DNA from: Desulfovibrionales bacterium | GTDB taxonomy: Bacteria > Desulfobacterota > Desulfovibrionia > Desulfovibrionales > Desulfovibrionaceae | Length of the DNA stretch: 42,983 nucleotides | NCBI GenBank assembly: GCA_030156255.1 | Contig: JASGMV010000035.1 | Span: forward strand, 1 to 42,983 | Reading direction: 5' to 3' | Shown here: positions 1 through 42,983 of the stretch, piece by piece | Position numbering within the stretch: the stretch's first letter is position 1 | How the letters are laid out: every line of letters starts with the position of its first letter | Position numbers and translations under genes: made by a program | The notes under the pieces: model-generated | The model's database searches: none | What the model saw: the letters and a program-made list of their open reading frames with translations, nothing else | What the model was told of the DNA's origin: nothing

Positions 1-27
1 CGCGAGGAATTCCTCGCGGGGTTTTTT
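1..27 (+). terminator. Rho-independent terminator, left edge cut by the window
   Basis: A 7-bp perfect stem (CGCGAGG/CCTCGCG) with an AATT loop is followed by GGG and six T residues. The GGG would probably pair with Cs lying just left of the window. It would end a plus-strand gene outside the window. Confidence 0.7.
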
Positions 28-60
28 GGTTGGAGTGCGCGGGCATGGTCCGCGCAGGCG

Positions 61-114
61 AAAAAAACGGCGTTCCGTGGGAGGAGGGCGAACGCTGTCT
101 GCACGGAACGCCGT
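61..114 (-). terminator. Stem-loop with T-run on the minus strand
   Basis: Two perfect 13-bp arms (67-79 and 102-114, ACGGCGTTCCGTG and its complement) enclose a 22-nt loop. The seven A residues at 61-67 give a T-run only when read on the minus strand, so the structure looks like a terminator for leftward transcription. No convincing minus-strand gene lies immediately to its right. Confidence 0.55.
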
Positions 115-409
115 CGCAGCGAGAACAGAACACTTCAATCAATAATATATAGAAATATTTTAAATTTTTTAGACAACTCTGCAAACTTACGGCCCATGCC
201 GGGATGAGGCGTTCGTTTCCGAGCTTGGAGTCATGCTTGCGGCGAATGTGCGTCCAATCAGCGCCGGCTCCAGGCGCGCTCTTGGGTTGGCGGCGAGCGG
301 CGCTTGTTTCCCCGCCCGTTTCGACGTAGTTTCTCGAAAAGGCGCAAAGGCGTCGTGGACGCGCGCCGCAGGTGGCGGCGCCGCAAAGCGTTTTGCGTGA
401 GGAGGAGGT
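115..409. other. Upstream region of the GH13 gene, no gene seen
   Basis: Together with the hairpins at 1-114 this makes 409 bases without a convincing gene. Positions 136-176 are strongly AT-rich in an otherwise GC-rich window, as expected for a promoter or regulator-binding region of the gene at 410. I cannot assign firm -35 and -10 boxes. Positions 180-400 are GC-rich, with no open frame that resembles a protein. Confidence 0.5.
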
Positions 410-2590
410 ATGGGCTTGGCGAGTGCTCGTTGGATGCTGTGTGCATGGTTGTTGCTGTTCTCCCTGCCTGCGTGCGCGCCTGCGCCGGGAGTGCGGGACC
501 AACAGAAATCACCGGCGTCTGCGTCGTCGGCCGGGACGGATGACACATACGTCGGTTGGCTCGAAAACCGTTCGATGCTCCATGCGGCCGCGAAGCTTTC
601 GCAAACGGTTTCCGCTCGCGGAGACCAATGGCGCCTGCCCTACGCCCTGCCGCAGCCGGAAAAACTGGTCGCCGAAGCTCCGGTCTGGTTCAACGCCTAC
701 CCCTCGGCCCTCATCACGAAAGAAGGGCGGTCCGTTCTCCAGGCCATGGGAAGCGACGCCTTGTGGTCGATCTTCGAGGACATGGGGATCCGGGCCTTGC
801 ACACCGGGCCGGTGAAGCTGGCCGGAGGCTGGCGGGGCCGTGCGCATACGCCCACCGTGGACGGCTGGTTCGACCGCATTTCCTTGGACGTGGATCCGGC
901 TTTCGGAACGAATGCGCAGTACAAGGCCATGGCGCAAGCCGCGGCCAGGCGCCACGGCGTCATCGCCGGCGACCTGGTCCTCGGCCACACCGGCAAGGGC
1001 GCCGACTTCCTGCTCGCCCTGCGCAAGGTCGGCGACTACGCCGGCGTCTACGACCTGGTGGAGATCGCGCCCAGAGATTGGTCCATGCTGCCGGATGTCG
1101 CAAACGAGTGGGAAAGCGCGAATCTGACGCCCGAACGGGTGGAGGGCTTGGTGAAGAAAGGCTATCTGCCCGGACAGTTGGAGCGCGTCCAGTTTGCAGC
1201 GCCGGGGGGCTCCCGCAAGCCCTCGGGCTACGACGCCACGGGCGTCGTCACGGGCGTGGACGGCGTCAAGCGTCGCTTCGTCTACCTCCACTGCTTCAAG
1301 CCGGGCCAGCCCGCCATGAACTGGTGCGACCCGTCCATGGGCGCCCAGCGCATCGTGGCCGGCGATATCGTCCAGACCGTTCGCAATTTGGGGGCTAAAA
1401 TCGTTCGGCTCGACGCCAATTCTTTTCTTGGAGTCGAGCCCGAGCCCGGCTCCGCCAACGCGTGGTCCGAGGGCCATCCGTTGTCCGCGGCCTCCACGGA
1501 CCTTGTCGCCTGGCTGGTGCGCAAGGTCGGGGGGCGTTCGCTCCAGTATTTGAACATGAGTCTGGAGGACATGAAGCAATTCGGCGAATACGGACCGGAC
1601 CTGTCCTACGACTTCATCACCCGGCCGGCCGTGGAGCACGCCGCCCTCACCGGCGACGCCGGCTTTTTGCGGTTTATGCTGAGGCTCATGCAGCAATACG
1701 AAATCGATCCGGTTTCGCTGGTCCACGATATGCAGAACCATGACGAAATCACGTACGAGTTGGCGCACCTGGCGAGTCATGGCGAGGAGTACTTCGACTA
1801 CGAAGGCCGGGAGATTCGGGGGGCTTCGCTACGCGAGGCCATTCAGACCGAGATGAGAAGCCTGGCCCTGGGGCCGGGCGCGCCGTACAACGAGGCCTCC
1901 GGCAACGGCCTGTGCGCCACCTTTGCCGGGGTGATCGCCGCACGCCTCGGCTTGAACGACCCGTATCATTTGACCGGCGGGCAGGCGGCGCAAATCCGGC
2001 AAATCCATTTGCTGCTCGCGGCTTTCAACGCCATGCAGCCCGGCGTGTTCGGGATCTCCGGCTGGGATATGGTCGGCGCCCTGCCTCTGCATCCCGAGGA
2101 CGTTCCCGAACTGGTCAAGGACGGCGACTATCGGTGGCTGAACCGCGGTGCCTACGACCTGCTGGGCGAGGCGCCCCGGGCGGCGAAGTCCTCCCTCGGC
2201 CTGCCGCGTGCGGCGTGCGTCTACGGGGACCTCCCGAGCCAGCTCAAGGATCCGGACTCGTTCGCCTCCCGGCTGAAGGCCATGATCCACGCCCGCAGCC
2301 AATACGGCCTGCCCCTGGCCGAACTGCTGGGGTATCCGGAGGTGCGAAATCCCGGCGTCGTGCTCATGGCCCATTTGCTGCCGGACCACACGAGCCTTGA
2401 AATCACGGCGATCAACTTCGGAGACGACCCGGCTGACGAAGTCGTGGACTTGGGGCTGCTGCCCAACACGCAAAGCTCGTACGATGGATGCGTGGACATC
2501 CTGACCGGTGCGAACGAGCCTCTGCCGGAGGAAGGACGTTTGTCCGTCAGGCTCCGGCCTTTGGAGGTCAAGGCGCTGGTGCTGCGGTAG
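410..2590 (+). CDS. Exported GH13 trehalose-synthase-like lipoprotein
   Basis: A 726-residue glycoside hydrolase family 13 protein. The N-terminus is a lipoprotein signal: hydrophobic residues 9-20, then LPAC with the acylated Cys at 22. GH13 motifs occur in order: region I as GDLVLGHTGKG, region II as IVRLDANSF with the nucleophile Asp, a probable region III acid Glu in SLEDMKQFG, and region IV as MQNHDEIT, which closely resembles the NHDELT of trehalose synthases. A C-terminal beta domain follows. The family converts maltose and trehalose by intramolecular transglycosylation or acts on alpha-glucans. TreS enzymes are usually cytoplasmic, so an exported lipid-anchored version is unusual, and the substrate is unknown. 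The start has a purine-rich AGGAGG site just upstream; ATG 434 is an alternative. The gene stands alone between terminators. Confidence 0.8.
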   Translation: MGLASARWMLCAWLLLFSLPACAPAPGVRDQQKSPASASSAGTDDTYVGWLENRSMLHAAAKLSQTVSARGDQWRLPYALPQPEKLVAEAPVWFNAYPSALITKEGRSVLQAMGSDALWSIFEDMGIRALHTGPVKLAGGWRGRAHTPTVDGWFDRISLDVDPAFGTNAQYKAMAQAAARRHGVIAGDLVLGHTGKGADFLLALRKVGDYAGVYDLVEIAPRDWSMLPDVANEWESANLTPERVEGLVKKGYLPGQLERVQFAAPGGSRKPSGYDATGVVTGVDGVKRRFVYLHCFKPGQPAMNWCDPSMGAQRIVAGDIVQTVRNLGAKIVRLDANSFLGVEPEPGSANAWSEGHPLSAASTDLVAWLVRKVGGRSLQYLNMSLEDMKQFGEYGPDLSYDFITRPAVEHAALTGDAGFLRFMLRLMQQYEIDPVSLVHDMQNHDEITYELAHLASHGEEYFDYEGREIRGASLREAIQTEMRSLALGPGAPYNEASGNGLCATFAGVIAARLGLNDPYHLTGGQAAQIRQIHLLLAAFNAMQPGVFGISGWDMVGALPLHPEDVPELVKDGDYRWLNRGAYDLLGEAPRAAKSSLGLPRAACVYGDLPSQLKDPDSFASRLKAMIHARSQYGLPLAELLGYPEVRNPGVVLMAHLLPDHTSLEITAINFGDDPADEVVDLGLLPNTQSSYDGCVDILTGANEPLPEEGRLSVRLRPLEVKALVLR

Positions 2591-2629
2591 ATATTGTTCG
2601 CTTCGCGCCCGTTCTTTTATGAAAGCATT

Positions 2630-2663
2630 GCGCGGCGAGAAGTTTCACAACTTCTCGCCGCGC
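2630..2663 (+). terminator. Strong hairpin after the GH13 gene
   Basis: A perfect 15-bp stem (2630-2644 with 2649-2663) and a TCAC loop lie 40 bases after the GH13 stop. Only a short GATTTT follows, so it is either a terminator with a poor T-run or an mRNA 3'-end stabiliser. Confidence 0.6.
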
Positions 2664-2703
2664 CGTCCGATTTTCAAAATTGAATTGCCTATAAAGATGT
2701 TTT

Positions 2704-2729
2704 GGGGAAAGGGGATGGGGGTCCGGGGG
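2704..2729 (+). other. G-quadruplex motif
   Basis: Four G-runs of 4, 4, 5 and 5 bases are separated by loops of 3, 2 and 3 bases. This meets the usual criterion for an intramolecular G-quadruplex on the plus strand. It lies between the convergent GH13 and recQ genes. Confidence 0.6.
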
Positions 2730-2775
2730 AAGGGAAACCCCCTTTTTCATAAAAGGGGGTTTCCCCTTCCCCCGG
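2723..2775 (-). terminator. Long hairpin at the recQ 3' end
   Basis: A 24-bp inverted repeat with one bulged G and a four-base TCAT loop (2747-2750) begins one base past the recQ stop. It is built of alternating G/A and C/T tracts. There is no canonical T-run after the stem on the minus strand, but its strength and place suggest transcription termination or 3'-end protection between convergent genes. Confidence 0.6.
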
Positions 2776-2776
2776 T

Positions 2777-5011
2777 TCATCGGCGCAGCCCGCTGCGCAC
2801 CATGCGCAGGATTTCGAAATCGTAGATGCGGCCCAGGGATTCGAAGACCGGAGACAGGGCGGTGATCCCTCTGGCCTCGAAGGCTTGCAGCGCGTCGCGC
2901 ACGCGGTGGAACGAATCGCTGTCGAGGCCGCAGGCGCGCTCGGCGTCGATCCTGCCTGCGGCCACGGCCTGGGTCAGGTGGGTGAGAACGGTAGCCGTCT
3001 TGAGTCCTCGCCGTCCGGCCACGGCGTCGGCGTCTCCCAGCTCTTCGAAAAGCTCCAGGCTCTCGCAGGCGGTCGGGCTCAGGCTTGCGGACTTCACGGC
3101 CGGCTTGCTGCGCCTGGCGGCGGCTTCCTCCGGGAAATCCTCCACGTATTCCGGCCGGCCGTGCTCGTATTCATGGTTGAGCAGCGTTTCGAGAAACGGT
3201 TTGGCGTATTGGGCGAGCTTGGCCTTGCCCACTCCGTGGACCAGGGAGAACTCCGCCTCGTTGCGGGGCCGGCTGCGGACCATCTCCAGCAGGGACCTGT
3301 CAGGGAAGATGGCGTAGGGCGGCGTTTCCTGCTCTTCGGCCATCCTTCTCCGTAGTTTGCGCAGCGCCTCCCACAGGATCATGGCCTCCTCGGCCTGCAG
3401 TATCCCCGCCTCGTCCACGCTGGCGCTCCGCTTTCCGGAGCGCGCCGCGGCCGTGGGCGGATCCTTGCGCAAAGTCACGCTGCGGTGCCCCTCCAGCACC
3501 TCCCAGCTCGCCTTGTTGAGCCGCAGGGAGCCGAATCCGTCCGGGTCCGCGGCGAGCATTCCCGCGGCCGCGAGCTGGCGGTAGACCGATCCCCAGCGCC
3601 GCCGGCCCATTTCCACGCCGCAGCCGAAAGTTTTGAGCTTGTCGTGCCCCAGTTGGATCACCCGGGGGGTGGCCGTCCCCAGCAGCACGTCGGTAAGGTG
3701 CCCGGCGCCGAAGCGCTGCCCTGTTCTGTAGACGCAGGACAGGGCTTTCTGGGCGGCGATGGTCCCGTCCCATACTTCCGGAGGATTGAGGCAGTTGTCG
3801 CAGGCGCCGCAGGGCGCATCGAAGGTTTCGCCGAAATAGCCGAGCAGGACTTGCCGGCGGCAGGCGGGGGTCTCGCAAAACCCCAGCAAGGATTCGAGTT
3901 TGCGGCGTTCGACTCGCTTGACGGCGTCCTCGGCGCCGCCGGACTCGATGAGCCTTCCCAGCCGGACCACGTCGGCCAGCCCGTAGGTCATGAAGGCGTC
4001 GGCGGGAAGGCCGTCGCGGCCGGCCCGTCCGGTCTCCTGGTGGTAGGCCTCCAGGCTTTTGGGCGGGTCCAGATGGGCCACGAATCGGACGTCGGGCTTG
4101 TCCACGCCCATGCCGAAGGCCACGGTCGCGCAAATGATGACGCCGTCTTCGCGCATGAACCGCTCCATGTTGTCCCGGCGGACGCCGGGCTCCAGTCCCG
4201 CGTGGTAGGGCAGGGCGGTGAGGCCTTGGCTCTGGAGCCAGCGGGCCGTCTCTTCGACGTCCTTGCGGGTGGTGCGGTATACGATGCCGGCGTCGCCGGG
4301 GTGCTCGGACTGGATGAATCGTAGAAGCTGACGCCGCGGCTGGTCCTTGGGCAGGATGCGGTAAAGAATGTTGGGCCGGTCGAATCCTGCGGCGAAAATT
4401 TTGGCGTCCCGCAACTGGAGTTGCTCGATGATGTCCTTGCGGGTGGGATCGTCGGCCGTGGCCGTGAGCGCCATGCGGGGCAGGCCGGGAAAGCGTTCGG
4501 CCAGCACGTCGAGCCGGGTGTACTCGGGCCGGAAGTCGTGTCCCCACTGGGACACGCAATGGGCCTCGTCGATGGCGAACAGGCTCAGTTTCGTCCGGGA
4601 CAGCAGGTCCAGGAAACCTTCCGCCAGCAATCGTTCGGGCGCGACGTAGAGCAGGTCCAGCTCTCCGGCCAGCAGACGCCGGACCACGCTTGAGGACGCC
4701 TCAGCCGACAGGCTCGAATTGAGGCTTGCGGCCCGGACGCCGGCCTGGGTCAGGCCGGCCACCTGGTCCTGCATCAAGGCGATGAGCGGGGACACCACCA
4801 CGGCGAGGCCGGGCAGCATGACCGCGGGCAACTGGTAGGTGAGGCTTTTGCCCCCGCCCGTGGGCATGAGGACCACGGCGTCCCCGCCGGCGAGAACGTG
4901 CTCGATCACGCCGCGCTGCATACCGATGAAGCCGGAGAATCCGAAAATGGAGCGCAGGGCGTCGGTGAGGGCGTCGGTTGTCGGGGTGTCGGCGTTGTGC
5001 GGCGCGGCCAT
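2777..5011 (-). CDS. recQ: ATP-dependent DNA helicase RecQ
   Basis: A 744-residue superfamily 2 3'-5' DNA helicase for recombination and repair. Walker A is MPTGGGKS (K55) and the Walker B box is DEAH at about 148-151, followed by the RecQ aromatic-rich loop [13 protein letters not shown]. The helicase C domain contains GRAGRDG. The RecQ-Ct zinc site is seen as [10 protein letters not shown] followed by CGACDNC near residues 375-400. An HRDC domain ([18 protein letters not shown]...) follows. The last ~95 residues look like the C-terminal helix-turn-helix extension found in some RecQ proteins, which explains the length above the E. coli enzyme's ~610. The start ATG is 5011. The gene is divergent from the MarR-GNAT gene, with a 100-bp shared upstream region. 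Confidence 0.95.
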
Positions 5012-5053
5012 GGGGCCTTGTACCCGGCTGGCGGCGGAAAGAAAAGCGCGGCG

Positions 5054-5080
5054 TTTTATGTTATCGTTGTCAACATAAAA
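5054..5080. promoter_or_regulatory. Palindromic operator upstream of the MarR-GNAT gene
   Basis: Perfect 9-base arms TTTTATGTT (5054-5062) and AACATAAAA (5072-5080) flank a 9-base spacer. The palindrome sits in the recQ/marR divergent region, about 30 bases before the MarR-type start codon. A TATATA at 5085-5090 is a possible -10 element. MarR regulators usually bind such palindromes and repress themselves, so autoregulation is likely but inferred. Confidence 0.6.
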
Positions 5081-5111
5081 AGGCTATATACGCGGCGGAC
5101 AGGAGGGGACA

Positions 5112-6095
5112 ATGTCTCAAGCCGTGCAGGCGTTTCGCGGATTCAGCCGTTTCTACACAAGGCTCTTGGGGCTCCTGGAGCGCCGGCTATTGGGTGGGCC
5201 GCTCACCTTGGCCGAGGCTCGGATGATGTTTGAGGTTCGGGCGACGCCCGAAATTTCGGCCTCCGCCCTGGCCAGACGCATGGGCGCGGACAGGGGGCGG
5301 ATAAGCCGGATGCTGGCCCGGTTGCGCAAATTGGAGCTGGTGGAACGCCAAGGTTCGCCCGGCGGGCGCCGGGCCTTGCCGTTGCGGCTGACGGAGCGCG
5401 GCCGCGAGGTCTTGGAGGAGCTGGAAGCCCGGTCCAACCGTCAGGCCGGCGGCCTGTTGGCGTCTTTGGACGCGAAGCGCCAGGCGAGGCTGACGGTCGC
5501 CCTGTTGGAGGCTCAAGCCCTGTTGCAGGAGGCGGAGGGGCGGGGCGCGCCCGGCGGATCGCCCGGCGAATCGCCCAGCGTCCGGCTGCGGGAGGCGGGA
5601 CTTGGCGATTTGGGGCGAGTGGTTTCCCTCCATGCGGAGATTTACTCTCTGGAGTACGGTTTTACGCAGGAATTCGAGGGATACGTCCTGTCCGGGCTGG
5701 CGGAGTACATGGAGCGGCCCCGGGACGGAAGCCGGGTGTGGATCGCGGAGCAAGGCGGCGCCTGGGCCGGTTGCGTGGGCGCGGTGGAGCAGCCCGGCAG
5801 CGAGGCGCAACTGCGTTGGCTCCTGGTTGCGCCCGCGCTCCGGGGATCGGGGGCGGGCAGGCTGCTCGTGGAACAGGCGGTTTCTTTTTGCCGGGGGAGA
5901 AACTACCGTCAAATTTTTCTATGGACGCTGCAGGACCTTTCCGCGGCCCGGTCGCTTTATCAATCCGTTGGTTTCGTCTTGGCCGAGTCCCGGCAAGGGG
6001 TGATGGGCGGGCGGTCCATGGTCGAAGAGCGCTGGGTTTTGGACCTCGCGCCGCCGGAGGCGGAGCGGCCGCAGGGTAGGCCGCAACTCGCGTGA
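5112..6095 (+). CDS. MarR-type regulator fused to a GNAT acetyltransferase
   Basis: A 327-residue two-domain protein. Residues ~1-140 are a winged helix of the MarR type: FYTRLLGLLERRLL dimer helix, ISASALARRMGADRGRISRMLARL recognition region, then a wing with GSPGGRRALPLRLTERG. Residues ~155-315 are a GNAT domain, including the acetyl-CoA loop region VAPALRGSGAGRLLVEQA and the end strand SLYQSVGFVLAES. Such fusions are known as a bifunctional regulator/N-acetyltransferase class; the ligand and acetyl acceptor are unknown. AGGAGGGG lies at 5100-5108, correctly spaced from the ATG. A palindromic operator lies directly upstream. The tRNA-Ala gene follows 100 bases later with its own promoter. 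Confidence 0.88.
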   Translation: MSQAVQAFRGFSRFYTRLLGLLERRLLGGPLTLAEARMMFEVRATPEISASALARRMGADRGRISRMLARLRKLELVERQGSPGGRRALPLRLTERGREVLEELEARSNRQAGGLLASLDAKRQARLTVALLEAQALLQEAEGRGAPGGSPGESPSVRLREAGLGDLGRVVSLHAEIYSLEYGFTQEFEGYVLSGLAEYMERPRDGSRVWIAEQGGAWAGCVGAVEQPGSEAQLRWLLVAPALRGSGAGRLLVEQAVSFCRGRNYRQIFLWTLQDLSAARSLYQSVGFVLAESRQGVMGGRSMVEERWVLDLAPPEAERPQGRPQLA

Positions 6096-6155
6096 ACCGG
6101 GCGCTGCGATTCCGGGAGAAAATGGTTTCCACCGCGCCTTCGGACCGATCTTTAC

Positions 6156-6184
6156 TTGACCTGCGGAGAGGGCGGCGGTATAGT
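6156..6184 (+). promoter_or_regulatory. Sigma-70 type promoter of tRNA-Ala
   Basis: TTGACC (6156-6161) and TATAGT (6179-6184) are separated by exactly 17 bases. Transcription would start near 6191, a few bases before the mature tRNA 5' end at 6195. Confidence 0.8.
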
Positions 6185-6194
6185 CCTTGTTTCC

Positions 6195-6270
6195 GGGGAC
6201 GTAGCTCAGTTGGGAGAGCGATGCGTTCGCAACGCATAGGTCGTGGGTTCAAGCCCCATCGTCTCCACCA
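6195..6270 (+). tRNA. tRNA-Ala (anticodon CGC)
   Basis: A complete 76-nt cloverleaf. The acceptor stem GGGGACG/CGTCTCC contains the G3-U70 wobble pair that identifies alanine tRNAs. The D arm is GCTC...GAGC, the anticodon stem is ATGCG/CGCAT with loop TTCGCAA (anticodon CGC, codon GCG), and the T arm is GTGGG TTCAAGC CCCAT. The 3' CCA is encoded. It is an isolated gene with its own promoter and a downstream terminator at 6323-6360. Confidence 0.96.
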
Positions 6271-6322
6271 GATCATAATTCGAGGACGTCCAATGTAGTC
6301 CATAACTCCTCGAAATTTTCAG

Positions 6323-6360
6323 AACAAGCCCGGGCAGATTGCCTGGGCTTGTTTGTTTTT
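6323..6360 (+). terminator. Rho-independent terminator downstream of tRNA-Ala
   Basis: AACAAGCCC (6323-6331) pairs with GGGCTTGTT (6345-6353) around a loop that can pair further. It is followed by a T-rich tail to 6360. Confidence 0.85.
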
Positions 6361-6433
6361 GTCTTTTGACTCCGCCTCCTGACAGTAAAGAGGTGTAGTC
6401 GGAGATTGTTCTCCACAAATCCAGAGAACGACG

Positions 6434-6667
6434 TTGACCGTGCGAACACCGGACGGCAAGCAGAAACTCCACGTCATTTCTTCCCACATTTTGGACGAAA
6501 CCAACGGGGACAATGAGGACACTGGGGACAACTCGGCCACTCAACCGGCCTTGTCCCCTCCGCCTCCAACTGAAGAAACAAGTTGGGGACAAGAAAAAAA
6601 CAGTGACTACAACGCAATCCCCACTGCCCCCGGCGTCCCCACAAGGGGCTATGGAGTCGCCAGCTAA
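6434..6667 (+). CDS. Doubtful small ORF, no recognised family
   Basis: A 77-codon frame with a TTG start (6434). It opens TVRTPDGKQKLHVISSH, then becomes an acidic and Pro/Thr-rich low-complexity tail that overlaps the GGGGACAA repeats. I see no good ribosome-binding site, and the frame has no ATG or GTG start upstream before a stop at 6386. The first 25 residues look protein-like, so it could be the tail of a decayed mobile-element gene. It may also be non-coding. Confidence 0.15.
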   Translation: MTVRTPDGKQKLHVISSHILDETNGDNEDTGDNSATQPALSPPPPTEETSWGQEKNSDYNAIPTAPGVPTRGYGVAS

Positions 6668-6715
6668 TTATGACAATAAATTTACATACAGGGCTATGAT
6701 CGGGCGCCAGAGGCG

Positions 6716-8128
6716 TCAGGCGTTGGTTGCGGCCGTGGAGGGCATGGCCTTCCGGTTGGTTTGCGGGGGGAGGTCGCGGCATTGGTCCATGAAGAGGAAG
6801 AACGCTTCGACGCAGTCCGGGCAGAGGTGGCCGCCCTTGCCTTCTTCGATGATCTCGAACACTTGTCCCATGGGCATGGGGGCGCGGTAGGGGCGCTGGC
6901 TGGTCAACGCGTGGTAGACGTCCCCCACGGCGATCATGCGGGCCCACAGATGGATATTGGAGCCTTTGAGCCCGTGGGGGTAGCCTTTGCCGTCCATGCG
7001 CTCGTGATGGTGCAGCACGGCCGGAATGATGGGCGCCATGCTGGGAATGGGGCTCAGGATGTCGGCGCCCTGCACGGGATGGCCCTTGATGATGTCGTAT
7101 TCCTCATCCGTGAGCCGGCCGGGTTTGAGCAGGATTTCGTCGCGGATGCCGATTTTTCCGATGTCGTGCAGTCTTGCCGCGATCTCCAGGCGCTCCAGGT
7201 CCTGGGGGGAAAAGCCCATGACCCGGCCCATGCCCGTGGCGATGCGGGCCACCTCCTCCGAGTGCCCCCGCGTGTAGTGGTCTCTGGCCTCCAGGGCCTG
7301 GACAAGGCTCGCGATGGTGTCCAGCAGCATGTTGCGTTCGGTGTCCAGCCGTTGGCGCTCTTTCAACAGAAGCTGGAAGTGGTCGGAGAGCAGTTTTTCC
7401 GCCGTGATGACCAGTTGCTCGATATGGAACGGCTTGACCATGAAGGCCGAGGCGCCGTGGGCCAGCATTTCACGCATGACCCGGCGGTCGCTTTCCGTGG
7501 ACATGACCACGAAAGGGACTTCCTGAAGATCTTCTCTGGCCCGTACGGCTCGGCAAAAGGCCTCGCCGTCCATGATCGGCATGTTGATGTCGCTGAGAAT
7601 GAGGTCCGGGAGATGCTCCTCCAGGAGGTGCATGGCCTTCTGGCCGTTGTCTGCGCAGACGACGTTGAATCCGGCCTGGGACAGACCTTTGCGCACGGAC
7701 TTGCGCACCAGCTTGGAGTCGTCCACCACCAGGATCAGGCGGTTGCGGGAAAAGGCCGAGCGGGTCAACACATCCTTGATGCGGGCAATCAGCTCTTCGC
7801 CGGCCTTGGCCTTGGTCACGTAGGCCGAAGCCCCCACGCGGAAGCCCTCCTCGACATGCTCCTCGCGGTCGTTGGTGGAGAGAATGATGACCGGAACGGA
7901 GCGGGTGTCGGGATCGCTTTTGAGTTTTTTGCAAAGGTCGAAGCCGTTCATCTTCGGCATGTCGACATCCGAGATGATCAGATCGAAGTTCTTGTCCTTG
8001 GCTTTTTCCAAGCCTTCTTTGCCGTCCACGGCTTCGGTGACGCGCGCGTCGATCTCATCAAGCTGTTTGGTGAGCATCTTGCGGATGGTGCGGCTGTCTT
8101 CCACAATGAGGATGCGAGGTTGGGGCAT
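6716..8128 (-). CDS. Double-receiver HD-GYP response regulator (c-di-GMP phosphodiesterase)
   Basis: 470 residues with three modules. Receiver 1 (about 5-120) has phospho-acceptor D54 in LIISDVDMP and a lysine in YVTKA. Receiver 2 (about 130-250) has D180 in LILSDINMP and K232 in MVKPF. The HD-GYP domain (about 275-445) has H289, HDIGK at 321-325, HHHERMDGKGYP at 373-384 and VGDVYHALTSQRPYR. HD-GYP enzymes hydrolyse cyclic di-GMP and use a bi- or trinuclear metal site; the ligand residues are mostly present, so it is probably active. In the last motif His replaces the usual second Asp. The ATG at 8128 is preferred because the protein then starts right at the receiver fold; a TTG at 8164 with a nearby AGGTGG is an alternative. 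No cognate kinase is adjacent. Confidence 0.9.
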   Translation of the reverse strand: MPQPRILIVEDSRTIRKMLTKQLDEIDARVTEAVDGKEGLEKAKDKNFDLIISDVDMPKMNGFDLCKKLKSDPDTRSVPVIILSTNDREEHVEEGFRVGASAYVTKAKAGEELIARIKDVLTRSAFSRNRLILVVDDSKLVRKSVRKGLSQAGFNVVCADNGQKAMHLLEEHLPDLILSDINMPIMDGEAFCRAVRAREDLQEVPFVVMSTESDRRVMREMLAHGASAFMVKPFHIEQLVITAEKLLSDHFQLLLKERQRLDTERNMLLDTIASLVQALEARDHYTRGHSEEVARIATGMGRVMGFSPQDLERLEIAARLHDIGKIGIRDEILLKPGRLTDEEYDIIKGHPVQGADILSPIPSMAPIIPAVLHHHERMDGKGYPHGLKGSNIHLWARMIAVGDVYHALTSQRPYRAPMPMGQVFEIIEEGKGGHLCPDCVEAFFLFMDQCRDLPPQTNRKAMPSTAATNA

Positions 8129-8339
8129 GCTGGGGCCTGTCCTTGGAAGCAGGGACGAATGCAATATACCACCTACTTATTCCTGCGTACGTAGCGGCTG
8201 TCAAGCTTCGCTCATGGATCAATGGCAGCGGATTGCGGGAGAAAAGCCAGGCGCGACGGCGATTTTTCGGAAAGGAGTCTCGTAAGTGAACTCATCCGAA
8301 TTGCAACGAGTTGGTTAACATCATGCAACGTCACTGGCG

Positions 8340-8357
8340 AAAGCCCCAGGGCTTTTT
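8340..8357. terminator. Small hairpin after trxC
   Basis: AAAGCC/GGCTTT with a CCAG loop lies about 11 bases beyond the trxC stop. The five-T tract lies on the plus-strand side; on the minus strand only three T residues follow the stem, so activity for trxC is uncertain. Confidence 0.4.
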
Positions 8358-8367
8358 AACTTCTCGA

Positions 8368-8802
8368 CTACAGGCGCGAACGAACCCAGGACGCGATATC
8401 ATTTGCACTCATTGCGCCGCTGACGCGGTCCACCTCGCGGCCGCCGGAAAAAAGCGCCAGCGTCGGAACGGACTGAATGCGCAGCTGCGCTCCGGCTATT
8501 TGGCTTTGGTCCGTGTCCACCTTCAACACCACCACGGAAGGCGCCAGCATCCGGGCCGCCTGCGAGAGTTGCGGCGCCATCATTTTGCACGGCCCGCACC
8601 ACTCGGCGAAGAAATCCACCAACACGGGCAACCCGCTGCGGGCGATCTGCTTTTGCAGGCCCTCGTCGTTCGTTTGGATCGGCTCGGCGGGGATCAGAGG
8701 GCGCCGGCATTTGCCGCACACCGGGGTTTGCCCCAGTCGGTTCGGGTCGATCCGATTCACCGCGTTGCATGAAGCGCACACCGCTTGGATATTGTTGCTC
8801 AT
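8368..8802 (-). CDS. trxC: Thioredoxin 2 (zinc-binding thioredoxin TrxC)
   Basis: A 144-residue cytoplasmic disulfide reductase. An N-terminal zinc ribbon (CASC about residue 9 and CGKC about residue 29) precedes a full thioredoxin domain with active site WCGPC and the cis-proline segment SVPTLALF. This two-part layout is that of TrxC rather than TrxA. The start at 8802 is fixed by AGGAGG seven bases upstream. The only route into it is the promoter region shared with the divergent APH-like gene. TrxC proteins are often tied to oxidative stress and zinc release; here that is family knowledge only. Confidence 0.93.
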   Translation of the reverse strand: MSNNIQAVCASCNAVNRIDPNRLGQTPVCGKCRRPLIPAEPIQTNDEGLQKQIARSGLPVLVDFFAEWCGPCKMMAPQLSQAARMLAPSVVVLKVDTDQSQIAGAQLRIQSVPTLALFSGGREVDRVSGAMSANDIASWVRSRL

Positions 8803-8822
8803 GTCGAACCTCCTGACTGAAT

Positions 8823-8850
8823 AGAATAAATCGGACGCGACGGGAGACAA
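8823..8850 (-). promoter_or_regulatory. Candidate trxC promoter
   Basis: On the minus strand TTGTCT (8850-8845) and TATTCT (8828-8823) are separated by 16 bases. This gives a short leader that ends in the AGGAGG of trxC. It was identified by eye from consensus only. Confidence 0.4.
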
Positions 8851-8942
8851 ATGGCGTTTGTGTTTGCGTTGCTACAAAACCTCATTTGGTTTACGCTTTT
8901 GACTTCGTCGGCCGGAAGCCTGCAAAGCGCAAAGGGGGAGCC

Positions 8943-10034
8943 ATGATCCAGGTGCAAAACGAGAAGCTCGACGCCTACATCAAGAGCCTGTACGGCCCGG
9001 ACGCCAGGCTCGTGTCCACGGGAAAGATCGGAGCCGTCGAACAGCAGGGTATGAAGGAGCTGGGGTACGGAAAGCCCATGCTGGTCCGCTTCGAAGCAGG
9101 CGGAGAGATTCGGGAGGGCGTGTTTTCCACCATGCGGGGGGACAAGTACGGACACCAGTTCTACTGGGACCGGGCCCATGTACTGCTTTGCCAGTACGAA
9201 ACGGCGAAACGCATGGAGCGCCACGTCAAAGCCCTGGGCCTGGGATATGTGGACGCCGAGGACGCGTTCCAGCCTTTGAAGGACCCCAAGGAGTTTTTCA
9301 TCCTCAACGAGTTCGTCGTCGGCCGGGACTATTTCGTGGACCTGGAGCGTATCCGGGCCGGCGAGTTGAAGGATTTCGACGTCGCCCTGGCGCGGGAGTT
9401 CGGTCTGTGGATGGCTGAACTGCATGCGGAGAAATGCGATGACGAAAATCTTTACTACCGGCGTATACGGGAGACCTTCGGGGATAGCGAGTGCATCCTC
9501 GGTTTGATCGACGAGGCCTATCCCCGACGCTACGAAGCTTTTTCGGAAGAGCGGTTCATGGCTCTGGAGAAACGGCTGATCGACTGGCGCTGGCGCCTCA
9601 AGAATTACGCCCACCGCCTGAGCGCCGTCCATGGGGATTTCCACCCCTGGAACGTTCTGGTCTGCGAGGACTGCGAAGGTCCCGAGTTCAAGGTGCTGGA
9701 CCGCAGCCGCGGGGAGTGGGGCGAACCGGCCGACGACCTCTCCACCATGGCCATCAACTACATCCTTTTCGGACTCTACGACAGGCCCCGGCTCGAAGGA
9801 AGTTTTCTGCGCCTCTACGAAACGCTCTTCGAGACGTATCTGGAGGCCTCGAACGATACGGAAATCCTCCAGGTCATGGCGCCCTTCTTCGTGTTTCGGG
9901 CGCTGGTCATCGCCTCGCCGGAGTGGTACCCCTCCCATCCCGAACCCGTGCGGCGGGGGCTTTTCCGGTTCATGGAGAATGTGTTGGAGGACGACGTTTT
10001 CGATTGGCGAAACGTGAATCGGTACATGGAGTAG
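8943..10034 (+). CDS. APH-like phosphotransferase family protein
   Basis: A 363-residue protein of the aminoglycoside phosphotransferase/choline-kinase-like fold. The catalytic loop is HGDFHPWNVL and the metal-binding segment is VLDRSRGEWGEPADDLSTM, matching the family's HGD...N and D-x-D...DLA pattern. A nucleotide-binding N-lobe precedes them (about 30-130). Substrates of this superfamily include small hydroxylated compounds and sugars; resistance should not be assumed. ATG 8943 follows a GGGGGAG site. The stop is two bases before the ATG of the APS-kinase-like gene, so the two are translationally coupled and probably act in one pathway. Confidence 0.8.
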   Translation: MIQVQNEKLDAYIKSLYGPDARLVSTGKIGAVEQQGMKELGYGKPMLVRFEAGGEIREGVFSTMRGDKYGHQFYWDRAHVLLCQYETAKRMERHVKALGLGYVDAEDAFQPLKDPKEFFILNEFVVGRDYFVDLERIRAGELKDFDVALAREFGLWMAELHAEKCDDENLYYRRIRETFGDSECILGLIDEAYPRRYEAFSEERFMALEKRLIDWRWRLKNYAHRLSAVHGDFHPWNVLVCEDCEGPEFKVLDRSRGEWGEPADDLSTMAINYILFGLYDRPRLEGSFLRLYETLFETYLEASNDTEILQVMAPFFVFRALVIASPEWYPSHPEPVRRGLFRFMENVLEDDVFDWRNVNRYME

Positions 10035-10036
10035 TC

Positions 10037-10600
10037 ATGGACGGATTCGCCGTCTGGATCACCGGTCTGCCGGGATCCGGCAAAAGCACTATCGCCCGCG
10101 AGCTTCTGCGGTTGTTGCAGGAAGCCGGGGTCGAAGCCGAGTTGCTGCAAATGGACGAACGCCGCAAGACCTATTTCCCGAAACCGGCCTATACTGCGCA
10201 GGAGCGCGAAGAGGCCTACCGGCTTTTCGCCGAAGAGGCGGCGGGGCTGGCGTCCGGGGGCGCGAACGTCGTCATGGACGGGGCCGCCCCTCGCCGTGAC
10301 ATGCGCGACCGGGCGCGGAGGCGCATCCCCAAGTTCATCGAGGCCCAGGCTGTTTGCTCCCTGGACACCGCCATCGATCGCGAATCCAATCGGCCGGAGG
10401 GGCTGGTCATGGCCGGCCTGTATCGCAAGGCCTTGGAGCGTCGGCGCACCGGCCGGTCCTTCGAGGGGCTGGGAGAGGTCCCGGGCGTGGACACGCCTTA
10501 TGAAGAGAATCCCGACGCCGAAGTGCGCATCGACACCGAGACCCAAAGTCCGGAACAGGCGGCCCGGAGCATTCTGGAGGCGTTGAGGCGTTTTTTGTAG
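10037..10600 (+). CDS. Adenylylsulfate-kinase-like protein (CysC family)
   Basis: A 187-residue P-loop kinase. Walker A is GLPGSGKST at about 10-18. The APS-kinase signature GLYRKA is at about 120 and the lid/C-terminal segment GVDTPYEENPDAEVRIDT at about 150-167, both close to CysC. The usual DGDNVR region is altered to QMDERRKTYF, so the substrate may differ from APS. True APS kinases make PAPS from APS and ATP. If this is a sulfate reducer, APS is reduced directly and PAPS would serve only sulfonation, which makes this gene unusual. It starts two bases after the stop of the APH-like gene. Confidence 0.8.
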   Translation: MDGFAVWITGLPGSGKSTIARELLRLLQEAGVEAELLQMDERRKTYFPKPAYTAQEREEAYRLFAEEAAGLASGGANVVMDGAAPRRDMRDRARRRIPKFIEAQAVCSLDTAIDRESNRPEGLVMAGLYRKALERRRTGRSFEGLGEVPGVDTPYEENPDAEVRIDTETQSPEQAARSILEALRRFL

Positions 10601-10659
10601 GCGGTGTCCGGCTCGGGCGGCCCTGCAAGTTTGAAATGTGTTTCTGGAGCCAGATTGTT

Positions 10660-13026
10660 TTAAAGGGCGTTCGAGACCTTGAGCAGGTCGGTCCAGGCTT
10701 TCTCAAAACCGCCGAGGGTGCTTTCGCAGGCGGCGCGGTCTTCTCCCTTGGCGCTGCGCTCTACTTCCAACGCCGCTTCCCGCAAGGCGCTGGCGCCGAC
10801 GGCCGCCGCCGTGCTCTTGGCGGTATGGGCGTTGAGGGCCAAGTTTCGCCAGTCGGACGCTTGCAGCGCCGTGTGCATGTTCTCCTTGCGTTCGGCCAGT
10901 TCGGCCAGGGATATCTCCAGAATGTCGTGGAAGGCGTCGTCGTCGACGCTCAGGCGGCGCATGGCGGTTGGGGCGTCCAAGATCTTGGTGGAATTGACTT
11001 CCTGGTCTTCCTTGTACAGCTCGTGGACTCCGATGCGGTGGATGGTGGTGGCCAGTTCGTAAAAGTTCACGGGCTTCACCACGTAATCGTTCATTCCGGC
11101 CTCCATGCACCGCCGCCGGAATTCGGGAGCGGCGTGGGCGGTCATGGCCACGATGGGCACGTTCGGCTGGCTGACGCCGCGTTCTCCGTTGCGGATGATG
11201 CGCGTCGCCTCCACGCCGTCCATTCCCGGCATCTGCACGTCCATGAGCACCAAGTCGAAGACGAGATTTTTGAGCAACTCCAGGGCGTCCGCGGCGGACT
11301 CGGCCGATGTGACGTCATAGCCCAGTTTGCGCAAATGCAGCTCGGCCACCTTGCGATTGATGAGGCTGTCGTCCACCAAAAGGATGCGCAAGGCCTTGCC
11401 TGATCTCGGCGGCGTGAGCGGAGGGCTCTCCCCCGGCGCGGCCGCGGGATCTCCCGGTTCGAACTCGGCGGTGAAGGTGAAAACGCTGCCTCGTCCCTGC
11501 TCGGACTCGGCTGTAACGGCGCCGCCCATGAGGGTCGCGAGCTGCTGGCTGATGGCCAGCCCGAGGCCGGCCCCCTCATCCGTTTCCCGCTCCGGCGCCG
11601 CCTGGGCGTAGCTTTCGAAAATCGTCTCCAGCTCTTGGGGGGCGATGCCCCGCCCCGTGTCGCGGATTTCGAACCGCAGCCGAATCCGGTCCGCGCCGAC
11701 GTCTTGAGGCGTGAGGGCGACTTTGACTTGCACAGAACCCTGGTCCGTGAACTTGATGGCGTTGCCCACCATATTGATGATCACCTGCCGCAGCCGTCCG
11801 GGGTCCCCCTTGAGGCAGGCCGGGACGTCCGGATCAATGTCCAGGGACAGCTCGACATCCTTGCCGAGGGCGTTGACGCCTAGGGTTTTGATGGTCGAGG
11901 CCATGACCTGCCGCAGGTCGAAATCCACGCGCTCCAGGGTGAGTTTGCGGGCTTCGATGCGGGAGAAGTCCAAAATGTCGTTGACAACGGCCAGAAGATG
12001 CCCCGCGGCTTCATGGGCGGTTTCCAGGTAGTCGCGCTGTTCGGGATCGAGCTTCGTGTTCAAGGCCACGCTGAGCAGCCCGAGGACGGAGTGCAGGGGC
12101 GTTCGAATTTCGTGGCTCATGGAGGCGAGGAATTTGCTTTTGGTCTGGTTGGCCGCAAGGGCGGTCTCTCGTTCCCGTTCGGCCCTTTCCCGGAGTTTGC
12201 GCTCCGTGATGTCCAGGATGGTCCCTTCGATGAAAGCGATGTTTCCGGCCTCGATAACCCCCCTGGCGGAGATTTGAATGTCAAAATGTTCACCGCCTTT
12301 GCGCTTGGCCTCGAGTTCGTAGCCGGTCACGGTTTCTTCCGTCAGAAGATGCTGCAACAGATACTCGCGTTGCGCCGGATCGGCGTAGAGCTGCTCTGCG
12401 AAGTTGGCGACCTCGTCCATGAATTGCCTGGGGGAGTCGTATCCGAACATGCGGGCCATGGCCTTGTTGACCGAAAGAGGCTGCCCTTCGCAAGTCGTCT
12501 GGAAAATCCCCTCCACTGCGTTTTCAAAGATATCCCGATACGCTGTCTCCGAAGCCTGTAGTTCGAGGTTGGCCTTCTCCAACTCGTCCGTGCGTTGCCG
12601 AACCAGTTCCTCCAGGCTTTCGTTCATCGCGGCCAGCCGGTCTCTGGCCTGCTTCAGCGCGGTGTGCGTCTCGACGCGGCGCTTGACGATGGGCATGTTG
12701 AACGGCTTGGTGATGTAATCCACGGCCCCCATTTCCAAGCCTCGGAGTTCGTTTTCGTCTTCTTGCATGGAGGTGATGAAGATGACGGGGATGTCGTGGG
12801 TGCGCGGGTTGTTTTTTAGATTGCGGCAGACTTCGTAGCCGTCCATGCCGGGCATGAGGATGTCGAGCAGGATAATGTCGGGGCGCTCTTTGCGCGCGAG
12901 CTTCACGCCGGTCGCGCCGTCTTGCGCCGACAGCACCTCGTACTCCGGGGAAAGAATATTGGCGAGCAAGACGGCGTTCATCTGCACGTCGTCGATGACG
13001 AGAACTTTCGAACGGCGTGGTTGCAT
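10660..13026 (-). CDS. Hybrid histidine kinase REC-PAS-HisKA-HATPase-REC-Hpt
   Basis: A 788-residue soluble multidomain phosphorelay protein without membrane segments. Receiver 1 (5-120) has D55 and K108. A coiled coil (~125-160) leads into a PAS domain (~160-285). HisKA carries H305 in SMSHEIRTP. HATPase shows N-box INMVGNAIKF, G1 DTGRG and G2 GAGLGLAI. Receiver 2 (547-665) has D596 and K651. The Hpt domain (~690-788) has H734 in NAHTAKS. All four phosphotransfer residues are present, so an internal His-Asp-His route is possible; an N-terminal receiver suggests input from another kinase. The start at 13026 has GGAGGAGA just upstream. No output regulator is adjacent. Confidence 0.93.
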   Translation of the reverse strand: MQPRRSKVLVIDDVQMNAVLLANILSPEYEVLSAQDGATGVKLARKERPDIILLDILMPGMDGYEVCRNLKNNPRTHDIPVIFITSMQEDENELRGLEMGAVDYITKPFNMPIVKRRVETHTALKQARDRLAAMNESLEELVRQRTDELEKANLELQASETAYRDIFENAVEGIFQTTCEGQPLSVNKAMARMFGYDSPRQFMDEVANFAEQLYADPAQREYLLQHLLTEETVTGYELEAKRKGGEHFDIQISARGVIEAGNIAFIEGTILDITERKLRERAERERETALAANQTKSKFLASMSHEIRTPLHSVLGLLSVALNTKLDPEQRDYLETAHEAAGHLLAVVNDILDFSRIEARKLTLERVDFDLRQVMASTIKTLGVNALGKDVELSLDIDPDVPACLKGDPGRLRQVIINMVGNAIKFTDQGSVQVKVALTPQDVGADRIRLRFEIRDTGRGIAPQELETIFESYAQAAPERETDEGAGLGLAISQQLATLMGGAVTAESEQGRGSVFTFTAEFEPGDPAAAPGESPPLTPPRSGKALRILLVDDSLINRKVAELHLRKLGYDVTSAESAADALELLKNLVFDLVLMDVQMPGMDGVEATRIIRNGERGVSQPNVPIVAMTAHAAPEFRRRCMEAGMNDYVVKPVNFYELATTIHRIGVHELYKEDQEVNSTKILDAPTAMRRLSVDDDAFHDILEISLAELAERKENMHTALQASDWRNLALNAHTAKSTAAAVGASALREAALEVERSAKGEDRAACESTLGGFEKAWTDLLKVSNAL

Positions 13027-13078
13027 GGACTCTCCTCCAGGCTCTTGGCTTGGGAATATGGGCGACGCGATTCTTCTA

Positions 13079-13107
13079 TAAATAATCCAGTTTGCTGTTC
13101 GTCGCAA
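13079..13107 (-). promoter_or_regulatory. Candidate promoter of the hybrid kinase gene
   Basis: On the minus strand TTGCGA (13107-13102) and TATTTA (13084-13079) are separated by 17 bases, about 50 bases before the start codon at 13026. Consensus match only. Confidence 0.4.
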
Positions 13108-13232
13108 GACGGAAAAGGATGTCGCGCTGAAATCAATGCCGCAACGATGGGTGCAGAACCTGCTGGAATAATAATAGTCGTTGCAGCTTGTTTGGGGTAT
13201 TGTCGGACTGATGGAGCATCGGCGCTCCCGAG

Positions 13233-13718
13233 ATGCATATGAACAGAATCAATGTTAGTATTTCCGATATGAAGTACTCCACCAAGTCTGAGGATGTGCT
13301 GGTGACGCACTCTTTGGGGTCTTGCGTGGGGTTGGCCGCCTACGATCCCCAAACCAGAGTAGGCGGCCTCATCCATTGCCTGTTGCCCCAGCTTCGCGGA
13401 AATTCGGGGAAAGATGTACAAAATCCATACATGTACGTAACTTCCGGCGTTCCGGTCCTGATTCGCACGTTGTTGACCAAAGGCGCGAAACGCAATCGCC
13501 TGATCCTCAAGGCGGCCGGCGGGGGGCACATGATGACATCGAACCGGTTGTTCGATGTGGGCAAGCAGAACTCGGACATCCTGCGCAGGCTGCTGGCGCA
13601 CAACCACATGAGCCTCAAGGCGGAGGATTTCGGGGGCACGTTGCCCCGAACCATATATTTTTATCTCGACACGGGTCGTGTGGTGGTCAAGTCCTTGGGC
13701 AAGGAGTGGGAGCTGTGA
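13233..13718 (+). CDS. cheD: Chemoreceptor glutamine deamidase CheD
   Basis: A 161-residue CheD. CheD deamidates glutamines on methyl-accepting chemotaxis proteins and, with CheC, tunes adaptation. The catalytic Cys31 in SLGSC, His48 in IHCLLP and Thr25 have the same spacing (6 and 17 residues) as the Thr-Cys-His triad described for Thermotoga CheD. The C-terminal GGG region (AAGGGHMM) is also family-typical. Start ATG 13233 or 13239; both have weak ribosome sites. The stop codon overlaps the GTG start of the next gene (GTGA). No cheC, cheA or chemoreceptor gene is in the window. Confidence 0.92.
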   Translation: MHMNRINVSISDMKYSTKSEDVLVTHSLGSCVGLAAYDPQTRVGGLIHCLLPQLRGNSGKDVQNPYMYVTSGVPVLIRTLLTKGAKRNRLILKAAGGGHMMTSNRLFDVGKQNSDILRRLLAHNHMSLKAEDFGGTLPRTIYFYLDTGRVVVKSLGKEWEL

Positions 13719-14560
13719 GCCAGCGGGCGGAAGTACTGGCCAGAGTTCGCGAGATCCCTCAGATGCCGGCCGCCGTGCAGCAGGTCATGACGCTGCTGCA
13801 GGATGAAGAGGCGGACATGGGGGCCATTTCGCGCGTCATCGAATTGGACCCCGGCCTGACGGCGAATCTGCTCAGGGCTGTGAATTCCAGTTATTTCGGT
13901 GGAATGCGCAGTATCTCCTCCGTCCGGGAAGCCATTGTCAGACTTGGGGCCAACCGCGTTTTTCATCTGGCCGTTTCCTGGGGCGTGGCGCCTCATGTCC
14001 GTCCGGCCATCCGAGGCTACGACCTGGAGACCGGCGAGCTGCTGCGGCATTCCCTTGCCGTGGCCCTGGCTTCCGAGGGGCTGGCCAAGTCCTTGATGCC
14101 CTCGCCTCCGCCCAATATTTTCACCGCCGGCCTTCTGGTGAACGTGGGCAAGATCATTTTGGGGACGTTTCTGGCGGTGAACCCGGCTCCGATTCTGGAG
14201 CTGGCCTACGAACAGGGACTCACTTTCGAGGAGGCCGAGGAGCGCGTTCTGGGCGTCGGCCACGCCGAGGTCGGGGCGGTTTTACTGGAGCACTGGGGGC
14301 TTCCTGATGATATTGTGGAAGTGGTGCGATATCGTCTGCATCCCGAGCGGGCGCGGGAGGGCGGCGTCATTCTGGACTTGGTCCATGTCGGCGATGTTTT
14401 GGCCAAACTGTCCGGCATCGGGTTGGGCGTCGACGGCATGGCTTATCGCCTCGACGACGCCTGCGTCCAGCGGCTCCATCTGACGGAGGACCACATCGCC
14501 GGCGTTCTGGAGACGCTTCCCGGCAACGTTGAGGAGCTTATGAGTATTTTTATGGAGTGA
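13715..14560 (+). CDS. HDOD-domain protein
   Basis: A 281-residue protein. An HDOD domain spans about 10-210: IPQMPAAVQQVMTLLQDEEADM, the helical block LDPGLTANLLRAVNSSYFG, and AIVRLGANRV. HDOD proteins resemble HD phosphohydrolases but usually lack the metal ligands, and act in signalling, motility and stress control by unknown chemistry. The GTG start overlaps the cheD stop by four bases, with AAGGAG eight bases before it, so it is translated together with CheD. A terminator follows at 14592-14632. Confidence 0.88.
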   Translation: MSQRAEVLARVREIPQMPAAVQQVMTLLQDEEADMGAISRVIELDPGLTANLLRAVNSSYFGGMRSISSVREAIVRLGANRVFHLAVSWGVAPHVRPAIRGYDLETGELLRHSLAVALASEGLAKSLMPSPPPNIFTAGLLVNVGKIILGTFLAVNPAPILELAYEQGLTFEEAEERVLGVGHAEVGAVLLEHWGLPDDIVEVVRYRLHPERAREGGVILDLVHVGDVLAKLSGIGLGVDGMAYRLDDACVQRLHLTEDHIAGVLETLPGNVEELMSIFME

Positions 14561-14591
14561 GCCGGCGCCAGGACGACGTCGTCCGCGGGAA

Positions 14592-14632
14592 AAAGAAACC
14601 GCCCGGGCCTCGGCCCGGACGGTTTCTTTTTT
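14592..14632. terminator. Bidirectional-looking terminator after the cheD-HDOD operon
   Basis: A long stem formed by AAAGAAACCG..CCGGGC and its complement has a short loop and one internal mismatch. It is followed by CTTTTTT on the plus strand and preceded by an A-run for the minus strand. It could serve both the cheD operon and the convergent FG-GAP gene. Confidence 0.88.
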
Positions 14633-14696
14633 GGGCGACGGGAGCGTCCGATATTTCCGGAAAGGCCTCCGTCAACAAGCGTATCCTTGCTGTTTT

Positions 14697-14726
14697 CTAG
14701 AGCATTTCAAGCGTGATATGCTCTAG
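14697..14726. repeat. Dispersed palindromic repeat (copy 1)
   Basis: Nine-base arms CTAGAGCAT (14697-14705) and ATGCTCTAG (14718-14726) flank a 12-base centre. The reverse complement of 14701-14725 matches 42885-42909 at 24 of 25 positions. It overlaps the stop codon of the minus-strand FG-GAP gene. It is probably a member of a genomic REP-like family. Confidence 0.7.
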
Positions 14727-16432
14727 TTTGAAGCCGCCGTGTCGGACGGAAGATCCAGAGGATAGCCGAGGATGAGGGTCTTCCTGTATTCCAGGCCCAG
14801 GGCGCCCGGATAGGTGTTCAGGCTGATCCACAAGTCGAGCCCGCCGTCGTTGTCGATGTCCGCAATACCATAGTTGACCGTGGTGCCTTTGATGCGCCGT
14901 GTTTTCCATAGCAGGTTGAGGCCGATGCCGTCCCAGTACATGGAATGGATCTCACTCTCGGAGAAACTTCGGTAGGAGTCGAAGAACTGGGTCGCGATGG
15001 AGATGTCCTTGGAAACGAGCACCTGCGAGCGCTTGCTGTTTCCAAGGATCGACACGGTGATGGGCATGGGCACATAGTAGGTGTCGTATTGTCGGGCGTC
15101 TTCCGCGGGGTTCCCCAGACCCGGGACCTTTTTGATGACGTTGATGGCTAGGGACGACCCGTTGAAGGTTTCCTCGGTCTGATAGATGATGGTCAGGTCT
15201 TCCGAATAGAGCCGCAACCGGCCGTAGGGGCCGATGACCAGAATTCGGACGGTTCCGTCTTCGGCGGGCAAGTAGCAGAAGTTGAATGCGTTGCTGTTTT
15301 CCGGCAGGCGGACCTTGCGAGCGAGCCGGAAGCCGCCTCCGGTGATGTCCACTTCCTGGATGCTTTTGGCCTTGAAGGGCTTGGCCGCTCCGAAGTCCTG
15401 CCCGATAAGGGTCTTGCTGAAGAACGGGGGCATGGCGACGACGTTCAGGTAGAAGTGAATGTTGTCGTACTTGGCGGTGAAGACGCCCTGCTGGTAGCTG
15501 AGGACCGAGGAGTTGGGCTGTGCTTGTTCTTCATTGATGCAGGAGAGAATGAGTTCTTCTACGCCATCGTTGTCGATGTCCATGGCGCTCAGTCGCAGGG
15601 GCTGATCGCGGTTTGAGATGTCCATGGAGCCTTTCTCCAGAAGGCGGCCTTGCTCGACATGGTAGGCCCGGATCTTGTGATCGCCGACAATGAAAATTTC
15701 CGTGAGGCCGTCGTGATCCAGGTCTGCGGCCAGGGAGCAGTCTGCGGCGTAGGGCAGGCCCTGGCTGCGCCAACGACCCGGCGTGTCGGGGGAGGACTGG
15801 TAGCGGAATCGGGGGTTGATGGCGCCCTCGCCCGTGGGTTGTCCGGTTTCGCCGTAGACGAAGGCCGGGTTGGCCGGCGTGTCCTGCTCGTTTTTAATTT
15901 TTTCCTCCACCTGGGCTTTTTTGTCGGCGGCGCCTGTTCCGGGACGCTTGAACAATTCCGCGGTGATTTCTTTGGCTATGCGGTCCAGGCTGGGGATGAG
16001 CTGGGTCAGGGTCGTATCCGCCTGCTTTTTCCACGACTTGCCGTCCTTGCCCTGGATGAGCACGTCCACGGCGGCCTTATCGCCGATGACGGTGGTGGTC
16101 CCGGTGAACAGGTATTCGGCGCCGAGTTCGCCCAAAGTCTTGATGGCCTCGAGTTGGGAGGGCGTGTCCTTGGCGGGATGTTCGCGCAGGTAGCGGTCCA
16201 CCTCGCCGCTGTCAACAGGTTCGAAATGGCCCTTCCAGGTAAGCCGAGAGGCGAGCATGGACTGGATGCCCTTGTCGAGATATTTGTATTTCTCCGGTCC
16301 CTTGACCTGGAAAGGGAAGACGGCGAAGGTGAGCGCGCCTGCGGTCGCCGCAAACGAGGCCGTGGAGAGCGCCAGCACGGCCAGCAGCGCCAGCGCGAAG
16401 GCGGTCGCGGCGGTCCGCGATTTGATGGTCAT
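14723..16432 (-). CDS. Exported FG-GAP/VCBS-repeat protein
   Basis: A 569-residue protein with a Sec signal peptide (hydrophobic ~9-28, ending ASFAA). Residues ~30-160 form an alpha/beta domain (LTFAVFPFQVKGPEKYKYLDKG...) resembling the CsgG/TolB-N/DUF-type outer-membrane biogenesis fold. The rest carries FG-GAP-like blades with Ca-binding loops DLDHDGLTEI, DIDNDGVEEL and DIDNDGGLDL. Such repeats form beta-propellers that bind ligands or surfaces; no catalytic residues are recognised. The start ATG 16432 has GGAGGAAG upstream. It is divergent from the methyltransferase gene. Function is unknown; periplasmic or surface location is inferred. Confidence 0.75.
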   Translation of the reverse strand: MTIKSRTAATAFALALLAVLALSTASFAATAGALTFAVFPFQVKGPEKYKYLDKGIQSMLASRLTWKGHFEPVDSGEVDRYLREHPAKDTPSQLEAIKTLGELGAEYLFTGTTTVIGDKAAVDVLIQGKDGKSWKKQADTTLTQLIPSLDRIAKEITAELFKRPGTGAADKKAQVEEKIKNEQDTPANPAFVYGETGQPTGEGAINPRFRYQSSPDTPGRWRSQGLPYAADCSLAADLDHDGLTEIFIVGDHKIRAYHVEQGRLLEKGSMDISNRDQPLRLSAMDIDNDGVEELILSCINEEQAQPNSSVLSYQQGVFTAKYDNIHFYLNVVAMPPFFSKTLIGQDFGAAKPFKAKSIQEVDITGGGFRLARKVRLPENSNAFNFCYLPAEDGTVRILVIGPYGRLRLYSEDLTIIYQTEETFNGSSLAINVIKKVPGLGNPAEDARQYDTYYVPMPITVSILGNSKRSQVLVSKDISIATQFFDSYRSFSESEIHSMYWDGIGLNLLWKTRRIKGTTVNYGIADIDNDGGLDLWISLNTYPGALGLEYRKTLILGYPLDLPSDTAASN

Positions 16433-16586
16433 GGTTCTTCCTCCGTTGACGAACCCCCGAGGGGCTGCGATGAGATGTCCTGCGCCGCGGGAGCTTCGCT
16501 GCGGCGTAAGCTCAATTCCTTACCAGACAAGCAACCGGGAGGCAAAGGGTGATGCAGCCCCGTTCCCGGCGCCGAAAAGGATGAAG

Positions 16587-17831
16587 ATGGGGCGAACGTT
16601 TCGGATTTGTTGCCGTCCCGGGGACGAAGGTTTGGTTGAAAATCTGATGCGAGCCGAAGGGTTCGCTCCGGAGCCGGACCCATATTTTTCGTTGGCCCGC
16701 GCCGTCCGGGACGAGCCCATTCCTTTGGGGCGCTCCCTCGCCGCGCGTTTCGGGTTGCTGTACGTTCAGGACCGCTCCTCCATGCTGCCCCCGGCCTGCC
16801 TTGATCCGGAGCCGGGCGCTCGCGTTTTGGACGTGTGCGCCAGCCCCGGCGGCAAGACCGGGCTGGCCGCCGGCATGGTTGGGGCCGGGGGCTTCGTTCT
16901 CGGTCTGGAGCCGAATCCTTCGCGCCTCTCGACCCTGCGCCGAAATCTTGAGCGCAACGGGCTCATGAACACGGCGACCATGGGGCTGCGCGGCGAATCG
17001 GACGCCACTCCCTGGGAGCGGTTTCCGCGCGCGTTGCTCGATCCTCCGTGCAGCGGGTGGGGGACGGAGGAGAAAAATCCCAAGGTGCGCGAACTTTGGC
17101 GCGGCAAGAAGATCGAGCCGCTGATCCGCCTGCAGCGCGTCCTGCTGGACCGGGCCGCCGAACGCCTGCCGGCCGGCGCCCGGTTCGTCTACTCCACCTG
17201 CACCACCAACCCGGCTGAGAACGAGGAGCAGACCTCCCGCATTCTGGGGCGAAGCGACTTGAGATTGATTCCGTTGCCGCACCCTTCGGGGTTCGAATTG
17301 AACGAGCCCTGTCTGCCGGAGGCCCAAGGCGCTTTGTGCGTGCGCAGCGGGGAGGGCGGCCAGGGGTTCTACGTGGCCCTGTTCGAGAAGCCGGGGGCGG
17401 CGGATTTTTCGGCGCCGGATATCGAGGAGCTTGATCTTCCCGGAGGACCTCTGGACGCCGAGGCGCTGAACCCGGAGACCATGCACATGGAGGGATTGCC
17501 TCCCGGCCGGTTGTACGACTTCGGCGGGCAGGTCCACTTCGTGGCCGCGGGCGCCGGAGCCTTGTACGGCCTGCGGGGCTGGCGAGGTCCGTTGGCCGGC
17601 AAGCTGCGCGGCGAGGCCTTCTCTCCATCGCCCCATTGTCGGGCCTTGTTGCCCGCGGAGCCCGGTCCCGGGAGCCTCGAGGCGGACAGCCCCGAAACGT
17701 TGCGGGCGCTGCTGTCCGGCGCAAGCTTGCCCGCGCCGCCGGGCCAAGGCCCGGCGCCCCTTTATTTTCAAGGCCTTGGCTTGGGATGGTTGACCAGAAA
17801 AGGCAAACGCGTCGTATGGTCGGGAGGCTGA
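16587..17831 (+). CDS. rRNA (cytosine-5) methyltransferase, RsmB/RsmF type
   Basis: A 414-residue NOL1/NOP2/Sun-family enzyme that transfers methyl from SAM to C5 of cytosine in rRNA. The SAM site is VLDVCASPGGKTG. The two cysteines of the family appear in DPPCSG (release) and YSTCTTNPAENEEQ (nucleophile). The ~130-residue C-terminal region (LYDFGGQVHFVAAGAG... to GLGWLTRKGKRVVWSG) looks like the PUA-like RNA-binding domain of RsmF/YebU, which favours RsmF over RsmB; there is no NusB-like N-domain. ATG 16587 follows AAGGA at a good distance; ATG 16581 directly abuts it and is less likely. Confidence 0.9.
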   Translation: MGRTFRICCRPGDEGLVENLMRAEGFAPEPDPYFSLARAVRDEPIPLGRSLAARFGLLYVQDRSSMLPPACLDPEPGARVLDVCASPGGKTGLAAGMVGAGGFVLGLEPNPSRLSTLRRNLERNGLMNTATMGLRGESDATPWERFPRALLDPPCSGWGTEEKNPKVRELWRGKKIEPLIRLQRVLLDRAAERLPAGARFVYSTCTTNPAENEEQTSRILGRSDLRLIPLPHPSGFELNEPCLPEAQGALCVRSGEGGQGFYVALFEKPGAADFSAPDIEELDLPGGPLDAEALNPETMHMEGLPPGRLYDFGGQVHFVAAGAGALYGLRGWRGPLAGKLRGEAFSPSPHCRALLPAEPGPGSLEADSPETLRALLSGASLPAPPGQGPAPLYFQGLGLGWLTRKGKRVVWSGG

Positions 17832-17887
17832 GGCCGGCCATGACGACGGAAACGTCCGCGGTTGACCATCCGGCGCCGTCCGTCTAA

Positions 17888-17940
17888 AGCAGTCGGACTT
17901 TTCAAAGCCAGACTGCTCTGCAGACATTTCAGGCGTAAAA
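17888..17940. repeat. Intergenic palindrome and REP-like fragment
   Basis: Arms AGCAGTC (17888-17894) and GACTGCT (17911-17917) make an imperfect 30-base palindrome whose centre also pairs (CTTT/AAAG). The adjoining 17921-17940, read in reverse complement, resembles the 42891-42911 repeat (TTTACGCCTGAAATG against ATTACGCTTGAAATG). It probably also ends the methyltransferase transcript. Confidence 0.55.
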
Positions 17941-17956
17941 TTCCATTGGCCGGCGC

Positions 17957-18847
17957 ATGATTGGGGATTCGCAGAAAAATTTCGGCGTCGTCGCGGCCGC
18001 GGCCGCTTTCCTCGGTTGGGGGCTGACGCCCGTCTACTGGAAGCGGTTGCTTTCCGTCCCCGCGATGGAGATTCTTTGCCATCGCATACTGTGGTGCGCG
18101 CTGTTTCTTGCCTTGATCCTTGCGGTTCAGGGCCGGCTCGGGGAACTGAAGCGTTTTTTCGCCAAAAGGATGCTGGGGTGTGTTCTGCTCGCCAGCGCCA
18201 TCATCGCCGCCAACTGGTTTTTTTACATCTACGCCGTGAACACCGGCCGGGTGCTCCAGGCCAGCCTGGGCTACTACGTCAATCCTCTGGTCAACGTCTT
18301 GTTGGCCTGCGTTTTTTTGCGCGAACGGCTGCACCGGCGTCAGATGTTCGCCATCGGCTTGGCGGCCGGCGGCGTGGCGGTGTCCGTGGTCGATTTGGGC
18401 TCGTTGCCTTGGATATCCCTGGCTTTGGCTTTTTCTTTCGCCTGCTACGGGCTGGTTCACAAGATCATGGGCGCCAAGTCCGTTCCCGGGTTGTTGTTCG
18501 AAACCTGTCTGCTGTCGATTCCCGCCTTGGCGTATCTTCATTTTCGTGGGGGCGGGATGCTGGGATGGCTGGCTTATCCGGCCGAAGACCAACTGTTTCT
18601 GATCGGCTCCGGCTTGGTCACGGCCGCGCCGCTGGTCTGCTTCAATTTCAGCGTGCAGCGGCTCTCGCTGGTCACGGTGGGGATCATGCAGTATCTCGCG
18701 CCCACGTGCATGCTGCTGCTCGGCGTTTTCGTCTACGGGGAGCCGCTGCAGCCGGCGCGCATCGTCAGCTTCGCGCTGATCTGGCTGGGATTGGCCGTGT
18801 ACCTGGCCGGCGCCTTGCGCGCCATTCGGCCCGTCCGCTCTGCCTGA
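17957..18847 (+). CDS. rarD: RarD-type permease (EamA/DMT superfamily)
   Basis: A 296-residue inner-membrane protein of the drug/metabolite transporter superfamily. It starts GVVAAAAAFLGWGLTPVYWK, with the family hallmarks ELxCHRIxW (EILCHRILW) and ANWFFYIYAVN. Then GYYVNPLVNVLLACVFLRERL follows, and the second EamA repeat ends QYLAPTCMLLLGVFVYGE. About ten hydrophobic segments are visible. RarD proteins were first linked to chloramphenicol sensitivity; the true substrate is unknown. The ribosome site is weak. It is convergent with the DUF1614 gene 22 bases downstream. Confidence 0.9.
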   Translation: MIGDSQKNFGVVAAAAAFLGWGLTPVYWKRLLSVPAMEILCHRILWCALFLALILAVQGRLGELKRFFAKRMLGCVLLASAIIAANWFFYIYAVNTGRVLQASLGYYVNPLVNVLLACVFLRERLHRRQMFAIGLAAGGVAVSVVDLGSLPWISLALAFSFACYGLVHKIMGAKSVPGLLFETCLLSIPALAYLHFRGGGMLGWLAYPAEDQLFLIGSGLVTAAPLVCFNFSVQRLSLVTVGIMQYLAPTCMLLLGVFVYGEPLQPARIVSFALIWLGLAVYLAGALRAIRPVRSA

Positions 18848-18869
18848 GGCGTCGAACGCCGCCGCCGGC

Positions 18870-19601
18870 TCAGGCCAGCAACACCGCGATGATTCCGGTC
18901 AGGAAGATTCCGTCGAACGTGCCGGCGCCGCCGATGGACAGCACCGGGGCGTTGAGCTGGGCCATGGTGGAGCGGCGCAGCAGATGCAAAACGTCCGCGC
19001 CGATGAGCGTTCCCAGGCTGCCGGCGATGTAGGCCAAATGCGGGGCGATGGCTGGCGGCGCCAGCAGAATGGCCGTCAGCGCCGTGGCGATGGGCGGGAT
19101 GAGCAGCGGGATGCCCACGCCCACTCCCTCCACCGGTCTGGCCAGCTTGTGGGTGACGGCCGCCACGATGGCCACGCTCAAGGCCGTCATGAGATGGGCG
19201 TGGCCCTCAACCATGCCCGAGCCGTCCAGCCGCGAGATGAGAAGCAGCGACAAGAGCGTGGGGATGACGCATCCGCCCACGTTCACGGCGACGACCTGCT
19301 CCTGGAGATTGTCCTGGTTGAGGTCCGGCATGCGCGGTTGCACGCCCCCGTTGATCCGCCAGGTGAAAAACTTTATCGGCACGGGGACCAACCGGCCGGT
19401 CCGGTAGATGGGGATGTTTATAAAGGCCCCGAACAGGGTGAGCAGCAACAGCAGAAATCCTTGGGCCGGCGAGAGTCCGAGTTTGGTGAAGGCCAGAGTG
19501 ATGGCGCCGACCTGGATCAGGACGAAAAGGAAGATCAGCAGTACGAAGAAGACGAGAATGGCAGCGGCGCCGCGGAAAGGATTCATGGGCGTTCTGGGCA
19601 T
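18870..19601 (-). CDS. DUF1614 integral membrane protein
   Basis: A 243-residue polytopic membrane protein. A strongly hydrophobic helix (AAAILVFFVLLIFLFVLIQVG) is followed by LGLSPAQGFLLLLLTLFGAFINIPIYR, a soluble loop, VAVNVGGCVIPTLLSLLLIS, and a C-terminal part with GVGIPLLIPPIATAL and LSIGGAGTFDGIFLTGIIAVLLA. These glycine-rich stretches are those of the DUF1614 family. Function is unknown. The chosen ATG has GAGG six bases upstream; an ATG at 19643 would add 14 residues. Read through on the other strand it is convergent with rarD. Confidence 0.85.
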   Translation of the reverse strand: MPRTPMNPFRGAAAILVFFVLLIFLFVLIQVGAITLAFTKLGLSPAQGFLLLLLTLFGAFINIPIYRTGRLVPVPIKFFTWRINGGVQPRMPDLNQDNLQEQVVAVNVGGCVIPTLLSLLLISRLDGSGMVEGHAHLMTALSVAIVAAVTHKLARPVEGVGVGIPLLIPPIATALTAILLAPPAIAPHLAYIAGSLGTLIGADVLHLLRRSTMAQLNAPVLSIGGAGTFDGIFLTGIIAVLLA

Positions 19602-19759
19602 TGAGGGCCTCGCTTGTTGTTTTCTAGCCATAACGCATAGCAACTCGCAGCGTCGGCGACAACCACGAAAAAGAAAGACGGGAGCCGCGCGCCGCCGGCT
19701 GCGGGCTTGACCCGAACGAAAGTTGAAGGCATGACCCGGCGATGGCCCAACGACTCAAA

Positions 19760-19773
19760 CGGGAGCGCCCGTC
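19760..19773 (+). promoter_or_regulatory. Small hairpin over the rfbA ribosome-binding site
   Basis: ACGGG/CCCGT with an AGCG loop sits directly before the rfbA ATG and includes the GGGAG that would serve as Shine-Dalgarno. It may lower translation unless melted. The stem has only five base pairs, so this is tentative. Confidence 0.3.
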
Positions 19774-20664
19774 ATGAAAGGAATCATTCTCGCTGGCGGC
19801 TCCGGCACGAGACTGCATCCCCTCACTCGCGGAGTGAGCAAGCAGCTCTTGCCGGTCTACGACAAGCCCATGATCTATTACCCTCTGTCCGTGTTGATGT
19901 TGTCCGGAATTCGCGAGGTGCTGATCATCTCCACGCCGCGGGACACTCCCCGCTTCGAAGAGATGCTGGGCGACGGCTCAAGCCTTGGAATCAGCCTTTC
20001 CTACAAGGTGCAGCCCGACCCGGGAGGACTGGCCCAGGCCTTCATTCTGGGCGAGGAGTTCATCGGAGGCGACGCGGTCTGCCTGGTCCTCGGTGACAAC
20101 ATCTTTCACGGCCACGGGCTGTCCACCATTCTTCAACGGGCTGCGTCGCTGGAGCGCGGCGGGGTGGTCTTCGCCTATTCCGTGCGCGATCCCGGCCGCT
20201 ACGGCGTGGTGGAGTTCGACCAGGACATGCGCGTCTTGAGCATCGAGGAAAAGCCGCGGGAGCCCAAATCCAAATACGCCGTGACCGGGCTCTACTACTA
20301 CGACAACAACGTGGTCGAGATCGCCAAGAGTCTCAAGCCTTCGGCCAGGGGCGAACTGGAGATCACGGACGTGAACAACGTCTATTTGCAGCGGGGCGAG
20401 CTGGCCGTGGAGGTGCTTTCCCGCGGGTACGCCTGGCTGGACATGGGCGCCATCGAATCGCTGCTCTCGGCCGGGAACTACGTCAAGGCCATCCAGGACC
20501 GGCAGGGTCTGCTGGTGGCCAGCGTGGAGGAAATCGCTCTGCGCATGGGCTACATTACGCCTGCACAGCTCCGGGAGCTGGCCCAAGAACTCATCAAGAC
20601 CGACTATGGCCGTTATCTGCTGGACGCGGCCCGGGAATATGAACAAGGAGGATCGCCCTCATGA
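19774..20664 (+). CDS. rfbA: Glucose-1-phosphate thymidylyltransferase
   Basis: A 296-residue RmlA/RfbA that makes dTDP-glucose from dTTP and glucose-1-phosphate, the first step to dTDP-rhamnose for surface polysaccharide. The nucleotide loop [23 protein letters not shown], the catalytic region GDNIFHGHG and [14 protein letters not shown], and the allosteric-region sequence near [15 protein letters not shown] are all present. The length matches the ~290-residue family. The usual rmlB/C/D partners are not adjacent. Its stop overlaps the ATG of a lipoprotein gene (ATGA). Confidence 0.97.
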
Positions 20665-21287
20665 CTGCTCGCCTTCGCCCCTTCGCCTTTGCACTGTCCC
20701 TGTTCGGTTTGCTGTTGGCCGCCGGATGCGGCGGCGGACCGCAGATTCATCCGTTGCGGGAGATGCATCCCCAACCGGCGCCTTTCTCGCTCGTCGCCGC
20801 CACCAACGTGCTCATGAACTATGGAGGCAGCCTGGAGGAGCAGGCCGTGGACCGCAACGTGCTCCCGGCCCAGGAAGCCATCGAACTCATGACTTCCAAA
20901 GGCTACGTTTATGCGCCGAACGGGCCGGTGCGGTACGCCGTCAAGGCCGATATGCTCTGCTACGACCCGCAGCTCGTCAGCACGGTGCATGCGCAGGACG
21001 ACGCTCTGGACATGATGGAGCCCGTGGCGCCGGACACGTTCGCCGAGAGCCTGGACCGGGCCGTGATGGAGGAGACGTGGTACCAGTACCCCCAAAATTC
21101 CGGCCCCGACATGTGCGTGGGCAAGATTTTTCTCACGGTGACCGAGAACACGGGCGAGGAGGAGAAGGAAGTCTTCAAAGGCGGCGTCTATACGCCGGGC
21201 TGTCCCTACGAAAACGACTGCGCCTACAGCGCCTGCTCCAAGGCTCTCTCGGCCAAGCTGCAGCAGGTATTGCAGAAACTTTTTTAA
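20661..21287 (+). CDS. Small lipoprotein of unknown function
   Basis: 208 residues. A lipoprotein signal (LLLAAGC, Cys23) precedes a Cys-containing mature region. Six further cysteines lie in the C-terminal half, around [22 protein letters not shown]. The end is [17 protein letters not shown] do not recognise the family. The ATG overlaps the rfbA stop by four bases (ATGA), so it is translationally coupled to a cytoplasmic nucleotide-sugar enzyme, which suggests a role in surface-polysaccharide assembly, but this is only inference. A terminator follows at once. Confidence 0.75.
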
Positions 21288-21310
21288 AGCAATGTCCGCT
21301 TGATAAGCGC

Positions 21311-21346
21311 CGGGGGAAGGGGAACACTCCTTCCCCCGTTTTTTTT
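21311..21346 (+). terminator. Rho-independent terminator of the rfbA operon
   Basis: CGGGGGAAGG (21311-21320) pairs with CCTTCCCCCG (21329-21338) around an 8-base loop and is followed by eight T residues. Its stem resembles the outer part of the 2723-2775 hairpin. Confidence 0.93.
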
Positions 21347-21426
21347 GGGTGCGCGAGTCCCCGTTGCAACGCCATTTCGCAAAAGCCATTTCTGAAATGG
21401 AATTGGGAGGCGCTGCGCGACCGCGT

Positions 21427-23253
21427 TTACTCCTTCGGATTGGAGAAGCCCGGAGGCAGGGCGTCGCCGTCTCCGGCCGGACTGGGCGCGGCCTCCGGCT
21501 CCGAGAAGCCGGGGGGCGGTCCTGCGTCCGGAACAGGCGTGGCGAGTTCGTCGAAACCGGGGGGCGCCTCGCCGGGAGGACTTTCGTTCGCCGGCCCGCC
21601 GTGGGGCGCGCGCAGGCGCAGGTCCAAGCCTTGCATGCGACTGGCCTCGACATAGGAGCCTTGGGCCAGGCGCAAAGCCCCCGACGCCTGCACCTGGATG
21701 GCGCGTTGCGGCCGCACCGGGCAGTGGTATTCGCACAATCCGCAACCGGCGCAACGCTCCTCGATGACGAAAGGCGCGGGGACGGCGATCCCCGGCGTTC
21801 GGCGCAACTCCACGGCGTCGTACGGGCAGACTTCGTCGCAGACCAGGCATTGGCGCCCTTCCTCCCAGGCCAGGCAGGTGCGGCGGAAGATCCGCGCCGT
21901 ACCGAGTTTGGCGTGTTGTTTTTCCCACAGAGACAGAGCGCGCAGGGCCCGGGTGGGGCACGCCCGGCCGCAGACGTTGCAGGCCGGATCGCATGGGCCG
22001 CGCGTTGGCGTCAGCGTCGGGGTGAACACGCCGGCCAGTCCGGCTTGGAGCCAGACGGGCTGCAGCGTGTTGGTGGGGCAGGCGTCCATGCACTGGCCGC
22101 AACGTACGCAGCGCGCCAGAAAGGAGGGTTCCGGCAGGGCGCCGGGCGGGCGCAGCGTGGAGCCTTCCGGAGGGGCGCCGGGTCCGGCCGGCGCCAGGGG
22201 GCTGGCCAGGTCCGTGTAGGCCAGCAGCGCCGCAGAGAGACCGGCCGTTCCCGTCCACAGGAAGGCTCGCCGGGAGGGAGACGGCGGGGCCGGGGCTGGC
22301 GCGGATCGCCGTTCGAGGGCCGCTCCGCTTTCCGCGGCGCGTTCCGATGCGCCGCCCAACAACGGAAACGCGATGGCCTCCACCGGGCAGGCCCGGGCGC
22401 AGGCGCCGCAGGCGATGCACTCGCCGTAGCGGGTATGCAGCGGGTCCGGCGGAATGGCGTCCATGGGGCAGCGGCGTTGGCAGGCGCCGCAGTGGATGCA
22501 AGCCTCGGAAACGCGCCGCCGGATGAGCGGCCCGCCGCCGGGAATGCGCGCGAACAAGGCGAAGAGGGCCCCGGCCGGGCACAGGTAACGGCACCAGAAA
22601 CGCGGCGCGGCCAGCGCGGGCAGGAGCACCGCGGCCAGCATGGCCGCCAGGAAGATTTGCGTGGCGAAGCGGGGGACGGGCAGCGAGGCGTAGGAGAGGG
22701 CGTCCCAGTTCAGCGCGAAGAAAAGCGGCCGGCCCGCATCCAGTCCCAGAGACGCCGCGGCCTTGAGCAGAGGCAACAGGAGCAGGCCGTAAAAACGTGT
22801 GGCCAGGGGGATGGGCGCAGCCAGAAAGACCAGAGAAACGCCCAGGACGGCCGCCGTCAGAATGAGCGCCAGGACGTGGTATTTCGCCATGCGCAGCCGA
22901 CGCCGGGTCTCCGGCCGCAACGCGCCGACGCGGCCTTTCGCCGCGCGGTCCGCCAGGTCCACGGTGACGCCCAGAGGGCAGATGAAGCCGCAGAATATGC
23001 GGCCGGCCAGAACGGCCAGCGCCAGCATGAGCGCGGCTGGCCAGAGGCGCGGGAGAAGGCTCCGATCCGCCAGGGCCGAACCGGCCATCGCCGAGGGGTC
23101 CATGCGCAGGAAGAAATCCGCCCCCTCCGGAGCTGACGCGGCCCAGAGCAGCGCCAACACGAAGAGCAGCAGGCTGGCGCCTTGGACTGCGCGCCGCAGC
23201 AAGCCGGAGGGGCGGCCTCGGAAGAGGGGGCGCTTCCTGCTTTCGTCCGTCAG
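21427..23253 (-). CDS. NapH-NapG-like membrane polyferredoxin fusion
   Basis: About 608 residues. The N-terminal half is a NapH-like membrane part with ~5 helices and two cytoplasmic CxxxCP motifs (FCGFICP, WCRYLCP), then two ferredoxin sets (CIHCGACQRRCP, CIACGACARACP). Near residue 330 a twin-arginine-like segment SRRAFLWTGTAGLSAALLAY forms another helix. After it comes a NapG/MauM-like periplasmic ferredoxin (CVRCGQCMDACP, CDPACNVCGRACP, CLVCDEVCP, CAGCGLCEYHCP). It would carry electrons from the membrane quinol side across to periplasmic clusters. A proline-rich tail with PPGFSEPE-type repeats ends it. A CTG start (23253) overlapping the DUF362 stop fits GGGAGG seven bases upstream. TTG 23202 is the alternative. 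Confidence 0.82.
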   Translation of the reverse strand: MTDESRKRPLFRGRPSGLLRRAVQGASLLLFVLALLWAASAPEGADFFLRMDPSAMAGSALADRSLLPRLWPAALMLALAVLAGRIFCGFICPLGVTVDLADRAAKGRVGALRPETRRRLRMAKYHVLALILTAAVLGVSLVFLAAPIPLATRFYGLLLLPLLKAAASLGLDAGRPLFFALNWDALSYASLPVPRFATQIFLAAMLAAVLLPALAAPRFWCRYLCPAGALFALFARIPGGGPLIRRRVSEACIHCGACQRRCPMDAIPPDPLHTRYGECIACGACARACPVEAIAFPLLGGASERAAESGAALERRSAPAPAPPSPSRRAFLWTGTAGLSAALLAYTDLASPLAPAGPGAPPEGSTLRPPGALPEPSFLARCVRCGQCMDACPTNTLQPVWLQAGLAGVFTPTLTPTRGPCDPACNVCGRACPTRALRALSLWEKQHAKLGTARIFRRTCLAWEEGRQCLVCDEVCPYDAVELRRTPGIAVPAPFVIEERCAGCGLCEYHCPVRPQRAIQVQASGALRLAQGSYVEASRMQGLDLRLRAPHGGPANESPPGEAPPGFDELATPVPDAGPPPGFSEPEAAPSPAGDGDALPPGFSNPKE

Positions 23254-24164
23254 AGGGAGACCTCCCGCACGACCAAGTTTTCGATGTCCATGCGGCCCAG
23301 GCCCCGCTGGTGCGCCAAGCGAATGTACTTCACCTGCTCCGGACGCATGCGGCGCCCCCACCATTCGAACGCGCCCACGGTGTAGGCGTCCGCGGCCACG
23401 AAATCGCGCGAGGCGATGACGGTGTTCTCCCGGAGCACCCGGCCCGGGCCTTGGGGGCCGTTGGTGGAGAGCACGCGGGTGGCGTCCACCACGGCGAGGT
23501 CCGCGGGAATGCGGGTGTTCAGGTCCACGATGGTTTCGTGCAGGCCGCGGCGGTGCATCAGGCCGCGTTCGTAGATGAGGCCCATCATGCCCTTCATGGA
23601 GAGGCTGACGCCGGCGCCGCTGTGGGACTTGGCCACGGGTGCGGCGATGAGGACGTCCGCGCGCAATACGTCACGCATGAAGCGGTTGCTTGTCATGGCC
23701 TCGCCCTTGGGGATGGCCTCCTCCACGAAGAAAGAGGGCTCCTGCAGGGCGCGCACGGAAGTTTCCGGCAGGTCTTGGCAGGCGGCCCGAATGCCGGAGC
23801 GCTCCATGCAGATATCCGCGGAGCGCAGAGGGTTGTCCAGGATGCGGATATCGGCGGCGCCGGCCTCCCGGCACATCCGGGCCAGCTCCCTGACGACCAG
23901 GGGATGGGTGTTGGTGGCGTACTCCGGCGGATCGGCGAAGCTCATGTTCGGCTTGATGACAACGCGTTGTCCGGGTTTGACCACGGTGGACATGCCGCCC
24001 AGCATCTCCACGGCGGCGCGGGCGGCCGCCGCCGGGTCTCCTTTGGCCACGGCGATGTTCGGCGCCTGGGCCGCTCTCGCCAGGGAGGGGGCCAGGCCGG
24101 AGGCGCCGGCGGAAAGCCAGAGGGCGCCGCGCATCTGCCACTTCAGAAACTCTCTGCGTTGCAT
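23250..24164 (-). CDS. TAT-exported DUF362 protein
   Basis: 304 residues. The N-terminus QRREFLKWQMRGALW...ARA is a twin-arginine signal peptide, implying export of a folded, cofactor-bearing protein. The mature part is DUF362: KPGQRVVIKPNMSF, NTHPLVVRELARMCREAGA, APVAKSHSGAGVSLSMKGMMGL, and the late DFVAADAYTVGAFEWWG. DUF362 proteins often occur next to, or fused with, 4Fe-4S ferredoxins; the reaction is unknown. Here the gene overlaps the start of the NapH-NapG-like polyferredoxin, which should be its electron partner. The ATG has GGAGCC upstream. Confidence 0.88.
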   Translation of the reverse strand: MQRREFLKWQMRGALWLSAGASGLAPSLARAAQAPNIAVAKGDPAAAARAAVEMLGGMSTVVKPGQRVVIKPNMSFADPPEYATNTHPLVVRELARMCREAGAADIRILDNPLRSADICMERSGIRAACQDLPETSVRALQEPSFFVEEAIPKGEAMTSNRFMRDVLRADVLIAAPVAKSHSGAGVSLSMKGMMGLIYERGLMHRRGLHETIVDLNTRIPADLAVVDATRVLSTNGPQGPGRVLRENTVIASRDFVAADAYTVGAFEWWGRRMRPEQVKYIRLAHQRGLGRMDIENLVVREVSL

Positions 24165-24203
24165 GGGGGCTCCGGATTGTTTGACGTTGTCGGAGCGGCC
24201 GTC

Positions 24204-27200
24204 TTACGGCTCGCTTCGGCGCTCCACGGGATGGGGGACGCCATGGATGTCCTTGGCCATGTCCGTGGGGGGCGCCTTGAACAAAAGACGCCAGACATCC
24301 TCCAGAATGACGTACAGGGAGGGAACCAGCACCAGCGTGACCACGGTGGTGAACAGGATGCCGAAGCCGAGGGAAAGGGCCATGGGAATGAGGAATCTCG
24401 CCTGCCGGGAGGTCTCGAAGATCATGGGCGCCAAGCCGCCGAAGGTGGTGGCCGTCGTCAGCATGATGGCCCGAAAGCGCTGGGCGCCGGCCTCCTCCAC
24501 GGCCTCTCTGGCCGAAACGTCTTTGCGCCTGCGGTTGGCGAAGTCGATGAGCACCAGCGAGTCGTTGATCACGACGCCGGACAGGGCGACCAGCCCGAAC
24601 AGGCTCATGAGGCTCAGGGAGTAGCCCAAAAGCAGGTGGCCGAAGACCGCGCCCACGATTCCGAAGGGGATGCAGAACATGATGATCAGCGGCTGAATGT
24701 AGCTTTTGAACGGAACCGCCAGCAGGGCGTAGATGCCCAGCAGGGAAAGCAGCAGGCCGGTCATGAGGCTTTGCACACTGTCCCGCATGTCCGCCTGGTG
24801 GCCCTCGAAGCTGTAGGAGAGCCCGGGATATTTCGCCGTGAGGCGAGGCAGCGCGTCCGCGACAAGGGAGGCGAGCACCTGTTCCGCCTGCTCCGGAGGT
24901 TCGACGTTGGCGGTCACTTCGATGGTGCGCCGCCCGTCCGTGCGGGTGATGGAGGTGTACGACTTCGCCTCGGTGATGTGCGCTGCGTCGAGCAGTGGGA
25001 TTTCCTCTCCATCGGGCGCGCGCAGGATCATGTCTTCGATGGTCGTTTCGCTGGCGCGCTCCTTCTCCGGCAGCCTGACGACCACCGTCACTTCATTGCG
25101 GCCGCGTTGCTGTTTGACGGCTTCGGCGCCGTAAAAGGCGTAGCGTATCTGTCGGGCGACTTCCTGGGAGGTCAATCCGACCCGCTCGCCGGCGGGGAGC
25201 AACTGAATGTCGAACTGCCGCTTGCCGCTGGCGGAGCCGTCGTCGATGTCGTTGGCGTTGTTGAAATTTTCAAGATCCCTTGCCAGATCGGCGCCCGCCT
25301 GCTCCAGCGTATCCTCGTTTCTGTGGCTCAACCGGATGGTGAGGTTTTTGCCGGAGCCCGGCCCTGCCCGGTTCGCTTCGAAGGTCATGGACTCCAGGCC
25401 GGCCAAGGCGCCGACTTTGCTGCGCCACAGGTTCGTCACCGCGGTGGTGCCGATGGGGCGGGCGCCCGCCGGCGTCAAAAAGAGTCGAACGGAGATGGTG
25501 CTTTCATTGACCTGGCTGAAGACGCCTTGGGATAATTTGTCGCCGCCGTTTTCCCTGGCGACTTCTTCGGCCGCATCCACCAGGATTTTTTCTACGGACT
25601 CCAGGCGATGTTTCGAGGCGCCCGCCGGCAGCACCGCTTGCGCATAGGCGTAATCGGATTCCGTTCGAGGGAAAAGGACCAAACCCATTCGGCCCGAGCC
25701 CACGAAGCTCAGCGTGCCGATGAGCAGCGCCAATCCGATGGCCAGGACGCTGTAACGATGCTGCAGGGTGAAGTCCAGAAAAGGGGCGTACCGATACCGG
25801 ACGAATCTTTCGAACGATTCGCTGAATTTCATTTGCCAGCGGGAGACGACGTTCAAGGGCCAGGGCGGCGGTTTGGTTTTGCTGTGGGCCAGGTGGGCCG
25901 GCAAAACGAACAGGGATTCGATGAGCGAGACCAGAAAGACGCAGGTCACCACGACCGGAATGATTCCGAAAACCTTGCCCATGAAACCCGGCACGAAATA
26001 CAGCGGTATGAAGGTGACGATGTTGGTCAACACGCTGAAGACCACGGGCATGGCCACTTCTTTCACGCCGTCCATGGCGGCCTGCACGGAGTTTTTGCCC
26101 ATGCGCCGGTGGGAGAATACGTTTTCGCCGACGATGATGGCGTCGTCCACCACGATCCCCAGCGTGACGATGAACGCGAACATGGTGATCATGTTGATGC
26201 TGAAGTCGGTGGTCGAGAGCAGGAGAAAAGAGCCGAGGAAGGAGATGGGGATGCCCAGGCTGACCCAGAACGCAAGGCGCGTGTCGAGAAAGAGCGCCAA
26301 GAGGACAAAGACGAGGGCGAGGCCCATGTAGGCGTTCTTCAGCAACAGCTCGGCGCGATCCCGGAATATCTGGGAGCTGTCGCGCACGACGGACAGGTGG
26401 ATTCCGTGGGGGAGGGTATGGTTGAGCCGGCCGACGATTTCGAGGGCCGCATCCGCGACTTCGATCGGAGTCTGGTCTCCCACGCGGTAGACCTCGATCA
26501 TCACGGCGCGTTGCCCGTCGAAGTCGGCCCAGGCGTCGGTGTCTTCAAATCCCTCGCTGACCCTGGCTACGTCGTCCAGAAGAATCTGGGCGCCGTTGGT
26601 CGTGGTCAACAGCGGAATGCGTCCGTACTCGCGGGCGGTTTTGCGGCGGTCGTTCATGCGCAGCAGAATATCGCCGGACTCGGTCTTGAGGTTGCCTCCG
26701 CCCAACTCCACGGACGCCGCCGAGACCGTATTCGCCACGTCGCCCAGCGTCAGGCCGTAGCGGCGCAACGAGGCTTTGGGAATCTCGATGTGGATTTCGT
26801 AGTCCCGGACGCCCTGCAAATCGACCTGGGTGATGTGCGGGTTTTGCAGCAGTTCGTCCCGGACCTCCTCCGCCGCCTCGCGCAGCAAGGCTTCGGACTC
26901 GTCGCCGTGCAGCGCGATGGACAACACGCCTCGCTTGTGGGAGTCGATGGCGATGTTCGGCTCCTCCGCCTCGTCCGGGAAGGAGTCCACCCGGTCGATT
27001 TCGCTTTTGATGTCCTGCCACAGGCGAATGATGTCCGCGCTTTCCAGGGCCTCCACCGTGACCGTCGCCAACCCCTCCGTGGCGGTGGAGGTGATTTCCT
27101 TGACGCCCTCCAACCCCTGGACCGCCTCTTCCGATGCGAGGATGATGGAGTTCTCGACCTCCTCGGGGCTGGCGCCGGGCAGGCTTACGGTCATGGTCAC

Positions 27201-27356
27201 CGTGTCCATGGTGAACTCGGGGAAGATTTCCTGCTTGATGCGGCCGGCCATGATCAAACCGCCCACGAGGAACACGATCATGATCAGGTTGGCGGCGACG
27301 GAATTGCCGGCCATCCAGCCCATGGGGCCGAGATGCTTGGGGCTTTTGGCGCTCAC
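24204..27356 (-). CDS. RND efflux pump inner-membrane subunit (AcrB/MexB-like)
   Basis: A 1050-residue proton-driven multidrug-type transporter with the standard length and layout. N-terminal TM1 (SVAANLIMIVFLVGGL) is followed by the IKQEIFPEFTMDTV motif. Two large periplasmic loops are present, one after TM1 and one after TM7. The central TM bundle contains TLGIVVDDAIIVGENV (proton-relay Asp pair) and the second has GLVALSGVVINDSLVLIDFANRRR. The pattern resembles the less-studied AcrB subgroup seen in Desulfobacterota, so substrates cannot be told. It uses GTG 27356, overlapping the adaptor stop (GTGA). It is the third gene of a tripartite operon. Confidence 0.93.
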   Translation of the reverse strand: MSAKSPKHLGPMGWMAGNSVAANLIMIVFLVGGLIMAGRIKQEIFPEFTMDTVTMTVSLPGASPEEVENSIILASEEAVQGLEGVKEITSTATEGLATVTVEALESADIIRLWQDIKSEIDRVDSFPDEAEEPNIAIDSHKRGVLSIALHGDESEALLREAAEEVRDELLQNPHITQVDLQGVRDYEIHIEIPKASLRRYGLTLGDVANTVSAASVELGGGNLKTESGDILLRMNDRRKTAREYGRIPLLTTTNGAQILLDDVARVSEGFEDTDAWADFDGQRAVMIEVYRVGDQTPIEVADAALEIVGRLNHTLPHGIHLSVVRDSSQIFRDRAELLLKNAYMGLALVFVLLALFLDTRLAFWVSLGIPISFLGSFLLLSTTDFSINMITMFAFIVTLGIVVDDAIIVGENVFSHRRMGKNSVQAAMDGVKEVAMPVVFSVLTNIVTFIPLYFVPGFMGKVFGIIPVVVTCVFLVSLIESLFVLPAHLAHSKTKPPPWPLNVVSRWQMKFSESFERFVRYRYAPFLDFTLQHRYSVLAIGLALLIGTLSFVGSGRMGLVLFPRTESDYAYAQAVLPAGASKHRLESVEKILVDAAEEVARENGGDKLSQGVFSQVNESTISVRLFLTPAGARPIGTTAVTNLWRSKVGALAGLESMTFEANRAGPGSGKNLTIRLSHRNEDTLEQAGADLARDLENFNNANDIDDGSASGKRQFDIQLLPAGERVGLTSQEVARQIRYAFYGAEAVKQQRGRNEVTVVVRLPEKERASETTIEDMILRAPDGEEIPLLDAAHITEAKSYTSITRTDGRRTIEVTANVEPPEQAEQVLASLVADALPRLTAKYPGLSYSFEGHQADMRDSVQSLMTGLLLSLLGIYALLAVPFKSYIQPLIIMFCIPFGIVGAVFGHLLLGYSLSLMSLFGLVALSGVVINDSLVLIDFANRRRKDVSAREAVEEAGAQRFRAIMLTTATTFGGLAPMIFETSRQARFLIPMALSLGFGILFTTVVTLVLVPSLYVILEDVWRLLFKAPPTDMAKDIHGVPHPVERRSEP

Positions 27357-28573
27357 TGCTGTTGGGCTCCGGAGTTGCCGTTCGAGTCGGCGTTCAGGAC
27401 GGAGAGTTGCATTCCCGCCACCGGCGTGGAGATGTCGGACACGACGATCTGGTCCTCGGGGGAGACGCCGGAGGCGATGAACGCGTGCTCGTCGTCCTTC
27501 CACGCCGTCTTCACCGGGCGGATGGCCAACCGGCCGTCTTCGACGGTCCAGACGGTGTCGCCGGCGCGCAAGGCTTTGCGGGGGAGCGCGAGAACGTCCT
27601 GCAACTGCTTGCCCTGAATGAGCGCCTGGACGTAGTCTCCCAGAATCAGGGGGGTGTAGGAGGCGTTGTCCGTGCGCCCGAGTCCCAGAGGATCTTTGAC
27701 GACCACGAGCACTTTGGCCATACGGGTCTGGTCGGTCAGCGCGCCGGTGAGGCGGACGGCCCGCCCGCTCCATTCGCCGTCGCCGGTCTGGGAGACCACC
27801 CGCGTCGGGGCGCCTCCTTTCTGGTTCAGGTCCAGCAGGGCCAACCGGTCCAGCGGCACGGCCGCCTCGATCCAGTATTCGTCGGAGCCCACAAGCGTGC
27901 CCACCGCGTCCTGGCTGGAGACGTAAGTCCCCAGGTTGGCGGAGCGTGCGGTGACCAGGCAGTCGAAAGGCGCGCGGAGCACCGTGCGCGACAGGTCGAT
28001 CCTGGCCTGGTCGAGATCGGCCTTGGCGCTGTCCAGCGCGGCCTCCACCTGGGCCAGGTAGGGTTTGCGCAGCACCAGGTCTTCATTGGCTTCAAGGCTC
28101 TTGACCGAAAGTTTCTTGATGATCTCCAGCTCTTCGCGGGCCACGCTCTGTTCGCCGCTTTCAATGTCGAAATTCGCCTTGGCGTTCACCACGGCGCTTT
28201 GGGCCTTCTTGAGTTGGATGCGATAGTCCCTGTCGTCGAGCCTGATGATCTCTTCGCCCGCGGGGATGACGCCTCCGGGGATGAAGTTGTCGTTCATGGA
28301 GATCACCGTCCCCGAGACTTCAGCCTCCAGATTGATCTCCTGGGCCGGGACCGCCTCACCCATGCACGACACCACGACGTTGGCCGATCCGCGCTTCGCC
28401 CTGGTCGTCTCCACCGCCAACACGGCGGGCTTGGGGCGAATTTTTTTCACCCCGGGCTTGCTCGCCTGGAAATAGGCCGCAGCCGCAACGCCCACGGTCA
28501 GAAACAGGATCGGGAAGACAATCTTGCCCACTTTGGACATCAAGGAGCGGTGCTGTTGTTTCTGAGCCATCAT
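27353..28573 (-). CDS. RND periplasmic adaptor (membrane fusion protein)
   Basis: A 406-residue HlyD/AcrA-type adaptor that links the inner-membrane pump to the outer-membrane factor. An N-terminal membrane anchor (KIVFPILFLTVGVAAAAYF) precedes the lipoyl half GEAVPAQEINLEAEVSGTVIS, an alpha-helical hairpin (~residues 115-200), the second lipoyl half TVLRAPFDCLVTARSANLGTYV, and beta-barrel domains. Start ATG 28573 overlaps the TolC-like stop (TGATG) with AAGGG five bases before it. Its stop overlaps the pump's GTG, giving full translational coupling of the three genes. Confidence 0.93.
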   Translation of the reverse strand: MMAQKQQHRSLMSKVGKIVFPILFLTVGVAAAAYFQASKPGVKKIRPKPAVLAVETTRAKRGSANVVVSCMGEAVPAQEINLEAEVSGTVISMNDNFIPGGVIPAGEEIIRLDDRDYRIQLKKAQSAVVNAKANFDIESGEQSVAREELEIIKKLSVKSLEANEDLVLRKPYLAQVEAALDSAKADLDQARIDLSRTVLRAPFDCLVTARSANLGTYVSSQDAVGTLVGSDEYWIEAAVPLDRLALLDLNQKGGAPTRVVSQTGDGEWSGRAVRLTGALTDQTRMAKVLVVVKDPLGLGRTDNASYTPLILGDYVQALIQGKQLQDVLALPRKALRAGDTVWTVEDGRLAIRPVKTAWKDDEHAFIASGVSPEDQIVVSDISTPVAGMQLSVLNADSNGNSGAQQQ

Positions 28574-30021
28574 CAAGACCCTTGTAAACTTTTGTCGCCG
28601 TCCGGAGACGTTTGTTCTTTCACTTTCGCCAGAGGACGCAGCTCTTTGGTCCAGTCGCCGCCCAGGGCGCGGTGCAGATCGACGCGATCCGTGAGGAGCG
28701 TTCCACGCTCCTGGACGATCTGCCGCTCCAGGCTTTGAACGCTGGTCAATTGGGAAACGTAGGTCAGGTAGTCGGACAAGCCTTTGAGGTAGCGTTGCCG
28801 GGCTTCGTAAAGCGAAATGCGCGCGACCCGGAGCTGGTCCTCCAGCAGTTCGATGTAGCGCTTCTGGTGCGATTCGTTGACCAGAGCATCTTGGACTTCC
28901 TTGACGGCCGTGGCCACGGTCTGGGCGTAGTCGTTGAGGTTTTCGCTGACCACGGCGCGGGTGCGGTCGACCTCTGCGGCCCGCGCCCCGCCGTCAAAGA
29001 TCGGCGCGGTGAGCCCGCCGGCGATGTTGGTCATCCAATTGGTCAGGATGGTGGTGAACTGGGCGCTGGAAAAGGCGGCGTCGGCCGACAGGACCAGATT
29101 CGGCAAACGGTCGGCCCGGGCGGCCGAAACGTCCCAGTCGGCGGAGGTGAGGCGGAGTTGCGCCGAGCGTACGTCCGGGCGCATCACCAAAAGATTTGCG
29201 GGAATGCCGGTGGCCGGCAGGGGCGGAGGCCTCGGTACGGTTTGCTGCTTCACCTGCACGGCATCCGGGGACGTGGAGCCCAGCAACAGCGCCAGGCTGT
29301 TGAGATAGAGCTTCTCCCTGGCCTCCAGCGGGACCAGGTCGGCCCGCGCCGCCACCACCAGTTCTCGTTGCTGGGAGACGTCCAGGGCGTTGGCCAGACC
29401 GTTGGCGAAGCGCAGTTCCTGGAGATGGAGAATGGTCTCGTTGGTCTTGATCTGCTCCTCGAGAATGGATTTCTCCTGGCGCACGGCCAAAAGGTCGGCC
29501 CAGGCTGAGGCCACCGAGGCGGCGAGGGTCATGGCCGCGGATTCGTAGTCCTCCTGGGTGGCTTCCGCCTCCAGGCGTCCGGCCTCGCTGAGGGAGCGCA
29601 ACCGGCCCCACAGGTCGACCTCATAGGATGCCGCCAAACCGAGATAATAGGCTTCCGTTTCGGAATAGGCATGGTTGGCCCGGCTGTTCGACTGGCGATA
29701 CCTGCGCTCCTGGCTGGCGCTCGTCTCGCCGTCCAGCGAGGGGTACAATGCGGCGTTCGTCTTGCGGGCCGTGGCGTAGGCCTGCTCCACGCGCGCGTAG
29801 GCGGAGCGCAAATCGAAGTTGCCTTGCAGCGCCGTGTCCACCAGATGGTCCAGCTCCGTGCTGTTGAACGACTTCCACCACCGGCCCGGGTCGAAGGCCC
29901 CCGCCTGCTCCAGACTGTATTTGTCGGGCAGCTCCGTGGGCGAGCCGGTCCGCTCGTCCGGCGCGAATACGGCGCAGCCGGTGAGAAAACCGAAGAGGAG
30001 CATGAGTGTGAGATGTTTCAT
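28573..30021 (-). CDS. NodT-family outer-membrane efflux lipoprotein (TolC-like)
   Basis: A 482-residue outer-membrane factor. The lipoprotein signal ends LTGC (Cys ~17). Two OEP repeats follow: the first with PDKYSLEQAGAFDPGRWWKSF and LDHLVDTALQGNFDLRSAYARVEQA, the second with RPDVRSAQLRLTSADWDVSAARADRLPNL. The family forms the trimeric exit duct for RND pumps. The ATG at 30021 is preferred because the lipobox starts right after it; the longer frame adds an unlikely 61 residues. No clear ribosome site is seen. It heads the operon. The AT-rich upstream region 30022-30345 has palindromes. Confidence 0.92.
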   Translation of the reverse strand: MKHLTLMLLFGFLTGCAVFAPDERTGSPTELPDKYSLEQAGAFDPGRWWKSFNSTELDHLVDTALQGNFDLRSAYARVEQAYATARKTNAALYPSLDGETSASQERRYRQSNSRANHAYSETEAYYLGLAASYEVDLWGRLRSLSEAGRLEAEATQEDYESAAMTLAASVASAWADLLAVRQEKSILEEQIKTNETILHLQELRFANGLANALDVSQQRELVVAARADLVPLEAREKLYLNSLALLLGSTSPDAVQVKQQTVPRPPPLPATGIPANLLVMRPDVRSAQLRLTSADWDVSAARADRLPNLVLSADAAFSSAQFTTILTNWMTNIAGGLTAPIFDGGARAAEVDRTRAVVSENLNDYAQTVATAVKEVQDALVNESHQKRYIELLEDQLRVARISLYEARQRYLKGLSDYLTYVSQLTSVQSLERQIVQERGTLLTDRVDLHRALGGDWTKELRPLAKVKEQTSPDGDKSLQGS

Positions 30022-30345
30022 GGGCGCGCTATTCGTGGAAATTGGTGTTTGCACATGGCAATTGGCGAAAATATAAGCAAAAATTGATCCAACGAGAAAA
30101 TGTCCGCGTATGCTGGCGTTTCGGAGGAATGCGCACGGACGAAACGTTATGCTTGTGCAGTTTTTTGCATATTGGCATGCAAACTTTTGCGCAGGCCTTC
30201 CCATCTTACGCAGCTCCGGAGAATTTCGCCAGGGGTAGAGGGGGAATTCCGTGTTCCCGGTCTCTTGCTTTCAAAGGTTCGCTCCAGCAGCATGGTTGTG
30301 AGCCTCAGGGCGAACCGCTGCGAAAAGGTCCAATGCGGCGGCAGG
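30022..30345. other. Intergenic control region of the efflux operon
   Basis: 324 bases with no convincing gene. Its first 160 bases are AT-rich. It holds two palindromes: TTGC-ACATG-GCAA (30049-30061) and TTTGCAT-ATTGGC-ATGCAAA (30164-30183). A TATATT (minus strand, near 30075) could be a -10 box, though I see no good -35. At 30276-30316 GGTTCGC/GCGAACC forms a large-loop inverted repeat downstream of the methyltransferase stop. Confidence 0.5.
30164..30183. promoter_or_regulatory. Candidate operator for the efflux operon
   Basis: Perfect 7-base arms TTTGCAT and ATGCAAA are separated by ATTGGC. The position upstream of an efflux operon and the dyad symmetry suggest a TetR- or MarR-type operator. 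No regulator gene is adjacent. Confidence 0.35.
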
Positions 30346-31485
30346 TTACGACGCTCGTTCCTGGGCTCTCTCGACCAGGGGACGCAACAGTTGGCGCTCC
30401 AGCCACGCCACCAGGGGGACGACCACGCCGTCGCCCATGAGTTGATAGGACTCGTTGGCGCGTTTCGGCAAGAGATAGCCGTCGGGAGCGCCCATGAGCC
30501 GGGCGGTCTCTCGCGGGGTGAGCAGGCGGGAGCGCAACTCCCCGTCCACGGCCGCCACCAGGGTCTGTCGGCTGGAGCCCCCGGCCGGGGTTCGCAGGCA
30601 GCCGCATACCCCGTCGAAGCGGACTTCCGCCCGTTGGACGCTGCGGCCGTCCGGCCCTTTGCGCGTGCGCTTGTAGAGCGTTCCGGCGACGATGCGCCCC
30701 GTCGCCCGGGACTCTTCGAGAGCCCGCTTCACGTTCAGGCGATGCCCGGGCGCCATCAGCTCCACGAGGCGGCGGGTCTTCTCCGGCGGGTCCCAGGCCG
30801 TGGCGTCTGCATCCTTGAGAATGTCGGCCAGATTCGTCGTCCTCCGGGGCGGTTCGGGAAGCGACCACCATATCCAGTTGCGGCGGACCTCGGCCGGGAG
30901 CCCGGCGCGGGCGCGGCGCAGGGATTCCGGATGGCAATGGGGAAGGGGGCCGTCGGACGCAAGTCCGTCGGCCGGCGCCGTGGTCGCCGCGATGAACAGC
31001 CTGGGCCGGGATTGGGGCGTGAACCACCGGCCGTCCAGCACCATGGGGCCGAAACGGTAGCCGGCCCTGGACATGGCCGTGAGGATGGCCCGGAAGTCCT
31101 CGCCTCCGTTGGAGGTGATGGCGCCGGCGACGTTCTCGATGACCGCCACGGGGACCTCTCGGCCCTGGTCCTGCAAGGCCCGCATCAGCTCCCAGAACGG
31201 CCAGAAGGTGCTGGAGCGCTCGCCTTGGAGCCCCTGGCCCCGGCCGGCGAGGGACAGGTCCTGGCAGGGAAAGGAGGCCCAGGCCAGATGCGCGCGGCCC
31301 GGCAGGTCCTCGGGGGAAAGCGTACGGATGTCGCGAACCAGCAAAGGCCCGTCGCCGAAATTGGCGGCGTAGGCCGCGGCTTTTTTTTCGCTGACGTCAT
31401 TGGCCATGAGGCAGTTCCAGTCCCGCCCCAGCCCCAGGCGGGCCAGCCCTCCGCCGGCGAAGAATTCGTAACAAAACAGGCTCAC
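30346..31485 (-). CDS. DNA (cytosine-5) methyltransferase
   Basis: 379 residues. Motif I is YEFFAGGGLARLGL (SAM binding), motif IV is SFPCQDLSLAG with nucleophile Cys74, and motif VI is ENV at 117-119. Motif VIII is QSRPRLF, the variable target-recognition region lies at ~200-300, and motif X is GDGVVVPL near the C-terminus. It makes 5-methylcytosine in an unknown sequence. GTG start 31485 overlaps the vsr stop by four bases (GTGA). GGGAGG lies upstream. No restriction endonuclease gene flanks it, so it is an orphan or solitary methylase with a repair partner. Confidence 0.93.
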   Translation of the reverse strand: MSLFCYEFFAGGGLARLGLGRDWNCLMANDVSEKKAAAYAANFGDGPLLVRDIRTLSPEDLPGRAHLAWASFPCQDLSLAGRGQGLQGERSSTFWPFWELMRALQDQGREVPVAVIENVAGAITSNGGEDFRAILTAMSRAGYRFGPMVLDGRWFTPQSRPRLFIAATTAPADGLASDGPLPHCHPESLRRARAGLPAEVRRNWIWWSLPEPPRRTTNLADILKDADATAWDPPEKTRRLVELMAPGHRLNVKRALEESRATGRIVAGTLYKRTRKGPDGRSVQRAEVRFDGVCGCLRTPAGGSSRQTLVAAVDGELRSRLLTPRETARLMGAPDGYLLPKRANESYQLMGDGVVVPLVAWLERQLLRPLVERAQERAS

Positions 31486-31913
31486 GCGTCCGCCTCCCGG
31501 CGGCGGGGGGCCTCCAGAAAGGCGCGCAGCCGATCCCGCAAGGCCTCGACGTCCCTGGTCTGGCATTCCCAAACGACGAGCACGTCGAACCCCATTTCCT
31601 CAAGCTGGCGTTGATGCTCGAGGTCTCGCTCGATGTTGCGGCGGATTTTGGCCTCCCAGTACTCGGTGTTCGATTTGGGCATGCGCCGCCCGCGGGCGCA
31701 GTCGTGCCAGTGCCAAAAGCATCCATGGACGAAAATTACTTTTCTTGCGCCCTTGAAGACCATGTCCGGCTTGCCCGGCAGGCTCTTGTCGTGAAGCCGG
31801 TACCGCCGGCCCATGGCGTACACCAGACGGCGAACGACCATCTCCGGGGTCGTGTCCTTGGACTTGACCCGGCGCATGACCTTGCTGCGCTGGGCGGGAG
31901 TGAAAGTGTCCAT
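31482..31913 (-). CDS. vsr: Very short patch repair endonuclease Vsr
   Basis: A 143-residue Vsr. It nicks 5' to the T of T:G mismatches formed when 5-methylcytosine deaminates, protecting methylated sites. Conserved blocks: FTPAQRSKVMRRVKSKDTTPE at the start, LPGKPDMVF (catalytic Asp50), and VHGCFWHWHDC with the metal and zinc residues, then RRMPKSNTEYW. Its stop overlaps the methyltransferase start, so repair and methylation are co-produced. Confidence 0.96.
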   Translation of the reverse strand: MDTFTPAQRSKVMRRVKSKDTTPEMVVRRLVYAMGRRYRLHDKSLPGKPDMVFKGARKVIFVHGCFWHWHDCARGRRMPKSNTEYWEAKIRRNIERDLEHQRQLEEMGFDVLVVWECQTRDVEALRDRLRAFLEAPRRREADA

Positions 31914-31955
31914 GGCCAGGACATACCCGGCGCGGGCGCGGGTTGCAACGGCCGG

Positions 31956-33431
31956 TCAGGGCCGCCGCGTCAAGACGCCGATGGCTTCGGCGCGGGACCG
32001 GGCGAGTTTGTCCGCCAGGGACAACGCCTGGTAGTACATGATGATCTTGGAGACGTAGTCCACCGTCTCCACGCCGGCCAGCCGGAGCGCCGCGAACTCG
32101 GTCTGATAGAACCATACGTCGGCGTCGAGCCCCATCTGCTTCGCCAGTTGGCGGACGCGGCCGATGCGGCTGGGGCCTGCGTTGTACGCGGCGAAGGTGA
32201 AGCACATCTTGTTGAAGGCGTCCAATCCAGGATCGTTGAAGTAGGTTTTACGAATCAGGTCGAGATACTTGACTCCCGCATAGATGTTGGACTCCGGGTC
32301 GTGGATATCCGGAACGCCGATGCTCTTGTCCTTGGCCACGGAGGGCAATATCTGCATGAGCCCGTAGGCGCCGGTGCGGGAGACGGCCTCGGGATTGAAC
32401 TTGGACTCCTGGTAGGCCAGGGCGGCGACCATCAACCAGTCCATATTGTATCTGGCGGCGTACTTTTTAAACAACGGGCTGAACCGGCTGAAGTTTTCGA
32501 TTTCATAGGGTTCGTCGAGGGGGTGCTCCAGCTCGGCGCCCGCCGTATAATAGCGCTTGAAAAGGATGTTGCCCAACAGCGTGCCTTTGCGGACGGTCTG
32601 GGCGAAGCCGTTCAGGCTGGCCAGCAATTGCGGATTGTCCTTGCGCACCATCCAGGCGATGCTTCCTCCCTGCGCCACGGCGATGTCCTCGCGCACCCGG
32701 ATGTCCGGGAGCGCCTTGGACCATCGCCGCGCCTGGAAGTCGTCGGCGATGGTCATGGAGATGATGTCCGCGTTGACCATTTCCAGAATTTTCTCCGTGG
32801 ACAGGACTTCGGAGGCCGGAATGATGTCCACGGGCGGCAGGCCCTGGGCGGTGAATTTTTCGTTCAGGCGAACCAGACTTTGATAATAGCTGGAGGCGGG
32901 CCGCACCAGAACGGCCTTGCCCGCCAAGTCCTCCAACCGGTTGATCCCGGCGATCGAGCGGTGCGTCACCAGCACTTCGGAAACATTGGTCAGGTATGGA
33001 TTCGTGAACGCTGCGAACTCGTCTCTTCCCGGGGTGACGGTCAACAGGGCGGCGGCGATGTCTCCGCGTCCTCTGTTGAGAAAAGGAATCAAGTCATCGG
33101 GCCTGGTCGGGATGAATTCCAGGATGATGCGTTTGCCGGGGGCGCGTCCTTTGTTCAGAGATTGCTGGTATTGCATGAGCAGGTCGTGCTCCAGCCCGTC
33201 GAATCGCCCATTGTCGATATAGAAGACGCTTGGCGCGAAAACGGTCAGGACGCGGATCAAATGCTTCTCGATCATGCCGTCGAGGTCATGCGTCGCATTC
33301 TCCTGCAGTCTGGAATGAACCTCCGCCGATCCGTTCTCGGGAAAAAGGAGGAATGCGCTCAGAACCAGCGCGCAGGCCATGATGGCGACGGCGTGCGGGA
33401 CGCCGGATTTGGCGGTTTGAGGATGTTTCAT
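31956..33431 (-). CDS. mltF: Membrane-bound lytic transglycosylase F-like protein
   Basis: 491 residues. A signal/anchor sequence (AIMACALVLSAFLLF) precedes a periplasmic solute-binding-like domain (~60-290, including VLVRPASSYYQSL and DIISMTIADDF). A goose-type transglycosylase domain (~320-470) follows, with ALAYQESKFNPEAVSRTGAYGLMQI (catalytic Glu in QES) and AYNAGPSRIGRVR. MltF cleaves peptidoglycan with anhydromuramic acid formation; the binding domain regulates it. The length and order match E. coli MltF (~518). It sits 22 bases downstream of the metallophosphoesterase gene on the same strand. Confidence 0.92.
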   Translation of the reverse strand: MKHPQTAKSGVPHAVAIMACALVLSAFLLFPENGSAEVHSRLQENATHDLDGMIEKHLIRVLTVFAPSVFYIDNGRFDGLEHDLLMQYQQSLNKGRAPGKRIILEFIPTRPDDLIPFLNRGRGDIAAALLTVTPGRDEFAAFTNPYLTNVSEVLVTHRSIAGINRLEDLAGKAVLVRPASSYYQSLVRLNEKFTAQGLPPVDIIPASEVLSTEKILEMVNADIISMTIADDFQARRWSKALPDIRVREDIAVAQGGSIAWMVRKDNPQLLASLNGFAQTVRKGTLLGNILFKRYYTAGAELEHPLDEPYEIENFSRFSPLFKKYAARYNMDWLMVAALAYQESKFNPEAVSRTGAYGLMQILPSVAKDKSIGVPDIHDPESNIYAGVKYLDLIRKTYFNDPGLDAFNKMCFTFAAYNAGPSRIGRVRQLAKQMGLDADVWFYQTEFAALRLAGVETVDYVSKIIMYYQALSLADKLARSRAEAIGVLTRRP

Positions 33432-33453
33432 GGCGAGGTCCGCGCTTGAAGCG

Positions 33454-34578
33454 TCAGGATTCGGGTTTCAGGATGATGAGGGGAATTTGCGGATTGGCGC
33501 CGACGCGCAAAGGCGGCCCCCAGGTCCCGGCGCCGCGGCTCACCACGAGATGCGAGCCGTGGGCTTCGAAATGTCCGGCCAGGTAGGGGTAGTAGATTTT
33601 AACGAACCAGGAGAAGGGATACAATTGCCCTCCGTGGGTGTGTCCGGACACTTCCATGTCGAATCCGGCCTGGGCGGCCTCCTCGGGCCACAGCCAGGGA
33701 CGGTGAAACATGAGGATGTGGAAGTCGCCGGGGTTCAGCGCGCTTTTCAATCGGTCGACTTCGCGGGCCGTGGCCTGCTTGGCGTTCGGGCTATGGCCCG
33801 GGTCGTCCACCCCGGATATTTGCACGCCGGTTCCGGGCAGGCTGACGGTGTCGCCCCGCAGCAGCCTCACGCCGGCCAGTTCGTGGAATCTCGAGCTGGG
33901 CGAGGCCCCCACGTAGATTTCATGATTGCCCAGCACCCCGTAGGCGCCGAGAGGCGCCTGAAGCCCTCGCAGGATTTCGGCCTGGGAGTCCAGCCAGCCG
34001 ACGTGGTCGTTGAGTTGGTCTCCGGCGAAAAGGACGAGGTCGGGCTGTAGCCCGTTGATGGTTTTCACCAGCCGGTCGACCCAGGCGTCGGTGTGGATGG
34101 CGCCGAAATGGGTGTCCGTGATCAGGGCGATGCGTACTGCGCGCTTGATGCGCGGCGACGTGACGGTGTAGCTGGGCGTTTCCCAATGGTTCGCCGCCCA
34201 GAGACCGTAGATGAGGATGAGCGCGGTCGCCGCGGCCACGGCCGCGAGCTGGGCCCTGCCGCGCGGCAGCCAGGCGAACCAGGCGGAAGGCGCCAGGCGG
34301 GCGAGAAGTTGCAGGATCAATGCGGCCAGTTGCAGCCAGAACAGGTAGGCCACGGCCGCGAACCAGACATAGACCGCCCACCAGACGATCCGGACCACGG
34401 CCGGGTTCCAAGTCTCGGGCAGGCGCCTGGCGAGATAGGGCGACATGGCCAGAGCCAGGGCCGCGAGCAGTCCGAGGATGAAGGTCCGCCAGCTCAGGTC
34501 CAGCTGCAAGCTCATGCGCGCCCAGACAAAGGCGTGCAGAGAAAAATAGATCAGGGTGAAGACGACGAAGAAGGACAT
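33454..34578 (-). CDS. Membrane-anchored metallophosphoesterase (YkuE/YaeI-like)
   Basis: 374 residues. Five or so N-terminal membrane helices (to about residue 130) are followed by a calcineurin-like phosphoesterase domain with its full metal set: DTHFG, GDQLND, GNHE, HRP, GHTHGGQLYP. Related proteins include the UDP-2,3-diacylglucosamine or phospholipid-linked phosphoesterases of the YkuE class; the substrate is unknown. It lies directly upstream of mltF on the same strand, so an envelope role is plausible. Confidence 0.9.
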   Translation of the reverse strand: MSFFVVFTLIYFSLHAFVWARMSLQLDLSWRTFILGLLAALALAMSPYLARRLPETWNPAVVRIVWWAVYVWFAAVAYLFWLQLAALILQLLARLAPSAWFAWLPRGRAQLAAVAAATALILIYGLWAANHWETPSYTVTSPRIKRAVRIALITDTHFGAIHTDAWVDRLVKTINGLQPDLVLFAGDQLNDHVGWLDSQAEILRGLQAPLGAYGVLGNHEIYVGASPSSRFHELAGVRLLRGDTVSLPGTGVQISGVDDPGHSPNAKQATAREVDRLKSALNPGDFHILMFHRPWLWPEEAAQAGFDMEVSGHTHGGQLYPFSWFVKIYYPYLAGHFEAHGSHLVVSRGAGTWGPPLRVGANPQIPLIILKPES

Positions 34579-34618
34579 GGGCGCTCGTCCGGGCGTAAGA
34601 ATGTGTCAGGGGAGCGTT

Positions 34619-34644
34619 GGGGGAGCCCTTCGTGGGCGTCCCCC
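34619..34644. terminator. Stem-loop after the glycine-zipper lipoprotein gene
   Basis: GGGGGAGCCC pairs with GGGC and TCCCCC across one extra G, loop TTCGT. The T-run (CTTTTCC) lies on the plus-strand side; on the minus strand, in which the gene runs, only a stem is seen, so its terminator role is moderate. Confidence 0.4.
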
Positions 34645-34672
34645 GCGCTTTTCCTTCTGGCGTCAATCATAA

Positions 34673-35479
34673 TCAATGGAATTTTACCGAATTCGCGTCT
34701 GGATTCACGTCCGGGTGGTCTTGAAGGTCGAACAGCCGCAGCCGGTAGGTCGCCATGTCGCTCCCGTTGCGCAGAATCACCGAGACGGAGGAAAGATCGT
34801 GTCCGCCGGGGAAGTAGACGTAGCCGACTTTGGTGTAATGCGGCGGGATGGCTTCGTCCGTCCAGGCGTATTGGTACAGGTCCCGCTCCACGGCCTTCTG
34901 GAAGCTGTTGTCGTCGCCCAGCACGGCCGATCCCGCGCCGCCGACTCCGCCGACGCCCGCTCCCACGGCCGCGCCTTTCCAGACGGCGTCGCCGCCGCCG
35001 ATGAGGCCGAACAGCGCGCCGAGCCCTGCGCCGATGACCGCTCCCACGGCGGCCCTCTCTCCGGCTTTGGACGCAGTGTGCGAGAATTGCTCCGAATGCA
35101 GCACAAGCCGCAGGGCTTCGTCCACGGAGTACGGCAGGTACTCCCCGTCGGCCCCTTGGGCCCGGGCTTCTTTGGGATTGATGACCGGCTTGGCGTCGGA
35201 TTTGTTCTTCACCACGACCAGCACCGGCGCCAGGCCGGCTTGGCCGTAGTCGATCCCCTGGCCGAGGTAGGCGTACCGGATGGCGGCCAAATCCCATTGC
35301 TGCGTCTGCGTCGAACCTTGGATGGTGGACGGGTCGATGACCTTGCGCGGCTGGGGCAGGGGCTCGTCGTAGGCGCAGCCTCCCAGGATGGGCGCCCAGA
35401 TCAGGGACAAGGTCAGGGAAAAGATCAAAAAACGGGCGGACGCGGCGGCCCGGCGTTTGGATGTCAGCGCTTTCGTCAT
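34673..35479 (-). CDS. Glycine-zipper lipoprotein
   Basis: 268 residues. A long basic n-region and hydrophobic segment (FLIFSLTLSLIWAPILGGC) form a lipoprotein signal with Cys ~35. The central region AVGAVIGAGLGALFGLIGGG and GAAVGAGVGGVGGAG is a glycine-zipper membrane-inserting or packing segment (~130-175). The surrounding regions do not match a known enzyme. ATG 35479 overlaps the Memo stop (ATGA). It is probably an outer-membrane lipoprotein; the specific role is unknown. Confidence 0.75.
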   Translation of the reverse strand: MTKALTSKRRAAASARFLIFSLTLSLIWAPILGGCAYDEPLPQPRKVIDPSTIQGSTQTQQWDLAAIRYAYLGQGIDYGQAGLAPVLVVVKNKSDAKPVINPKEARAQGADGEYLPYSVDEALRLVLHSEQFSHTASKAGERAAVGAVIGAGLGALFGLIGGGDAVWKGAAVGAGVGGVGGAGSAVLGDDNSFQKAVERDLYQYAWTDEAIPPHYTKVGYVYFPGGHDLSSVSVILRNGSDMATYRLRLFDLQDHPDVNPDANSVKFH

Positions 35480-36285
35480 TGCACGATCACTCCGGCGTAA
35501 CCGACCACACGGTCGAAGTCGCGGCTTACATCGCCCGACGTGGCGTAGGCCTCCACGCGGGCCCGGGTCGCTCCGAACTCCAGGGCGGCCGCCAGCCCCA
35601 GCGTCATGGGCATGACGCCGCACATGGAGATGTTGTGTTCCCGTACGGTTCGGTACAGGCCCATGGGGTCGAGTTGTTCGATGCGCTCCAGGGCTTTGGC
35701 GTCCTGGGCCTTGGCCCGGTTCGCGGTGACGTAGTGGCTCATGTCCGAGCTGACCACGATGGACGCGGGCCGCTTGAGCGCATTGAGAACCCGGGCCAGG
35801 GCGCGCCCGGCCTCCACGAGCCGGCCGGGGTCGCCCAGGGACACGCAGACCGGGACGACGCCGGCCTCGGGATTCAGAGCCCGGAGGAACGGAATTTCGA
35901 CCTCCAGGGAGTGCTCCTGAGCGTGGGCCGCGGTGTCGGCCGTGAATCCGGCGTTTTCGTCCAGGAGGGCCTGGGCGGCTTCTTCGTCTACGGGCAGTCC
36001 GCCGTCCGGGGTGATCCATCGTCCGTCCGGCCAGACGGACAGGGGGCGCCCCATTCCGGTATGGTTGGGGCCGAGCAGCACCAGCAGCGGCCGCAGGTTG
36101 GCGGCGCCCAATGTCTGGCCGCAGACGGCGCCGGAAAAAACGTATCCCGCGTGGGGAACCATGGCCAACAGGGTGGGCTGGCTGTCCCGGGCCGGGGCCA
36201 GGTCGAGGAAACCGCGGACTTGCGACTCCAAGGTTGCAGCCGCTTCGGGATAAAATCGACCGGCGACGATGGGCGGTCTGTTCAT
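35476..36285 (-). CDS. Memo-family protein (AmmeMemoRadiSam system protein B)
   Basis: 269 residues. Memo hallmarks are seen in order: PPIVAGRFYPEAAATLESQV, MVPHAGYVFSGAVCGQT (His), LLGPNHTGMG (His), EHSLEVEIPFLRAL, VSSDMSHYV, and CGVMPMTLGLA. Memo is a nonhaem iron/copper-binding fold; in prokaryotes it occurs with AMMECR1-like and radical SAM partners in the AmmeMemoRadiSam cluster. Those partners are not in the window. Instead it overlaps a lipoprotein gene. Start ATG 36285 has GGAGCG upstream; an ATG at 36339 is further out. Confidence 0.9.
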   Translation of the reverse strand: MNRPPIVAGRFYPEAAATLESQVRGFLDLAPARDSQPTLLAMVPHAGYVFSGAVCGQTLGAANLRPLLVLLGPNHTGMGRPLSVWPDGRWITPDGGLPVDEEAAQALLDENAGFTADTAAHAQEHSLEVEIPFLRALNPEAGVVPVCVSLGDPGRLVEAGRALARVLNALKRPASIVVSSDMSHYVTANRAKAQDAKALERIEQLDPMGLYRTVREHNISMCGVMPMTLGLAAALEFGATRARVEAYATSGDVSRDFDRVVGYAGVIVQ

Positions 36286-36454
36286 GGCGCGCTCCGGTTT
36301 GTTTGCATGGCGCGAGGTTACACCAATACCGGCCTGCAATCCAGTTTCTCCCTGCGGGACCGGCTCTTTTCATCCATCCGCCACGATGGTAAGTCTTTAC
36401 GGTAACGCGGCGCAACGTCCGCTTTTCCGCAGGAATTCATGAAAAGGAAAGAGC

Positions 36455-37876
36455 ATGGCGCAGACCCGGACCTCCAAGGTATTTGACGTGATCATCGTGG
36501 GCGCAGGCCCGGCCGGGCTTTTCGCAGCGTACTACCTGGGTAAGCACACGGATTTGAACGTCCTCGTCATCGAAAAGGGCAAACCTCCTCTCAAGCGGCA
36601 GTGCCCCATCGGCGCCGCGTGGGACTGCGTCAAATGCCGGCCCTGCAACATCTTGTGCGGGGTGGGCGGCGCCGGGCTCTTTTCCGACGGCAAGCTCAAC
36701 TTCATCCACAAGCTCGGCAAGACGGATCTCTCGCAGTTCATGAGCGCCTCCGAAGCCATGGCCCTCATCGACGAGACCGAGGACATCTTCAATCTGTTCG
36801 GCATGGACGGGATGGTCTACCCCACGGACATGGAGGCCGCCAAGGATATCCGCAAAGGGGCGTTGCGTTGCGGGGTGGACTTGCTGATCATTCGGCAAAA
36901 GCACTTGGGCAGCGACAACTTGCCCCGGCATATCGACAAGATGTCCGAAGCCATACGCGAACTCGGAGTCGCCATGCACACCTCCGAGGAGGTGCGGGAA
37001 ATTCTGGTGAAGGACGGGGGCGTCGTCGGCGTGAGCGCCAGCCGCGGGACCTACCAGGCCAAGAACGTTATCCTGGCGCCGGGGCGCGTGGGCGCCGAGT
37101 GGGTCGGCCGGACGGCCAAATCCCTGGGACTGGTCCTGTCCCAGCGCGGCATCGAGGTGGGCGTGCGGGTGGAGGTCCACAAGGAGATCATGCGCGACCT
37201 GTGCAGCATCGTCTACGACCCTACGTTTTTCATCCGCACCAACAAGTACGACGACCAGACCCGCACGTTCTGCACCAATCAGGGCGGCTACGTGTCCATG
37301 GAGAATTACCAGGACTTCGTGTGCGTCAACGGACACGCCTTCATGGACAAGAAGTCCGAAAACACCAATTTTGCTTTCTTGTCCAAGGTGGTGCTCAACG
37401 ATCCGGTGGAGGACAACCAGGCCTACGGCGAGGCCATCGGCCGGCTGGCCGCCATCATCGGCGGGGGCAAGCCCATTCTGCAGCGCTTCGGCGATTTGCG
37501 CCGCGGCCGCAGGTCCACCTGGAACCGCATCCGGAACAGCTACATCGAACCCACCCTGCGCACCGTGGTCTGCGGGGACATCGCCATGGCCCTGCCCGAG
37601 CGTATCCTGACCAACGTGGTGGAGGGCCTGTGCAAGCTCAACGAGGTGGTTCCGGGCATCGCCAACGACGAGACGTTGCTCTACGCCCCGGAGATCAAGT
37701 TCTTCGCCACCCAGGTGGAGACGTCCAACGATCTGGAGACCGCGGTCCACGGATTGTTCGTCGCCGGAGACGGACCCGGCGTGGCCGGCAACATCGTCTC
37801 CGCCGCGGCCACGGGGATCATCCCCGCCAAGGCCATCATCCGGCGCCGGGCCGCCGCCTCGGCGCCGGACGCTTGA
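36455..37876 (+). CDS. FAD-dependent oxidoreductase with N-terminal Cys cluster
   Basis: 473 residues of a COG2509-like flavoprotein. The Rossmann FAD motif VIIVGAGPAGLFAAYYL is at ~13-30. A cysteine cluster C50, C58, C61, C64, C68 lies just before GVGGAGLFSDGKLNF (69-83), typical of the family and a possible Fe-S site. A late FAD-contact motif, GLFVAGDGPGVAGNIVSAAATG, follows. The partner substrate is unknown. AAAGGAAAG is placed well for ATG 36455. It stands apart: divergent from Memo, then followed by a ~175-base gap with a promoter for the regulator. Confidence 0.88.
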   Translation: MAQTRTSKVFDVIIVGAGPAGLFAAYYLGKHTDLNVLVIEKGKPPLKRQCPIGAAWDCVKCRPCNILCGVGGAGLFSDGKLNFIHKLGKTDLSQFMSASEAMALIDETEDIFNLFGMDGMVYPTDMEAAKDIRKGALRCGVDLLIIRQKHLGSDNLPRHIDKMSEAIRELGVAMHTSEEVREILVKDGGVVGVSASRGTYQAKNVILAPGRVGAEWVGRTAKSLGLVLSQRGIEVGVRVEVHKEIMRDLCSIVYDPTFFIRTNKYDDQTRTFCTNQGGYVSMENYQDFVCVNGHAFMDKKSENTNFAFLSKVVLNDPVEDNQAYGEAIGRLAAIIGGGKPILQRFGDLRRGRRSTWNRIRNSYIEPTLRTVVCGDIAMALPERILTNVVEGLCKLNEVVPGIANDETLLYAPEIKFFATQVETSNDLETAVHGLFVAGDGPGVAGNIVSAAATGIIPAKAIIRRRAAASAPDA

Positions 37877-37981
37877 TTTCGGCAGGGCGCGGTCGACTCG
37901 GGCGAATTGTTGGGGAACAAGGCGAAAAATGTGATTGTTTAAAAAAAGTCTCGAGTAGGGTATTGACTTTGCGTCATGAAA

Positions 37982-38009
37982 TTGACAGCAGAGGAGGGAG
38001 TGTTATCGT
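37982..38009 (+). promoter_or_regulatory. Candidate sigma-70 promoter of the sigma-54 activator gene
   Basis: TTGACA (37982-37987) and TATCGT (38004-38009) are separated by 16 bases, about 45 bases before the preferred start at 38053. Confidence 0.5.
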
Positions 38010-38052
38010 TGACTAAATGCGCGGCCTCCCTCCCGCTGCGCCCGGAGACGCC

Positions 38053-39060
38053 ATGAGGCTCCATCTCGACGGGATCATCGGCAGCAGCCCGGCTCTGGCC
38101 CAGGTCTTTGACGTTCTGCGCAAAGTCGCGCCTACGGACAGTACGGTCCTGGTCACCGGAGAATCGGGCACCGGCAAAGAGTTGCTCGTTCGCGCGCTGC
38201 ACCGAAACAGCAGGCGCGCGGAGCATCCTTTTGTTCCCATCAACTGCGGGGCGATCCCCAGAGAGCTTCTGGAGTCCGAGCTGTTCGGGCACGAGAAGGG
38301 CGCTTTCACCCACGCCGTGCGCTCCCGTCCGGGTCGGTTCGAACTGGCGGACGGCGGCACCATCTTTCTGGACGAAATCGGCGAACTGGAGCTGAGCCTG
38401 CAGGTCAAGATTTTGCGCGCGATCCAGGAGCGCGAGATCGAGCGCGTGGGCGGAACGGGTGCCAAGAAGGTGGATGTGCGGGTGGTGGCGGCCACCAACC
38501 GGGATTTGGAGGAGGAAGTGGCGGCTGGCCGCTTTCGGGAGGATTTGTACTACCGTCTCAACGTCATTCCCATGCACCTGCCCGCCCTGCGCGACCGGGG
38601 CCCGGATATCATGGAGCTTGCCCGCCATTTTCTGAAACGGTTCTGCTGCGCCTCCGGATCGCAGCTGAGCATTTCCAGGGAAGCCGAGGCCATGTTCTTA
38701 TCGTACAGCTGGCCGGGCAACGTCCGCGAGCTTGAAAATTTCATGGAGCGGCTCTCCATCCTCTGCGAAACCCCGGAGGTCACCCCCCAGGACCTGCCCG
38801 AGAAGATCTGGCGGGACGTGGGCGAGGAAAGGCCCAAACCGGAGCTCCCTCCGGCGGCGCCGGCGGGCTTCGTCTGGCCGACGCTCAAGGACATCCAGGA
38901 GCGCAAGCTTGGCATGAAGGAGTTTCTGGAGGAAGTGGAGGACCGCCTGATAACCGAGGCCCTGGATTTGGCCGATGGCGTGAAAAACCAGGCGGCTGAG
39001 CTGTTGGGCGTCAAACGGACCACCCTCATCGAAAAATTGAAGAAACGCAATAGGATGTGA
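38053..39060 (+). CDS. Sigma-54 interaction AAA+ activator with GAFTHA loop
   Basis: 335 residues. There is no N-terminal receiver or sensor; the protein begins almost at the AAA+ domain. Walker A is GESGTGKE (36-43), Walker [11 protein letters not shown], and the arginine-finger region [12 protein letters not shown] and GNVRELEN are present. The contact loop is GAFTHA (83-88) rather than the canonical GAFTGA. A Fis-like HTH ([30 protein letters not shown]) ends it. ATG 38053 has GGAGA upstream; an upstream ATG at 38017 has none. The regulator lies 94 bases before the large TPR gene on the same strand. Confidence 0.9.
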
Positions 39061-39153
39061 AGGGGCGGCGAGTTTTTGCGTCATGGTCGACGACGGCGGC
39101 TGAGTGGGCGGGCCTCCAGGATGGCTGATGTTTGCATGATATTTGCAAAAGTT

Positions 39154-42100
39154 ATGGCCGTGAAATCCGCCTTGCGACGTGCGCCGCTGCGGACCGCAGC
39201 CTTCTTCCTGCTTGCCTTGCTGGCGGCGGGGCTCTGGCCTCTCAACGTCCAGGCCGTGAGCTATTCCCTGGCCCAGGACGCCGGGACCGACGTCTTGACC
39301 CTGAGCCTGGACGGCGAGTTGCCCTCGTTTTCGGTGACCCGCACCGGACGGCGTCGGCTTTCCGTAAATTTCGGACCGCAGTTCTGGGCCGGACGCGAGC
39401 GGCCCGCGCCGGGCGAACTGGCCGGCGGCGAGCTGCAAGCCATCGATCCGACGTCCACCGGCTTCGAGCTGACAACGAAATCCGACGCCTTTGGTTTTAT
39501 TGCGACGTCGACGCAGGAGCCTCCGGCCGTGCGGGTGATGGCTTTTTCCGATCCCCTCGGCGTCCGGTGGTCTCCGCCGGCGCAATCCCAAGATGCGCCG
39601 GCGGCGGAGCAATCCCAGGCCGCCGCGAACCCGGCCCCGGAAGCCCAGCCTCCGATCCCGACGCCGACCCAGGCGTCGGCCCAGACGCCGATCCGGACGC
39701 CGGAGGCTCCGGTCCAACAGCAGCCCCCCCGCCCGCAGGTTGTCCAGCGGCGCGAAGCGCCGTCTGGACAGGAATCCTCTGTTGCGGGCGCCGTGGCGCC
39801 TCCGGCGCCGAGCGCGCAAGGCTCGGTGAACCGGGCCGAGCCGTCCGCCGGGCCTCCCCAAGCCGATGAGGCGGGGAGCCAGGGCTCGGACGGCGGGACG
39901 CAAGGCGCGCGTCGACCTTATTACGCCGTGCCGTACTCGCTGCGTGGCGAAGTCCGCGCTGTTGGGCCCTCCGAGGCCGCGCCCATGAGTACGGTGGGCG
40001 ACCCTGCAACGGATTCCGGAAGTCCGGCTCTCGCCGGAGGGGCGGTTGCTGCGCCGGCGGGACCGCAGGCGAATGCGTCGTCCGTGGAAGCCGAGCCGCA
40101 GAATTTCGAGAACGGCGTCGCCGGCGGCGCAGTCGGCGGGTCCGTGGGACCGCCTCCGGGCGGGCAAACGGAATCGGCTCCCGCTGAAAGCGCAGCGGCG
40201 CCGACGACGGCCGGCGGGACGGTGGATGCGCCTGTGCAACCGCCGTCTTCCGTTGTTCCGGGCGGGCAAGGCGAAGATCGGCGGACCGTGGAGCCTGTCG
40301 TCACGCAGGTGGCGTCCAACGGAGGAACGGCCCGGGGAGGCGTTGCGCCTCCGCCGGGAAGCGCGGGCGACGCCGTTTCTCCGGGGCCGACCTCGGCGGG
40401 CGGCCAGGTTTCGGGAAGCGTCGCCGGGCGAATTTCCGCCCCTGCGGACGGTTCCGCGTCCGGGCCGGTCGAAAGCCAGGCCGGAGGCGCGGCGTCCGGT
40501 AGGGTTTCAGGCGCCGTGGCCGGCCAGACGGGCGGTCCAGTCTCCGATTCGGTCTCCGGTCAGGTCGCGGCGCAGGTGAATCCCCCGGGAGAAGACGCAG
40601 GCGCTGCGGCCGGGGGGGCGGTGGAGCCTGTCCGGGAGAGCGCGGCTGCGCCGGATGCTCCCGTGGAAACCGCGGTCGCCGACAGGGCTGCGGCGGCGCC
40701 GCCCGACGCCATGGCCGCAGCGACTGCGGAGCAGGCGGTTGCGCCCGCGCCTGCGGAGGCGGAGGACCCCGCCGTCGAGGACTATAAGTTGAAAATCCTC
40801 AGCGCCCAGCAGGACATCAACAACGGGGACGCGGCCAAGGCCCGCACCCAGTTGCAGGACATGCTCAAGGCCGAGGATTTCCCCGAGAAGCTGCGCGTGG
40901 ATGCGTTGTACGCGCTGGCCGACGCCAACATGCAGGTCTACAAGGACGACCTGGAAAAGAATTTCGATACGGTCGTGGGAGGCTTCGAGCGGGCCATGAA
41001 CGCCGACCTCAAATCGCCGCGGGTGCCGCGGGCGCTGTTGAACATGGGCCTCGCCAATCTCAAGGTCGGCAACATTCCGGAGGCCAAGGCGTACTTCAAC
41101 ATCCTGCGCAAGCAGTATCCCCACGACATGAACATCCCCCACATTTCCTACTATTGGGGCGATTATTATTTCGAGCAGGGGGACTATCGCAAGGCCGCGG
41201 ACAACTTCCAATATCTCGTTCAGAATTATCCGGACTCCCCGCTGGTTCGCGACGCGGCCCTCGGGCTGGCCCGCTCGTTGATCGAACTGGGCTACGACGA
41301 CCAGGCGTTTCAGATCGTGGACTACATTGAAAAACGCTGGCCGAGATTTTACGTCGATTTCCCTCCGTTCCTCAAATTGTCCGGCAACGTGGCCTTCAAG
41401 GTGAACGATCTGGACAAGGCCAAGGACGATTATTGGACCTACTACAACATCGAACCCGAAGCTTCGGGGAACGACGTGGTCCTGGCCAGGATTGGCGACA
41501 TCTATCTCCGGCTTGGCGACAAAAACGCCGCCAGGGAGATGTACCAGAACGTCGCCGAGCGGTATCCCGACGAGGAAGGCGGGTTGGTGGCCAAAATGCG
41601 TTTGGCCGAGGAGGGCATCTACGACGATCCCACCATGGACCAGATGGTCAGCGTGTTCGACCGGCCCTTCAGCCTGAAGCCGGAGAAGATTTACACCACC
41701 ATCGCGCGCAAGTTCCCGAAAAGCCCGCTCGCGCCGTTGGCCCAGCTCAAGTTGGGCATGTGGTATTACTTCAACAAGAAGTACGCCGACGCTCTGCGGG
41801 CCGCGCAGGATCTCCTGGGAAAGTATCCGCGCAGCGAGCTGGTTCCCAAGGCCCGCCAGCTGGGATTCACGGTGTTCAACCTGGCCGTGCCGGAACTCGT
41901 CAAGGACGAGAATTACGGGCGGGTGATCTCCTACTGGGAGCAGTACGGGGATTTGCTCAAGGAACAGGGCGACGTGAACGAGGAAATTCGCATGGCCGTC
42001 GCCTTGAGTTATTGGAAGAAGGACATGCCGGAGAAGGCGCTGGAGATCATCAAGCCCTATCTGGCAGAGAAGAAGCAGGGCAAGTACTCGGAAATGGCCC

Positions 42101-42735
42101 TGGACATGGCTTTGAGCATCTATCTGCAGACCGGCGAGTGGTCGGAAATCGCGAAGCTGGCCTCCCTGGCCCGCGAAAACTGGCAACTGCCTACGGAGCA
42201 GGGCCGCCAGGTGGACTACTCCCTGGCCATGGCCTACGAGAACCTCGGGGAGATGGATAAGAGCGAGCCCTTGTGGTCCAGGCTCGCGGCGGATACGGAT
42301 TTGGACGCCTCCACCCGGGCCTACGCCATGTATTACATGGCCAAGGCGGCCATGCAGGACAAGGACTTGCGCAAGGTCTTCATCTACTCCCAGGAGGCGC
42401 TGACCATGTTCCTGGATAGCGCAGGGGACCGGGAGAAGATCAAGGACTGCATCTTGATGACCATTTACGCGGCCGAGGAGTCCGGGCGCTACCGCGAGGC
42501 GTTGCGGTGGGCCGAGCAGTACGACAAGTACGTGCCCGAAGGCGACCCCGAATGGGCCGGCTCCCGCTTCCGGCTGGCTCGCCTGTATCAGAAGGCCGGC
42601 GCCCAGCAGGAATGGGAGCAGATCATGCAGGAGATCAAGCAAAAGCAGCCGCAGGGGATCTACGGCAAGATGGCCGCCCAGGCCTTGGACACGCAAAACC
42701 TGGAGCAGGCGGCCCGCCAGTACGGCCTGCCTTGA
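39154..42735 (+). CDS. Large exported TPR protein with AMIN-like domain and disordered linker
   Basis: About 1193 residues. A signal peptide (~10-34, ending NVQA) is followed by a beta-rich domain (~36-138; VLTLSLDGELPSFSVTRTG, RRLSVNFG) resembling AMIN folds that bind peptidoglycan or envelope parts. Residues ~140-540 are very rich in Ala, Gly, Pro, Ser and Val, with degenerate SGxVAGQ-type repeats, probably a flexible linker across the periplasm. From ~545 to the end are a dozen or more TPR-like helix pairs (AKARTQLQDMLKAED, AKAYFNILRKQYP, YRKAADNFQYLVQNYP and others). The start is uncertain; ATGs at 39121 and 39136 are alternatives, but 39154 best fits a signal peptide. Function is unknown; it probably works with the preceding regulator. 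Confidence 0.8.
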   Translation: MAVKSALRRAPLRTAAFFLLALLAAGLWPLNVQAVSYSLAQDAGTDVLTLSLDGELPSFSVTRTGRRRLSVNFGPQFWAGRERPAPGELAGGELQAIDPTSTGFELTTKSDAFGFIATSTQEPPAVRVMAFSDPLGVRWSPPAQSQDAPAAEQSQAAANPAPEAQPPIPTPTQASAQTPIRTPEAPVQQQPPRPQVVQRREAPSGQESSVAGAVAPPAPSAQGSVNRAEPSAGPPQADEAGSQGSDGGTQGARRPYYAVPYSLRGEVRAVGPSEAAPMSTVGDPATDSGSPALAGGAVAAPAGPQANASSVEAEPQNFENGVAGGAVGGSVGPPPGGQTESAPAESAAAPTTAGGTVDAPVQPPSSVVPGGQGEDRRTVEPVVTQVASNGGTARGGVAPPPGSAGDAVSPGPTSAGGQVSGSVAGRISAPADGSASGPVESQAGGAASGRVSGAVAGQTGGPVSDSVSGQVAAQVNPPGEDAGAAAGGAVEPVRESAAAPDAPVETAVADRAAAAPPDAMAAATAEQAVAPAPAEAEDPAVEDYKLKILSAQQDINNGDAAKARTQLQDMLKAEDFPEKLRVDALYALADANMQVYKDDLEKNFDTVVGGFERAMNADLKSPRVPRALLNMGLANLKVGNIPEAKAYFNILRKQYPHDMNIPHISYYWGDYYFEQGDYRKAADNFQYLVQNYPDSPLVRDAALGLARSLIELGYDDQAFQIVDYIEKRWPRFYVDFPPFLKLSGNVAFKVNDLDKAKDDYWTYYNIEPEASGNDVVLARIGDIYLRLGDKNAAREMYQNVAERYPDEEGGLVAKMRLAEEGIYDDPTMDQMVSVFDRPFSLKPEKIYTTIARKFPKSPLAPLAQLKLGMWYYFNKKYADALRAAQDLLGKYPRSELVPKARQLGFTVFNLAVPELVKDENYGRVISYWEQYGDLLKEQGDVNEEIRMAVALSYWKKDMPEKALEIIKPYLAEKKQGKYSEMALDMALSIYLQTGEWSEIAKLASLARENWQLPTEQGRQVDYSLAMAYENLGEMDKSEPLWSRLAADTDLDASTRAYAMYYMAKAAMQDKDLRKVFIYSQEALTMFLDSAGDREKIKDCILMTIYAAEESGRYREALRWAEQYDKYVPEGDPEWAGSRFRLARLYQKAGAQQEWEQIMQEIKQKQPQGIYGKMAAQALDTQNLEQAARQYGLP

Positions 42736-42884
42736 CAGGCCGCTCCAACGTAGCGATCTGCTGCGTCAGCGAAAAAATCCAAACCGCTTATGCATGCGCT
42801 ACACTGCGCGCCCTTGATTTTTTCACTTCCTCGCCTCTCACCATTTTTGAGCGGCCTGCGTTCGTGAGTTTTTCAGCAGTCCGT

Positions 42885-42975
42885 TAGAGCATATTACGCT
42901 TGAAATGCTTGCTTCACGGCGAGCGTAGCTCGCCTACAAGCATTTCGCAGCAAGGATTTGCGGACAAATCCTTGC
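42885..42975. repeat. REP-like palindrome cluster (copy 2)
   Basis: The first 25 bases (42885-42909) match the reverse complement of 14701-14725 at 24 positions. GAAATGCTTG (42902-42911) pairs with CAAGCATTTC (42937-42946) around an inner hairpin GGCGAGC-GTA-GCTCGCC (42918-42934). A second hairpin, GCAAGGATTTG/CAAATCCTTGC with loop CGGA (42950-42975), follows. The arrangement is like a bacterial interspersed mosaic element. It runs to the window edge. Confidence 0.7.
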
Positions 42976-42983
42976 CGAGCAGT

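Follow-up and report, generated by a model that had tools for sequence, protein, structure and literature searches.

A conserved pair of genes for a NapH-NapG fusion and a Tat-signal DUF362 protein with a predicted LarA-type nickel-pincer fold

The dual Sec/Tat polyferredoxin (PFD) family was described by Tooke et al. 2017 (eLife e26577; PMC5449189), and reporter fusions to the PFD of MLMS-1 revealed Tat-dependent export of its C-terminal part. No function is assigned to PFD in the parts of that paper covered here, and DUF362 is not mentioned in its text. DUF362 (PF04015) is placed in Pfam clan CL0471 with LarA/DUF2088 in a study that, in the sections covered, used DUF362 only as an outgroup (PMC11770544). 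Among the matches listed for DUF362 together with LarA or nickel-pincer (NPN) terms, in a search covering few subscription journals and preprints, this outgroup was the sole instance; the portions covered of the literature mentioning DUF362 give no function for the family. About 15% of analysed genomes encode larB, larC and larE without larA, and in most cyanobacteria NPN probably serves a protein still to be identified (PMC11796402).

We analysed 42,983 nucleotides from a Desulfovibrionales bacterium (contig JASGMV010000035.1; “the window”). Its minus strand carries both a NapH-NapG fusion gene and a Tat-signal DUF362 gene (Table 1). The fusion has the anatomy of PFD, with a pair of arginines (RR) directly preceding the fifth membrane helix. 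It thus belongs to a family already published as “polyferredoxin” (PMC5449189), which a preliminary description of this DNA had missed.

The fusion protein and its pairing with DUF362

The preliminary description held that NapH and NapG are joined in one polypeptide with a twin-arginine segment left inside as a membrane helix, and both points are borne out. NCBIfam models for NapG (residues 363-561; E 2e-29) and NapH/MauN (residues 233-333; E 2e-22) both match the fusion below their curated cut-offs. The scores are 76.7 versus a cut-off of 234 (PRK09477) and 80.1 versus 213 (TIGR02163) for NapH, and 102.3 versus 269 (PRK09476) and 97.5 versus 178.9 (TIGR00397) for NapG. The conserved positions come from an alignment of 39 sequences with identity down to 30%, numbered from TTG 23202. 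The NapH part has the two CxxxCP motifs, two [4Fe-4S] sets and membrane helices expected of NapH; 10 of its 12 cysteines lie on invariant columns and the other 2 on columns conserved at 90% or more. Its hydrophobic stretches lie near residues 1-19, 49-79, 110-128 and 176-194. The internal RR is kept in at least 90% of the aligned sequences and, as a lower bound, in at least 83 of 90 fused ORFs; the helix modelled after it has a peak hydropathy of 1.05, versus 1.7-2.8 for the NapH stretches. All 16 cysteines that follow (C365-C494), enough for four [4Fe-4S] clusters, are invariant. An AlphaFold2 model from TTG 23202 reached a pLDDT of 85.2 and a pTM of 0.83, and a fold search with it returned ferredoxin-type partial matches only (best FwdF, E 1e-3).

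Table 1. Features of the gene pair (window coordinates)
Feature	Position	Strand	Basis or detail
DUF362 gene (304 aa, Tat-type signal, predicted LarA-like fold)	23250..24164	-	PF04015 E 1.3e-44, AlphaFold2, Foldseek, VIA-align
Tat-type signal peptide (QRREFLK...ARA)	24066..24164	-	sequence; RR in relatives
LarA N-domain-like part (predicted), residues 41-271	23352..24044	-	VIA-align vs LarA-family about 35..271
K179-x-H181-x9-K191 motif	23592..23630	-	H181/K191 align with LarA catalytic His/NPN-anchoring Lys
His204, candidate nickel ligand (putative LarA nickel-His equivalent)	23553..23555	-	57/57 conserved
NapH-NapG fusion gene	21427..23253	-	start CTG 23253 or TTG 23202; ATG 23364 unlikely
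NapH-like membrane part	22363..23202	-	two CxxxCP, two [4Fe-4S] sets, hydrophobic stretches
CxxxCP motifs of NapH part	22975-22992, 22576-22593	-	columns C71, C75, C204, C208
Two [4Fe-4S] sets of NapH part	22387-22500	-	columns C235-C245, C262-C272
Internal twin-arginine motif (SRRAFLW) and following helix	22213..22278	-	RR residues 311-312, helix 311-329 in model
NapG-like periplasmic part, four [4Fe-4S] motifs at 21721-22110	21688..22212	-	invariant cysteines, NapG model E 2e-29

The start of the fusion gene was said to overlap the DUF362 gene. The overlap amounts to 115 bases when counted from ATG 23364, an unlikely start to judge by the sequences. In many relatives a start codon for the fusion overlaps the end of DUF362 by 4 bases or stands within a few bases of its stop. 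The counterpart in the window is CTG 23253 (CTGA), followed by TTG 23202 as a second candidate. In three relatives (L036, L039 and L079) an ATG likewise occurs at -115, where it sits within DUF362 codons.

The pairing of the two genes is real. A DUF362 gene lies immediately upstream of 84 of 90 fused ORFs, in several phyla, and is present in 68 of the 71 loci with flanks; a fusion without an adjoining DUF362 occurs in three loci (L011, L060 and L088). Separate NapG-like and NapH-like genes in close relatives were named beforehand as evidence against the pair. Such genes do exist in some relatives, e.g. L028 and L029, but these are less similar and have no DUF362 in their 1.5 kb flanks. Beside DUF362 the related loci are fused, the exception being L092, a distant locus from Latescibacterota whose genes are split. 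No third conserved neighbour or metabolic context was found among the 71 loci, and the RND pump of the window is not among the neighbour groups listed as shared. The named neighbours of the pair in the window, an RND operon and others, do not include a nitrate reductase.

A predicted LarA-type fold for the DUF362 protein

The DUF362 protein matches PF04015 over its full length with 153 bits versus a curated cut-off of 24. It carries the Tat signal attributed to it earlier, and a cytoplasmic partner, which would have spoken against the proposed pair, was not seen among the relatives: by a loose criterion, of 87 related DUF362 ORFs, 85 carry RR among the 130 residues preceding the domain.

The AlphaFold2 model of this protein (pLDDT 92.1, pTM 0.87) is predicted to have the fold of the NPN domain of LarA, a finding of this analysis that the preliminary description lacked. 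In Foldseek, ranks 1-18, which are all the matches with E ≤0.001, belong to the LarA family throughout; in VIA-align, twelve LarA-family entries scored Z 15.6-19.7 and the next protein 5.7. The fold search alone succeeded: PDB sequence searches with the protein or with a 57-row profile gave no match up to E 10, and Pfam Lar_N gave none in the window's DUF362 protein up to E 1. Across 59 genomes, made up of that of the window and those of 58 relatives, all 35 Lar_N matches starting at profile position 131 or later lie inside DUF362 matches.

In an alignment of 57 DUF362 sequences, K179 and K191 are kept in 57/57 and H181 in 56/57, and the K-x-H-x9-K motif is present in 87 of 89 DUF362 ORFs. A weak hhalign alignment (E 0.0032, probability 9.9%) pairs H181 and K191 with LarA His174 and the NPN-anchoring Lys at the same H-x9-K spacing; the equally conserved His204 lies beyond its span. 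H181 and H204 are the sole histidines in columns conserved at 90% or more, and His108, the other catalytic His in LarA, lacks a conserved counterpart. The C-terminal substrate domain of LarA is absent from the 304 aa, the structural alignment ending at residue 271 (about 271 of about 430 in LarA). Fe-S binding by the DUF362 protein was considered and rejected: the commonest cysteine columns (49/57 and 43/57) hold single cysteines about 20 residues apart and form no CxxC-type set; the protein is therefore not expected to hold an Fe-S site itself.

NPN-synthesis genes and candidate reactions

The genome of the window encodes, over NCBIfam cut-offs, two LarB, two LarC and one LarE for NPN synthesis, with no LarA match. 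In two relatives a Tat-signal DUF362 of another subgroup lies beside larC, in one of them as DUF362-larB-larC. Among the 59 genomes, DUF362 is present in all 50 that are LarC-positive, of which 34 lack a Lar_N match of at least 60 bits, a threshold chosen for this analysis; weaker Lar_N matches in some genomes counted this way (e.g. G036, G038 and G055) may be divergent LarA. LarC is present in 26 of 27 genomes with the fusion versus 24 of 32 without it. Over 246 genomes (LarC and DUF362, 207; DUF362 only, 10; LarC only, 14; neither, 15) the co-occurrence has an odds ratio of 22 (Fisher p 4e-10, kinship not corrected), and LarC is common in the phylum anyway (221/246). LarC was found in 41 of 50 pair-bearing genomes. 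Since 6 of the 9 others encode LarA, the absence of LarC there likely reflects gaps in those genomes. The controls are discordant: Corynebacterium glutamicum and Methanocaldococcus jannaschii are LarC-positive without DUF362, and Bacteroides ihuae has DUF362 without LarC. The idea that DUF362 proteins of LarC-negative genomes lack the motif was not borne out, as those of L195 and L197 keep it (L196 is outside the count).

Our tentative reading, held with a little less than even confidence, is that the two genes encode a quinone-linked periplasmic redox system, in which DUF362 is a Tat-exported NPN-type oxidoreductase and the NapH-NapG fusion its wire. The DUF362 protein would (i) fold in the cytoplasm, (ii) receive NPN on Lys191 via LarB, LarC and LarE, and (iii) be exported by Tat. 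In the periplasm, NPN, aided by His181 and with nickel on His204, would, as in LarA, accept hydride from a small substrate or donate hydride to it. The hydride would not be returned as in the racemase; instead, electrons would be exchanged singly with the NapG part and its four [4Fe-4S] clusters, and would reach or leave menaquinone via the NapH part. The quinol-to-periplasm path already proposed for this locus is predicted from the homology to NapGH. We infer NPN binding and net oxidoreduction, as well as a putative contact between the two proteins, for which gene order is the basis. The reading draws on the recurrent pairing (84/90), the fold matches to the LarA family only, the H-x9-K spacing, the 35/35 Lar_N matches inside DUF362, NPN synthesis without LarA, DUF362 beside larC, the LarC/DUF362 co-occurrence and the lack of an Fe-S site of its own. 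Against it stand the missing Lar_N match, the weak hhalign result, the missing second His and C-domain, the motif in LarC-negative genomes, the discordant controls, the frequency of LarC in the phylum and possible divergent LarA. The authors who posed the question of further NPN clients also expect, in the part of their paper covered, a fold distinct from LarA (PMC11796402).

There are three other possibilities. A LarA-type fold and K/H pocket could hold, in place of NPN, a different metal or an organic ligand, with the fusion still the electron donor or acceptor. The motif in two LarC-negative genomes, DUF362 without LarC in B. ihuae and the absent C-domain and second catalytic His all fit such a ligand, and a shared fold in itself proves no function; yet it is made rather unlikely by the genome of the window, which encodes LarB, LarC and LarE but no LarA, by the two relatives with DUF362 next to larB/larC and by the LarA spacing of H-x9-K. 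DUF362 could also be a redox-neutral periplasmic NPN racemase or epimerase like LarA, with NapHG only maintaining or restoring active NPN. In its favour, chemistry of the LarA type has no net demand for electrons, labile NPN is reported for one LarA homologue (PMC11796402), and a protective supply would agree with the finding that no catabolic neighbour is conserved. We regard this as improbable, as a six-cluster membrane wire kept in 84/90 loci would be costly for repair and only one of the two catalytic histidines of LarA is kept, which argues against a two-base racemase. Least probable is an accessory role for DUF362 in assembly or in cluster or metal delivery to the NapG part, with electrons delivered to some other acceptor in the periplasm, e.g. 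a cytochrome: that no metabolic neighbour is conserved and that three fusions have no adjacent DUF362 would suit it, but the conserved polar residues are active-site-like, unlike a cysteine-based metallochaperone, and ordinary NapG is not known to need a DUF362 protein for its assembly.

The LarA-type fold narrows the range of candidate reactions for the DUF362 partner. If NPN-type oxidoreduction is correct, DUF362 could be the NPN client of LarA-less NPN-making genomes, and the Tat-exported subgroup the first NPN enzyme on an electron transport chain, acting as a quinone-linked periplasmic dehydrogenase or reductase; we consider this possible, though not probable. DUF362 is in any case a concrete, testable candidate for that client, and the pair may explain where many bacteria use the nickel-pincer cofactor. 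A quinone-linked NPN enzyme, if true, would move the cofactor from the hidden redox chemistry of a racemase to open respiratory redox chemistry.

Comparison with PFD, NapGH and LarA

The fusion shares with PFD the joined NapH and NapG parts, RR before a weakly hydrophobic fifth membrane helix, clusters on both sides and a wide phyletic spread; seven clusters were counted in MLMS-1 PFD in the part of that study covered (PMC5449189), versus six and two CxxxCP from motifs here. With NapGH, the quinol dehydrogenase of periplasmic nitrate reductase, it has in common the cluster motifs, CxxxCP and a Tat motif before the NapG part, but NapGH consists of two polypeptides, whereas the window protein is one and scores below the curated NapG and NapH cut-offs. 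The DUF362 partner shares with the LarA/lactate racemase superfamily the predicted NPN-domain fold, the catalytic His and, equally far from it, the NPN-anchoring Lys. Unlike LarA, it has a Tat-type signal, an electron-transfer protein alongside, no C-terminal domain and no conserved second His. Within PF04015, the subgroup of the window differs by its Tat-type signal and by having no ferredoxin cysteines.

The fusion gene and its DUF362 partner

The preliminary description had proposed that a NapH-like and a NapG-like protein are fused in the window and paired with a DUF362 gene. Gene calls, Pfam and NCBIfam matches and conserved cysteines confirm both the fusion and the pairing; the fusion is the known half of this finding and the DUF362 partner the more interesting one. 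Since Tooke et al. 2017 (PMC5449189) described the family, the fusion is already known: the available part of that paper identifies a dual Sec/Tat "polyferredoxin" combining NapH and NapG, shows for the MLMS-1 homologue that the export of reporters depends on Tat, and makes no mention of DUF362. The pairing was not found in the literature searched. Because the NapH and NapG profile scores of the window's fusion lie below the curated NCBIfam cut-offs, it is, judged by sequence, a relative of NapH and NapG and a member of neither equivalog.

Ninety ORFs contained both halves, with duplicate locus L032 left out and the window's fusion entered once. In an alignment of 39 of them, with identity down to 30%, the NapH part shows 12 cysteines (two CxxxCP and two [4Fe-4S] sets), 10 of them invariant and two conserved in at least 90%; in the NapG part the 16 cysteines of the four clusters never vary. 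At least 90% of the same 39 also keep the RR at positions 311-312 (numbered from TTG 23202). A pattern search placed RR between both cluster blocks in at least 83 of the 90 fused ORFs, a lower bound, as at least three of the loci missed (L047, L048, L051) do have RR there. The AlphaFold2 model of the fusion (pLDDT 85.2, pTM 0.83) has a helix at 311-329 with a peak hydropathy of 1.05, against 1.7-2.8 in the NapH stretches; such low hydropathy is the property given by Tooke et al. for the Tat-dependent last helix.

A 115-base overlap between the two genes had also been described. It does arise if ATG 23364 is taken as the start, but in many relatives a possible start codon of the fusion gene overlaps the DUF362 stop by 4 bases or follows it closely, within a few bases, and by this comparison CTG 23253 or TTG 23202 is the likely start. 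The -115 ATG is found again in three other loci, its recurrence being due to the DUF362 codons in which it lies.

DUF362 lies directly upstream on the same strand in 84 of the 90 fused ORFs. Among the six exceptions, the locus stops at a contig edge in two (L025, L064), DUF362 is present beyond the distance limit of the count in L093, and none was seen in the bases fetched around three (L011, L060, L088). At one further locus (L092), split napH-like and napG-like genes follow DUF362. By record titles, the pair is spread over Thermodesulfobacteriota, Chthonomonadaceae, Spirochaetes, Chloroflexi, Planctomycetota, Zixibacteria, Aminicenantes and Acidobacteriota. When neighbours were grouped over 71 loci with flanks, all 71 had the fusion and 68 had DUF362; the groups ranking after these (36, 30 and 27 loci) correspond to window frames on the strand opposite to the pair, and representatives of further groups (16 and 15 loci) resemble sensor kinases and ABC ATPases by eye. 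The window's RND efflux operon is absent from the listed shared groups; as it lies on the strand of the pair and stops 39 bases short of the DUF362 gene, co-transcription with the pair is possible.

Coordinates of the gene pair and of other features in the window and in fetched loci (L-handles)
Feature	Location	Strand	Remark
DUF362 gene, 304 aa	window 23250-24164	minus	Pfam and NCBIfam support for the pair
NapH-NapG fusion gene, 3' of DUF362	window, ends at 21427	minus	Pfam and NCBIfam support for the pair
RND efflux operon (ACR_tran, HlyD-type, OEP)	window 24204-30204	minus	
208-aa protein, lipoprotein-like start	window 20661-21287	plus	convergent to the pair; no Pfam match up to E 0.1
Fusion gene without DUF362 in bases fetched	L060 1170-4702		directly next, a gene start resembling aldehyde ferredoxin oxidoreductase (by eye)
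Second Tat-signal DUF362 paralogue	L038 12577-13353	minus	lacks K-x-H-x9-K motif
DUF362 ORF, His181 to Asn	L015 424-1485		Lys191 retained
NPN synthesis sets of the window's genome, larE-larB-larC and larC-larB	L119 4237-6462; L126 7113-9230		first-set LarC matches LarC1 model only, second-set also LarC2
Other-subgroup Tat-signal DUF362 with larB and larC, or larC alone	L121 6752-9270; L120 6704-8576	minus; plus	two relatives
Third copy of that subgroup	L122 8320-9288		neither larB nor larC in 16 kb fetched

A predicted LarA-like fold in the DUF362 protein

The AlphaFold2 model of the window's DUF362 protein is confident (pLDDT 92.1, pTM 0.87), and each of the 18 Foldseek matches in the PDB at E ≤0.001 is a nickel-pincer enzyme of the LarA family or the apoprotein of one. 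With VIA-align, twelve LarA-family entries (4nar included) gave Z 15.6-19.7 and rmsd 2.6-3.3 over 202-216 residues, against Z 5.7 for the next protein. The part of LarA matched is the N-terminal domain that binds the nickel-pincer nucleotide (NPN). Weak on its own (E 0.0032, probability 9.9%), a profile alignment to 14 relatives of LarA matches His181 and Lys191 to the equivalents of the catalytic His174 and the NPN-anchoring lysine, numbered as in L. plantarum LarA. PMC12611868 describes His108 and His174 of LarA and the ligation by lysine and histidine.

Across 57 of the 85 DUF362 proteins prepared there is no variation at Asn73, Asp110, Lys179, Lys191, Arg200, His204, Asp227 and Asp259. His181 is present in 56 of the 57; the exception, L015, has Asn, a change also known from the group of LarA proteins that have one catalytic histidine (PMC12611868). 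No conserved cysteine set was found, the two commonest columns reaching 49/57 and 43/57. As an independent indication, in a set of 59 genomes made up of the window's and those of 58 relatives, all 35 Pfam Lar_N matches starting at profile position 131 or later fall inside DUF362 matches; for the DUF362 protein in the window no match to Lar_N is seen. In PMC11770544, DUF362 serves as an outgroup from the same clan.

Of 87 DUF362 ORFs, 85 carry an RR somewhere in the 130 residues that precede the domain, a loose criterion, as L053 too has RK in its likely signal; the two misses are a truncated ORF (L082) and one with RK (L056).

NPN synthesis genes and co-occurrence

The window's genome encodes two LarB, two LarC and one LarE above NCBIfam cut-offs, on two contigs, and a profile search gave no LarA match in it. 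Its second DUF362 gene (of two) matches the Npun_F2552 model at E 5e-61, below cut-off (206.7 vs 500 bits), with no recognisable Tat signal. In one relative (G025), larC and a larB-like gene adjoin a Tat-signal DUF362 gene from another subgroup; in a second (G001), larC comes after a DUF362 gene of this kind. In five genomes of family f31 (G206, G246, G300, G331, G347) a DUF362 gene lies ~9-11 kb from larC, with recA- and alaS-like genes between them, by eye, in G206.

Of the 59 genomes, 50 have LarC and 55 DUF362, and all 50 LarC-positive genomes have DUF362; 34 of these 50 lack a Lar_N match of at least 60 bits. Among 246 genomes of the phylum with a completeness of 95% or more, 207 have both, 10 DUF362 only, 14 LarC only and 15 neither (Fisher p 3.9e-10, kinship ignored), with 5 and 9 genomes placed by deduction from gaps, in agreement with the tallies; the 15 belong to seven listed families, plus one genome without a listed family. 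LarC occurs in 41 of 50 pair-bearing genomes (from 65 initially named), 19 of the 41 without a Lar_N match at that threshold. Because six of the nine lacking LarC do have such a match, missing sequence is suggested for those six.

Several observations count against the association. LarC is also common without the fusion (24/32 of the 59 genomes, vs 26/27 with it), two DUF362 proteins from LarC-negative genomes retain the motif, and among the controls Corynebacterium glutamicum and Methanocaldococcus jannaschii give a LarC match and none for DUF362, Bacteroides ihuae a DUF362 match and none for LarC. In the same panel, Synechococcus elongatus and Haloferax volcanii have LarC and DUF362 matches and no LarA match; an NPN enzyme is suspected in H. 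volcanii (PMC8305020). For the NPN client of genomes with no larA, the authors of PMC11796402 expect a fold distinct from that of LarA, a point on which the DUF362 candidate differs. No paper listed in the literature searched, which covered few subscription journals and preprints, puts DUF362 forward as an NPN protein.

A predicted link to the quinone pool

The modelled partner is an exported LarA-fold protein, probably of NPN type, that would be wired to the quinone pool. An oxidoreductase is the best explanation for a Tat-signal protein that combines a LarA-type NPN domain and a single catalytic histidine, lacks the substrate domain, and is encoded beside a six-cluster quinone wire. In LarA, NPN accepts a hydride and then gives it back; in DUF362, the hydride would exit as two electrons via NapG, or enter by that route. 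LarA has a C-terminal substrate domain, whereas the window's DUF362 protein has none, and NapG could cover the open side where LarA has this second domain. NapGH is a quinol dehydrogenase, and by analogy electrons may flow from quinol oxidation as in NapGH; they may also run the other way, to reduce quinone.
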